From Tetracentron sinense (taxonomy: Eukaryota > Streptophyta > Magnoliopsida > Trochodendrales > Trochodendraceae), in contig JABCRI010001048.1 in NCBI GenBank assembly GCA_015143295.1, positions 124,001 through 188,000 on the forward strand: a stretch of 64,000 nucleotides of DNA, read 5' to 3'. Numbering within the stretch: the stretch's first letter is position 1; each line of letters opens with the position of its first letter. This document shows positions 1-64,000 of this stretch, piece by piece. The notes beneath the pieces were generated by a model, which was not told the origin of the DNA, did not search any database, and worked only from the letters and a program-made list of their open reading frames with translations. A program made the position numbers and the translations under genes.

Positions 1-258
1 TCCACTTCTATATACTATATACGTTGTTCGACTGAACTCGTTCTCGTTTTGGCTCCACGTTCATGCAGAGGCGGGAGACAGAGGAGGAAGCAAAAGTAAA
101 TAAGGTTTCTCAACGCGGTAGGGCAATGGCCAACCTCAAAGGCGAGCCTGGCGGCTTCCTCGTCTCTCCGGGAATGGGAGGACAATGTAATTTCAGAAAC
201 TAGAGGGAAGGTTTCTGAAATTTCAGCAAAGCTGAGGGGAGGTGAGTGTAATAAACCC
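1..258. mobile_element. Right end of a Mutator-like miniature element (truncated by window edge)
   Basis: The segment ends in GAGTGTAATAAACCC, preceded by the sub-terminal block typical of this family (a 'GAGGGGAGG' stretch and two 'TTTCTGAAATT' runs). The same terminus in the same orientation closes the element at 499-1760. Its left half lies outside the window. The open reading frame covering it on the minus strand is only a by-product of the repeat. Confidence 0.5.
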
Positions 259-498
259 AAAGTAAAATTACCTATACAAAATAATTTGTGGATATTTTAT
301 GTGATTCTTCACAAATCAAATTTGTTCCAAGATCCCTAGCTTAATCTATTTTACTGCTGAGTTATGAGAATCATTAACTTTTGTGGTAGATCCCTTTTCT
401 CTATGTCCAAAGTTTATAAAAATGAAGATAACCGAAGCGGCTCTAGAAATACACATTGTATCCATGAGAACTTAAAACTATTATACTACTAATTATTT

Positions 499-1426
499 GG
501 GTAAATTACACTCACCTCCCCTGAGGTTTGGTGAAATTTCAGAAACCTCCCCTCTAGTTTATGAAATTACACTGCCCTCCCTGTCAAGCTATTAATATAT
601 ATTAACACTGTTAACTGAAGTTACCATTTCCCATTTTACCCCTCTTACTTGATTGAGGAAACACGTCTTTACCGTTTGAAAGTTCAACCAAAGAAAAACA
701 TAAACTCCCAAACAGCCATGTGTCCATTTTAATACTCACTAACTATGATTAAGATTTACTCACCCCTAGGATTTATCCATCTAACCTTAGTTTTATGGAA
801 AAAATAACCTTAGGTTGGTTATCCTTAACCGCAATTAAAGAGGGCTCTACAAGCCGCCATGTGTCCCTTTTATCACCCACTAACTGTGGTTAAGATTCAC
901 TCATCCCTAGGATTCATTAATCTAACCTTGGTTATAAGAAAATAAAATAAAAAATATTAATCATAGGTTCATTATGTTTAATAACAGTTAAAGGATCTCT
1001 ATATGCCGCCACGTCTCCTTTTTAACACTCCCTAACTATGGTTAAATCTCACTCACCCCTAGGGTTCATCCATCAAACCTTCGTTTTTAGAAGAAAAAAA
1101 AACTTAAGTTACTTATGCTTAACCACAATTAAAGGGAGTTCTACAATACGTTGATTATGCTTAACCACAATTAAAGAGGACTCTACAATACGTCATGTGT
1201 CCCATTTAACACCCACTAATTGTGCTTAAGATTCACTCACCCCTAGAATTAATCCATCTAACCTTGCTTTTAAGGAAAAAAAAGTATATTAACCTTAAGT
1301 TAATTATGTTTAACCACAGTTAAAGGATTTCTATAAGTCGTCATGTGTCCCTTTTAATACCCACTAACTATGGTTAAGATTCACTCACCCCTAGAGTTCA
1401 TCTATCTAACATTGGTTTTTAGAAAA

Positions 1427-1466
<40 letters not shown>

Positions 1467-1760
1467 TTGATTTTATAAATATATATTAACCTTAAGTTGA
1501 TATTATTAACCTTGGTTAGAAACCAATTGTCATTTATTTTATTGAATTAACTAACTTTGTCTTGAAAAATGATAATTTAGATATTTTAAAATGTTTAAAT
1601 GATGACATCATCAAAGTCTATCCATAAATTAACGGTAAACTTAATGGAATGAGGAACTGATACAACAACCTAAGTTGAGGGGAGGACAATATAATTTCAG
1701 AAACTAGATGGAGGTTTTTGAAATTTCACCAAACCTTATGGGAGGGGAGTGTAATAAACC
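499..1760. mobile_element. Mutator-like inverted-repeat element carrying a five-unit tandem array
   Basis: The left end reads GGGTAAATTACACTCACCTC and the right end, reverse-complemented, GGTTTATTACACTCCCCTCC. The terminal inverted repeats (TIRs) continue for about 80 bp. Between them lie five tandem units of about 150 bp (starting near 712, 850, 1003, 1191 and 1340), each with a 'CATGTGTCCCTTTTAACACC' block and the 'GGTTAAGATTCACTCACCC' core followed by 'ATCTAACCTTGGTTTTT'. A (TA)n run lies at 1437-1465. No coding capacity is seen. A clear target-site duplication was not found; only a shared TTATTT is present at the flanks. Confidence 0.6.
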
Positions 1761-2590
1761 TTATTTTCTATTTCAAAATAGTGCTAATGTAATTGGGTCA
1801 AGTAGAAGTATTATTTGGGAAGACAAGTAGAAGTAATCACTCGTCTTGTCTTATTCTCAAAGAAGGCAAGTCAAGTGTAATGACAAGTAGCACTAGCAGC
1901 CCCAATCCCTACTCGAAATAGGCAATGCAGTACATGGCATGTGGCTGGCAGGGCGGAGTTTACAAGCACATTCATAATATCTTGATCAAAGTACAGATGC
2001 CTTTTGGAGGGATAGCGTGGGTTGCCCTTATGGCACCTTAGCGGTTACCTTATATGGTGTGTTTAGGGATATCAGATTTGGTTGGGTCCTTACCACACTA
2101 AAACCGTCTGGCTACTCATACTTCATTTAACTCACTTTTTATGACTCATGTAGTTAAATTGTTTTTAATATTTTTTTTCAAAAACGAAGTTAATTACATG
2201 GTTGAAACATAAGGGTTAGAAAATCTTAACCACGAGTAAAGAATGTTAAAAAGAACACGTGTGTTTACATGTTGGATGAGGGCCAGACGTTTTTCGTGTC
2301 GCAAGGGCTAGATGGTGTTTGGAAAAAAAAAAGTACGGATGCCGAAAGAGTTTTTTCGCAGTTCAGGATTTTGGACACTTTAACTATGTTCTGGTGACTT
2401 TTTTCACTGACACTTTAACTGCTTCGGCTTGGTTAGGCTTACCAGTACATTAACACCTTCTTTCAGGTGGAGGCGTGGAGCCTATAAGATAACTATCATT
2501 TTAATTCAATTTTTAAAATTAAAAAACTAGTTTTCTCACACCTCAGATATTTTGCTTTCTACTTTTGCCTCATTAACGATTTCAAATTCT

Positions 2591-2610
2591 CCCCCCCCCC
2601 CCCCCCCCCC
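2591..2610. repeat. Poly-C tract
   Basis: An uninterrupted run of about 20 C on the plus strand. It is one of four long poly-C runs in the window; the others are near 10006, 16938 and 54097. Confidence 0.9.
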
Positions 2611-2678
2611 ACCCCCACTTTGCCTTCCTCTCATGCTACAAATTTTCAGGCCTCTTAACCACTAACCACCCACGTATT

Positions 2679-2687
2679 TATATAAAT
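2679..2687 (+). promoter_or_regulatory. Candidate TATA box for the 2737 mini-ORF
   Basis: TATATAAAT lies 50 bp upstream of an ATG on the plus strand. That would place a start site near 2712 and leave a very short 5' leader. It is a motif match only. Confidence 0.35.
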
Positions 2688-2736
2688 TGCCATACTCGTC
2701 AGTTCCCTAATCTTGGTTGAGTCTACACTTAAACAG

Positions 2737-2817
2737 ATGGAAAAGAAGGATATACCGCCAGAAAAGATCCATTACTCAGTTTACTGGATGAAGCGTGAGC
2801 TGGGACTCGGTACGTAA
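2737..2817 (+). CDS. Candidate start exon or 26-residue mini-ORF
   Basis: A TATA box lies 50 bp upstream. The ORF opens MEKKDIPPEKIHYSVYWMKR and ends at TAA at 2815-2817. A consensus-like splice donor (CTCG|GTACGT, donor at 2810-2811) lies just before the stop, so this could be a 73-nt first exon ending at 2809. Codon composition looks coding, unlike the repeats to the left. I do not recognise the family and found no second exon before the convergent gene at 3343. It may be a truncated gene, a peptide gene, or chance. Confidence 0.3.
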   Translation: MEKKDIPPEKIHYSVYWMKRELGLGT

Positions 2818-3342
2818 TTACACTATCAAAGGTTAACACGGCGCTTCCAGTACTGTTTCCAAACATCCATGAAAATCACACCCATCTATCAAGAGGATCA
2901 AAGAAAAGAAAAGCAAATCAATGAATCATTCATCGCTGTCTACAAATCAATGTACAAGAAGATTGAATCATTTCTAGCACTTATATAAACAAAGCTAAAC
3001 ACAGAAGAATCACATAAAGAAAACAACAGTGGGATTTCACAAGTTAGTTAAGTACAGATCTTATTTGTTATTTGAAAAAGGGAAATTCTATAAAAATAAA
3101 AATAAAAAGACAAATTAATACAGTAGCACACAACTTATCCCCACTGTACATTTCAGTCAGAAACTACTCAAAAAAACAGTCCTCCAATTTCTGGGTCAGT
3201 CGTGTAATCCGAGAATGCCACAATCGCCTAACCATGTATTGTGTTCCCTTTCAATGAAAGTCCAAGTTGGAGACCCGGTTTGGAACCCCAAAGCTATGCC
3301 AAAATTTCATTTCATTGTCAATGCATGAGGTGAAGCCACGTG

Positions 3343-6300
3343 TCATACATACCGGTCAGCCGACAGCCTGCCTCCTGGCTGCATTATAGAGAAGAAAGCC
3401 CAGTTGTGACGTGACTCAGCCTCCTTTCCAACAACCTTCTCATTGGCCCACCAGACAGAGCCCACAGTGGGTTTATCTGAGGCTCCTCCGTCTGGGTTGT
3501 CAAAATTGAATTCTTTGACTGATCCAAGGGTGAGAGAACGATGCTTCTGGCGGCATTCCTCCTCCTCCCCATCTTTCGAAGCTTCCTCAAATGTGTCCTT
3601 GGAAGTGTCCCCACCACGGCATTCATAACCATTGTCTGCTTCCCTTGAAATTCCATCTCTTTCAACTGTAGCTGCTACTGTTGCTGTTGTATCCTGCAGA
3701 GATTCTGATACTGCTTCAACCAATGCTGCTGGCTCCTTTTCCACACAGATTGCAACTTCTTCAGCAGGTAACTCAAATGAGACTCTGTGATCAATCACAT
3801 TGTTATCACCTTGGGAACCCTTGTCTGAGTTTGCGAGTAATGCCACCTCAGAAATTTGACTTTCCAGAAGGAAACTGTCTCGAGAGGCGGGCCCTCCTGG
3901 GGCATCTGGCGTCAAAGAGCCAGAACTTTGTCGTGGCCCCCACCTACGGGTTGAAAGCCCGTCGATGCTCAAGAGCTTTGGAGGGTTGCCCGTGTGGAAC
4001 TCAAGAAAAGGGCGTCCTCCTGAAGTGAACTCACGATCAGGGAAAGGAGAAGAGGTGCCGGAACCTGAGATTGCTGAGCTAGGTGATATGAGGTGATTGA
4101 CAGGGCTTCCAGGGTACAGCTGGTATGACTGGAATTCATAGTGGGATAATGGGAATCTCTGACTCGCCTCCCTATTCCTGTGGTTGGGATCCAGCGATGA
4201 GGACAGCAGCCGAGCAAATGGCACCTCAGGTGATGAAGGTGTTGTCAGTTGCACAGATTCAGGAGGGGGAGTGAATGGAGCAGTGGATGGTTCGGTGGTA
4301 AAGGTCGAGAATACAGGGGGTGAGACTAACTGAGTCTCATGCGCATAAGGGCCAATGGCAAAAATGGAGGTGGGCCCACTTGGGGAGTAGACATTAGCAG
4401 AAAGGGAGGTGAGAGATAGTAATCCAGCTGGTGATTGGGTAACGGAAGGAGGTTCTGATTGAAAGAAAGATGCTGGGGAGGAAGGTGGAGCAACGAAGCG
4501 TAGTTCTATGGTGGGTGGGTGGGTCGAATTTTGAGCAGCAGGAGCTATAGTTGCTGGCATCGTTTGTTCAGGAACGAGGACGGCATGGCCAATTCGCTTG
4601 CCATGTTTGTGAGATCCAAAACACCAGTATATACTCAAGCAGCTCCCCCATCTCCTCTTCTGTAAGATTCACAACCAAAGAACATAAATCAGATAGCATT
4701 TTTTTGATAGGTAATCGGATAGCATTTATAACAGGAAACAGTACTCAGTTTCTTCTGTAGCTAATAGTAAATCCAGTAGCTGGCAAAGGCAGTAGGACAA
4801 TGGAAGGTACGAAAAGTAAGGAAATTTTCGTCAGTTCCTAGATTCCACCTCATGCAAGATGTTAGAAAATAAAGGAAGGCTGGTCACAAAAATAACCGGA
4901 TTCCCAACTATAAAGTATAGACTACGTAACTATTTTAGATGCATCTATAAACAATAATAATAAATAAATAATCAAGGGCATTGGGAAAAAAAGATGGTGC
5001 TAGATGCCAAGGGAAGACAATCCTTTCCACTAATATCTAATGGCACTGAAAGAGCAGCCACTGCTTCAGAAATGCCTCTTCTATAAGTATGACAGCATAA
5101 AGGCAAACGCCCAGACTCGCCATCAAGAACACTTATAATTTAGTACAAGAGGAATTGCATCAAGGACTCTTTTAAAAAACAGTCAATGTAATCTATTGAC
5201 ACGGAGAGCCAAAATCTGGAACATGGTAAGTGGCAGCAATGCTTTTGGGCAAATTTTAGTCCAATCCAAGCTAAAGATAACCATTCGGACCACAGAAATA
5301 CAGTATCCTTTATTCTCACCTCAATCACAATCAGCCTGATAAGCATGTATAGATCAATAACACACCAAAATATTCTGAGTCCAAGTGACTCAATTTAATA
5401 TTTCTGCAACTGTCAAATTCAGGTTAATACATCCTATTTAAATACTCACGGTCTCCAGTTCTTGTTTTGTTATAGTTAAATTTAACAAAGATCTTGAAGA
5501 CGCATGGAAATGCAGTGCCTTCCATCCAGATGAATCACGATTAGACTAATCAACATCCATGGTCAATAGCCCAACCATGTTATTATGACTCTGTACCCAG
5601 AAAGTAATCCTAAACTCATTGGGTCAGATCCTGGTCTCAGCATTGTCATTTTCGGTCTTGATGATGCTACTAACATCAAGTTCCAAGCAGATGGATCCTT
5701 CCTTCATAGTTCATATGAACAATTCTCTAGAGATAGAAACAAAAGGTACTAGGCAGAACTTGTCTAGAACTCTAATTTTGAGGAAGAATTTGGTTTACTT
5801 ACATAATAAGCCACCATTCTTGTTATGGGGACTTTGATAGAATTTTTCAGGTCCAAGAGCAATCAAAAGTTTAATGTGAGGCCTTTCTTAGAACCACTAT
5901 GCCCAGTGACAATAAGTTACATCATCCTCCAGTTGGATCTCAGTTCAGGGTCTGCCAATTTTGTTTGCATGCATGAGAAAGATCTTATGTTAAACCTAAT
6001 AAATCTCAAAACAGGTGATAAGATTTCAGAAGACCCCCTGTGCAATGCAGATTTTTAGAGAGATAGTGGACAAGCCAAGGTCTTGAACACAAATTTCTTA
6101 CACACATGATATGCAACCATGAATTTCAATTGCAGTCACAAACTAAATTCATAGAGTGCTAATCAAGAATTGAAAAATGACAAAAAGAACCTAAGCCTAG
6201 GGGGGGTTTGCCATCAATTTCCACTAGTACGAAACCTACTAGTCATTGGCCTGAACAAAAGCCTCTTGATTTCTGGTTAACATTGAGCAGCTGCACATAA

Positions 6301-8266
6301 ACACTAACAAACACATGCATCTGCTGGTACAATATGTACATCAAAATAGAAAGATCGAAAAAGACTGTATATTACGCTCTGTCTATTACTACTATTTAGC
6401 ATCGCAACCATGAGGTTGAGTGTCCAATCCAGTTTATCCACCAGAAAAATTAAATAAATCTGCTTATGTGGTGAAGTAAGACTCAACCGCTACATAACAG
6501 TGACAACGTCCAACATATAATAAGTGTAGGCCTTTGACTTGATAAACTCTAACATTGACCAAATTCAGAATTTTCATGATAACCAATAACAAGTCATCGT
6601 TTTGAATTCCCTGATTTAGAAAGGGCATTTATAAGACAAGTATTGTGTTTTTATATTCCAAATAATGATTTTTTCCGTAAAAATAAAATAAAGACCGATG
6701 TGACAGCAGATAAAATTACACCAGTATGCTCGGTACAACCATAGTGACAAAGTTGGTGTTCGGGAATAATTCGGCAAGAGTCAAGTTTAGAAAATTCAAA
6801 AAAATTCCGGGAAATATTCGGGAACAATCCGGGAAAAAAATAATTATTATAAAAAGATATCCGACAATTTGATCAGATAATATACAAATAAGAAGTTCAT
6901 TTTGTCAAACAAAATGAATTATTTCAAAATTCACAAATAATTCGGGAATAATTCATGAAATTCGGAAATAATTCGCAAAATCCGCTAATAATTCGGAAAT
7001 AATTCGACAAACCTAAAATTCGAGAATAATTTGGAGAACAATTTGGCACACCTAAAATTCGCTAATAATTCGTGAATTTTTCAAAAATTTAGAGAATGTT
7101 GTTACTATGGGTACAGCAGGCCAAGATTGCAAACACCAAGGCACTTCACTATGGGCAAAGGATGTTTACTCAGCTTTGTAATATAACCGTCTTTTTAAGT
7201 TCTCAAACCATTTTTTCACATGTAAAACACATCAGTGCGGCTCCAGGATGCAGAATTAATTGATTTTTCATCTAATCATGCAGTGTTCTGTCCTTTTTTA
7301 ATGGTTACACTGGGATCCATATCCATCAGCTGAGAACTTATGCAAGAAACAATGCAACAAAAAGAATCCAGGACCAACATCGTGCTGCAACAGTTCTGGT
7401 ACTAGTCATGATGCAATAAACATGGGTGTTTATGAGGGGGGAAAGTTGCATGGGTAACTCTGTTTTAATATTGCTATGAAATCTCCCAGGAAGAACCCTT
7501 TCCAAATCCAAAAGTACAAAATTCAATGAAATTCTTTATATATACAGAGGTTCAGGAACATTATTTCACTGTCATGGCAATACAAACTACAACCTACTTT
7601 ATCTACTACAGAAAAACATCCCTGAGAAACTATTGCTTTCTCTAAAATCAAATAAAGGGTACTGTGTGAAGACATAAAGAAGCCCTTTATGTTCTTTATT
7701 AACAACCCAAAGTCCTATTAGATTCCTGAATAGTTTCAACCCTACAAAGACAATAACAAACCAATTCTACAGTTGTGGAGCCTCAGCTAGCTAACACAGA
7801 ACACTGAAACTCCAAATCTACCACAACTAAATCCATATACTTCCTCCAAACCCAAGTCAACCTTCAAAAGACTACAAAAAATTGAGAAAAAAAAATCAAC
7901 ACAGATTAATTTTTAAAAAAATCAAACAAAAGCAAACATATCCAGAAACCCTCGCATCTATAACTAGATCTAATATGTTCCAGAAAAAAATGAAAAAAAG
8001 ATAATCTAATAACGAACAAAAAACATATAAATTCGACAGATCTCGAATCTAATAAGCGAATCATGCAGCACTGTATTTAAATTCAAAAGTTCAACTATCG
8101 GGAGTAAAACTAACAAAAATATATATAAAAAAAAAATTGAAACTACAAGAAACGAATCCATCAAGAGATTTACCTGAACCATATCTGGCTGAACTCGACT
8201 TTCAGCAGTGATGATCGCAGTCGCAGCAGCGTTTATAGTCTCAACGCTGCTATTCAAACCTCTCAT
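3343..8266 (-). CDS. Hydroxyproline-rich glycoprotein family protein (At5g52430/At4g25620-like)
   Basis: The gene has two coding exons on the minus strand. Exon 1 is 8266-8174 (31 codons, phase 0, donor CAG|GTAAAT) and exon 2 is 4659-3343 (acceptor TTACAG|AAG), giving 469 residues. The spliced N-terminus has the family signature: MRGLNSSVETINAAATAI, an AESRVQP block, then KRRWGSCLSIYWCFGSHKHG and a GHAVLVPE block. The rest is Pro/Ser-rich, with family blocks such as GPTSIFAIGPYAHETQLVSP, SSPEVPFARLL and VSFELPAEEVA, and it ends near MQPGG. No signal peptide is visible at the N-terminus, so despite the family name a cell-wall location is doubtful; the function is not established. The ATG is chosen because exon 1 alone supplies the conserved start. 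The 3.5 kb intron contains a hAT miniature element at 6740. Confidence 0.88.
4660..8173 (-). other. Intron of the hydroxyproline-rich glycoprotein gene
   Basis: GT...AG boundaries on the minus strand join the two phase-0 exons. Apart from the hAT miniature element at 6740-7109 I see no coding or repeat structure; the short ORFs in it have no recognisable similarity. Confidence 0.8.
6740..7109. mobile_element. hAT-type miniature element (CATAGTGACAAAG family), copy 1
   Basis: The left end is CATAGTGACAAAGTTGG and the right end ...TTGTTACTATG, flanked by 8-bp target duplications GGTACAAC (6732-6739) and GGTACAGC (7110-7117), 7 of 8 identical. The 370 bp interior is noncoding and dominated by variants of 'GGGAATAATTCG'. 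It lies in the intron of the glycoprotein gene. Related copies lie at 20839 and 39526, and a larger relative at 24390. Confidence 0.75.
8174..8266 (-). CDS. Exon 1 of the hydroxyproline-rich glycoprotein gene
   Basis: It has 31 codons from the start ATG to CAG|GTAAAT. It carries the conserved 'NSSVETINAAATAI' and 'AESRVQP' blocks, which join in frame to KRRWGSC at 4659. Listed separately because it lies 3.5 kb from the main exon. Confidence 0.85.
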
Positions 8267-8467
8267 CTCTCCTTTTCTCGATCAAAAACCCCCGATTTTC
8301 TCAAACTCGTCCTTTCCCGCCGCCGGTGACTGTAAGTCCGGCTATCTCCGTTCAAATCTCACCGGAAAATGATAGTTTTCCGATGAGAATCAAACATGGA
8401 GACGAATTCTATAAGGAAAGGGAAATTTAGAAAAGAAAACAAAGAAGAAGAAAGTGAGATTTGGAAA

Positions 8468-8476
8468 TTTATAAAT
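8468..8476 (-). promoter_or_regulatory. Candidate TATA box of the glycoprotein gene
   Basis: A TTTATAAAT motif lies about 200 bp upstream of the ATG. The stretch just downstream of it in the direction of transcription would form a pyrimidine-rich 5' leader. Motif-based only. Confidence 0.35.
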
Positions 8477-8539
8477 GAATCGAAAAATCGAAAGCTTTCT
8501 CTCTCTCTTTCTAAGTGAGTCTCTGTTATTTCGTAATTA

Positions 8540-8981
8540 TAAGGGTCATAAGGTCAAACACGGCAGTAATTTGATTTCTATATAATTAAAAGGTTTAATT
8601 TTTTTGTTAAGTACTAAAGTGAAATTACTTAGTTACCCCTATCAACCATTCCTAATTTCTCAATGTGCCACATGCTTGTAGATCTGAAACCGATAGCCTC
8701 TAGTTGCATATTATCGAACCTAACCTTTTTTGCCCTTTTAATGGCGCCTTTTAATGGCGCACCTTAGATTCTTTTCCCATTAACGGCAAACTTGCACCAG
8801 GAGGTGTAAGATACTCGTGACTTTCCTTATTGTTTCATTTTTTCTTTATTATGCGAATGACTCTACTAGTTACTTGGCCTGGACCCATATGCATGACTTT
8901 AGTTAAGACTTGGGAACACTTTCTTTCTTTCTGGGAGAATATTAGTTTCGGTTTCTTTCTTTCAAATTTTTTTATTACTAA

Positions 8982-9014
<33 letters not shown>

Positions 9015-10151
9015 GAACACGTGTCCTTACTTTTTTCGGTTGCTTTTCCAACCAATTAAAACTAAAGAAATGAGAGAGTTTAAATGCGAGCGACTTTTCA
9101 CTCGTTAAAAAAAAGAAAAAAAAAGAAGGGAGAAAAGAGAAATTGGAGCTACCATTGTTGGACCATATCAACAATGTCATGAATTGTAATTGCTACATAG
9201 TCATGGGCTCCACTACCTATTTAATCCTCATATACAATCCTTAAAAATTTTCTTGGGAAGCCCTAGGTGGAGCATCGTCAACCTGCAAAGTCTTTACAAG
9301 GATGGGGCTTGGGACGTGCCCCCTAGGGAGGATGCCTCTAGCCACCCTTTTAATAAGGATGTTAGCCTAAATTGGCCAAGCAACTTCCTTATTTATACCC
9401 TCTCTCTTTGGAGGATAAGGAGTTTATCTCGAATTTTTTTTTTATTTGATAATGGAGTATCCCCCAAACCCTTCGAGGCAAGGAATAGTCCCTTCAAGTG
9501 TCCGCAACGATCCACTTAAAATTTTCTACGAACAGCAGGGCAAGTCGAGGAATGGGAGTTGGAACACACAACTACAGGACCAGGATGCCAACCAACTGCA
9601 TCAACCCCTAGTAGGTTATCATAATATCGTCACATTAGTTAAAGGACTATTTCCAAATTCATCTAAGAAATGTCCCCACTTCATGACCTACCTTCTCTAG
9701 AGCATTACCATGCCACCCTTCCTTGAGAAGCCTTTTTACTATGGTTAAAAAAAGGGAAAGGGAATGGGAATGGGAATGTTGATAAAATTTCGAAGAAAAT
9801 GGAGTGTTAAATTTGTGTAATTGGAGAGGGTATTTTCGTCCTATTAAAGGATAACAGTTTAATTCGAAATAATAAAGATAGAGGGTTGTCATCGTTGCGG
9901 TTTTCTTATTATATTAACGTAGGAACTTTTTGTCAATGTGTGCACGTGTGTTGAACCATTTGTTGATGACCTTCGTGCGCACCCTCATGCGTAAGATAAG
10001 GTCTCCCCCCCCCCCCCCCCCCCAACCCATCCTCCCCTTATTTTAACTAACTTGCACGGTTGGTTCATCTCTCAATTATCCTTTTTAGACTTTTATGATA
10101 ATGATGTCACAACACCCTCTCTTTTGGCCACACTAAGCTCCCATTGCTATC

Positions 10152-10191
<40 letters not shown>

Positions 10192-10370
10192 AAAAGCCCT
10201 TTCAGTTAACTTTTTATCTTTTAACCTTTGCATATCTTTCATTAGATTTCACATTGAGATTTAAAGTGCTTACTTTCTAGTTCCACTCCATGAACACAAA
10301 AGGGCTAGTCATGATCAAAACCTTAGCTTAATTTTACATTTGGGTCCACTAGGACATGCCACTACTGGAT
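8540..10370. other. Intergenic; possible degenerate LTR fragment near 9240-9420
   Basis: No gene is supported. The stretch 9240-9420 (an 'ACCTGCAAAG' block, then 'GACGTGCCCCCTAGGGAGGATGCC', here abbreviated by its key parts GACGTGCC and GGGAGGATGCC, then 'TTATTTATACCC') resembles the organisation of many plant LTRs, but no partner LTR or coding remnant is seen. A poly-T tract (8982-9008), a poly-C tract (10006-10023) and a (CT)n microsatellite (about 10155-10190) are present. Confidence 0.35.
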
Positions 10371-10379
10371 ATTTCACAC

Positions 10380-10594
10380 GGAAAAGATTAGCTCTGGTGG
10401 ATGCCCTAAGTGCTCGGGCATCCACAAATGATGGGACATATGACGTTTTAAAGGGGAGAGATATCAAGGGGGAAAAAATCAAAATCATAGAGAGAAAATG
10501 AAATGACTTCTCCCATAAATTACCGCCAGGTGCCCAATCATTTGTGGATGCCTGGGTGCTTGGCTCGGGCATCCACCAGAGCTAATCTTTTGCC
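10380..10594. mobile_element. Miniature inverted-repeat element, probably Mutator-like
   Basis: The ends are GGAAAAGATTAGCTCTGGTG and, reverse-complemented, GGCAAAAGATTAGCTCTGGT, followed by a shared GGATGCC. The flanks repeat TTCACAC exactly (10373-10379 and 10595-10601), so the true duplication may be 7-9 bp. The 215 bp interior is noncoding, and its 'GAAAATGAAATGACTTCTCCC'-like core (GAAATGACTTCTCC) recurs inverted in the element at 12834. Confidence 0.6.
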
Positions 10595-10689
10595 TTCACA
10601 CACATGACCCTATATGGGAGTGCCTTACATTGATATGGTCCTACGCAGCAAGTTAGGACACCACATGTTCAAGAGGGTGGTCGTCTGAA

Positions 10690-10697
<8 letters not shown>

Positions 10698-10725
<28 letters not shown>

Positions 10726-10730
10726 TGTAT
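10698..10730. repeat. (TA)n microsatellite
   Basis: An uninterrupted alternating TA tract. Confidence 0.85.
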
Positions 10731-11834
10731 TAGGGTTTTGTGATTAGAGTCTTTACTCCAAGGTATGTGTTTAATTGTAATGCCTGACTTATGAGTGTAT
10801 ACACTCAAAGAGGGTTGGCAGCTCTCGACTTGGCAGCCAGTTGGCCAAACCCGTCGGTCCTTCCAGGATCCGGATTGATATATTTCAGCTGGTTAAAAAT
10901 ATTTTTTCGTGTGTCAGTCAAACCATAATAATAAACTATAAGTTTAAATATGAGGCGGAGCTCTACTTCAAGGCATTTGAACATTACTCCTTTTTAATGT
11001 GTAGATTGTGGCAGTCTTATAATTATTAAGAAAGATAGTGATAGTGTTGTTAAAAAATGTCTTCATAATTATAAGATTGTCACTACCTTAACATTATTAA
11101 AATGAGAGCTCTGCTTTAATTAATACCCATATTTTGGTGCCGAGAAAATAGGTAAACATAGAATTTTTTTTAAAAAAAATTTCTAGTACAATTCTCAATA
11201 AGGTTTTGTCTAATTTTTTTTCTCTCTCTTTTCACTTATGTTTTCAGCTTCCAAACAGTGAGTAAAGATAAGAGATAATTTTTTAATAATTTATTTTCTT
11301 ACTTTTATAGGTTTCATGGTGTTTTACACGCTATAGATATTTTTAATCCGATAGGCATTTTCCAGCATAACAGGCCAGAGATTTAAGGAAAACTCATGTT
11401 GATGATGAAGAAAGGCACTTAAACCTAAGTTTAGGCATGAGAAAAGTCTTCACCCTTTGTAGCATTTAAATGTAGAGAGAGTTAGCTTGAGAATTCATCA
11501 TGAAATGCATGAACTATGAAAAGTGGTTGCTGAGATTGGACTAGCTTACATGATGGGCCAACCGATTGCAAATCTATTGGAGGACCCCTTATAAATTTTT
11601 CTGCAAAGGCCCACCTGAGTCAATCACATAGCGACTGATGATTTGGAAAAACACCAAAAATTATTAGGAAAAATACAAGGTATACAAAGGGTACTTGTTG
11701 CCGTGTGATTGATGCTGGTGAACCTTTATAGAAAAAACTTCCACTAGAGCCCCTCCAGAAGACAAGCTCATTAGAGCAAAGTCGTAAGTGAGTTGTTTGT
11801 CCATTTCACAAGCATGGCAAATGACATTGTAGCT

Positions 11835-12815
11835 TGCTGGGGTGGTGGAGCCAGGATTTTCTTGTAGAGAGCTAATAATGGTTGACTGATTGTGTTAGTA
11901 ATTATTATTTATAGGTTTGTAAAAATGAATAGGCAAGTCTGAAATGTTCTTGGTTCAGGGAGTATGGGGTTTGGAGGTGTAATCTGAAATAAAAATTGAG
12001 GGCCAAGTTTGTGGATCATCGTGTATGCTTGTGTTTGTTTGTAAAGATTTTTTTATTTTTTCAAAGTTAGGGGACAGCTGCTCCCCTTACCCATGGCAAT
12101 ACCATCTTAAATTAAATAATATAATATAAAACTTATTTTCTTAAAAAAAAATTGGGGGAGGAGGCAACTACCTCTTACCCCATGTCTTGATGTCTATGCC
12201 CTCTTAAATTTAATAATGTAAGTATAAATTTAGTTTTTTTTTTTTTTAAGGTGCCTTAGTTTAGTAGAAAGTGAAGGGAAATAAAAGAAAAGTGAATTTT
12301 CTTCCATTCGTGTACAAGAAATTAAATAATATAATATAAAACTTATTTTCTTAAAAAAAAATTGGGGGAGGAGGCAACTACCTCTTACCCCATGTCTTGA
12401 TGTCTATGCCCTCTTAAATTTAATAATGTAAGTATAAATTTAGTTTTTTTTTTTTTTTTTAAAGTGCCTTAGTTTAGTAGAAAGTGAAGGGAAATAAAAG
12501 AAAAGTGAATTTTCTTCCATTCGTGTACAAGAAACATAATTTCTTTTACATTCTCAATACTGACAAGCTTTCTCCCAAAAGTTTCTTTCATCTTTAAGTT
12601 TCTTTTATTTTCTTTTATTCCACTGACTTTCTCGCCAAACAAACACACCCTAAGAGTTTACCTCGGCTTCACCCCTAAAATATCCACAAGAAAAAAAAAA
12701 AAAAAGCAAAAGTTTGAAGGGCTAGATACCTGGCTCCACCCCTATATTATCAACATTTTTTTTTCCAAAAAGCTTAATGGGCTACAGCTCCGGCCCCATT
12801 GGCTCCACCCCTGGG
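11835..12815. mobile_element. Candidate inverted-repeat element with GGGGTGGAGCC termini and an internal tandem duplication
   Basis: The left boundary carries GGGGTGGTGGAGCCAGG and the right boundary GGCTCCACCCCTGG, in inverted orientation. The same termini occur at about 52391 and 55945. The interior is noncoding and contains the 210 bp tandem duplication listed separately. No target-site duplication was resolved, so the boundaries are approximate. Confidence 0.35.
12111..12533. repeat. Direct tandem duplication of about 210 bp
   Basis: Copy 1 (12111-12320) and copy 2 (12321-12533) are almost identical. They differ mainly in the length of a poly-T run and in AAGGTGCC versus AAAGTGCC after it. 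Both begin ATTAAATAATATAATATAAA and end CATTCGTGTACAAGAA. The near identity implies a recent duplication or recent replication slippage. Confidence 0.9.
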
Positions 12816-12833
12816 AACCTGTGTTCATAAGGT

Positions 12834-13120
12834 GGCTTTGGCTTGTATCTGGGGAAGCCAGAAACCCCTCTCGGGTTCCATACATTATGCGACAGTTGGC
12901 CAAAAAATGGGGAGAAGTCATTTCATTTTCTCTCCATTTTTTTGACTTCTCCCCATATGATATCTCTTCCCTTTATTCTCACACACTTATCGCCACATGT
13001 CTTATTAAGGGTGGAAAAGTCAAAATCGTAGGCCCCATGATTTTGACTTCTCCATCACTTGTCACCTATTTTATTGAACCCCGAGACCCTTTCTGGCTTC
13101 GCCAGAGACAATCCCAGGCC
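12834..13120. mobile_element. Mutator-like miniature element with 10-bp target duplication
   Basis: The 10-bp direct repeat TTCATAAGGT is perfect at 12824-12833 and 13121-13130. The element starts GGCTTTGGCTTGTATCTGGG and its reverse-complemented right end is GGCCTGGGATTGTCTCTGGC; both continue into GAAGCCAGAAA, for a TIR of about 45 bp. The 287 bp interior is noncoding. The duplication length points to the Mutator superfamily. Confidence 0.75.
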
Positions 13121-13556
13121 TTCATAAGGTAAATGGATCTACATAAAAAGGCTATCCCAAACGCGTCAACCATTTACCACCCTTTACATAGAAAAGTCAG
13201 ATACCTTTTGATATGAGGCTCACGTTATGACTTGACTGCTAACAAAGAGGCTACTCCTTTAGGATCGAATCTAGTTGTCGATCATGATTACGATTTATGG
13301 GTCTAACCCATAATTTGTATTCAATCACCATTGTTTAATTCAGATCAGACGGTCATGTCAAAGGAGAGCATTTGATTACTTCTCATTTACTCAAAGGAGC
13401 GGCATATCCTACGGTAGTTAGGGCATGTTTTTCTTTTATACAGTTGTTAATTAAACTAATTTTAGTCAATGTTAGTGGCTATATTCGTTCGGCCATGTGA
13501 TCATTCACGTGTCTTCTCTATATTCGTGTTTATCCTGCAATGATGTAATAAGATCT

Positions 13557-13999
13557 GAGATTGACTATGAACAGGAGCTCCGGTTGAAGAGCCAACCGGA
13601 GGAAAACCAAAATATGGTAGTTTAACATTTACAAATGCAAAAGAAGGGTCTACCACCTAAATTTTTTTCGTAAGATTTCTTAAGGGAAATTGGAATCGAC
13701 TGCATGATCTCGTTGGTAAACGCCCTCCTTTCTAATACTCACTAATTGTGGTTAAAATTCACTCACCGGATCCATCCAACCTTTGTTTTTAGAAGAAATT
13801 TTTTTTATATAATCATTTAGTTAAACTTAACCATGATTAAAAGGAGGTTTAAAAGGGTCACGGAGACACTGCCATCAGTTAGGAAGGGTACCTTGCAGTC
13901 CCTTCTCACGACTCATTTCCAAACTATCCCTAGCATAAGCATATTATGGGGTTGCTCCGATTGGCTCTTCAACCGGAGCTCCTGTTCAAAGTTAATCTC
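13557..13999. mobile_element. Inverted-repeat element with a fold-back repeat nested inside
   Basis: The left terminus is GAGATTGACTATGAACAGGA followed by GCTCCGGTTGAAGAGCCAA. The right terminus is its inverted near-copy, with about 36 of 40 positions matching. A GGTTAAGATTCACTCACCC-type fold-back unit lies at about 13720-13870 inside. No target duplication was resolved. No coding sequence is present. Confidence 0.55.
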
Positions 14000-14796
14000 A
14001 TAAAATATATACAGGGAATTGGGATTACCTATAACCTCCCTTTTATAGTAAAGTACTACAATGTGCTTAGAGAAAGGCATTCAAGAATGGAAAATAATCA
14101 CCTCCTCCATCGGTGACGTAAGGAGGGTATCTCAACCTCTTTTTATGCCACATGTCCCCTATGAAGTCTCTTTTACTACGGTTGAAATTCACCCATCTAC
14201 ACTTGGTTTTTAGAAAAAAAATAAAATTACAAAAAAATAAAAATCACGGGCTTAAAAAATATAACCAAAGTTCATGGGCAATTGAAAGGCCTTTGTGAGA
14301 GTCAGGAGCAATAATTTACTCCACGCCTGTGGAGCAAACTATTGCTCTTCGAAAATGTAGAAAATAGCCTTTTTATATTTAAAATTTCCAAATTCCACCT
14401 ATCATAAGGCATACAAGGTGGAGCTCAGCTCGGAATAACTCCTGAACTAGAGCTCCTGCGTCTAAATTATAGATCATGCTGTAAATTTTATAAAATTCCG
14501 AATTATTATATATGACATGCTTTATTTTATCTATTTATTTTTGTAATGTCCCCCCTAGGCCTAGTAGAGAGTAGGGAATATTGACAGGAAAGGAGGACAG
14601 TTCTGACCGTGATGGGAGAGTAGGGGGTGGCGATGGTGATTGTGATGAGAAAGGGGATGGTGTCAACTCAATGAGGGTGCTGGTGGCCCTGGTGCAGCGA
14701 GAGCCCCGAAAGTTGGGTGGGAGAGAAAAAGTTGGGGAGACAGTGAGTTCAAGAGAGATAGACAATGCCCCTCTGTTTTTTTTTTTTTTTTTTATA

Positions 14797-15571
14797 GGGT
14801 ATATTACATTGACCTCCTGAGGTTTGTAAAATTGTTGAAACCTTCCATTAGTTTCGGAATTTTAAACTGCTCTCCCCTAAGGTTTGGCGAAATTGTGAAA
14901 CTTTTCCTCTAATTTTTAAAATTACACTACCCTTTTTGAGATTTGGTGAAATTGCAAAAAAATTTCCTCTTGTTTTTAAAATTACATTGGCTTCCCCTAC
15001 CAAACTCGTCTAATTGACACCTTCGTCAAGTTACCATTAACAGAAGATGCTCTTTTATAATTTTATCCCCATTTATTTACTCGAGGAAACGACGTCATAT
15101 AACCAAGTTGACTGACTTCAAAAAAGGCATTGACATAATCAAAATGAAAAATGCTTAATATACCATACATTACGCTGTCATTGGTCCACAACCCCCCTTT
15201 AAACACTTACTAATTGTAGTTAAGATTCACTCACCCTTAAAATTCATCCATCCAACCTTATTTTTCAAAAAATATATATATATTAATCTCAATTCATATC
15301 AAAATCCATCTATTTCAACAACGGCATACTGATGGATAATGGAAGGGACGGAAAACTAAAGTAGAGGAGAAGACTGTAATTTCAAAAACAAGAAGGGAGG
15401 TTTCTACAATTTTCACCAAACCTCTAGGGAGGTGAATGTAATTTCTAAAAAAAGAGGGTAAGTTCTACAATTTCACCAAACCTCAAGGAAGGTTAGTATA
15501 ATTTTAAAAACTAGATGATAGGTTTCTACAATTTCACCAAACCTCAAGGAGGAGAGGTCTGTAATTTACCC
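14797..15571. mobile_element. Mutator-like element with tandemly repeated termini
   Basis: The ends are GGGTATATTACATTGACCTC and, reverse-complemented, GGGTAAATTACAGACCTCTC. Flanks are TTTTTTATA (14788-14796) and TTTATTATA (15572-15580), 8 of 9 identical. Each arm carries about three tandem ~65 bp copies of a unit with GGTTTGGTGAAATTG. The same family is at 499-1760. One fold-back repeat unit lies inside, near 15190-15270. Confidence 0.65.
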
Positions 15572-15798
15572 TTTATTATATGAACAAACCGAGCTGAAAC
15601 TGTTCACAATTGGCTCTGTTCAAGGAACAATCCTAGTCATTAGCCCAAAAAGAACAATATGTGTGTCCAATAGATATGATCATCTGTTGGGGTTAATTTT
15701 CTGTCCTCATAAAAACATTACCCAAGGAAACTTCCCTCCCCAACCCGAGACTTACCCAAGAATCAGGATCTCCCTCCAATGAGAGGCACACCTAACCA

Positions 15799-16156
15799 AG
15801 GATTAAAATACGGTTTCGGAAGATGTATCGTCCTTAACCGAAACCTATACGTATCGGTTTTGGTACCGGTTTTGGCCGATACAAATATTTTTTCATTCTA
15901 AAGAAAAAAATTAATTAAATTTTTTTTTTAAATCAAATGAGTTGTTAGAACTAAATTTACCAAATATAAAGTCATGAGAAGTGATTCAGAGACCAAGTAA
16001 CAAACACTATTATAATTATACAGTGAATGAAAACATAAATAATGAATAAACGATACATATCACTCGTTTTATATCATATAAATATCATATAGGGGACTAC
16101 CGAAACCTATACGTATAGTCCGTTTTGTATCAGTTTTGACGATTTTTATTTCTATG
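15799..16156. mobile_element. Candidate Mutator-like miniature element, 10-bp target duplication
   Basis: CACCTAACCA is repeated exactly at 15789-15798 and 16157-16166. The inverted termini are weak (GGATTAAAATACGG versus AGAAATAAAAATCGT). The 358 bp interior is noncoding and contains several inverted 'CCGAAACCTATACGTAT' blocks. Confidence 0.55.
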
Positions 16157-16214
16157 CACCTAACCATCTTGAGCTAGAGTTGCAAGTCTCTGATTTTGGA
16201 GTGTTGCACATATA

Positions 16215-16483
16215 TGGAGCACATAAAAGATGGGGCCTGAAAATAAGGTCCAGTATAGGTCCAGTTCATACATTTTTGCATTCAAAAATGCTTGATGAGG
16301 GAGGAAACAACATTTTCACAGGATAGGATTACATCTAGAGAAAGGCCATGGAGCACATAAAAGATGGGGCCTGAAAATAAGGTACAGTATAAGTCCAGTT
16401 CATACATTTTTGCATTCAAGAATGCTTTGGTAAGGAGGAGGAAACAACATTTTCACAGGATAGGATTACATCTAGAGAAAGGC
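16215..16483. repeat. Tandem duplication, about 134 bp unit
   Basis: Copies at 16215-16348 and 16349-16483 both begin TGGAGCACATAAAAGATGGG and end CATCTAGAGAAAGGC, with a handful of differences. It lies 3' of the ATG8-interacting protein gene. The reading frame through copy 2 has no recognisable product. Confidence 0.85.
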
Positions 16484-16936
16484 TTCTTCCTCGGAGCGCA
16501 GGTTCAAAGAAAATGTTTATTGGCACCATACCTGCAATCCATCCAAACAGTGAAAATGCCTATAATCCAGACAATTACCTTGTTTTTGCATGACATAGGC
16601 ATATACTTAAATCCAAGTTTTTATTCTTTATACACCTTTTGGCTCATCATGTTTCAGTCTGTTGACGCATTTATTTAGCTAAAGTATACCCATTTTTTTA
16701 ATCCCACCAATCTAAATATGGTTGGTTATACTTAAATGAATTGACAATGTAAAGATATATATATACAAACCGGAACCCGATTAGAGAAAATAATAGTACA
16801 TTATTTTCTATCCCCTGGTAAGTAAACATTCAAATCAATCAAAATACCTAGCAGCATAACAATAAGCAACCCAAGCATGTAGCTGTGTCATAATAAAAAT
16901 AGCTGAATTACAATCACGGCATATATATAACATATC

Positions 16937-16937
<1 letters not shown>

Positions 16938-16975
<38 letters not shown>
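16938..16975. repeat. Long poly-C tract
   Basis: About 38 consecutive C on the plus strand, the longest homopolymer in the window. It lies just 3' of the last exon of the ATI-like gene, so transcripts running through it would carry a G run. Confidence 0.9.
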
Positions 16976-16977
<2 letters not shown>

Positions 16978-17010
16978 GTTACTCTTTACCTGCTATCTTT
17001 CGTCATTATC

Positions 17011-17115
17011 TTAACGCTCGGCTGAGGCACCGCCCCTGATAAAAGAACCCCGCCGGTGGCCGCCGACAATCACATCTTTAAATCGAGAGAGAGAACCCAG
17101 CATCCAGTTCATCTT
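17011..17115 (-). CDS. ATI1-like: Last exon of the ATI-like gene
   Basis: The acceptor TTATTGCAG precedes AAG ATG AAC. The 34 residues include RFKDVIVGGHRRGSFIRGGA and end SAER, then TAA at 17013-17011. This is the conserved C-terminal block of ATG8-interacting proteins and is missing from the ORF ending at 27273, which runs two codons past the donor into the intron. Confidence 0.82.
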   Translation of the reverse strand, partial: KMNWMLGSLSRFKDVIVGGHRRGSFIRGGASAER

Positions 17116-20100
17116 CTGCAATAATAATAAAATAAACATCAATGTTACTGGACAATGAGATAGAGGAAAGTTGAATATAGGACTGATGAATGATGATACA
17201 ACATTGAATATCTAAATTATCGACATTGTCTGTACTAGCAGCATTTAACGACAAAACAGCAGTTACCAATCTTAGTAGTAATAAAAATACAACTAATTTA
17301 TTTTCATGTTATGATCATACAGCAAAGTCATTCAGAAGAGATACAGATAATATAAGGTAGAAACCAGCAAGTCCTGATCCCAACTCTCTATCACCATTAG
17401 TGATTCTTTTCTTTCAATGATGTGGGATATAAATGGTAAAGTTCATTAGCTGCTGAGGCATCTACTTCTTGGTTAATTCTTCATGCCTTGTAATTTTCAC
17501 TCCAACCCAAAGTCATACTCAGCTATTCCACAAGTTCGGAAGGAGGAGAGTAAGGCCCCACCAATTCAAATATGGATCAAACTCATTGCTCTTCGAGGAA
17601 TTCATTCTCTCAGCATCTTCCATCACTCCATTCCTTCTACATCATCTCTTTTCGTCACTCAGTATCCCTCCAGCTTCCTTCATTGTAATTCATCACCTGC
17701 ATGTCTAGAACTGTTGTAAGTTCCAGCCTTCATGTCTTTCATAAACCCAAAAGTTTAGGTTGTGGATAAGTTGAATATTTATCTCAGTGTTCTCTGCTGT
17801 TGGTTCAAAGTGTAAAACAAAGCTTGAATAGGTCTAATCTAAATCGAACATCCTAGTGCTATTCACTTAACACCTATTTCTTCATATCATTTTATCTTCA
17901 CACCCCCTCTCAAACTAAATATGATGAGTCATCATTTAAAGTTTGAAACAAGAGCAGAGACCCAAACTTGCAAATAGCAATGATCGGCGTCGCAGGTGGA
18001 CTCCTCAGATAACAGATGCGGTGGTGGGCTTTTCGGATTTTGATGGTTTCAGACAAGAAATTGCAGATGATGGGTTTGAAAGTCCTCTAGCAACAGACAT
18101 ACAGGGCCTGTAAGCCTCAAATAATAGACAAGTGGGCCTAAACTTTCATCCCATAAAATAAAAAATGTGTCTCTGGACTCCCACACCCCATATAATCAAT
18201 TTGAGGACTCCATAACCCGGCAGATGTGTCTGAACTCCCACACCATAGATAATAGATGCATCTCAATTCCCAAGCCCTGATAAGTGATAATTGTTGATAT
18301 ATGTAATATCGAAGGTATGGTTGTAAAAATGGTATATATGTACTGTTCTCTTAATATAAGATGCTATTAGGCCTTTCTTTCCCTCACTAAGCAATTTACC
18401 TTAATCCCTATTATTTCCTCTTTTTCTCTTATTCTCTAAGAAACATAACTCTCTAACCCTAAATCTCCAACTTGGTATTAGAGCTTCATCAAAGGAAGAA
18501 GATAGCTATTTAAAGTTGTAAAACAACCAAAGAAAAAAGGAAACAGCTGGGACGTTTCAGCCATACGACTGTCTCTAGCCGTATGGCCTAGGCCTTGTTT
18601 TTGGGTTCTTCAAAGTTGCTCCTATGGATGCTAAAGCTCTTACTCAGCAGGCTCTTTCTACCTCCGTTGTTCACTCTATCATCAATATTAAATTCAATTG
18701 TGAAAATTTTCTTACGTAATGAAGCTCTGTTGAGTTTTATAATGGTGGTCGTTCTAAGATGGGTATCTATCTTGATGGTAAGACCTCTAAATCAGGTATT
18801 TCTGAGATTGCTACATGGAATGCCGAAAATTACATTATTTTGGGCTGGTTGTTTAATTTTATGGAGCCTCAGATTGCCAGGAAAAACATTTTCTATAAGG
18901 ATTGTCATGAGCTTTGAGATGCTCTTATTCAGACTTATACCTTAGTGGAGAATGATACTCAGATTTATCAACTTACTCGTGAGATTACTCATTTTTAGCA
19001 AGGGGATATGTCTATCTCTAATTATTTTGGGACTCTTCAGCGTGGTTGGGACGAATTAACCTATTATAAGTCTCTTTCTGAATTGTCTGTTGCTTTTGCA
19101 AAGGTTATGACGAAGTGAATAGAGTGTCATCGCATTTAAGATTTCTTGGGTGGCCTTCGTTCCGAATTTGAGAAGTTGCGCACTCAGCTCCTTGCCACGT
19201 CTCCTCTGCCCTCTCTTCGATCTGTGTATTCCACTGTGTTCAGTGAGGAACGCAGACGGGCTATTATGTCTTCGAGCTCCCCTCCTATGCTCCCTCTGAA
19301 TCGTACTGCCTTTACTACTGATTTTCGTGATCCTCCGAGACGTGGTAGGGGGACTGTAGGGGTCGTGGTGGATGTGGTCGTGATAGATTTACTACTCTTT
19401 ATGCTCACTGTAATATAATGAGACATGATCGTAATCATTGTTATCGTCTGCATGGCTATCCTGAGAATTATCAGTCTTGTCCTGCTGCTCATTTTGCTAT
19501 GACTCCTGTTATTGATTATTCGCTTGCAGCCTTAGTTGTTGCGAGTGATCCTTTGGAGTCCTTGAAAGCTCAGGTTGCTGAGATGATCCGCGTTGAGTTC
19601 CGTTCCGTCTGCAGAGTGATTCTGATACTACTGCTTCATCTTCACTTGCTGCCTCAGGTATCAATGCTCCATCTACCTATGTTGCCACTACATCGTCTTC
19701 TTCCCCTGGCTAGGTTATTGATTCTGGAGCCACTGATTATATGGCTAGGGCACCTGTATCTCCGTCTCTCTTTATCACATGTTTTACATGTTCCTTGTTT
19801 ATCTTTTAACCTTCTTTCAGTTAGTAATCTTACTACCAAACTTAATTATTGTGTTATGTTTTATCCTTCTCATTGTCTCTTTTAGGGCCCGACTACGAGG
19901 AGGATTGTTGGTAGAGGCAGACTGTACTACCTCGATACTGATTATGCTCCTGATCGTGTCCCCTCTACTGTTGCTACTGTTTTTATTTTACCCTTTTCTG
20001 ATGATGCTAGTCATGATACTTATCCCATGCTTGGGCTTGTTGAATCTAAGACTTTGTATTCTTTGATTTCGATTTTTAGTTAATTGTGTTCTTCATCTAC

Positions 20101-23100
20101 CTTTCAATATAATACTTGTGAGCTTACTAAACATGTTCGCACTATTTATTCTTCTTGCATGTATAGACGTCGTTCTACTTTTTAGCTTGTTCATTCTGAT
20201 GTCTGGGGTTTATCTCCGATTACCTCTAGTGATGGTTTTCATTATTTGGTTACTCTTTTATCGATGACTACACTCGGGTTTACCTTATTAAGTCTATGGA
20301 TGAGGTTTTTTCTAAATTCCACAAATTTCATGCTATGGTTGTTACCCAGTTTGGTGGTCTTGTTAAGGCCCTTCGATCTGATAATAGTAGTAAGTATCTC
20401 TCCACACATTTTGTCAAGTATCTTCACACTCATAGTATTGCTCATCAGTTTACTTGTCCGTACACACCTCAACAAAATGGTGTTACTGAGCGCAAGAATC
20501 GTTATTTATTGGGTGTCACTCACTCCTTGCTGCGAGGCATGCAAGTGCTTAAGCCTTTTTTATCCATGACCCTTCTCACAGCATATTTTCTCATCAATCG
20601 GGCACCTTCTCGTATTTTTTATGGTCTCTCACCATATTAGCTTCTTTGTCCTCAGACTACTATTTTTTCCATTGAGCCATATGTTTGTGATTGTACTTGC
20701 TTTGTCCATGATCTTTGGCCTAATCGTCTGAAATTGTACAATAAGTTTGATAGACATGTCTTTGTTGGTTATTCTAGGACATCAAAAGGCTATTGGTGTT
20801 ATGATCCACAGTCTCGTCGTTTCTTTGTTTCTCTGGATCATAGTGACAAAGTCGGGGTTCGGGAATAATTTGGCAGGTATCAAGTTCGGAAAAATTTAGG
20901 AAAAATTCGGGAAAAAATAAAAAGTAAATTAATAATTATAAAAATATACGGGAACAATTTGATTAAAATATATACAAAATAAGTAATTTTTTTTCATAAT
21001 TCTGGAATAATTCGGAAAAAATGCGAATAATTCGTTAAAACGGCATTTTTTTAAAAAAACGCGATTTGAACACCGAATACTTTGGCAACCCAAAAATTCA
21101 GGAATAAAACGTGAATTTTTGAAAAAAAACGCCGTTTTTTGTTACTTGACTCTGGATGTTACCTTTTTCGAGACAATACCATATTTCTCTCCTCCTACTA
21201 TGCCTATTATATCTTTGTCTTTACCTCGTAATATGCCTATTGTCTCTTTTCATTTACCTGTTTTAGGGGAACTTCCACAACAGAAGGAGTTTCTTGCATA
21301 CTCTCATTGACAGCCGTTTGGTTCCCTCTCCGATGCGCCTCTACCACAGTCTTCCTCGCAGGCCACTCCACCAGGTACTTCACCTTCTTTTATTCTTGTT
21401 TATACTTCTCTTATTATTACTCTTGTTGTTTCTGATCTTGAGTTGTCTATTACTCATAGCAAGGGTGTTCGCTCATGTGTTACTCCTTACCCTCTTACCA
21501 AGTATGTTTGTTATCAGGTTGTATCTCCCTCGTACCAAGCTTTCCTCTTCGCTATTGATATTGTGACTATTCCTCGGTCTGTTTGTGTTGCTCTTCTTCA
21601 TCCTGAGTGAAAGGTTGCTATGGTTGACGAGATGAATGCCCTTCAGTCTAATCATACTTGGGATATGGTTCCTCTTCCATGATCTTGGAAGAAACTTCTG
21701 GAATGTTGTTGGGTATTCACCGTCAAACATAACTCTGAGGGCAGTATTGCTCGGTATAAGACTCGTCTCGTTGCCCGCGGCTTTACTTAGACCTATCGCT
21801 TGACTACGATGCTACTTTTGCTCTTGTGGCCAAATTGACTTTCATTTATGTCCTCTCTCTTGCGGCGAATCGGAGTTGGCCTCTATATCAGTTGGACATC
21901 AAGAATGTATTTCTTAATGGGCATCTCACCAAGGAAGTATATATGGACCCCCCCCCCCCAACTTCATGGTTTCCTGCTTCAGGAGGAGTCTAGGAAGATT
22001 TGTAGACTTCGGAAGTCTAAATATGGTTTGAAGCAGTCACCTTGAGCTTTGTTCCATCACTTTAGTAATGTGATTCTAAGCAATGTTACAAATCACATTC
22101 TCGGGTTTTTATCGGCCGGAGTTTTTCTCGGGAGATTTTCAAATCTAAATTTTTTTTGGGTATTTATCGCCTAAATCTTGGGAATGTTTAAAAAATATAT
22201 TAAATTTACAAAAAATAGTAATAAATATCACCAAGTTATAAATTCAAAAAATCAACAACATTGTGTATTTCTCATGATATTTTTAAAATCTCAACTAAAT
22301 CTCGTGATATATATGGGATAAAAAGAGAATTATATTTCTCGCGAAAATTTTAAAATATCGCAATAAAAACGAAGTTTTAAACTTTAGATGTTTTTCTCGG
22401 TTTTTCGAGAGAGAAATTGGGTACTTCTCGGGAGATTTGTAACAGTGGTTCTAAGTATGGGCTTCAGTGATGTCACTCTAATCCTATCTTCATCCACTCT
22501 GGCACCTCATGGCGCACTATACTTCTGGTATATGTTGATGATATTATTTTAACTCGTGATGACTCATCTTTATCTCTCGTGCTAAGAGTAAGCTGGTGCG
22601 TACATTTGATGTCAACAACCTAGGTCATCTGAAGTACTTTCTTGGTCTAGAGATTGCTCAACCTAAGAAGAGAATTTTTCTCTCAGAGCGGAAATATGCT
22701 TTTAATCTGCTGAGTGATACTAGTATGTGGGTGTAAACCCGCTACTTCTCCCAGGGATCCAAAGCTCTCTTTACATGATAGTGAGGATGATCTTCTTCCT
22801 AATCCTCATGCCTACCAGTGTCTCGCTGGTCGCTTGATATATCTCACCCTCACTCGAACGAATATTACGTTTATTGTCAGTATGATTAGTCAGTTCATGC
22901 ATGTTTCTTGTGTTTTACACCTTATTGTAGTTCATCGTATTCTCTAATATATCAAGTCTAAACTCAGTTGTGGACTTGTATATCGCACACATGGGCATCT
23001 TAAGATCTCTGACTATACAGATGTCGATTGAGCTGGATCTGCTACTTATCGTCGCTCAACCCCTGGCTATTGTGCTTTTCTTGGGTACAACTTACTTACG

Positions 23101-26100
23101 TGGAAGAGTAAAAGCAACCCGTTGTTTCTCGCTCCAGTACTGAGTTTCTCGCTCTAGTACTGAAGCAAAATATCGAGCTCTTACTCATGGCACTCTTATG
23201 AAGTTCTGTGGCTCCGTTCTCTCCTTTCCAAATTAGGGTTCCTATTAAAGACCCTATGTCTTTATATTGTGATAATGAGGTCGCCGCGAAGATTGCCTCC
23301 AATTATGTGTTTCATAAGAGGACAAAGCACATTGAAGTTAATATTCATTTTATCCGAGAGAAAGTTTGGGATTGTTCATTATCTTTTCAGCATGTTTCGT
23401 CTTCTCATCAACTTACTGACATTTTCACCAACCCTGTTGGCACTTCTATCCTCCAATATATTAGTGTCAAGCTGGACATGCTTAATGGTTATGCTCCAGT
23501 TTGAGGGGGAGTGTTGATATATGTAATATCGAGGGTATAATTGTAAAAATGCCATATATGTAATGTTCTCTTAATATAAAATGCTAGTAGGGTTTTCTTT
23601 CCCTCACTATGCATTTTACCATAATCTCTATTTTTTCCTTTCTTTATCCTCTTCTTTAAGAAACCTAACTCTCTAACCCTAAATCTTCAAACCCAATCTC
23701 CAACTATAACAGATGGGCATAAACTCCCTTGTCCCAAACAATAAATGGCTTGGACTCCCTCGCCCCAGATCAATGTTTTAAATGCGGAGACATGAGGTGA
23801 GGCATTAAGACCTCATCGACATTTAAGTCTCAGTTATATACCTTGAACCCTAATTTTAGTTAATGTATGAGGCACACACAACAGGCATAAAGCGAGCCTC
23901 AAGGCGTGTGCCTCATGTGAGGCTCACAATTTAAGGTGCGAGTCTCATGAGATTTAAACCTTAGGGTAGAGCCTCAAGGTGTAAGCCTCACACCCCTTTT
24001 AAAACACTGTTCCAAATAAAATCCCAACAAAGAACCAACTCATGTAAGAACATCCAAGCTAACAAAAAAAAATAAGGAAAGCCCATTTTGAGGCGTAACT
24101 TATTTGACTGGGAGGTTCCATACCTTTTGAGGCCGCTCTCCCTAATTCAGCAATTTTCCCCTACCTCTCTCAGACGGGATAGTTGAATTTGGTCCCTAAA
24201 CAACAAGAGACAGTTCTTAGTGAGATCTTTCTTGCACCTTACAATCTGAGCCCTTATTACCTTTTCCTCACCAAACTGTATGGTTCCCTTGGTTCCCTCT
24301 AAGGTATCATTTTTCTTATAAACAACAGTTTTAGATAAAATCCTAACTTACGATCACCTTATGTTGTTTTGCATTATGTGGCTTCTAGCCATAGTTAGTA
24401 ATTCGGCGTATGGCAAACAATTGGTACGGGGTATGATTCGTGAATAATTCAAAATAATCCTTTAATAATTCGTTAAAAAATTCAGCATAAAAAAAAAGCA
24501 AGACATTAAAAGTGAGGTTCTGAAATAGTTTGAGTATAATTCGGTCCAAGATTCAAAAATCCGTTCAAAAAATCGGCTTAAAATATAAAACAATATATAA
24601 AGTTACCTTTTATCTTAGACTTTTATGTAAACAAATAGATAAAGATAAGAATAGATAGTGATAAGTGATCCGTATATAAATTTTTTAAAAAAATCAAATT
24701 TATTGATAAATAAATAAATAAATAAAATTAAAATTTTTAAAATAAAAATATATATAATTCACATTTATCCAATGACATAATTTTAAATCTCAAAAAATAA
24801 TGCACATTTATCCAATATATATAAAATAGGCCTTTAATTTATATATATATATATATATTTTTAAGTATAAATTTTTAGTCCATAATCCATATGGTGTCTA
24901 TTGGGGTGTCCGGTTTTTTTTTTTGGGGTGGTGGATATATTATCATGTAACTAACACACACCCTAAACTCGCACAAACACTCTAAAGGGTGTCCCTTTTT
25001 CACTTCCTTTAACTTTGATTAAGATTCACAAACCCTTGGGTTTAAAACATCTTACCTTGATTTGTTTTTTTAAATTAACTAGAAAAGTTAAAACTTTTAA
25101 CTGTAGTTCAAAGGGGGTTTTTGAGGGCGAGGAGGATGGAACTCGCTCACATTCTTGTTTTATTGTCTTACAAGTTTTTTTTTTTTTTTTGAAGTAGAAC
25201 AAGCTTAAAGATTTGAGAGTTGAGATTCTCTCCTGGACATAACATTAATACTCTCAAGAAATCAAAATATGCATCTCAAACCTGCAGAACACAAAACACT
25301 GTGTTGGGCAGATGGGCACAACTACACAGCATACTGCTTGAATTGAATAAACACGTATTCCACTTTTTTCTTCATAGCCAGGCTTGAATTGAATAATATA
25401 TGAAGTTGAGAGATGAATACATCCATGTTTGAATCCAACAAGAATATCAAGTCTGAGAGAGGAATCAGGAAAAGAAAAAAAGATCCAAGAGAAAGGGAGA
25501 GAAACAAAGCAGGAGGGAGAGAGAGAGAGAGATCCAGAATCTGGAGAGACGGTGGTGGCTGGTGACCGACTGATTCAATCGCCTAAGATGTCCGTCTGAC
25601 AGAGTGAGCGAGGGAGAGAAAGGGAGAGACTGAGAAACACAGTGAGAGAGACCTCCGGCAGCCCAGCTGTGGGCGGCAGTGATCCGGGCCATCCGGCAAT
25701 ATAATCAGTCATCACTTAGGAAGATCTGGGAGAGAGGCCACACTGTATAAGTATCAGAGAGACAAGAGAGAAAGTAAAGGTGGTTTCACCTTTTTCGTTG
25801 GGAACTCAACTAATAATATTAAATGTTTCCTCTTACTATTCGCATATCCATCACCAAATAATTTGGATGATTTGAAAACGCCGCGTACAATTCCAAATCA
25901 TTGAATCGGATGATCGATCCAAACGTATAAAGAACAACACGTTCTATTCGTGAATAATTCGTGAACTGATCGCGAATTTACTAACTATGCTTCTAGCAGA
26001 GGAGATTGTGGATCACTTATTACTACATTGCCCGATGACAAGAAAGGTCTTATTTCCTATCTCTCCTCTGCATCCCATGGATCTTTCCCATATCATTCCG

Positions 26101-27081
26101 GAGCTTCTTATCGTGGTGGCACTCAGTGTAATTTTGCTCTCCAGCGGGTGTTTTGTGGTCTTTCCTTCCAAGGGCGATTTCGTGTGCTCATTGGAAAGAG
26201 AGAAATAGGAGGGTGTTCGAGGATATCTATCTCTCCATTCCCTAGATTCAGGCTCGGGCTCATTCCCTAGTCTTACCTTGGCTCTTAGTAAGGGGTGATG
26301 GGGCAAATCCCTGGGGATCTATCCTTGCACCATAACATTTGATTTCCTATTTCGATTCTCTTTTTGCTCTTTTCTTGTTTTTGGCTCCCTCAGTTTATTC
26401 TTGGTGAACCTTGAGACTTATTTTTCCCTTCCTCTCATATATTTAATTTTCCCTTAACTGATAAAAAAAAGTACTTTTTGTAAATAAATTCTTTTTTAAT
26501 AAGTATGCATGTGTTACTTATTTATAAGTACTTTTTTTTTGGATCTCAACCACTTTTATTTATAATTTATTTATGTTAACCAAAAAAACTTATTTATAAA
26601 TTAGTACTTATTTTGACTAATAAGTAAATAAGTACTTAATAGTAGTGTTGCCAAATGCCTCGGTGTATGGCTCTAATGGTTATTAATTATTATAAGAACC
26701 TTTAAAACTGCACTTTATATTGTTCTCTCTTTTCAATGTTTTTCTTTAATTAACCATTACAACAAACCTAAGATAAACTAGATATAAACTGCCTTTACAG
26801 TGCCAACTGCCACTAATCCCTGTAGTTTCCTTATTCCTTGATTGTCTCATTTATCGCAATAAATTTTATTTATCATTTACCCTGGCAAAAGAACTCAAGT
26901 TATCAAGCCTTAGTGTATGGCTCAAATAGTTATTATAAAAACCTTTAAAATTGCACTTTAGATTTTTCTCTCTCTTCAATGTTTCTCTAATTAACCACGA
27001 CAACAAACCTAAGATAAGCTAGATATAAACTGCATTTATTTGCCTTCAACAAAGGCTTTAAAGGGAATTCAGATACATACA

Positions 27082-27117
<36 letters not shown>

Positions 27118-28145
27118 TATATTGCAAAACTTATATATCAATGAGGTTTCATCAATAAGTCATTATTCTAGCCCAAAAGCACTATAAGTCAATTACCATG
27201 AATTTATTGTTTCGAGTTTCGACTAGCAAAGTATTAAGCTATTTATTACAATCTTTTCTATATCATTAACAATCAACATACCTCATCATTAATGCTGAAT
27301 TGCCACCTAAGTTGTTGAACCTGCCACCTTTCTTGCTGCCACTGCTGCCCAAGAATTACAAAGCCCATCAAAGCTGCAGCAATGAAAACAGACCAAAATG
27401 AGTTCCCCTCCTTCGCATGAGCATACAAGGAAGTTGCTTGTCTCTTCCACCAAGCTTTGCATGGAAGGCTAGATCCAATATATTTATCTTCTTTTGTATG
27501 TTTTGGAGACTTTGTGATATCCGAAGGGGAATCTAAGCCTCGCTGGGAAAGGTCCGTTGGTTCTGGAATAACTGTGTTCTCATCACAAATGGTTGATTCA
27601 CTAATATCTGCTTCACCTTGAAAAGAACTATATTTTGCAGCACTGAATATACTCTGCTCTTTATCAACCAAATTCATCACTTGCAAAGTCGTGCTTCTTT
27701 CGAACTCTGTACCACAAACAGATGGTTCATTACCCTTTTCATCAATGAATTGAATTCCAGGAAACTCATCTGGTATTATCAATCCTTTGATGTCCCAATT
27801 TTCTTCATTTTTTCTGTCAAATATATTCCCATCCTGAACATCCAATCTGGGTACCTCATTGGGAATCACTCGTTCATCTCCGAGTTCGTTATGAATCTCA
27901 CTGTTGCCAGGCTCCGACACCAGATTCTCATGCTGGCTAGGTGGAAAGACAAAGTGATCGGACATGAACATTGCACTAGAATTTTTCTCTTCATCTTCAT
28001 CAAACTGATTATCATTTTCATCATCATTAGATTCAAATCCTTTTGGACCAGGAGCAGCAGCGTATGTTGATGCCGTGAGTGATACAACTTCCCACTCAGT
28101 TCCACGGGAGGTAGTTTCCTCTCCATTGTTTTCTTCATCTGCCAT
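17011..28145 (-). CDS. ATI1-like: ATG8-interacting protein (ATI1/ATI2-like), gene with a 10 kb intron
   Basis: Exon 1 is 28145-27282 (288 codons) and exon 2 is 17115-17011 (34 codons plus stop), both phase 0, giving 322 residues. The N-terminus has the signature TEWEVVSLTASTYAAAPGP, in which WEVV is a candidate ATG8-interacting motif. MSDHFVFPPSQHENL follows. Near residue 230 comes SLPCKAWWKRQATSLYA, then a membrane segment around 250-267 (FWSVFIAAALMGFVILG) and QQWQQERWQVQQLRWQ. Exon 2 supplies the family C-terminus: a LSRFKDVIVGG block, then RRGSFIRGGASAER. In Arabidopsis these proteins bind ATG8 and mark ER- and plastid-derived bodies for delivery to the vacuole. The middle is acidic and poorly conserved, and the protein is longer than its Arabidopsis relatives (from memory, about 260-270 residues). 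All nested transposons in the intron lie between intact splice sites. Confidence 0.88.
18000..18291. repeat. Degenerate minisatellite, split by the Copia insertion
   Basis: Diverged ~30-35 bp units of the type 'ATAGATG..TCT.AACTCCCACACCCCA' repeat from about 18000 to 18291 and resume at 23705-23770 immediately after the 3' LTR. The retrotransposon therefore inserted into this array. Confidence 0.5.
18292..18471 (+). repeat. 5' LTR of the decayed Copia element
   Basis: Matches 23512-23704 along its length with scattered substitutions and one insertion in the 3' copy. It is followed by the tRNA primer site. Confidence 0.8.
20839..21149. mobile_element. hAT-type miniature element (CATAGTGACAAAG family), copy 2
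   Basis: Flanked by perfect 8-bp duplications CTCTGGAT (20831-20838 and 21150-21157). The left end is CATAGTGACAAAGTCGG and the right end GTTACTTGA. At 311 bp it is noncoding and shares the 'GGGAATAAT' sub-terminal motif with copy 1. It interrupts the Copia pol remnant. Confidence 0.85.
22081..22447. mobile_element. hAT-type miniature element (CAATGTTACAAATC family)
   Basis: The left end is CAATGTTACAAATCACATTC and the reverse-complemented right end CACTGTTACAAATCTCCCGA. The 8-bp flanks ATTCTAAG (22073-22080) and GTTCTAAG (22448-22455) match at 7 of 8. The interior has inverted 'TCTCGGGAGATTT' blocks. It interrupts the reverse transcriptase part of the Copia remnant. Confidence 0.8.
23512..23704 (+). 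repeat. 3' LTR of the decayed Copia element
   Basis: Starts TGTTGATATATG directly after the purine tract and ends TCTCCAAC. The minisatellite resumes at once. Confidence 0.8.
23771..24009. mobile_element. hAT-type miniature element (CARTGTTTTAAA termini)
   Basis: The left end is CAATGTTTTAAATGCGG and the reverse-complemented right end CAGTGTTTTAAAAGGGG. The interior is filled with 'GAGGC' and 'GCCTCA' words. The flanking octamers CCCCAGAT and TTCCAAAT match at only 5 of 8, so the insertion is old or the family assignment is loose. Confidence 0.5.
24170..26290 (+). pseudogene. LINE remnant (zf-RVT domain), split by a hAT-like insertion
   Basis: The left part translates VPSKVSFFL, a stop, then TTVLDKILTYDH and LFCIMWLL. 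The right part continues AEEIVDHLLLHCPMTRKV and, in another frame, WKERNRRVFEDI. This is the zinc-binding region that follows reverse transcriptase in plant LINEs. The two parts join exactly in frame when the element at 24390-25989 and one copy of its duplication are removed. Confidence 0.75.
24390..25989. mobile_element. 1.6 kb hAT-like non-autonomous element
   Basis: The ends are CATAGTTAGTAATTCGGCG and, reverse-complemented, CATAGTTAGTAAATTCGCG. Perfect 8-bp duplications CTTCTAGC lie at 24382-24389 and 25990-25997. No transposase is visible. The span 25200-25790 is compositionally distinct: on the minus strand it is CT-rich, like a plant promoter or 5' leader, and opens a 75-residue ORF (MARITAAHSWAAGGL...), so host sequence may have been captured. 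A fold-back repeat half lies at about 24980-25080. Confidence 0.75.
26655..27043. repeat. Diverged direct duplication, ~250 bp period
   Basis: The blocks 26655-26808 and 26907-27043 share GTGTATGGCTC, CCTTTAAAA, TGCACTTTA, TTCAATGTTT and AACAAACCTAAGATAA in the same order and orientation, with about 15% differences. Noncoding. Confidence 0.7.
27072..27110. repeat. (ATAC)n microsatellite
   Basis: About nine perfect units followed by a short (TA)n run. Confidence 0.9.
27282..28145 (-). CDS. ATI1-like: Exon 1 of the ATI-like gene
   Basis: 288 codons from ATG (28145-28143) to GAT GAG|GTATGT. It carries the N-terminal WEVV motif, the acidic middle, the membrane segment and the WQQERWQ block. Listed separately because it lies 10.2 kb from the terminal exon. 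Confidence 0.88.
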
Positions 28146-28294
28146 TTACAATAAACTTAACGTTCCCTATACATCAACACTCACCAGCATTAGCCTTGTT
28201 AAACCGGAAAAATCACAGAGAACAATAGAATTTCCCTTATACTTCGTACACAGTATCTGAAGAAAAAATTAAATAGCATACCCATTTCCGCTAA

Positions 28295-28441
28295 TGCTCT
28301 GTTTGTTTTGATGTAAAATAGGGGAAAAAAAATGAAATTCATGGAAAACATCAATTGTCCTACAGAAAATACACGCGAAAAATGACATTTTCCGTGGAAT
28401 TCTTTTGTTTTCCATTGTTTTACATCAAAACAAACGGAGCA
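28295..28441. mobile_element. Tourist-like miniature element upstream of the ATI-like gene
   Basis: The ends are TGCTCTGTTTGTTTTGATGT and, reverse-complemented, TGCTCCGTTTGTTTTGATGT, with flanking TAA on both sides (28292-28294, 28442-28444). The 3-bp duplication and 147 bp length fit PIF/Harbinger-derived elements. It lies between the ATG and the promoter, probably in a 5'-leader intron. Confidence 0.65.
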
Positions 28442-29590
28442 TAAATCAAAGACGTGTGTTGAAACAAATGGCAAACCAAACCTTTTTTACTAAAACCCTT
28501 CAGGATGAAAGTTTTCCATATACAACTTACAAGTGATGAACTGAGAGTTTAATTTTAAAAAACTGTGAGTTTAATCAAACCAGTACAAACCCACTTGAAA
28601 TATTGGATCACTAAAACCCAACACTCAAACTTACCCGGATGACAGGACATACAAATTACCTTTCTGATACAAAAATGTTCAGTCCATAACATATTCAGAA
28701 GGATGGGAAAGAAATTAACAAGGAAAAAACTACTATCCCAAAGGCATAAAGTCCTCCAGAGCATCAATTTAAGGAAAAGTATTTCAAATAAAATCTTAGA
28801 TAGTAATAATGTAACGATATAAATAGGCAACCGTCAATTCTTTTGGTACTACCAAAAAATAAATATTAAAATCTAGAAATCGAGAATATAGAATCAATGT
28901 TTTCTATTCTAGAACCAACAACCGCGTTGTGACAATGCAAAAACAGATATTTAAATACTGAAATAGTGAAAATCAATACTCGGGAAATTCTTTCGATGAA
29001 TCAATCACCAAATTTTATAAAACATATGTGTACAAAAGAATCAACCAAATGGATATCATAACACCAGCACTATAGCCCAACAGTAACCAAAGCACGGCTT
29101 TTTTCAATAGATAAATTCTAAACAAAGGAAGAATTCTCTAATATGTTTGCCAGTCAGAAATGCTCACCTTTAAATTATTTACAAAATTTGACTTACAATC
29201 CCCGATTCGAAAATTTTAATTTGAATAACGATCAATCATTTGAACCAAAATTCGTCAAAATTACACCCTAATTAAACCATCTATTACTTTACACAATCAC
29301 TTAATCACAAACAACAGTCCCATAATCAACAAAACGAAACGAATTCAAACCAATCTAAATAAATCAGAAACAGTAAAAGCAATCCATACATGCAATAAAT
29401 CAAAAATCAATAAATGTTTTTTAAAAAAAGGATCTGAAAAAACAACAAAAACAAGAGACTCTTCGGTAAATTACCTACAAACGTTAATCGGAAGCGATCT
29501 CCGGCGAGATTTAAAAAAAAGAGATTCCAAGGGTTTCCGATGAAAGTCCGGTGAAAGGTTAACTGTCTCATGAAACCGCAAATGTAAACC

Positions 29591-29598
29591 CTTTTATA
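29591..29598 (-). promoter_or_regulatory. TATA box of the ATI-like gene
   Basis: TATAAAAG on the minus strand. The sequence downstream looks like a plant 5' leader (CT-rich, 'CTTTCACCGGACTTTCATCGG' region) with a donor TTTGTAG|GTAATT at about 29476. A matching acceptor GATGTATAG near 28170 would place a ~1.3 kb intron in the leader. Confidence 0.5.
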
Positions 29599-29986
29599 TC
29601 GAATCCCCCGGTAATAATGGATATAAGAAACTGCCTTGACCAGTAATCGCTTCTTCAACCGGTCAATTATTACCGGCTGTAATCATGAATGTCTCTTGAA
29701 GCGGATAATATCTACGTTTCGTACTTCGAGGCTTTTGTGTCCGGCAAGAACCAAGTCCTTGCGTTGCGTGTGAGAAAGGATTAAGGACTAAAGTTGGTTT
29801 TAATTATAACTATTAAACAATAATTGTACATTTAATTTTTATTATAATTTTAAATACAACACTTATCTTACACAGGTTTGGCAGACAGATTTGGGTTGAG
29901 AGATGCCTTTAAGTTGGTTTTAGTCTGTGTATATATGGGCTGGTCTGTGTTGAGAGTATCATTATCCGATCCGACGCAGTAGGACC

Positions 29987-30519
29987 TAGGAAGCACGGAT
30001 ACTTCAAATAAGCTTTCGTACCCGTATCTGATACATATCGGATACGGATATGTCTTTGATACGGTGGGATATGTACAGGATACGATTGAGACGTATCCGG
30101 TTATTTAAAAACAATTTTTTTATTTCTGATACAGCTCTGATAAGGTTGGATACGGCCGAGATACAGGAATAATTTTTTATTTTTTTTGGGAGACCTGGGG
30201 GTGTGACCCTATCTCTTTTGTTTTTGCATGGACATGGTCTTCTTTATATTTTGCTTAGTGGATGATAGAATGAGTATCTTTTTTGCTTAGTGGATGATGA
30301 GATGACCCTATTTCTTTTGCTTTTGCATGGACATGGTCTTTTTTATATATAAACAAAACTGAATCAATGGTTATTTTATAATTATAATACAAAATATGGT
30401 ATTATTATTATTTTTTTTTAAAATTACAGACGTATCCTGATCGTATCCGTATCCAGTTTTTTTAGGTTCTACCATATCGCTGTATCTGTATCGTATTGTA
30501 CTCATATCCGTGCTTCCTA
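29987..30519. mobile_element. Inverted-repeat element with TAGGAAGCACGGATA ends
   Basis: The left end TAGGAAGCACGGATAC is matched at the right by ATATCCGTGCTTCCTA. The interior has many 'GGATACG' and 'CGTATCC' words, forming a fold-back of about 533 bp. No clear target-site duplication. Noncoding. Confidence 0.55.
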
Positions 30520-30529
30520 GCACACGGCC

Positions 30530-32680
30530 AAGCCAACCTGTTGCCACCTCTAATTTGGACCCAAGCAAGTAAGGTTCGACCACAAATATGTCACACATAG
30601 TCGCCCATAATCGATTGGCAGGCATCTAAGCCTTAACCCAAATGAGTTAGGGTGTGGGCTTGGAGTTGAGTAAGGATCCAGAGATACTCAAATGGGTTTC
30701 GGCCTCAATGGACCTGAGCAGTCAAATTAGACTTGAGACTAATGGGCCCTGGCCCATGTAATGAAAACAAGGGAACTTTTAATTAATAAACTCGTTCTAG
30801 AGGTGTTTCGGCACCATGTAATGGAATACCCCAACCTAGCTCATCCAAACCTAGAGAAAGTGAAACTTGGTATCAATTGTCTTGGTAGCCTAAGGTTACT
30901 AACAAGAGAAAAAAGTGTTAGATTTGCATACTCTTCAAAATTATCACATTTACTTTTTCTACTATTTTAAAATATAAAACAGGAGCTCAAGTTCACGGAC
31001 AAACTAAAGCAACCAAAAATATGTCCTATGATGGGGGTAGTTTGAAAATTACAATACAAATGACAAGTATTTCTATGAACTACTAGCGGGTGGCACATGC
31101 CATGCACATGAGAGTGAGGGGAAGGAGTTAACCACAGTTAATAGAAGTTAAAAGGGACACGTGTTAACACATGGGTGCAATCGATGATGTGGCATTCTTC
31201 TAAGGCTTTTCCATTTTTTTCTCTTTAATTAGAGTGCCCCGTTAGCATTGTCAAAACCATTAAGTGGGCCCACTTTTGTTGCCCTTCCATTTTCTTATCT
31301 AAAACCATCTCCTCACCTTTCCTTCTCAAACGAAATTAAGTGGATGTTTCTACCACTTTAAGACATGTATCAAGCCACTTATCATTCCTATGAGCACTAC
31401 CTCCGGTTTCCCAAAAACGTTGTACCCTATATGTTGTCTACATGTCTTCCCAAAACGTCTATGTATTTAATCTCTACATAATGAAAAAGTTATACTGCAT
31501 CTAATCCCCTTATCTTCCCGAACATTGTTTGCATCTTACCCAAAACGTTTTGCATGTAATTAATCTTTGTTCCCCCAAAAGGCCTATGTAATTAATCTTC
31601 CCATAATGCAAACAACTATCTTCCCTAAAATTAAAATTCCTCAATCAACATAAATTAACTCTTCTTCTTCTTCCAAATATATCATCCATTCATATTACAT
31701 AGCAAACACAAATAGCAAATGAGTCTTCTTTTTTTAAACATTTTGTTATTCAAAAGTATCAGTTTGCACCAAATATCAAATCACAAAGCATTGTCAAACC
31801 ATGATACGTTGACAACTTTGATCTTCGACAAAATCACCATCACTCTAACAATAAGTCTAAGGTGAGTCGATTTATCTTCATTCGCTGCCTACACCTTATT
31901 TTCCATTTTTACTAGAGGTGAATAACTATTACAGCAATTGGGAAAATTTTGAATTTGTATTTCTAAAATTTTCAAACCCGTTACGAATATGCAAAATCTT
32001 TGTTTGCATATTAAGATTAAGAAACTCACAAAACCACAAATGTTAACAATAAGTTTGAATCCATTAGACATTGGAACAAAAAGACATTATAATCTGTGAG
32101 TTAACACACAAAAAACTGTACGAATACCATTCTCCAACGGGATTGATAAATTATGAATCTCACTCGATTATTCTTAAATTCATCCAATTGTTATCCACCT
32201 CTATTAGATTTCCATCTCATTTGTCCTCATACTGCGTACAAATCTATTACTTTTGCTTAACTTTGCATTTCAATTTGATTAAATTATTGTTTCATATTGC
32301 GGTAATATCATATTGATTCTCATGGTTTTACTATTATAATAGTGGACGTAATGTGGAACACGAATCGAGAAACTTCCATGTGATATTCCTCTTATTAGTA
32401 CAAATTTGGTTTTAATTTAAGTAGCTCTTACGAATTGTTGTTATTGTTGTTACAGATTTTGACTGCTTTTGCTACTACTCAACACTTTAAATCAATTATG
32501 ATCATCTTTCCCATGGATTGTACGGGGTGTTTATTAGTCTCTTAATATACCAAACATTTTTCTTGATGTATCAATATCTTATTAGTCATTGGTCTCATTG
32601 TCTAAGTTTTTTTTTTTGCTTTTTTGACTCCAATGCGCCGAGTATACACTTGTAGAACCAGCCAACTAAGGCTAAGCCCA
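30530..32680. other. Intergenic, no gene supported
   Basis: AT-rich sequence with short chance ORFs. A half fold-back repeat lies at about 31120-31180 (AACCACAGTTAATAGAAGTT, then AAAAGGGACACGTGTTAACA). I see nothing else that can be named. Confidence 0.5.
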
Positions 32681-32691
32681 GCTGATCTGAG

Positions 32692-33749
32692 TCAATCTCT
32701 ACTCAGATTCAGAATTTCTTTTATTACAAGGCTTCTAGCCCGATTGATGGTCATGAAACACAAGTACAGGTGCTCCTCTAATTCATCTAACTGCTCTCTA
32801 AAGCTGGAGTCGTTCTTCTTCAGCTGGCGTGCCACTTCTCCGGTCGCATTCAGCCGGTCCTCTCGCCGATCTAACCAAAACCGAACCATGGCACGCATAT
32901 GCTCCAGCTCATCTTGTAGCCGATTCACCAGCCGGCTTAAAGTATCCAAGTCCTTATTCAATATATAAGTCCCTTTAGCTGCTGCATCAAGCTGAGCCGA
33001 CATCCTAGCCAACCTCCTCGTTGAAACCAGCTGAAATGAAGCCGTCATGAAACCCGGCCCAGCTACCAGCAACGCCAATCCGTGTGTCACCACAATTACA
33101 ACCAGTGAAGCCGTTAACGCCACAATAAATATAGCCAACCCACGTTTCATGCCGTTAAGGATCCGGAGCTTTGAGCGAGCCTTCTCGCGGCTTGCCTCAA
33201 GCCGTTCGAGCAAGCCGGTGCAGCGAGCTTGCACTTCTCGGAACCGACGTGGAGATGAAGCTGACGAGCCAAATGGATTAAAGAAGTTGGAGAATTTGGT
33301 AAGGCGGTTGAAAAAACCCGGAAAGTGGTTCCCCGGCGAGAGTAAGGTGGTTTCGATGGAGTTGATGGTGGTTTTGAGAGGGCGGTATTGGACACGAGTT
33401 TTATCGATGTCTTTTAACAAGAGACCGCATAGGATAGAAGCGTCAGCAGTTTTGGAGAAGTAGTCGGAGAGGAGACGGTGGTTTTCAGAGAGGTTTCTAG
33501 ACTGAGAGAAAGCCAGGATTTTGGTGACCGTTGGTTGGTCCGGATCCAAGAGCTGCTCGGCGAAAAGTCGGTATGACGAGAGTCTCACAGCTGTGGTGGA
33601 TTCTGCGGGTAAACACGTGGCAGCATCTCCGTGGGTCAAGGCGAGAACCCTTGTCCAAAAATCGACGTAGGATTCTGTACGGAAGGCGTTGGCGTATTCT
33701 TCGCGGATATCGATTTCGTTGGGGCTGTTGGGATTGTCTGGTCCAGACA
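32692..33749 (-). CDS. UPF0496 (DUF677) family protein, first exon not found
   Basis: About 351 residues read from the minus strand to the stop near 32692. The N-terminal IDIREEYANAFRTESYVDFW block and the helical body match the UPF0496/At3g49070 group. Two adjacent hydrophobic helices at about 205-233 (GLAIFIVALTASLVVIVVTH) could form a membrane hairpin. The C-terminal third is coiled-coil-like (LSRLVNRLQDELEHMRAMV). The frame opens at a GTG that overlaps a splice-acceptor-like GGTGCAG (AG at 33751-33750), with an in-frame TGA a few codons upstream and no early in-frame ATG. A small upstream start exon is therefore needed; a second possible acceptor is CCAACAG about 25 bp inside. The molecular function is unknown. 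Confidence 0.82.
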
Positions 33750-34039
33750 CTGCACCATGTCAAACAATGTTTGTTGTGAGTTTATAGTTTATATTCACGA
33801 GACTAGGAGAGAATAAACATTTTTTTAACACAAAAAAAAAACCAATTTGATTTTGTGTTACCGCTTGCGTTAAGGGGATTCTTAGGGGGTGTGTGTATAA
33901 GGCCATTTTGGAGTGGTTGCTTGACTTATCCTCATGGCCCCTTAGCGGCCATCTTAGGTATGGATGTGTGTTTACAGAGTATATATTAGTTACATGATAT
34001 TATTTCAACCAAAAACATCAAAACCACATCCAATCGTGA

Positions 34040-34723
34040 TTAAACTGGGGGGAGTGATTCGATCACAGCCTCGAGTTCGATCACACCCACATGTCAACAC
34101 ATGTAAGGCTGTCAATCAAGCCACTTGATGAAGGGCCCGGCCTAGCCTTCTAAAGCCCACAAAATAGAAGGCTTTCTAAGCCCTAGGGCCAAGCCAGACC
34201 TAATTTTGAAAGTTGAGGGCCGGGCTTGATAAGTACTCGACCCAGCCTTCCATTTTATATGTTATACTATTTATAATATATCACATATATAATTTAATAA
34301 TTTAATGCTTATAATAATATAAGAGGTTAAGCCTTACTTTGTGTCTAACATTATGATGTAATATATGTCTATAATCTTTCTAATATGGTAACTTGTAACG
34401 TTTTTCTTTCTTTCTTATGAAAAAAAATATAATACTAAGACTTACTTTGTGTATGTGTAACAAACTATCCTCTTTCTATCATCTTTTATTGTTACTACTT
34501 GGAAGTTATAACTTTTTAAAATAAATATAACAATATTAATACTAAAAATTTAATGATAATAATTTGGGGTGCACTAATACTGACGATCAAATGGTATTAA
34601 AACTTCATCGTGTTGATCTTTGAGTTGCATTGTTAGTCCCAAACCTGAATAAATTATGAGAATTATACGTTAAATTAGCAATCAATGAAGAAAAAAATCG
34701 TCAAAACATAATATATATATAAA

Positions 34724-34754
<31 letters not shown>

Positions 34755-35155
34755 GTTCTTTCAACCCTAGCCGTTGAGGGTAGGGTTTGGGCCTAACCAA
34801 TTTAGGCCTTCTGGGGGCTAGGTTTGGGCTAGGGCCTCACCTCAGTGAATAAGGGCCGGACCCGGTAAGACCTAGGCCCTACCATGGCCTACCCTGTGAC
34901 AGCCCTAAACACATGTACCCTTTACCCCTATTAAGTGTGGTTAAAATTCTCTAACCCTTAGGTTAAATAACTTAATCTTAGTTTTTAGAAAAAATATTTC
35001 TTAAAAAAAATTAACTCTTAAGGTTAATATTTTTTCCAAAAAAAACTAAGATTATTCCAAGAGTTAGTGAAACTTAACCACAATTAATAAAGATTAAAGG
35101 GGACATGTGTTGACCAGACATGTGGGTGGTGCAATTGAACAATCCCCGAGACAAA
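34040..35155. mobile_element. Fold-back element of the GGTTAAGATTCACT family, interrupted by a hAT element
   Basis: The left arm (34040-34103: GAGTTCGATCACACCCACAT, then GTCAACACATG) and the inner arms (34908-35155) pair with each other. 'TATTAAGTGTGGTTAAAATT' is matched by the inverted 'CTTAACCACAATTAATA', and 'ACACATGTACCC' by 'GGGGACATGTGT'. The hAT element at 34104 sits in the left arm. Confidence 0.6.
34104..34907. mobile_element. hAT-type non-autonomous element (TARGGCTGTCA ends)
   Basis: The left end is TAAGGCTGTCAATC and the reverse-complemented right end TAGGGCTGTCACAGGG. Perfect 8-bp duplications AACACATG lie at 34096-34103 and 34908-34915. GC-rich sub-terminal 'GGGCCCGGCC' and 'GGGCCGGACCCGG' blocks flank an AT-rich, noncoding interior. 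At 804 bp it is nested in the fold-back element. Confidence 0.82.
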
Positions 35156-35159
35156 TGGG

Positions 35160-36780
35160 CAACCTGTCCTGTTTCCCATATGTGGCCCAAAAATCAACCA
35201 CCCCATCAGAATGCTGCCTCGATCACATATTAACTATGAACAGAGCTGGATTATCCCCAAAAAAAAACTATGAACAGAGCCCTCGATTTCATACTTTAAT
35301 TGCTGGACCCAGATCCAGATCCATATTATCATAGTCTAAAATAATTATTATTATTATCACATAACGGAGTTTTTTTTAAAAAAAAAATCAGCCCATTAGT
35401 ACTAGAGTGGCAATGTGTGTATCCCTCGCTTGGGTGGGTCTGAGATTGATTTTCACGAGTTTGTGTGGAGGTTGAAAAAGTTTACCGTTTGGCACAACTA
35501 AAATGTTAATCATCTAACTTTTAACCAATGAACAGATACAAAGACTACTAACTCGGGTTGTGGCCTAACCATTTTTCTGATGCCAAAAAAATCATATTTT
35601 AATATATTGAATTTTAAAAAAAGAAAAAAAAATATGATTTTACATAGGAGAACTCATATTATTGCAATATTTGACAAAAAGTGTTATTTTAAAGGATAGA
35701 AGATGAGCAACAATGATGCGCTATCGCTCAAACATGAAGGATATGGCGTCACTTCACTAACAAACCTACATCTCATGTGAGTTAATAAAGATTTGTTTTG
35801 TTAGCTGACAAGGCGTCATTTCTCCTTTCTTGGGCATGGACACAATGGCCGGTGTTGCTTATCCTTACAATTTTAAGGTTATAGTCATTAGGTAACTAGA
35901 CTTTTGGATTTTTAAAATTAAAAATTATTTTTTTGTAAATGTAAACTAAACGCAAACTTAACTTTTAGATTTTTAAAAGTCATTTTTCAGATGTGTAAAC
36001 CAAACCTTATTTTATCCATCAAATAACTTTTTCAGACTTCTTGAGGAGTTATTTTCTGCAAAGTAATTCCTGAGGAAGTATTTTTCTTCTATGGGAAATC
36101 TAACCAAACGCCACCTAAGTATCGGTAAAAACAGGATGTACTATTAGCCTTTACTTGTAATCTGAAATGGTGCAAAACTCCTCTTTACATTTGCTTTTAC
36201 CAAATGACAATAAAATTGATCTTTACATCTGCTTTTCTCTGCTAGCTAACAAAAAAAATATCCGAGTATTTTTCTTAAATGACAAAATATAATAATGACT
36301 TATAGAGATGGTGCCCTTTTAGATGGCTTGGAAACAAAGGTTAATTTCATGTTCCTTCTAAGGGTATATGAAAAAGAACCGGAAAGATTTGTACCTCTGC
36401 ATAAAAGATATTTTCTAATGCAAACGCTAAATTTTATCTTCATCGCCCTGTTTCAGATGCTAAGTCACGCTGCTGCGAAGAAGAAAAAAAACATGTTAAT
36501 TCAAATTTCTTCAAAAAAAAAGGAGATGAAATGAGCATAAATTTATGATAAGGGACTAACCTTTGGATGAACCTTAGAGGCACAAATTTAGCTTCAGTTC
36601 TTCAATGAGAAGGAATTAAAGGAACTAGCAGAGGCCTTTATAGGCCAGACCATATAATTTGGATTTTACTTGCAAGAAGAGAACACTTTCTAACCTTGTA
36701 GTACAAGTGAAATTATCAGCAAATGTTCATACTTAGAAGCAAAGCAGACTATCTACAACACGTATAAACCAAAGGGGACA
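35160..36780. other. Intergenic, no gene supported
   Basis: AT-rich. A plus-strand ORF at 36295-36534 and the block at 36582-36632 (reading LQFFNEKELKELAEAFI) look mildly coding, but neither has a convincing splice context or recognisable family. The missing UPF0496 start exon may lie in or beyond this region. Confidence 0.4.
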
Positions 36781-37135
36781 CTGCGGTGTACAGACTATCT
36801 ACAACACATTAAAAGGGACACGGGGATACTGCGGTCAGCTTAGAAGAGGACCCCAGCTCTAAACCAAAGGGAAATGGAAAACGGACCCAGAGTCAGCTTA
36901 GAAGCTGATCCCGTAATCTCATTGGTCCACGCCCCCTATTTACCACCCATCAACTGTGGTTATGATTCACTCACCTCCTACAGTTAAGCAATCTAACCAT
37001 GATTTTTAAAAAACAAAAAGCAAAATTATAAATTTTAATTTACTTAAGTTTAACCATAGTTAAATAATTAATTGTTAAAAGGGACGCGGGGACACTGCGG
37101 TTAGAAGAGGACCCTTCTCAGGACTCTAAACCAAA
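36780..37135. mobile_element. Fold-back element, GGTTAAGATTCACT family
   Basis: Contains 'CTCATTGGTCCACGCCCCCT', the core 'GTGGTTATGATTCACTCACC', then the inverted 'GTTTAACCATAGTTAA' and 'AAAAGGGACGCGGGGACACT'. Partial copies of the arm (GGGGACACTGCGGT) are repeated at 36776 and 36820. No target duplication resolved. Confidence 0.5.
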
Positions 37136-37748
37136 TAATATATGTAAAACAACCGCCTTTGTGAGTAACATCAACTTCAAAGGCAGAGAATAGAAAATCT
37201 GAGGACCCACCATCTGAGGGTCTCACTTTTAAATTTTAATAGAGTCATTTAGCCATTGATATGATTTATTTTACATATCTTTTTTAACATATAATAGGCT
37301 GCTAGGTTAAGTTGGCCTGTGCTATTCTCCTTTATTTTTCAAAAAAAAACACTAAATATATAAATTTATCTGTAATGTCGTGGTGAACGTGTTGTTTTGT
37401 ATATGTTATTAATTAATATTTGATTAACGAATACGATTTGTTTGAAAGAGATGGAAAATTGTAAAGGGGTTTAAAGTTTGAACAGGCAGAATGTGTAAAG
37501 ACTGTTATAACGTAATGTCAGTGGCATTTGAATACTTGCTGACCAATCCACTAGGATTCTTTCCATGAATGGAACATTTTTCAACTTCTACTCCCAACTG
37601 TTAATAACATAATGTCACTATCATCATTAATTCGTCCCAATTATTTGGTAAATAAGAGAATACTAAATTTGTGATATTCTCTGTAAGATCAAGATAAAAC
37701 TTCCCTTGGTAAGTTACCAGTGGGCTGCACGTGCGATTCACGTGAGAT

Positions 37749-37792
37749 AGGGAAGAGGGAGAGGGAGAGGGAGAGGGAGAGGGAGGGAGAGA
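37749..37792. repeat. (GGGAGA)n microsatellite
   Basis: Perfect and near-perfect hexamer units. Confidence 0.85.
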
Positions 37793-37884
37793 AGAAAGAG
37801 TCATGCTAGTGTGACCAACGTGATGCACGTGTGTGAAAGGGAGAGAAACATGTTGGCCTCTGGCTAACTTAAGGAGAGCACAAT

Positions 37885-38310
37885 CACACTCACAAGTCAA
37901 CACGTATACATTTTAACTCATCTTAATTGTGGTTAAGATTTACTAACTCTTATGATTTAACAATCTAACCATAGTTTTTAGAAAAAAAATATTTAAAAAA
38001 AGTAACCCAATGATTAAAAAATTTAAACCCTACGATTATTTTTAAAAACAATAATTTAAAAACCAAGATTTGATTGTTGAACCCTAAGGGTTAATAAATC
38101 TTAACCACAATTAATAAAGGTTAAAGGGGACACGTTAACCTAAGCTTATTTTTTATAAAAAAAAATAGTTTCTAAAAATCAATATTAGATTATTGAACCC
38201 TAAGGGTCAATAAATCTTAACTACGGTTAATAAGAATTAAAATAGGCATGTGTTGACATGAGGGTGCGATTGAATGTGAGTGCAATTGAACTCAAGTTCA
38301 ATCACGATTG
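37885..38310. mobile_element. Two adjoining fold-back units, GGTTAAGATTCACT family
   Basis: The core occurs forward (TTGTGGTTAAGATTTACTAAC at about 37925, key part GGTTAAGATTTACTAAC) and inverted (AATCTTAACCACAATTAATA at about 38096, and AATCTTAACTACGGTTAATA at about 38212). Outer 'GTCAACACG' and 'GTGTTGACATG' words pair. Noncoding. Confidence 0.6.
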
Positions 38311-39114
38311 GCTGATTCAATCTCTATACAGGAGAGAGTGGGGTGGGAAAGGGAGAGAGAGTAAGCGAGGAAATGACGTGAGAATGATTGAGACTTGGGA
38401 GAGAGAAAGTGGAAGGATAAAATGACAAATCTACCCTTACAAAAAATTTAGCTTTTTACAAATTTTCTTTTGCACCTTTATATATAATCATTTTATGTAA
38501 AGGTATTTTAGACATTATACTTTCAATCAACATTTTGAACATCTAGAATTCTCATCATATTAGTAGAGATAGAGACGGAGAAGATATAGAGAGTTAGAGC
38601 TAACCAATTCCTTATACAGTAATACTGTAACAGGTTTGGCCTATGGTAGAAACTGAATATGAACATGTATTTTTGTGAGGTTGCTGCTGGAGATAAGAAT
38701 GCCTTCGTTCGGATGTCTTTGCTGGGTATACACCCTTAATTTCGGTGTAAAAATTCCACAATTCTCTAACTCATATTGTCTATATTGTTTCTGAAATTCT
38801 TCAAAGACAGCAAATCTTCTCATATGATTCAATTATCGGTTGGATGTGAAGAAACAAAGTTCACCTGGCAATATCAGAATTTTTGTGACTAAAATGACAC
38901 CAACGAGGAAATTATTTACACAATTTCTTTAGACATGATCCCCATCTTATGACCAAGGTTTGATATGCAAGCTAGGTGCAGCTGGACTCGCCGTCCCAGG
39001 TTTTTTATAAGTTTAGGTTTTACATACAGTAGTCGAATATATTTGGCTCTGCAGTGGAATGAAAGACTAATGTTTGCTTGATAGTATAAACTTCTTATTG
39101 TGAAAGTAGTGCAG

Positions 39115-39195
39115 TCAGATGGCCTGATGTCTCCCCAGTCTGAAGGTAGAAGTGTTGAAGCAGCTTCAAAGGATACCAGAACACCAGGGGTCTAA
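39115..39195 (+). CDS. Orphan terminal-exon-like ORF (uncertain)
   Basis: A splice-acceptor-like GTAGTGCAG is followed directly by 26 in-frame codons (SDGLMSPQSEGRSVEAASKD, then TRTPGV) and TAA. Composition looks coding. No upstream exon or family could be identified, so it may be a pseudogene fragment or chance. Confidence 0.25.
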   Translation, partial: SDGLMSPQSEGRSVEAASKDTRTPGV

Positions 39196-39525
39196 CACTC
39201 CTGTAAGATCTTTTGATGATTAACAATAAATAGGAACAGAAATGTATAGTTAATGAAATCATTTTATTATTCGATCTGCTGGTCCATGCTCAAAAACAGT
39301 AGCATCACTCTTCTGGCTACTTTAAGCGAAACACGCGTCTGAAAAGTTAAATCTTTTCAACCTCTTCGTGGAAGATCAACTCATGACTGTAAAGAATCTC
39401 ATCAAAGAGTCTAAACTAGACAGATGTAATTTGCATCTGGGTAATATCTTCTGTCACTTCTCGCATCTGTATTGTGCTCTAGTGTGGTATGTGGGTTTGC
39501 TGGCTCAGATGGGTATAATTGAAGT

Positions 39526-39832
39526 CATAATAACAAAGTTCTCCGATTTTTTAACAAGCCGGCTGAAGAATGCGTGACTTTTTCCTTTCAAGTATTTCTG
39601 ACTTTTGAAAAGTCGCAAATTTTATTAATTAAACACGAATCATTCATGACTTTTTGAAAAATCTAGAGTAAATATCTAATATATGAATTTCTTTTCTTAT
39701 AATTTTCATAATTAGTAACTTTATTTTATATTTTTTTTCGTATCTTACCCCCCAATTATTTCCAAATTTCATCGATTTTTTCCAAAATTTTCCTTCAGCG
39801 AATAATTCATGAACCCCAACTTGGTAACTGTG
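39526..39832. mobile_element. hAT-type miniature element (CATAGTGACAAAG family), copy 3
   Basis: The left end is CATAATAACAAAGTTCTCCG and the reverse-complemented right end CACAGTTACCAAGTTGGGG. The 8-bp flanks ATTGAAGT (39518-39525) and ATTGAAGC (39833-39840) match at 7 of 8. The interior ends with GAATAATTCATGAACC. Noncoding, 307 bp. Confidence 0.72.
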
Positions 39833-40049
39833 ATTGAAGCAGGGGACTGGGGGTACGACAGTCAGGAAAACAGAAAGGAAGTAGCAAGTATTGGGAGGAT
39901 TAATCTTCTGGAGCTCTCTGCCTTTGGTAGAAGCTGATATAGTTGTCTTCTTTGCTCCGTTTCCTTCATTCCACCATTATTATTCCTATTATGTACAGAT
40001 TAAATGCAATCAACAAATAAATCCATACTTTCACAGTGGAATTTGTTTG

Positions 40050-41660
40050 ACAGGATTAACCCAGATCACCATTGAAAATTTTTAAATACTCTGCTAGTAA
40101 TCAAATTCAGTGTTAGCAAAATTATTTTTTTTGTTACTGATATCAGATGCAATCATACTATAATTCTGAGTCGACTAGTCACAGATCATCATTCATCTTT
40201 CCTAGTTGTTCAAAAGAATGTAGTGGAACAAATGCTTATGGTCATCAAATCATATAGGATTTCAGTATGGAAGATCTCCTGCAAAGAACCCCACTAACCA
40301 GCTCCATTGCCCCTAGACTTAAACATGTGAATAAGCAGAGCTGGAATTTTACATTGTGTCGTAGTATGATACCTCGAATTGACCTATCAACCGTTCACTC
40401 AGACGGGTTTGGGTAATTTAATCATCAAGACCCACCAAAGAGATCTTCTAGACGAAAAAAATCAACACACATTCAAATGATATAAATGTTTAATGTCCAA
40501 TATTCTGGAATAACAGTATCCTAAAGTGTGAACTACAAATCTGGTAAAGTAATATGCAGAACCGAGTACAGAAATTCCAAGGCTGAGATATTTAGATTAT
40601 TCGTAAAATTCTGGACAGAGGATTAACCCAGATCACCATTGAAAATTTTTTAATACTCTGCTAGTAATCAAATTCAGTGTTAGCAAAGTTTCTTTTTTTT
40701 TGTTACTGATATCATATGCAATCATACTATAATTCTGAGTTGACTACTTACAGATCATCATTCATCTTTCCTAGTTGGTCAAAAGAATGCAGTGGAACGG
40801 GTGCTTATGGTCATCATATCAGATAGGATTTCAGTATGGAAGATCTCCTGCAAAGAACCCACTAACCAGGTCCCTTGCACCTAGACTTAAACATATGAAT
40901 AAGCAGAGCTGGAATTTTACATTGTGTCGTAGTATGATACCTCGAATGGGCCCATCAACCGTTCACTAAGACAGGTTTGGGTAATTTAATCATCAAGACC
41001 CACCAAAGATATCTCCTAGCCAAAACAAATCAGCGCACATTCAAATGATATAAATGTTATATGTCTAATATTCTGGAATAACAGTATCCTAAAGTATGAA
41101 CTACAAATCCGGTAAGTAATATGCCCTTAAATTCTATTCCGCCCCCTCAAGTATCTTTCTCTGGTGCAAAGGGGTGTTAAGGCGTGAGGACTCCAGGGTA
41201 CAACAGCAGATTTCTCCGGCGATCGTGCACACACAAACTAGAGGCACACTGAACTCATCTAAGAAGGCAGCCCAAAATCATAAAACCAGAGATGATATTC
41301 AAGGAAGAAGAGGCAGTGTTTTCTTTCTGTTGTAAAACCAGTTCCTACAGAGTCCTTAAATGGACATCCAGCAGAAGAGAAAGAGTCCCCATAAGATAGC
41401 GTAACAGAAGGAGAAAAGAGCACTACACCCGTTCGTACTGCGCTAATCACGATCTGAAATCGTGAACACGATTAATTGAATTGGTCAAAGATATATAAAA
41501 AAAGGATGAAAAAGGACATTGAGATATCCAACTGACTAAATAGTCGATGTGGGACTACCAACCGTTCACTCAGACAGATTTGGGTAATTTAGTCATCAAG
41601 ACCCACCAAAGAGATCTCCTAGTTGGAAAAAAATCAGTGCATATTCAAATGATATAAACC
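40050..41660. repeat. Large direct duplication, ~570 bp period, plus a third partial copy
   Basis: Copy 1 starts at about 40050 and copy 2 at about 40621, both with GATTAACCCAGATCACCATT. They stay collinear through 'CAACCGTTCACT' and 'GACCCACCAAAGA' to about 40550 and 41118. A third fragment at about 41549-41660 repeats only the CAACCGTTCACTCAGACAG block and what follows. Copies differ by roughly 5-8%. No ORF spans them, and their nature is unknown. Confidence 0.85.
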
Positions 41661-42172
41661 ATCCAGTGGGTAGTCATTTTGTCTGAAGACTCTGAACCAT
41701 TATTCAGAGGTCCTGTAAAACCCTTCTTTTTTTTCAAAATGTTAGCTCATTTTCATTTAGGAGGCAACAGCCATTACAACCCAAACACCTCGCGGAGGAT
41801 GTCAGATAATTCGGATTTGATATGATCATTAAGTAGATGTGAGGTGATTCGGACCCATTTGGTTTTATGATTGAATTATATAGAGAGTGAAGGTTGCAAA
41901 CTGTACTTAATTCAACTATATAAGCTGAAAAACAACTTGGGCTTGCAGGCTCATAGACATGGAAAACCCACAAATATTCAAGTACTGCTATATTAGACCA
42001 CAGGTTGAAGGCAAGCAATTGATGATGATCATATAAAAAGGTTAAAAGGTCTACCAAAAACATAAAGAGAAACCAGTTTCTCTGAGAATGTGAATCAATT
42101 AACAAACAGCGAATGACGCTATGTACTTGTACATTAGCAAGAATTCCAGACTAATAAGAGAGAAACCATTCA

Positions 42173-42352
42173 CTATAACTCATCTTTTAGATGTTCATGC
42201 TCCTCAAGGGGATTAGAGTCATCGGCTTTACTTTTCTTGCTGTGGAGCATTTCAACTACTTCCTCCAAAGGAGGATCTCCAGGCCTTCGATAAACTTGAT
42301 CGCCTATCTTGATCTCATATGCCTCCGGATGGTTCAGTACAAAGTCTTTCAA
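42173..42352 (-). CDS. Last exon of the MESD-like gene (KDEL exon)
   Basis: The acceptor TTTGTTAG precedes TTG AAA GAC. The 59 residues end EEHEHLKDEL followed by TAG at 42175-42173. It joins in phase 0 to GQDIAE of exon 2, reconstituting the conserved QDIAELKDFVL junction. Confidence 0.85.
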   Translation of the reverse strand: MKDFVLNHPEAYEIKIGDQVYRRPGDPPLEEVVEMLHSKKSKADDSNPLEEHEHLKDEL

Positions 42353-45300
42353 CTAACAAAAAGAGAAGAGAAAAGGAAAGGAAATTACATGAGAATGCAG
42401 GGATCTCCAACACATGTTTTCCCAAAGGGAAACTTGATATTTTAACAGATTACCCATCAACCAAAACTCAAAATCATGCCAGGAAAACATTTGATAGACC
42501 CGATGTTAGGGTTTTTCTTATTAAATAAAAACCCATGTGGTCTGGCGCAATCCTTAGTTTTCAAAACTCGGATTATATTGCTGTCAATAGAGAATGTTAA
42601 GGATAATAGGTCCCACTAAAGAGATGTGATCAAACAGGGACTATTTAAGTGTTATTAAAGCTAACAACATGGTCAGGGTTGGCGACCGTTAGATCTTTGG
42701 TGTGATCCCTCTTAACCTTTGGATCTTATGATGGGTAGGGTTCCAAGGGTATATAAAGCAAAGAGGGGGTCCCTCTATTCTCTTACGTCAATTGGAAGCC
42801 CCATTGAATCAGACCTAAGGAGAAAAGAGAAGACCCTCTCATCCCTCTCAAGCGCCGAGAAACACAACATCACACCTTGAAGGGAATAGGGAAATTCCAA
42901 CGAAAGGTATGAGATTATCTCTTTCAATCCTTGTTTGCCTTTGATTATGAATTCTAGAAAAGTTGATTGCATGGTCTAGATCCAGGATTTGAATAATCTT
43001 GTTTTGTTTTAACATTATTATTCTTGAATCCCAACAATTGGTATCAGAGCACAGGGTTGACCTTGTGATTAATTTTTCTTAATAATCAAATTTAAGTGGG
43101 GTTTTATTTTCGGATCTAAATAATCCATTTTTTTTATTGATCTTGTGATTCGGATTTAAGGAAATTGAGAAATAGAAATTTAAAGGTAAATAAGATAAAG
43201 AGATTGATTTCGTTTTTTTTTTTGATAATTAATTTTAATTGGTTTTGAAATAAATTTTTGGATTTTTAATAACGTATCTAGGATCCGAGTGAATCGGAGT
43301 AAAGGTTAACAGTAAAGAAATTTTCAGAAATTAAAAAAAAAAAAAAAAAAAAGGGTTTTTTGGCTGTTTTTGGTTGGACGGCGATTCCGCCGCCGTCCGT
43401 CACCGGAGAACGCTGCCGGCGGTGAGGTTTTGGTCGCCTGAGGGTGGCCGTCGGTTTGGCACCGGCGGCAGCCGGAGAGGTGGCCGGTAGAGCCCCCATA
43501 AGAAGGGTTAACAGTATACTGTTTAGGGTTTGGAAATAAAAAATAAAAAATAAAAAAATTTAATATGTTCGGGTGAAGGAGACAAGGTCACGAGGGTCAA
43601 CCTGACCCTCTGACCCGAGTCCATTAGATCAACCCGATCCAATATATAACCCGAACCGGGTAGATCTGAACGGATCCGGAAAAAACCCGACCATAAACCC
43701 GAATACAGCTTGACCCGAACCATATAGTAGCCGAACCGAATGGGTCATAACCCGACCCGAATTAACAGAACCCGGTTCTATGGGCCGTACCGGTTCAACC
43801 GGATCAAATACTGAACCAGACCGATGGCTGAACCAACCGGACCGAACCAAGGCCCAGACCGGACCGCGTGACAGCGTCGAACCGCGCGCGCGTGACTCGC
43901 AGAACGGGCGTGAGCCATTTCCGTGCGCGTGAGGCGCACCACCGCGCGTGGATCACAGTTTCCGTGCGTGACGCGCACTACCTGCGCGTGACACTTGCAG
44001 GGAGTGTCCCCTGTGCGTGACACGTCCCCAAGACATTTCTTGAGAGAGTGTCCGACCTATCCTGAGGTTTTTGGGTGTTCTGATTCCGTTTTTGGGGTCC
44101 ATTTTGACTTCTGAGCACTGTAAATAGCTGTTTTAATACATGAATATGATTTTCCTATGGTTTTGACATTAAATAAAGGAAAAACTTGATGCTTTTACCC
44201 AAAATTAATATTAAGAATTAAAGTTAGATCATCCTATGGGGTTTAGGTTTGATCTGTAAGGCGTTCGTTCGAATGGTCATAACCAAAGCAGGTTAGATTG
44301 TCTTGCCTAAAGGTGACCGTCCTATGGAGGTTATGATTTTTCGAATTTAGGGATTTCAATCTCTTTAAGATCGCGAGTTTGCACTCACCTACATTGAATA
44401 ACTAGTCTTGCCCAAAGGTGTCTAGGGACTTCTTGTAGACTGAGTGGGGCAGAATGATTTGTGCGTAGCGGTGAGAGAAGGATAACCCTCTTGCCCAAAG
44501 GTGTGGAAGTGTCCTAATCAATCCAATACGTGATAGATCAGTTTTGTGCGCGACTATTGTTGCCAATTGGGGGGTGAATTGCATGTCGAAATCTCTTGCC
44601 CAAAGGTGTGATTAGATGATGCGCCCACCTGTCCCGTAAAGTGGAAGTAAGCAATCTTAAAGTAAACCACTTTAGCTATCCGGCTTAACCCCAAGACCGG
44701 ATTAGAAATATAAAGCTTAAATAAAGTCATGCAAGGACAAGTATAAAGTAAATTATTATAATTTGTGCAATAATTTGTTAGACATACCATAACATAGTAA
44801 AACATTGACATTTTCAGATATGGATGGGTCTGTTGTTCAGAAACATTTGACTGGGATTGAACCTCTGAATGGTTCAAACTATAGTTCTTGGAAGATGCAG
44901 CTAGATACAGTTCTGGGTTGCCTTGATTACGACTTTGTCCTACTGGAGGAAAAGCCGGTTACTCCTACTGCTGAGTCTTCAGATTCAGATAAGTCTTTGT
45001 ATTCGAAATGGGAGAAGGCCAATAGGATAGCCATGATGATCATTAGGGCTTCTGTTCAAGAAGCCATCAGAGGTGGTATTCCTGCTGCTGATACAGCTAA
45101 GGTTCTTCTTGAGACTATCAAGAAACAATTTATGGGATCTGTTAGGTCTCGTCAGTACAGTTGTTTGACTCAGCTGATTTCATTGAAGTATGATGGTGCT
45201 GGAAATGTTCGGGAGCACATCTTGAAGATATCTAAGTTAATAATCTCTCTTAGAGAGCTTGGGTTGACAATTGAGGATGACCTCATGGTGCATTTGGCTG

Positions 45301-48300
45301 TAGCCTCACTTCCTGAATCATTTGATGCTTTTAAGGTTAATTACAGTGCACAGGATAGGAAGTGGGATCTGCATGAACTGATAGCTGTGTGTGTTAGTGA
45401 GGAAGAGCGCTTGAAGCGTGGGAAAGCTGAGTATGCGAACTTGGCTGTGAATTCTGGTAGTAAGAAGAATTTTAAGAATAAAGGGTTCAAGAAATCTAAT
45501 TCAAAAAATTTCAGGCAAGGACAAAATTCAAGACAGAGTTCAGGTCATAATTTAGGACAGAGTTCGGGACATCAATTTCAGGGAAATGATAATACTGAGG
45601 AACTAGAGGAGATTGAGTGTTTCTTCTGCAAGGGGAAAGGTCACATGAAAAGAAACTGTTTCAAATATAAGGATTGGTGCAAGAAGAACAAAGGAGTTCA
45701 TTCATCGGCGAAGCGCCAAGGCTGATGAGCTGCTGATTTTTGAAGAACTCTACACCAACAGTATTAGAGGCTGTTGGAACTTGCTGATTAGTATTAGACT
45801 TTGTTTCTGGTTTTTACTATTAGATGTTATTTTCATTGTGCCGTTGTTTAGGCGAGATATTATAGGATTGGATACAGTTTAATTTTATCATTGAGGGGAG
45901 TACACTCTCCATCAGACATATTTTTCAAACAGTTGGTAGTAATATATTAGTGGATGATCTTTATTAGCTGACTTTAGACTTATATTTTATATCATTCTTG
46001 TTTTGTATGTTTGTTAATATCAGACATATGTTAAGGTCAGTGGGAGCAGGTTTGTAAGTTATAATTTGGATATCAAGATTACCAGAGATCATATTTCTAG
46101 ACGTTTGGAGTTATCTCATAGGATTTCAGTTTGGTTTACAAGAAATATATCGAACTAGAAATTTAAAAGTTATTCAGACTCTGATTTTGCTTGATTTCAA
46201 GATAATTTGAAATCCTCATCAGATTCTGTGTTGTTGCATGTTTGGATTGTGAACCCATTAAGTAAAGAACTCTCCACCAGAAATTTTTTAAAGAACTTGT
46301 CACTATTATGGAACCTTTTAGAATCGTTTGATTCTTTTATTTAGTGGGAGTATTGTTCATTGATTTATATTTCAGACATTTATATGATATACATGTCATT
46401 GTTTTACACTCTCAGATATTGATATGTTATGGTTATGCAAATTAAATAATTGATGCATCATTTGATTATGTTATGTTTTGACTGCACGTGCAAAAGGTAA
46501 AGACATCAAGTGATGGACTTCACATGACGGATGTCATTGATGTCAGGTTTGCCCGAGAGCCTCGCACAAAGCTCTCAAGTTGCTTGGGCTGAACATGGTT
46601 GGGCACCATGTTTGAGGCCTTCATTCTGGATACAAGGTGATGTTTGCCGTAAAGTATCGGAATGACATGCATATGCTTAAATGCATGTAGCGTGGACAAT
46701 TTTTGGACGTATACATTTTGATCACATAAGGTTGTGTATAGTCCATATCACACCATACCTTGCCACCATAAAGAACCGCTCTGAAACATTAGTATTACTA
46801 GCTGTTTGACCATGGAGTGGCTTGTATCATAGTAAATGAACACTAGTAGATGCTAAATGCTTCCATGATCACCGTTAGTGGTGCTTTTGAATCAAAGTGA
46901 CAGTTAAAGAACACTTAATTCTTGACAGCAATGTTTTTCAAAATTAAAAGAGTGGTCACTCATGTTTTTAAGGTTGTTCAATCCGAAAAGTCATTTTATT
47001 TTATTTAAGGATTTTTTCGACCAAGTGGGAGATTGTTAGGGTTTTTCTTATTAAATAAAAACCCATGTGGTCTGGCGCAATCCTTAGTTTTCAAAACTCG
47101 GATTATATTGCTGTCAATAGAGAATGTTAAGGATAATGGGTCCCACTAAAGAGATGTGATCAAACAGGGACTATTTAAGTGTTATTAAAGCTAACAACAT
47201 GGTCAGGGTTGGCGACCGTTAGATCTTTGGTGTGATCCCTCTTAACCTTTGGATCTTATGATGGGTAGGGTTCCAAGGGTATATAAAGCAAAGAGGGGGT
47301 CCCTCTTTTCTCTTACGTCAATTGGAAGCCCCATTGAATCAGACCTAAGGAGAAAAGAGAAGACCCTCTCATCCCTCTCAAGCGCCGAGAAACACAACAT
47401 CACACCTTGAAGGGAATAGGGAAATTCCAGCGAAAGGTATGAGATTATCTCTTTCAATCCTTGTTTGCCTTTGATTATGAATTCTAGAAAAGTTGATTGC
47501 ATGGTCTAGATCCAGGATTTGAATAATCTTGTTTTGTTTTAACATTATTATTCTTGAATCCCAACACCCGAAACCCGGATGAACCTTTAACAGAGAAACA
47601 TCTCCTTTCAGCTCATCAATCTTAAAATTTAGATTAGTGGGCCATCTCTTGAGTGACGCATAGTGCAAAAAAACTTAAATTCTTAACTGATCAGAAAATC
47701 TTAACCTTTTGATATATAGCTATAAAGCATACCTCTGCTATGTCCTGCCCCTTCTCCATGGTGAACATGATTGTGTTCAAATCGACACCCATGAACTTAG
47801 CCTCAATGGATCCGGTTCTAAGAACCTTTGTCCACTTCATAGCAATCTCAGCCACCATCTCCTGGAAAATTTGTAAGTGCAAAGTCATGATAATCTTCAT
47901 GAGATCTCCTTTTCCCCACAAATTAGCGAATAATTAATAATACCCATCAAATGCTTTACTACAAAGGATTCTCTATAACCATGGCCAAATGATAAAGAAC
48001 TCTAAACAATAATAATAATAATAAGATAATTCTTCTCTCTCTCTCTCTCTCTCCATATTTCTTCAAATTTTCTAAGCAGATTAGTGAGACCATCCTTTTT
48101 AAGCAAGCCAGCAATAATATGAAATTATGAACATCAGATAGAGAAAAAAACTAAAACTAAGAACAAAAGATGCAATCTAGATTCATGTTAAATATTTCCA
48201 AACAAAAAAAAAAAATTCGTTTTTTTTGGGGGCGAATACCCAATTCATATCTGGGACTCCCAACCCATCATACCCACGATTTCCATGAAAAAAAAGGGGG

Positions 48301-48650
48301 AAAGATTTGGGTACCGCAGAACGACGAACGCCTAATTGAAGCTTAACGAAACCAAATGACGGCCCGAAATGTCGCTTCATCATTTCGGCCTGAATCTCAG
48401 GCAGCTCCATCCTGGAAAAATCCACAGGTGGGGGATCGAAATCTTTTGATGGGGTCGATTTTTTGCCCCATTCCTTCCAGGAATCATCTTCCTCATCGTC
48501 TACCACGTCTTCTAACTCATCTGGGATATGAATTCTTCCCTTTCCTCCCTCTGTAACTCTAACAATTCCACCATTTTCGGTAAAAAATAAGATGAGAAGA
48601 ACAATTAAACATACCAGGGATGAAGAAGAGCTGCTCCGTTTGCTCATCAT
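42173..48650 (-). CDS. MESD-like ER chaperone (mesoderm development candidate 2 family) ending in KDEL
   Basis: Three exons on the minus strand: 48650-48315 (112 codons), 47861-47733 (43 codons) and 42352-42173 (59 codons plus stop), all phase 0, giving 214 residues. A signal peptide is visible (SLVCLIVLLILFF). It is followed by GRIHIPDELEDVVDDEEDDS and WKEWGKK, then FDPPPVDFSRMELPEIQAEM, MMKRHFGPSFGFVKL and GVRR. Exon 2 gives EMVAEIAMKWTKVLRTGSIE and ends GQDIAE. Exon 3 gives LKDFVLNHPEAYEIKIGDQV, RRPGDPPLEEVVE and a C-terminal HLKDEL. Animal MESD is an ER chaperone that folds LRP-type receptors; the plant client is not known. Signal peptide plus KDEL predicts a soluble ER-lumen protein. The last intron holds an intact LTR retrotransposon in antisense orientation. 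Confidence 0.88.
42504..43036 (+). repeat. 5' LTR of the gag-only element
   Basis: It carries a TATA box TATATAAA at 42750-42757, which would set the U3/R boundary near 42785. Differs from the 3' LTR at three positions (the AATAGG, CTCTATTC and TTCCAACG sites). Confidence 0.9.
42750..42757 (+). promoter_or_regulatory. TATA box in the 5' LTR
   Basis: TATATAAA, preserved in the 3' LTR at 47280-47287. It is the expected promoter for the gag transcript. Confidence 0.6.
43039..43050 (+). promoter_or_regulatory. Primer-binding site of the gag-only element
   Basis: TGGTATCAGAGC, complementary to the 3' end of plant initiator-Met tRNA, two bases after the 5' LTR. Confidence 0.85.
44293..44620 (+). 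repeat. Four spaced copies of CTTGCCCAAAGGTG in the retrotransposon leader
   Basis: CTTGCC(C/T)AAAGGTG occurs at about 44302, 44407, 44490 and 44596, with spacings of roughly 80-110 bp, all in the same orientation and upstream of gag. The intervening sequence is not repeated, which argues against simple tandem duplication. Confidence 0.7.
44805..45725 (+). CDS. gag: Retrotransposon Gag polyprotein (UBN2/gag-polypeptide type, CCHC)
   Basis: 306 residues, uninterrupted. A second ATG at 44820 (MDGSVVQ) is the likelier start, judging by the LTGIEPLNGSNYSSWKMQL block typical of Copia Gag N-termini. The body contains SLYSKWEKANRIAMMIIRAS, then LLETIKKQFMG and a LTQLISLKYDG stretch. A basic Gln/Asn/Ser-rich linker leads to a CCHC knuckle near residue 272 (CFFCKGKGHMKRNC). 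It would form the virus-like particle that packages the element's RNA. The frame stops with TGA after RQG; no pol frame follows in any phase, so it is not a simple frameshifted gag-pol. Confidence 0.93.
   Translation: MTFSDMDGSVVQKHLTGIEPLNGSNYSSWKMQLDTVLGCLDYDFVLLEEKPVTPTAESSDSDKSLYSKWEKANRIAMMIIRASVQEAIRGGIPAADTAKVLLETIKKQFMGSVRSRQYSCLTQLISLKYDGAGNVREHILKISKLIISLRELGLTIEDDLMVHLAVASLPESFDAFKVNYSAQDRKWDLHELIAVCVSEEERLKRGKAEYANLAVNSGSKKNFKNKGFKKSNSKNFRQGQNSRQSSGHNLGQSSGHQFQGNDNTEELEEIECFFCKGKGHMKRNCFKYKDWCKKNKGVHSSAKRQG
45726..47033 (+). other. Noncoding 3' internal region of the gag-only element
   Basis: Every frame is closed by stops and no Copia enzyme motif is seen. The region ends in a polypurine tract next to the 3' LTR. 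The segment 46480-46930 reads like degenerate unique sequence of unknown origin. Confidence 0.7.
47034..47566 (+). repeat. 3' LTR of the gag-only element
   Basis: 533 bp, 530 identical to the 5' LTR. Followed by the target duplication CCCGA. Confidence 0.9.
47733..47861 (-). CDS. Exon 2 of the MESD-like gene
   Basis: The acceptor TTTTCCAG precedes GAG ATG GTG and the donor is GCAGAG|GTATGC. The 43 codons include MKWTKVLRTGSIEAKFMGVD and FTMEKGQ, the most conserved core of the family. Confidence 0.87.
48315..48650 (-). CDS. Exon 1 of the MESD-like gene
   Basis: 112 codons, from ATG ATG AGC to TCT GCG|GTACCC. It encodes the signal peptide, the acidic linker and the FGPSFGFVKLQLGVRR block. Confidence 0.87.
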
Positions 48651-48829
48651 TATTCAGCGGTTTGGACTGTCCAGTTCTCCTGGCATTTCGTGTGGGAATT
48701 GAGTTTCTTACGGGGGTGTTTGGACACATCGGTACGTTCTCCAGATCAAGCACTGTGGATCCGGTTGATGAAGTGTCAGGTCCTTAATTTTGCCATTCAG
48801 AGCGGTTTGGCATCCATTCTGATTCCCTG

Positions 48830-49009
48830 GAGGTGTAGCCTAGTGGCCAAACGGACCAGCCGTAAACCGGAGGTTTCGAGGTCGATACCTGGTTCCCTCA
48901 CTATCGGTTGCACTTGTTAGGGTCTTGGGGGGTTGATCTGTGCAGCAGCCAGCATGTGGGATGAATTCTGAGTCAAAGACCCAATATACACTTGTTTATC
49001 AAAAAAAAA
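48830..49009 (+). mobile_element. tRNA-derived SINE, copy 1
   Basis: A box-A-like GTGTAGCCTAGTGGCC and a box-B-like GGTTTCGAGGTCGATACC are about 30 bp apart. They are followed by a body shared with the copy at 50619 ('GTTCCCTCACTA.CGGTTGCA') and a terminal A-run. It lies just upstream of the MESD-like gene. No clear target duplication was found. Confidence 0.7.
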
Positions 49010-49170
49010 TTATAATTATAAATTTTTATTTTTATAATTAATTTTGTGGAGTAAACCTGTTTGATAATTATAAGTCAGAATCAATTATAAAGAAAAACAT
49101 AATAGGGCTCTCAACTTCGTATTCCCCAAATACTATTATTTGTAAAAGTAATTATTTGATAATTAATTTT

Positions 49171-49682
49171 GAGCAATTCTATGCCCACTTTCTGATTGTT
49201 CACTGTCCCTTAAAAGGTTTTAAATTTCGTTGAAATCTCGGTTTCGTCCAACCCAACGACATCGATACAAAGTAGATTTCTGCCGAAATTTCGAGTCAAA
49301 TGTTGGATTTCAAAGATTTCGGAATTTCGACGATATTTCGGAAATTTATATTTTAATTTTAAAAATAAAGTAATAGTATTTATAGAAATATATAAAATTT
49401 TAATAAAATATTATTTTTAACATATATATATAATTAAAAAAATATTAATATTTCGAAATTCGAAATTTCGTCGAGATCCTACAATTTTTCGGGATTTCAA
49501 TTAGGGTTGGCAAACTGAAATCTCTGCAAATTTCGATATTTAAAACCTTGCTCCTCTATTTTTGTACAAGAAAACAAAATAGTATGACTTTTTTGTGGGA
49601 CCTATCGCTTTTTTTTTATTTTTTTGTTTTAAAAAAAAACTATCTTAGAGTGGACAGTCGGAAAGTAGACATAGCATTACTC
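49171..49682. mobile_element. Mutator-like miniature element with perfect 9-bp duplication
   Basis: ATTAATTTT occurs exactly at 49162-49170 and 49683-49691. The ends are GAGCAATTCTATGCCCACTT and, reverse-complemented, GAGTAATGCTATGTCTACTT; the inverted repeat continues to about 36 bp. A second fold-back element (49214-49549) is nested within it. Confidence 0.78.
49214..49549. mobile_element. Fold-back element nested in the Mutator-like element
   Basis: The ends are AAGGTTTTAAATTTCG and, reverse-complemented, AAGGTTTTAAATATCG. The interior is dominated by 'GAAATTTCG' and 'CGAAATTTC' words. It interrupts the outer element, so it is younger. No target duplication resolved. Confidence 0.55.
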
Positions 49683-50618
49683 ATTAATTTTACACAATCA
49701 ATTCTTATCACAATTGATTTTGGCTATAAAATCTTATCCAAACGTCACCTCACAAAATTACATTTGGATGAAAAAATAAAAATTATTATAGACATTAAAT
49801 ATGGTTATATTTTATTTTTTATTTTGAAACTCGGGGTGTCCCCAACCTTATATTCATCAACATATTTATAAAAGTGTCATAAAATACTTTTAAAAAATGA
49901 TTATGTCCGTCTATTTCATTTGTTGTAAGCGTGTTTTTCATAATTGATTATGAGAATTGATTATTTTGTGTTCTTTTAAAATTGTGTCTAAAACGTAATG
50001 ATTCATAAAATTGTTCCTTAAAACTGAGTTATCAAATGGTTTTACAGAACAAAAAAGTCGTTTCCGTTCTCAGAAGAAGAAAAACCGTTTCCAAATGAAC
50101 AATGTCAAACAACAACCCCTTAAGGCCTCGTTTCCAATCTCAAGAGTGCATATTATGCCCTCACATTCAAATGCATTTTTAGTGTCGGTAGACTTGATAA
50201 TTCAAAACGAGTATGTATTAGCATTTTTTTTCTCAAGATATACGATTAGTCCGCAACCCATTTAGTATGGTTAATATATGTTCTAGGTTAGCAAATTAAT
50301 GGATAATTCAACCATCACACACCCTCAGGACTTGCTCCCAGATCAAAGATGTGGCGGACTACTCACACCATCAATGGGCAAGCTTTGCTTATTCAGCAAC
50401 CATTGGTTCATTTCAATAAAAAGAAATGTCATTGAGACCATATAGTTATAGGGTAATTCGAGACCTTTCTAAAAAGATATATGTCATTAGTTTGAAACCA
50501 TAGAGTTATAGGGCAATTCGAGACCCTTTTTAAGGGGGCACGATATTATAGTGTCACAAATCTTAGAAAACACTAAATTATTGTTATTTGTTTATCTGGT
50601 AAAAGCATTTTCAAGTTA

Positions 50619-50793
50619 ACCCCTGATGGTGTAGCCCAGTGGTCACTTGGACGAACCGTCAAATCGAAGGTCTCAAGTTCGATTCCTGGCTTCCCTCATT
50701 AACGGTTGCATGGAGTGGGTGTATTCTCTATGTAGCCGTGGGATTAGTCTAAGTTTTCAAGGCTCAGGATATCGATGGTTATAAAAAAAAAAA
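50619..50793 (+). mobile_element. tRNA-derived SINE, copy 2, with long target duplication
   Basis: The head has GTGTAGCCCAGTGGTCAC (box A) and GGTCTCAAGTTCGATTCC (box B). The body is similar to 48830 and it ends in an A-run. Flanking direct repeats of 18 bp, AAAAGCATTTTCAAGTTA (50601-50618) and AAAAGCATCTTCAAGTTA (50794-50811), differ at one position, as expected of LINE-driven insertion. Confidence 0.85.
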
Positions 50794-51143
50794 AAAAGCA
50801 TCTTCAAGTTATTTTACTTGAGTCAAGTTATTTTACATACCAATTCTAATGATTCAAGTAATATTAATATTACCTGAAACAAGTTATGTTACCTTAGTAA
50901 GAAAAAAGTGTAATAAATAAGTAATGGATAATAGAGTATATGTATAGATGTATGGTTATGATATGCATGAAACATGTTATATCATTATCTTCATCACAAT
51001 CGGAAGGAATTTGATTTAGAATGATGGTAATAATATGGCGCATCTCATGTATATCATAAACATAGACGTACTCTATTAGTCCCCCAAACTCATGTAATGA
51101 CACTCTAGTATAGTATAGTGTTCCCTTAAGAGGATCTTTGTAT

Positions 51144-51294
51144 GGTTTCAATAACATTTCTATTAAAAAATATGAAAAGAAAAATATTTAAATGTTTTTT
51201 TGGAAGACTTATTGAAGCCGGTTTCAATAACATTTCTATTAAAAAATATGAAAAGAAAAATATTTAAATGTTTTTTGGAAGACTTATTGAAGCC
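51144..51294. repeat. Tandem duplication, 75-76 bp
   Basis: 51144-51219 and 51220-51294 are identical except for one T in a homopolymer. Noncoding. Confidence 0.92.
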
Positions 51295-51719
51295 TTTTTT
51301 TAGAAAAAAAAAATAACATGCCTGCCATAACCCTTTAGGCTATAAAAGGGGACTCTTGTTAATCCACACTCATTCAAAACAGGCAGATCCAGCATGCTTC
51401 AAGTCTTATGCAAGCATGGCATTGACCTTGGATCATGGATGCTTAAATCTTGATCCCAGCTGGATATAAAAAAATCCACTAAGGCAAGGTTCATGAATTT
51501 CCTTCTTCTTTTTTTTTGGCCGGTTAGATTATTTTAACTTAATAAAAAATTTTAAATACAGAAATGTTATCCCAATTGCAAGCTTCCCCAGAGGTAAAGT
51601 GGTGACAATAAGTGTCAAACCATCTCCCTGTTATAGGGTAGCAACACCATGTGTTGCACCTTCTCTACATTTGTAGAAAAAAAATGAGTTATTGCGTCAG
51701 TGGCTAGCACTCCTCTTTA

Positions 51720-51758
51720 AAATATACTTTCATTTACATACTAAATGAAAGTATATTT
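51720..51758. repeat. Perfect 17-bp-stem palindrome with 5-nt loop
   Basis: AAATATACTTTCATTTA and its exact reverse complement are separated by CATAC. No U-run follows and no gene is adjacent, so this is not a bacterial-type terminator. Confidence 0.8.
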
Positions 51759-52923
51759 AATACACACCAGTAAAGATCAATTGTATATAATGTATTTTAT
51801 ATGCTAAGAATACATTCATATAATTATAAATGTATACTAAAATTTAGGTAACACTATAATTTCTTTACATATACGGCAAAAATACGGTAAAATTTTCACT
51901 TGTATAAATAACTATATCCAATTAATTAAGTTGCTTATGAATAGCTTGATCTCGGCTCGTGCTTGCTAGTGCTTGTTAATTTTAGGGATAAGTACCATTT
52001 AGTCACCCTTAATTAAAAATATCACATAAAGGGCATGATTTGAAATTTTTTACCAAATAGGGTATGTATTTCAATATTACCCTTATTAGTGTTTGGGTTT
52101 TATATGAATAACTAATGGGTAAATATGTCAAAAACATACCTTTTTGGTAATAAAAATGCAAAGTATGCATTTCTTTTTTATCAATATATTAAAAGCCTGG
52201 CATTTTAGTAATAAAAATGCAAAGCATGCCATTTTAGGTGAAGCTCCCATTTTAATAAACAAGTCAAGTTCGAGCTCAATTTTCGAGCTCGTTTTATTAA
52301 CGAATAAGTTTGAACACCTCCACTACTCTGCTCGATATCACCCCTACAGGTATGATTGGTAGTACCTATCTCTATTCAGGGACAAGCACAGGTGGAGCCA
52401 GGGGTGAGGAGGGGGCATGCCCCCCCAATTTTTTTTGAAAACTTAATATTATATTATATGCATAACTTTTTAAGAAACTATATGATATCTAAAATTTGTA
52501 TATAGCGGCCCCGACCTACAAAAATATATTAGACTTTTTATATACGTATAATATAAATGAATTGATTCTTTATGTGTTCCTTTTAACCCTAGTTAAGATT
52601 TATTATCTTAGAAGTTAATTATTTATAATAAAAACCAAGGGTAAATGTATAGACCCTAGGGGTGAGTGAATCTTAACCACAATTAATGGATGTTAAAAGG
52701 GACATTTGTCAAGCAAGGGAGGCGCACATGTTCCATTGAACACGAAACACACATGTGAAAAAATAATCTTCATAGTATAAAAATATAGTAATTTTAGAGT
52801 AGTGATTAGCTCACCCTACATTTGACTACATAATCAAATGTCTTCCTTTTTCATCCCTTTAACCATGGTTAAGCTTAACCAATTTAAAGTTATTATTATT
52901 TTATGAGCAGTGATAGGCATACC

Positions 52924-53053
52924 TGAGATCTCCGTTTGCAAACCTAAGGGTGGTTCTCATTGGTCCACGCCACCACTCTTAATACTCACCAATTGTGGTG
53001 AGAATTTCAAAGTGGGGCATGGACTAATGAGGACCAGCTTAGGTTTGCAAATG
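52924..53053. mobile_element. Small inverted-repeat element
   Basis: GATCTCCGTTTGCAAACCTAA at the left (about 52928) is matched by the inverted CTTAGGTTTGCAAATGGAGATC at the right (key part GGTTTGCAAATGGAGATC). Both arms then share 'CATTGGTCCACGCC' with small changes. About 130 bp, noncoding. Confidence 0.55.
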
Positions 53054-53509
53054 GAGATCCAAGGTACGTTAACTATTTTCCTTATTCTATTTTATTTTTT
53101 TCTAAAATCCAATGTTAAATGGATGAGCATAGGGGTGAGTGAATCTTAAATACAATTAGTAGATATTAAAAAGCTGGGCAGAACCAATGAAGACTAACAT
53201 TTCGTTACATAGTGAAAATGCATGGTAAATTAAGCAATTTCCTTAATTTTATTTATATAATGACTATCAAAAGGGAGGACCATGTTTTTTTCCTTTTCAA
53301 TGGACCCCTTTTTGGGATGCAACATTAACGAATTTTATGACTACGATGGACCTATTACTTCCCCAAAAAAAATTCCTAAGGGCTACGCCCTCGAATCCCC
53401 AAAGCCACATACCCCAAATTCTATTATTTTTTCGATATTGATATATGTAGTTCCCCACACCCATTCTTTTTTTTTTTTGGTAAGCTGGAATCTATGGAGA
53501 ACACAAAGA

Positions 53510-53925
53510 CGAAGACAACCCAAAAGTGCCTTGAATAACAGCGGCCTTAGCCAAATCATGAGCACGCAAGGTATGTTGCCTAGGAGCATACAAGATTTCT
53601 ATACAAAACATGGTTCCCTGCACCAAAAAATGAGGCAGCAGAATTTTCACATCTAGAAGCTGATTACAAATAGCTGGAATGCACGATTCTGGATTTTATA
53701 TAGCTTCTACTACGGTTTTTGCATCTATAAGTATCGTGACGGAGGAAAGCCTCCACTGGAAAGCCATCACAATTCTCAGACATATCGCCAAAACTTCAGC
53801 TAAGAACGAACTAGAACCAGCCGCACAAAAAGTAGCAAATCCCAAAATTTGGCCCTGATTATGAACACAAAAACAGCCTACTACCACACACTGTAGATGA
53901 TCATTAACTGCACCATCTACCTGAA
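53510..53925 (-). pseudogene. RNase H-like (RVT_3) fragment of a LINE
   Basis: On the minus strand the frame reads VDGAVNDHLQ, then VVGCFCVHNQGQILGFATFC, SSSFLAEVLAICLRI and VTILIDAKTVVEAIQN, followed by a region ending RQHTLRAHDLAKAA. The VDGA, AE and D-A-K-x-VV positions are those of the plant LINE-associated RNase H domain. No reverse transcriptase is adjacent, so it is a fragment. Confidence 0.72.
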
Positions 53926-54096
53926 TGGTATGCCCTCGTTGGGGGGGTCATACGCCTCTCCTGAGTCCAGAGGATGATAAGTCTGGGACTGAACTTGAGA
54001 CGGCATGTGATGACCCAAGACTTCCACCTGAAATGGACGAAAGAAGTTGTGATAGAAGATTACCCACCTGGCTCAAGATATTGATTTATGTAGTCC

Positions 54097-54109
54097 CCCC
54101 CCCCCCCCA
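54097..54109. repeat. Poly-C tract
   Basis: About 13 consecutive C, next to ATTGATTTATGTAGT. A related GATATTGATATATGTAGT lies at about 53434, so the local sequence may be duplicated. Confidence 0.75.
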
Positions 54110-54488
54110 GGAAAATCTCCTCGCTTCGCCCCTAGGACAAGACACGAGATAAATCATAGCAGTCGATATACTGCACTAACACAATAATAATGGTCTACTA
54201 CTGCATATTTGAGTTGTCTAACACAATAATAATGATCTAATACTGCATACATGAGTTCATGTTCGACCTAAACCGCCTTGTAAGTGCCCATGTTGGGGAA
54301 GCGGATTCTCTAGTAGATGCCCGAGATTACACATTGGGCACCTCTCTTTGCATGATGCGTGGGTAGGGATGGAACCAAGAATTTTTCCTTGGGGGGCCGA
54401 AGTACATGTATTAAGAAAAGTAATGAGTTTGGGGGTTAGGGGGCGTAGCCCTCGAGAATTTTTTTCCCTTGATCAATGGGTCCATCGT

Positions 54489-54765
54489 TCAATCTCACTC
54501 ACACGTCAATACTAGTCCCTTTTAACCCTTATTAACTGTAGTTAAGATTCACTAACCTTTACATTTCAACAATCTAACCTTGGTTTTTGTTTAAAAAATA
54601 TTAATCCTAAGGGTTAAAATTTCTCAATCAGAACTTTAAAAAATTAATATTTTTTTCTTAAAACCAAGGTTAGATTGTTAAAACCTAAGGGTTAGTGAAT
54701 CTTAACTACAATTAATAAAGGTGTGTTAATCTTGGAGTGCGATTCAACTCGAAGAGAGTTCAATG
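54489..54765. mobile_element. Fold-back element, GGTTAAGATTCACT family
   Basis: The forward arm ('TTAACTGTAGTTAAGATTCA', 'CAATCTAACCTTGGTTTTT') and the inverted arm ('AAAACCAAGGTTAGATTGTT', 'GTGAATCTTAACTACAATTA') are near-perfect complements around a 60 bp AT-rich centre. The outer words also pair. Confidence 0.68.
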
Positions 54766-55519
54766 GCAATTTACTGTGATCAAGTCTCCTTTACAAAATT
54801 ACTTCATGAGGAGTGTTAGCTCTAGGGACGGAGGGTAGTAGGGGCACATAGTAGTAATTTTTGATAGATTTGTGGATAATTATTAGGTGGGTATGAAAAT
54901 TTTTGGGGTCTAGGGATTCATGAGCGTAGCCCCAAATTTTTTTTAATAATTAGGTTCTTGGGCTATTTCATCCATACATTTCATACATATCTTACATGTA
55001 TTGTTTCTCTTTATTTACGAGACGACAGTCCCCTTGCTCTATAGCTATGCCCTATTAAATAATTAAATAACATGATGTATTTTATTTTCAAAGGTTTAGG
55101 GATAGTTGTCCCCTAGACTCATGGTTATGTCATATTAAATAATTAAATAATATAATATAATTTTTTTTATGGCAACTGTCCCTTGCACGTGATTATGCCT
55201 GATTAAATAATTAATAAACTTAGTACAAAAGATTTTTTTTTTAAGTTCAGGAGTTGGGATCATATTCAATTGCAATTAAACTGGGGAGAGTTCGATCGCA
55301 CCCATAGGTCAACATGTGCCCCTTTCAACCCCGGTTAACTGTAGGTAAGATTCACTAACCCTTAAGGTTCAACAATCTAACCTAGATTTTTAGGAAAAAA
55401 AATATTTAAAAAATATTAACCCTCCCACTTCAATTCCCGACCCATTGTGAGTAAAATCTCAAGTTCAATTGCAATTGGACAGATCCAGACTCAAAGCTCA
55501 AGGTGAGATCAAATCACAA

Positions 55520-55865
55520 CCAATTGCAATTGAACTCAAGAAAAGTTCAATTGCACCCACGGCCAACATGTGTCACTTTTAACTTCTATTAACTATGATT
55601 AAGATTCTATTAACTTCTATTAACTATGATTAAGATTCACTTACCCTTGGGTTCAACAATATAACCTTGGTTTTTAGGGAAAAAATATTAGAAAAATATT
55701 TAACTCTAGTAAAGAATTTTTAACCCTTGAGGTTAATATTTTTTTAAGAAAACTAATGTTATATAATTGAACCCCAAGGGTGACCACAATTAATGGGGAT
55801 TAAAAGGGACATGTGTTGGCTTATGGGTGCGATTGAACTATCCCGAGTTTGATCACAATTGGATT
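55520..55865. mobile_element. Fold-back element, most complete GGTTAAGATTCACT copy
   Basis: The outer ends CCAATTGCAATTGAACTC and, inverted, CCAATTGTGATCAAACTC enclose 'GTTCAATTGCACCCA' / 'TGGGTGCGATTGAAC', 'CCAACATGTGTC' / 'GACATGTGTTGG' and the TTAACTATGATTAAGATTCA core. A short internal duplication of 'TTCTATTAACTATGATTAAG' is present. A half copy lies at 55265-55440. Confidence 0.65.
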
Positions 55866-56174
55866 CCCATGGCTTTATTAAAAAAAAATCATTTTTAAAA
55901 AAATTTCAGTGGGCCCCCACAGACCCCCACCTGGCTCCACCCCTGGTTAGCCCTACTTTCAAACAAACTCTACTCTCACATGTGGTTGGTAGAGGGTGAT
56001 AATATGAGTTGACTGAGAGTAGGGCTAGCATTTCTCATAAGTTCATTGGAATTTTTTTCCACTTGTGACGTATTCGGTACTGTTATCCTTTCTAAACGAG
56101 TTTTGGGGCACTATAGATAAGTCATATTTATGAGTTGGGGGTACTATAGATAAATTAGATTTTTAGGAGGGGTG

Positions 56175-57112
56175 ATGGAAAAAGGGATTCTATTGAATAA
56201 TTTGGATGATTACAATGGCTCTTCCGGATTATATAGAGATTACATGAGTCTCAAGATAGAAACAATATCACATCGTAATCAAATCAAATATAATACTAAT
56301 CAAATCTAAGACTTGATAGTAATCTATTTCAAATTCAAATCTACTTAGATAGGAGATGAGATACAGTGTATCTCATCTCACTTTATTACACCACTCAATA
56401 TTCTCTAAACCTATCTCTAATACTCTTTCGCAATTGCATGATCATTTGAAGAAAGATCTTCTAATTGTTAAAAAAAGAAAAGTAGTCCGAGATCATTGAG
56501 CTTTGTTGAAAAGTCATCGGAAAATCCAATTGTACATATTGGTGGTCACCGTCAGTTTGTGAAATCTATCATTGTCGCATCCTGCTCATCTTAGAGTATG
56601 TCGGAGCCGGTGGTCCATTAGAGCAAACTATCATGATCTCCCCCAATAGCACATAAAGAGAAGTCGGTTAATCGTTTAAAGAAAAAAAAAACTAAAAAAT
56701 GTATTAATAATAGAGAGATTTCAACTAGAATTGGTGATGACTACAACTTTAGAAAAAAAAAAAGTATTGGCCAGACGGGCGGCACTACCACCTGCCGGAA
56801 AAACAAGATTAAAATAAAGAAAAATTCAAATAAGGTCCGATCGACCCACTCTGATACCATGATAAATAAATAAAAAAGGAATTCTATTGAATAGCCTGTA
56901 TGATTACAATGGCTCCTCCGGATTACATAGAGATTACATGAGTCTCAAGATAGAAGCAGTATCACATCATAATCAAATCAAATCTAATACTAATCAAATC
57001 TAAAAATTGATAGTAATATATTTCAAATTCAAATTCACCTAGATATGAGATGAGTGTATCTCATCTCACTTTATTACTCCACACAATATTCTCTAAACTT
57101 ATCTCTAAAAGA
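56175..57112 (-). mobile_element. Miniature LTR retrotransposon (TRIM-like), minus strand
   Basis: Direct repeats of about 240 bp at 56175-56412 and 56871-57112 both contain GATTACAATGGCTC, TATCTCATCTCACTTTATTA and CAATATTCTCTAAAC. Read on the minus strand, the right copy is the 5' LTR and is followed by a primer site TGGTATCAGAGTGGGTC near 56850. The ~460 bp interior has no ORF of note. The LTRs differ at roughly 10% of positions, so it is old. Exact ends and the target duplication were not resolved. Confidence 0.7.
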
Positions 57113-57174
57113 GGGATGCCCTGCTACACCCCTCACCCACATTTAATTGAAGAGGTGCACACATCTCCAAAGCT

Positions 57175-57440
57175 CGCCATGTGTCATCTTTGATATTCAT
57201 TAACTGTGGTTAAGATTCACTCATATTTAAAATTAACTTAATTTATCCTTAGTTTGTAAAAAAAATTATTAACAAAAAATTAATCACATAATGAGTGAAT
57301 CTATGCAATGTTAATTTTTTCTATAATCCACTCTAATATTATTTTAATCTTAGGAATGTGTGAATCTTAACCACAATCAATGATTACGAAAAATGACACA
57401 TGATGGGCTTTAGAGGCGTGCGTGTACCGCTCAACTAAAC
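57175..57440. mobile_element. Fold-back element, GGTTAAGATTCACT family
   Basis: The forward core (AACTGTGGTTAAGATTCACT at about 57207) and inverted core (GTGAATCTTAACCACAATCA at about 57361) lie around an AT-rich centre, with outer 'CGCCATGTGTCAT' and 'ATGACACATGATGGG' arms. Confidence 0.6.
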
Positions 57441-57792
57441 TAATGAATGTGCATACATGCTATTATCTCTTCAGATAAAAGTTTTCTCACGTATCATACA
57501 AAGAGAGGTGCATGTGTCTCGGGTATCTTCCAGAGATAAACCGTTGCTCCAAAACCTCTTTAATTATTTATCCTTTTTACAGAGAAGAAATTGTATAAAT
57601 ATGATGATGAGAATAATTTAAAGCACAAGGTGCGCATAATCACACATTGCATACGTTAGAAGTCCTCACCCATAAAAAGCACAAGGTTCGCATAATCTTT
57701 GTGATCATAACAGAAAAAGAAAAAATAAAGTTCCCATAATCTATTATATTAAGAAAAAGAAAAAGGATCGCATAAATCACACATTGCGTTTC

Positions 57793-58599
57793 CTAGAAGT
57801 CATCACCCCCAAAACCACCATCATCATCATCGTACCCTATATCATCCTCAACTTTCTCCGCCACGTCATCAGCGATCTTGTCCTCCACGTAATCAGCACC
57901 CTCCGCCAATGCTACCCCACCCAAAACCCCTGCAACCGCACCCACAGCCAAACCGGTCCCCATCCCGTACTTACTCTTCTTCTCATGATCCCCACCGTAC
58001 GTTTCATGCCCGTACGCCGGCTGCCCATAGAGAGCCTGTGTCCCATACTGCGGCGGATTGAATTGGTACCCAACCGGTGGCGGAGCAGCGTATGGGTACC
58101 CATACGGAGTAGGCGCATGGTAGTCCCTTGACGGTGGTGGGACTCCATAAGGGGAAGCGTAGTACGGGTCCGGTGCACGATAGCGAGGGTCACGAACCGT
58201 AATTTTGGCTTCAATTTTCCCTTGTGGTCGACCTGATGGGCGTTTGAGCTGCAAAGTACGGAAGGCTTTCTCTCCGATGCCGACGTCATCGAGGATCTCC
58301 CTGAGTGGGACACGGGCCGACCCGATTAAGGGCTTGGTGTCCTCTTTGGCGTTGGCATGGACGATGTCGATCGACAAGGTAGAATCCTCGATCGGACACG
58401 GTATCGGAACGGCAAGTGTCTCGTCCCAGACAGGAGAAGTGTCGCCATCCTCATCAACATTGGTGGAGTGTTTGGCATTAGGATCAACCCAAACGACGGC
58501 GTAGGGTTTGAGATTGCCGTGTCGCCAGTTCACGTTTTTGAGGTCTTTTGCCGAGGAGATTGTGACCTCTACTTCAAGAGGAACTGGATGAGACGCCAT
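57793..58599 (-). CDS. SRC2-like: SRC2-like C2-domain protein
   Basis: 268 residues, intronless. The N-terminal C2 domain is at about 8-115 ([58 protein letters not shown]). It is followed by a Pro/Tyr/Gly-rich stretch ([20 protein letters not shown]). A Gly/Ala-rich hydrophobic segment near 215-235 ([20 protein letters not shown]) and an acidic tail ([20 protein letters not shown]) complete the SRC2 layout. Family members respond to cold and other stress, bind membranes through C2, and SRC2 in Arabidopsis has been linked to ER-to-vacuole transport and NADPH-oxidase activation. This copy is somewhat shorter than Arabidopsis SRC2. The ATG is supported by the conserved start of the C2 domain immediately after it and by a TATA box about 90 bp upstream. 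Confidence 0.9.
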
Positions 58600-58685
58600 T
58601 AGAGGGGCAAAGATGAAATTTCCTTGAAAATGAATGACCGTCGAGGACTGAGAATGTTTGTTACTTATTTTGTGGCCTTGTTGGG

Positions 58686-58694
58686 TATTTATAG
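58686..58694 (-). promoter_or_regulatory. TATA box of the SRC2-like gene
   Basis: CTATAAATA on the minus strand, about 90 bp before the ATG, predicts a leader of about 60 nt. Confidence 0.6.
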
Positions 58695-58799
58695 ATTTTA
58701 AACGGTGGGAAGGGGTTCTAGAATGCTCTTGGTTTTATGCGAAAATTACTAATTTGCCTTTGGTAGTGTATACTGAAGTACCCAACAACGTGTATAGAT

Positions 58800-61030
58800 T
58801 TTTAACAATCTTGGAATCTCAATAGGGTATTTTAGTCAAAAGATGTCACAGACGCGCTAACCTGAAACACGTTGGGCTTCATTTGGACTTGAGTGAGTTC
58901 TGTATTTCAGGAATAATATAACCGACAGCTGGCTGTTTGCAACGAGAAGGTTATTGGAGGGAATGACTGGCGACTGGCGACTGCCGGTGGACAGAAATTA
59001 ACCTCCAGTTCAGGAGAAATGTACTTCCTTATCCGCGTACGAATATTCTTGCGTGAGACTTAGGTACAACAAGGAACGGACACGTGTTCAATTGGGCCCA
59101 AGAATCAAGACGGCCCATTTTACACGGTTTGGCAAATGGGCCTAGTATAACTGCCATGGACTCAGTTTGGAGTTGGTATATCATTTCAAGGTGCAATCAA
59201 GGGAAATGTAGAGAAAGAGAATAAGGCTGTGTTTGGTATGTTTTCTGTGAAAACGTTTTTATGGGCTTATACTCGTCCAACTTATTAAGAGAGTACTAAA
59301 GGCCATCTCCAAATGACTTGACCCTCTGTAGGACTAAAGAGCTCACCGAATATATTCTCCTACCAGTAGCCCTGTTACAGATCAATTAGATATGAGACCT
59401 TTGTAGAAAGAGGCTTTAAGAAAACCTATAGCTTCAAAGCTAGGGTGTTGGAATTATTCCCTGGACTTGATAAGGTCGGATTAACATGTAAGAAACACTC
59501 TTGATGCCTCACTTTTTTGTTTATAAAAATTAATCAGGCTATTTCAAGAACGCACTCTAATCCGGATTTGGCACAAGCTTAAAAGTGCAAATGTGTACAA
59601 GAGTCTCATAAAAGATTTTGTATGTGCAAGAAGTTCGCGTTGTCCTTATGATATTCATCAGTTCAAAGCATATGTTCGCTACACTCTCGGATGGACTTCC
59701 GATTAATTTGCAATATGTGAAAGTTCAAGTTCTCGAGATACTTTCATTTATGCATATGAATTTCCAGGATGCCCATCCTATTTCAAATAATTTAATTTAA
59801 CTTGAGTGGGGATTGTTGATTATGATTTAAACAAATAAATTTTGGTTTATCTAATAATTTCTTTTAATTTAGTTTTATAATATATTTAATCATAATCAAC
59901 ACGGGGCACTCTAGAGCTCAATAGACTCATCATTTCCTACCCTCTACTCTATTTTTGAGAAATTTTCTTCTATGTAGCAGGTTGTGACACGTCCACAGAG
60001 CTCTGTATCCTTTCGACGCATTTAGGAAACTATAATGAGGGAAGTATATGCCTTTGAGAATTATACTCTTTACTAGATCTAAAATATCCTCACAAAGTTT
60101 CTCTGGAGATTTGAAACATCACATGGAGTAGGTTAGTATCCATTGGGCACCTTTATAAGGATTTTCCTACCGGCTTAGGAGAGGAGGGTACCCTTCCACT
60201 ATTTGAGCTTTCGATTGATGAAATCTTTAATGTATCCGTAAAAACCATTGGGAAACCAAGGTATCAATCAAGGACTAATAGATTTTTTATGAAGTGAAAT
60301 TGGGTAAGGATTTTCCTAAAAATGTCCAGGAGTACTCCTAGCGAGCTTAATTCCAGATTTTGCGAATTCACGAGTTGGTTAGATGCTTTACAATTAGTCC
60401 CCGAGATTCCATGAATCTCATTTGCTTCAACTATGGTAGCTTTTGCATTTGTACAAGTATCACAAGGGAAAAATGATAGGAAATAGGCTTAGCATGGCAA
60501 TTAAGGGTAAGTTTAATGGAAAATGATGGGAAATAGACTTAGTATGACAATTATGGGAAAATTTCTATCTCTTTTTTATTTTTTGCACAATTCATTGCTA
60601 AATGGTGTAGAGAGTACGGAGCTTTTGCAGATTGTGAAGAGCTAATAGATAGGGGATCCCCTTGCCTAAGACCTCAAGACAGATTATTGTGGGTCCTGAG
60701 ATGAAAGAACTTTGCAATGGGTTAAAAATTTGATCAGGTATACGATTCAAATGGTTGGCAAAGGTCTTTGCCATGATGATGTAGAATATGGTTTCTTCTT
60801 CTTCTTATATTATTATTATTGTTGTTTATATTATTATTATTTTAATTTTATAAAATTCTTTTAATTAAAAAAAAAAAAATTTCTCTTTAGCATCCAAACA
60901 CCATACAATGGTTGGTTTTCTTTTCTTTCAATTTCATTTTCTTTTTACTATTCTGTTCATTTTTTCATTAACCAAATATAATATTATAGGAAATTGGTTA
61001 TGACATAAACTTTGAAAATTTCTGACAAAC
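58800..61030. other. Intergenic; possible retrotransposon 3' end near 59800
   Basis: At 59814-59901 an 88 bp segment begins TGTTGATTATGATT and ends with its inverted copy AATCATAATCAACA. It is preceded by a purine-rich GAGTGGGGAT, as at the start of a 3' LTR, but no partner was found. The rest shows no recognisable gene. Confidence 0.3.
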
Positions 61031-61204
61031 TTTATTTGGTGCAAATGGAGAACAGGTGTTTTGGATAAATACTAATAGTCAACCTGGACTCGTTACTACT
61101 GAAGCAAACGGAGGTTTGGAACCCTTTACTAATAGAGGTGTGTTAGCGCCCTATAGTTTTTTAGCTGGGCCGGCAGAGTTGACGAATACGGTTCTGGTTC
61201 AAAT

Positions 61205-61325
61205 GCTAAAGAAGGCTAGCTAGGAGCATACGGGGAAAGGTTGGGCTTATCAATCGCCCTTCCGCACCACTTACAAAACCACCATAGGTTACATGCCATT
61301 CCTCTAGTATATTAGCCGACACAAT
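61205..61325 (+). pseudogene. Ty3/gypsy integrase fragment
   Basis: One frame reads HTGKGWAYQ, then FRTTYKTTIGYMPF, a stop and YI. This aligns by eye with the 'LWAYRT.YKT.IG..P+.LVYG' end of gypsy integrase cores. Only this short piece is recognisable. Confidence 0.5.
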
Positions 61326-61399
61326 TGTGCCCATAAAGTTTCTTTTACCCAGTCTAAGAAGAGCAGTGCATAACCTTTTGATGCTTCAGTTATGAGTGT

Positions 61400-61870
61400 T
61401 GATCTTCGTTGAGGGATGAGAGTCGGTTTCTCCCAAAAATGAAACTCTCATTTTTCCAATGCATATTAGTGAGTACTCCCATCCACCCCGTGCACCTCCT
61501 ATTCTCGATCTTATTATGTTGTTTACCATTACTTAGCCATGTCTCCCTACTGAGCCTACCTTAATGCTAACATTCTCCGTAGAAGACCCCTAATTACTTT
61601 ATACTTGTAGGCCCCCTCCCTCACAGAACAAGAATTGAATCTAGGAATAGCTCCGAGAACGAGGGCTACCCTTCCAGCTCTATTTCACCTCCTCCCAGCT
61701 CTATCTTTATTGAGTGAAATATAGAGGCTCCCGCCGGGGAGCGAGGGAGTGGAGCGGGTTGCTTGCTCGAGCTTGGGGAGCTAAGCGGCGGGGGGGTTCA
61801 GGGGGTCCTCCCCCTGAGGTTGAAGGAGCTCCTCCTTTTCATAAGGCCTTCCAAAAAAATAAAAAAAAAT
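61400..61870. other. GC-rich block, possible organelle-derived insert
   Basis: A patch markedly richer in G and C than its surroundings (for example 61725-61830: GCCGGGGAGCGAGGGAGTGG, then GCGGGTTGCTTGCTCGAGC). The style resembles plant mitochondrial intergenic DNA, but I cannot confirm a match. The ORF at 61714-61932 is low-complexity and not convincing. Confidence 0.25.
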
Positions 61871-61949
61871 CCAGCCCTTATCTCTACTTGCTTTTCCCCT
61901 GCTCTCCTCTAACACTAAGAAATGTGAGATAAATGTGCCTTCAAGACAA

Positions 61950-64000
61950 CAAATCTTCCATCTCGCGTAAAATCATGGGGCCAAATACGAATATAGACGA
62001 TTATGTTAGATATGATTAACATATGCAAAGTTGTTACTATAGTCAAACACCCCACATATGTTTAAACAAACAACATGTATTGTTGTGTATCGTATCCTTG
62101 TAGATATTATAACAACACACATGTACTCAAATTAGGTAAATCATTTAATATCCTACTACATGTGAATAAATATGGTAAACCACATTGGAGAAGATTAAAT
62201 AAACAAGCATAGCATTAGAAGGTGAATAGATTTTCTAGATTTCTTTTCTTGTTGTTGTTGCTTCCGGATTTGAACATATAGTGATGTAGAAGTGAAATCG
62301 CGGCACTATCATTGAAGGCCCCCAAATTAATCTAGATGTGGACTACGCTAGTCATCAAGGTCAGTAGCAAAAAACCTAGTCCCAAACTTAAGCTTGCAAA
62401 TGATTTCGTGTTATGCATGATTGTGAATGGTGAGTTACATACCTAGCTACTTCAGCAAATAATTATAAGGTAATCTCAAAATGGAATTTTTTGGCATTGA
62501 CAAAGTTTTAGGGTTCCTTCCTCATGTCTCTTCTCAATCAGCTTGATTAAAGTTACTGTTAAACAATGGATTTTTAAAACATTATTATTTCACAAGAAGA
62601 TTATTTTGGATTATTGTTTAAATGATGAATTCTATTTGAATTGGTTAATAGTCGCATGCTAATTTAATATTTGTCTGAGTTTAGAATTTCTATTCAAATT
62701 AAGAAAATAAAAATTAGTTTTTTCACACCAAAAAATCTAAATATCACTCTGTTTTGCAATAATTGTGGGCTCATAATTAAAATTGAGGGATAGGCATTTT
62801 GATTCTTCTGTTTGGATGCTCTAATTTCTATGTGAATTATGTTTCATGTATCATATTTGAATGGTATTTATTTCAACAATTTTTAGGATTAAAATATTTA
62901 CATGTAGATGTATATTTTAATTGATGTGTGTATGAAAATTGACATGGATCTTTTAGAACTTTACTTTTCATCATCATTGATCATGAATTGTTTTGTATAT
63001 GCAATACTTTAAAATAAGTTTCAATTAAATAATTTCAAGCAACTATTTTATCTATTTAATTTTAAATATACAGTTATCTACATAAGTTTTTTTTATATTA
63101 TTTTGTTAAAATGTTTTAATTAAATAAAATTTATTTACTTTATTATTTATACATATTAAAGTGAATTGATACTTAATTTTTTAATTTACTTTATATCAAA
63201 TACATTTCTATTCAAAGCTATCATTGATAAAATTGTTTTAAATTTATCTAAGACTTATAAATATTTATATTAAAATTATTTTAAATTACTTTAAAAAATA
63301 TAATCTAATGTCTAAAGTAAACTTTCAAGTTTGATAGATTGATAATTTTATAATTAATTCATTGAATTAATAAGTAATTTATCATAGGAATACATAGTAG
63401 TCTACACAAAATATATCTATGTTGAATATATTTCAAAATATTGCTAAACCTTCTAATTATAAATAAGTATTTGAAAAAAATTATTTATCATAAAACTTAT
63501 AAGCAAATTATAAACTTAATAGTCTTCTAAATTTTACTGTGTTATCTATAAAATATATATTACATCTCTCTATTATATATAGATTTTGAAGTTTTACACA
63601 TTCACGATGACGAATATATGCTAACTTTTAAAGGAGTCAAGGCATTTTGGAGAAGGTTATTGATGGTGTGATATTTAAGAAGATCGTGCCACTTTAGGTA
63701 TCATGTTTTTTTAAACAATATAAGTATAAATATAAATATTTTCGTTTACCAATAACAAATAATAGGCTACTTTATTTAATATATGGGCTTTTGCGTATAT
63801 CAAGAATGTATTCGGCTTTGGCTTCGGATTCAGCTTCAGGACTGTCACTTGCATGCTTCGCTACGCTTGATTAAATACAAAATATCATTGTAAGATTGTC
63901 CTTATTTGTATTAAGAAGTAGTGAAGATTGATAAGATTGGAGACTCTTATATGATGTATCTCAATAATAAAGTCCACATTTGCATCCTTATTTGGGAAGA
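61950..64000. other. Very AT-rich tail, nothing recognised
   Basis: There are no long ORFs, no clear inverted repeats with target duplications, and no retrotransposon motifs on either strand. Confidence 0.5.

Follow-up and report, generated by a model that had tools for sequence, protein, structure and literature searches.

TR-GAG retrotransposons were reportedly described by Chaparro et al. in 2015. In Arabidopsis, AT5TE33540/ATCOPIA63 is a TR-GAG whose autonomous relative resides in that genome too, and TR-GAG transposition has been reported in ddm1 plants (PMC8704663). The words splice, intron and shGAG are absent from the available text of that paper, and the literature we searched describes TR-GAG elements but yielded no account of how they arise. 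Gag-only RNA is described in autonomous Copia elements. BARE1 has a 104-nt GT-AG intron directly after gag, which shifts the frame, with a stop soon after Gag (PMC3735527, in the part available). A short Gag mRNA formed by splicing and early termination, shGAG, is made by EVD and is called a Ty1/Copia strategy; EVD, unlike the family studied here, is autonomous, and the available part of the report places the process at the RNA level only (PMC8892269). BARE2, a non-autonomous family with BARE1 as its partner, is described in the portion available as unable to make Gag, whereas the present family makes only Gag (PMC3735527). Triticale GAG-RNA elements are likewise Copia loci that are non-autonomous and combine a pair of LTRs with Gag ORFs, and most of their transcripts have one intron, but neither a partner nor an origin by intron loss is described in the sections available (PMC7765848).

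The window, by which we mean the whole 64,000-nucleotide stretch of Tetracentron sinense DNA that was analysed, carries an intact Copia LTR retrotransposon at 42504-47566 on the forward (+) strand, to which all element coordinates refer. Its 5′ LTR (42504..43036, TG..CA) and 3′ LTR (47034..47566) measure 533 bp each and are flanked by perfect CCCGA target-site duplications (42499..42503 and 47567..47571). A TATA box, TATATAAA, lies in U3 (42750..42757), and ATTGGTATCAGAGC stands directly after the 5′ LTR. The primer binding site TGGTATCAGAGC (43039..43050), which we take to be of the initiator Met tRNA type, and the polypurine tract AAGTGGGAGAT adjoining the 3′ LTR (47023..47033) are also present. 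The gag ORF (44820..45725) encodes 301 aa of Copia type with a CCHC knuckle; it matches Pfam Retrotran_gag_2 (PF14223, E 4.5e-21), and the zinc knuckle gives a sub-threshold match (E 0.0018, 18.7 bits against a cut-off of 20.8). An earlier, sequence-only reading had listed LTRs of equal length, the primer site, polypurine tract, TATA box, complete gag and perfect CCCGA duplication, and all were confirmed. Its view of the insertion as recent also held, with 3 differing sites in 533 bp of LTR (K = 0.0056); the proposed few hundred thousand years equals this K divided by twice a plant rate, which may not be the rate of this plant.

The same reading had found no pol at all. This was correct for coding capacity: a Pfam search of 10 reading frames of the element tail, out of 24 listed with a length of 30 aa or more, found no pol domain. 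It was not correct for fossils, which are too diverged for Pfam. A protease-region relic, now noncoding, occupies 45694..46018 (65% identical to L067; E 1.6e-33 with the element as sole target). A second relic, at 46245..46354, finishes at the position of the partner's stop and is 72% identical to the pol C-terminal end at L078 (E 1.5e-14, again with the element as sole target; 110 matching positions, shuffle maximum 93). From its motif this relic is presumably RNase H, and between the two a possible reverse-transcriptase relic (46056..46236) was recognized by eye through L072. These two labels rest on motifs, since Pfam gave no reverse transcriptase or RNase H match on the corresponding pieces of L072, the window and L078. 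The protease-region and pol-end relics stand in the order expected for Copia pol, which runs protease-integrase-reverse transcriptase-RNase H, and as these fossils show, the element is a descendant of a gag-pol element.

A pattern for the gag-end junction has 329 matches in the 1.16-Gb genome, of which the first 100 were listed by place, and 0 in the control. All 131 scored gag matches have at least 95% amino acid identity, and 83 are free of stops. We read 20 further copies in full, all drawn from these 131, and each has the LTR-leader-gag-tail-LTR layout and is gag-only. Matching 5-bp duplications flank 18 of 20 copies (the window copy and 19 others, L045 left out), and in 5 of those 19 the two LTRs are free of substitutions. 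Only Gag codes, and on this evidence the element is a non-autonomous TR-GAG-type copy of a large, recently active family, the gag-only class in which it had first been placed. Like the AT5TE33540 type, it has two LTRs, a sole Gag ORF, no coding pol and autonomous kin in the genome; compared with that element, as presented in the portion of the paper available, it differs in its hundreds of copies, pol fossils, apparent precise intron loss at the gag/protease border and indicated leader intron (PMC8704663). A gag search of viral contigs and plasmids returned no relative.

Borrowing of enzymes from an autonomous partner had also been proposed. The need for a borrowed pol is supported, and the genome search for a pol-bearing relative recovered a Copia family that is probably the partner. 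This family is young, its elements measure 7.4 kb, and it has the same primer site (L076) and a long gag-pol frame. Open frames of 1387-1391 aa from gag on occur in 24 of 150 protease-region matches. The partner was read in pieces from two copies, one giving gag and the start of protease (C22) and the other the LTR, primer site, pol end and 3′ UTR end (C20); the two LTRs of C20 are near identical and start 6903 nt apart. Partner Gag is 78% identical to element Gag over 298 aa, and the polypurine tract is the same. The LTR regions are 59% identical (318/537), with the primer site and U5 donor kept. The conserved 3′ UTR of the element (46345..47033) ends in 98 aligned bases homologous to the partner's, 75 of them identical. 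The long open frame suggests that the partner encodes reverse transcriptase and integrase; its pol end (L078) had no Pfam match. The partner family is the likely enzyme source for the gag-only family, and use of its integrase across families is putative because LTR identity is only about 59%. From the 150 loci in the PF07727 listing, eight pol-bearing Copia loci (L059-L066) were read in the gag neighbourhood and rejected as partners, having Gag identities of 17-27%; the Gag similarity of L059 was not significant (E 0.09). L068, from a pattern search, belongs to another lineage. A PF13976 search gave 12,064 candidates, of which 150 were listed.

At the gag/protease border (45693..45694), relatives carry a 107-nt GT-AG stretch that is missing from the gag-only lineage. 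This stretch, AAAG/GTATT...CTTCAG/GGG, is present in L067, L070 and L075 and missing in the window copy, L071, L072, L073 and L074. In L067 and L070 its T content is 42-45%, compared to 15-30% in the flanks. An unrooted tree built from 15 sequences separates intron-bearing from intronless copies, and the split has 100% support. This split further counters the idea that the window copy is a deletion of one autonomous element, against which there already stood a multicopy family with its own conserved gag. The partner carries candidate GT-AG splice sites after gag, judged from its sequence, and the partner stretch resembles the BARE1 intron in length (107 versus 104 nt), in its place after gag, in the shift of frame and in the early stop (PMC3735527, part available). 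The intronless clade lacks the 107-nt stretch at the place where splicing of BARE1 yields a Gag-only transcript, and the lineage therefore appears to derive from a spliced Gag RNA that was retrocopied. The BARE1 splice, in the portion of the paper at hand, occurs at the RNA level, whereas here the spliced form appears to be fixed in DNA (PMC3735527). A simple genomic deletion, or template jumping in reverse transcription, with GT and AG ends by chance would leave the family gag-only all the same, but we consider it an unlikely cause of the loss. The ends do slide by a base or a few in the alignment, and other deletions are clear, such as those affecting pol in the window copy and in L067 and the loss of the acceptor side in L069, where the donor side is present. 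However, one of the equivalent placements is GT-AG, and it provides all three intron-bearing loci with a good donor and a pyrimidine-rich acceptor; position, T-richness and early stop moreover agree with BARE1 as described in the available text (PMC3735527).

A second intron is indicated in the leader. Putative exon 1 (42781..42906, its start set at TATA+31) contains no ATG and ends at the donor AAAG/GTATGAGA. The putative GT..AG intron (42907..44817) includes the primer site, a hypervariable block with discrete haplotypes (43237..44036) and a less variable block (44137..44819, mean divergence 0.032) in which the motif TTGCC(C/T)AAAGGTG occurs four times, at 44303, 44408, 44491 and 44596. An Rfam search had no match at E up to 1, and RNA folding gave no clear structure in a leader block (z -1.44) or in the portion of conserved tail that was folded (z -1.76). 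In the window copy and 19 others, the donor is identical and exon 1 is ATG-free (20/20), the donor and acceptor sites are invariant (20/20), and 14-27 ATGs lie in between. Both sites also occur in the diverged partner. These data indicate a leader intron whose donor lies in U5 and whose acceptor adjoins the gag ATG. The proposal rests on the sites and ATG counts, because T content is no higher in the leader (28.9%) than in gag (29.2%) and the partner has an ATG near its inferred start. Pararetroviruses shunt, and ribosomes might similarly reach gag on unspliced RNA, either by shunting past the leader or by internal entry, with the donor- and acceptor-like sites idle. The unremarkable T content fits such a route, as does the fact that leader splicing is a prediction from sequence, but the invariance of both sites, their retention in the partner, the ATG-free exon 1 and the 14-27 ATGs in between make it doubtful.

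We next consider whether gag is maintained. The pN/pS of gag is 0.15 in 30 copies, a value biased downward by picking copies on protein score; singletons in these copies number 33 nonsynonymous and 26 synonymous. The dN/dS is 0.11 against partner gag and 0.36 against L074; no use was made of the ratio for L072 against L075, as L072 is not in frame. Divergence in gag is 0.019, half that of the adjoining dead pol relic (0.038). By these measures, gag is under purifying selection. That the copies are passive deletion derivatives which ride on the Gag of the autonomous family and do not need their own is thus very improbable, although stops occur in 48 of the 131 scored gag copies and in 7 of the 30, where the stop at codon 103 is shared by 2 copies and that at codon 234 by 3.

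The best explanation, and one we regard as probable, is a TR-GAG-type Copia family that was born from a spliced Gag-only RNA and is served by the enzymes of an autonomous relative. In an autonomous ancestor, splicing would have removed the 107-nt GT-AG intron between gag and protease from the Gag RNA, and this RNA would have been reverse-transcribed and integrated as the lineage founder. A frameshift would have ended the protein directly after Gag, and the untranslated pol would then have decayed and undergone deletion. The present cycle would start with transcription from the LTR. The leader intron would be removed from RNA that is translated into Gag, while RNA that keeps the leader and primer site would be packaged unspliced by the Gag of the element itself. 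Gag-Pol of the autonomous relative would co-assemble and contribute the protease, reverse transcriptase, RNase H and integrase.

More generally, we lean slightly towards the view that gag-only retrotransposons can arise as genomic copies of the translation-only spliced Gag RNA of Copia elements, and that a leader intron additionally keeps packaging signals off the translated RNA. If so, fixing the splice in DNA makes every transcript encode Gag alone, pol decays and the product is a self-packaging parasite. Such a parasite would outnumber its enzyme donor, as suggested by 329 gag-only junction matches versus 74 acceptor matches, counted with two different patterns. The splice scar of one clade, together with intron-bearing relatives that have long frames, would then mark a route from autonomous Copia to Gag-only parasite. 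The two families would form a natural pair with Gag supply and enzyme supply on separate elements, so that sequence comparison can address packaging, co-assembly and the cis signals in leader motifs and 3′ UTR.

The element lies antisense in a MESD-like gene, as had been proposed, within the second coding intron (42353-47732), which is also the last. Three minus-strand exons, with borders set by hand, were assigned to this gene: exon 1 (48315..48650), exon 2 (47733..47861) and the last coding exon (42173..42352). Single exon pieces had no Pfam match, and the protein from the joined exons scores 28.6 bits for Pfam Mesd (E 1.5e-6), above the cut-off of 24.4. Without the element, the host intron would measure 312 bp, and its GT and AG borders are retained.

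We found the element intact, as the sequence-only reading had claimed. Its LTRs (42504-43036 and 47034-47566) differ at 3 positions per 533 (K = 0.0056), CCCGA duplications flank it, it has a primer site and a polypurine tract, and the complete gag of 301 codons encodes a Copia Gag domain. Its antisense position in an intron of the MESD-like gene also held, this being the second coding intron (42353-47732). With the host exons joined, the Pfam Mesd match exceeded the cut-off, and the intron minus the element and one duplication measures 312 bp and retains GT and AG.

The genome searched comprised 1.16 Gb in 1479 contigs. The LTR and tail queries gave 1021 and 573 first-look candidates, of which the best 40 each were scored; the gag query gave 7646, and all 131 scored were at least 95% identical, 83 of them stop-free. 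A 22-base gag-end pattern with up to 2 mismatches was counted at 329 genome places (locations known for the first 100), against 0 for its reversed control. The LTR-leader-gag-tail-LTR layout recurred in 20 of 20 further copies examined over their whole length, all drawn from the scored gag match list. The element belongs to a family, rather than being a stray deletion. L045, which has a partial LTR behind its 3' LTR, was left out of the finer dissection, giving a set of 19 copies and the window element. Matching 5-bp duplications were observed in 18 of these 20; the exceptions, copies L041 and L058, each have one LTR end incompletely aligned. LTR substitutions per copy ranged from 0 to 6, with 0 in five of the 19 non-window copies (one with a 1-base gap). 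A second family copy, seen as a tail (96%) and gag end, lies on the window's own contig (G000:C278:73369-74785).

A zinc-knuckle pattern built to exclude the window's variant gave 61 matches, many plainly gag-only family members, and eight less similar ones (L067-L074) were fetched. Of these, L071, L073 and L074 represent older copies with gag alone and L072 a still older one, L067 and L070 retain the protease region and L069 is partly deleted; L068 was rejected as belonging to another lineage. The protease region, so named for its DSG motif, received the Pfam label Pol_BBD (2.8e-12). As a query it gave 7071 candidates. Of these, 150 were scored; open frames of 1387-1391 aa occur in 24 of the 150, and an identical score is shared by 20 matches, so the family appears to be young and homogeneous.

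This 7.4-kb Copia family is a candidate for the pol-bearing partner that the sequence-only reading had expected, and it shares the primer site and polypurine tract of the window element. The pieces examined were gag and the protease start of copy C22 (L075) and, from copy C20, the 5' LTR including the primer site (L076), the 3' end (L077) and the pol-frame end (L078). The L075 Gag is 78% identical over 298 aa and in frame with the protease region. By coordinates, the L078 stop shares its frame with the C20 protease match, and counting back 1391 codons from it leads to a position 6 codons upstream of the gag ATG, as in L075. The C20 LTRs are near identical and start 6903 bases apart. Partner and window are 59% identical in the LTR region (318/537; 316 matches on realignment versus a maximum of 249 over 20 shuffles) and 77% over the final 98 bases aligned in the 3' UTR (75 matches versus a maximum of 55 over 50 shuffles). 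The partner pol end is 72% identical to window 46245-46354, and a Pfam search gave no named domain in either.

Across 30 gag copies pN/pS was 0.15, with pN biased down since the copies were selected by protein score. Variants common to at least two copies comprised 31 synonymous, 19 nonsynonymous and 2 stops, and singletons 26, 33 and 3; the neutral expectation is a synonymous fraction of 0.21-0.30, varying with transition rate. Free of the protein-score choice, dN/dS was 0.11 between window and partner gag, and 0.15, 0.22, 0.21 and 0.36 between the window and L067, L072, L073 and L074. A premature stop occurs in 7 of the 30 copies. Stops recur at codon 234 (L013, L019, L037) and codon 103 (L027, L036), through either shared descent or repeated change.

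Beyond the knuckle region, L067, L070 and L075 carry a 107-nt stretch, AAAG/GTATT...CTTCAG/GGG, which in L067 and L075 is in-frame coding for the protease start. It is absent from the window, joined at 45693/45694, and from L071, L072, L073 and L074. Its ends can slide by 1-2 bases, one placement being exactly GT-AG, and it is T-rich relative to its flanks in L067 and L070. An acceptor pattern occurs at 74 genome places. According to PMC3735527, BARE1 has a 104-nt intron in the same position and a stop three residues past Gag; the window element has ten codons ahead of its stop, counting the joined one, and the partner's putative spliced frame four (by eye). We propose that the gag-only clade may derive from a retrocopied spliced Gag RNA. 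In an unrooted gag tree of 15 sequences, the three intron-bearing loci and L069 split from 11 intronless ones with 100% support, as one intron loss would produce. Splice loss may predate the main pol deletion, because the intronless L072 seems by eye to hold RT-like and RNase-H-like remnants, for which Pfam gave no confirmation.

TR-GAG elements are already known, one transposing in Arabidopsis ddm1 (PMC8704663) and others transcribed in sunflower (PMC9784723). So is Gag-only splicing, in BARE1 (PMC3735527) and EVD (PMC8892269); sunflower and triticale have short Gag isoforms (PMC7730604, PMC7765848), and a review names EVD, BARE1 and Ogre (PMC12786077). Our literature search, mostly at listing level and with subscription papers largely outside it, did not find the two joined as an origin, a slight hint that a spliced-Gag-RNA origin of TR-GAG elements is absent from the literature.

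A putative U5 donor, AAAG/GTATGAGA, and a putative acceptor directly upstream of the gag ATG, TTTTCAG/AT, do not vary among the 20 copies. All 20 lack an ATG in the inferred exon 1, and 14-27 ATGs lie between the two sites. The partner counterparts are AAAG/GTAGG and TTTGCAG/CT, with an ATG close to the inferred start. T content is higher in the leader (28.9%) than in exon 1 (16.5%), not than in gag (29.2%). The literature search found no paper pairing an LTR retrotransposon with a leader intron.

Mean divergence among the 20 copies was 0.019 in gag, 0.015 in the 3' UTR, 0.032 in the leader's last 680 bases and 0.038 in the dead pol relic. A hypervariable leader block (43237-44036, with counterparts in L039-L058) averaged 0.19, far above dead pol. 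Its haplotypes are discrete, at ~75-81% to the window in 15 of 19 copies, 88% in L054 and 98-99% in three. Copy-to-copy distances in one block are weakly correlated with those in another (r -0.09 to 0.45), suggesting that copies have exchanged sequence. Eighteen of the 20 copies carry four TTGCC(C/T)AAAGGTG motifs, whose spacing hardly varies; the other two carry three. The noncoding 3' UTR stretch 46537-46936 diverges by near 0.01, below gag; it had no Rfam match, and folding of the tested portion gave no clear structure.

Elsewhere in the window, a degenerate Copia-like insertion (18292-23690) is bounded by 179-nt direct repeats (18292-18470 and 23512-23690, 87% similar) and contains an integrase fragment (20233-20637, PF00665, E 7.8e-8). 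A dispersed 98-nt repeat has 11 copies in both orientations (724-55702), including a fold-back inverted pair (37902-38135); our guess is that it is MITE-like. A head-to-tail copy pair, ~568 bp apart and 92-95% alike, occupies 40052-41115. Genes for a DUF677 protein (32695-33759) and a C2-domain protein (57796-58653) lie on the minus strand.
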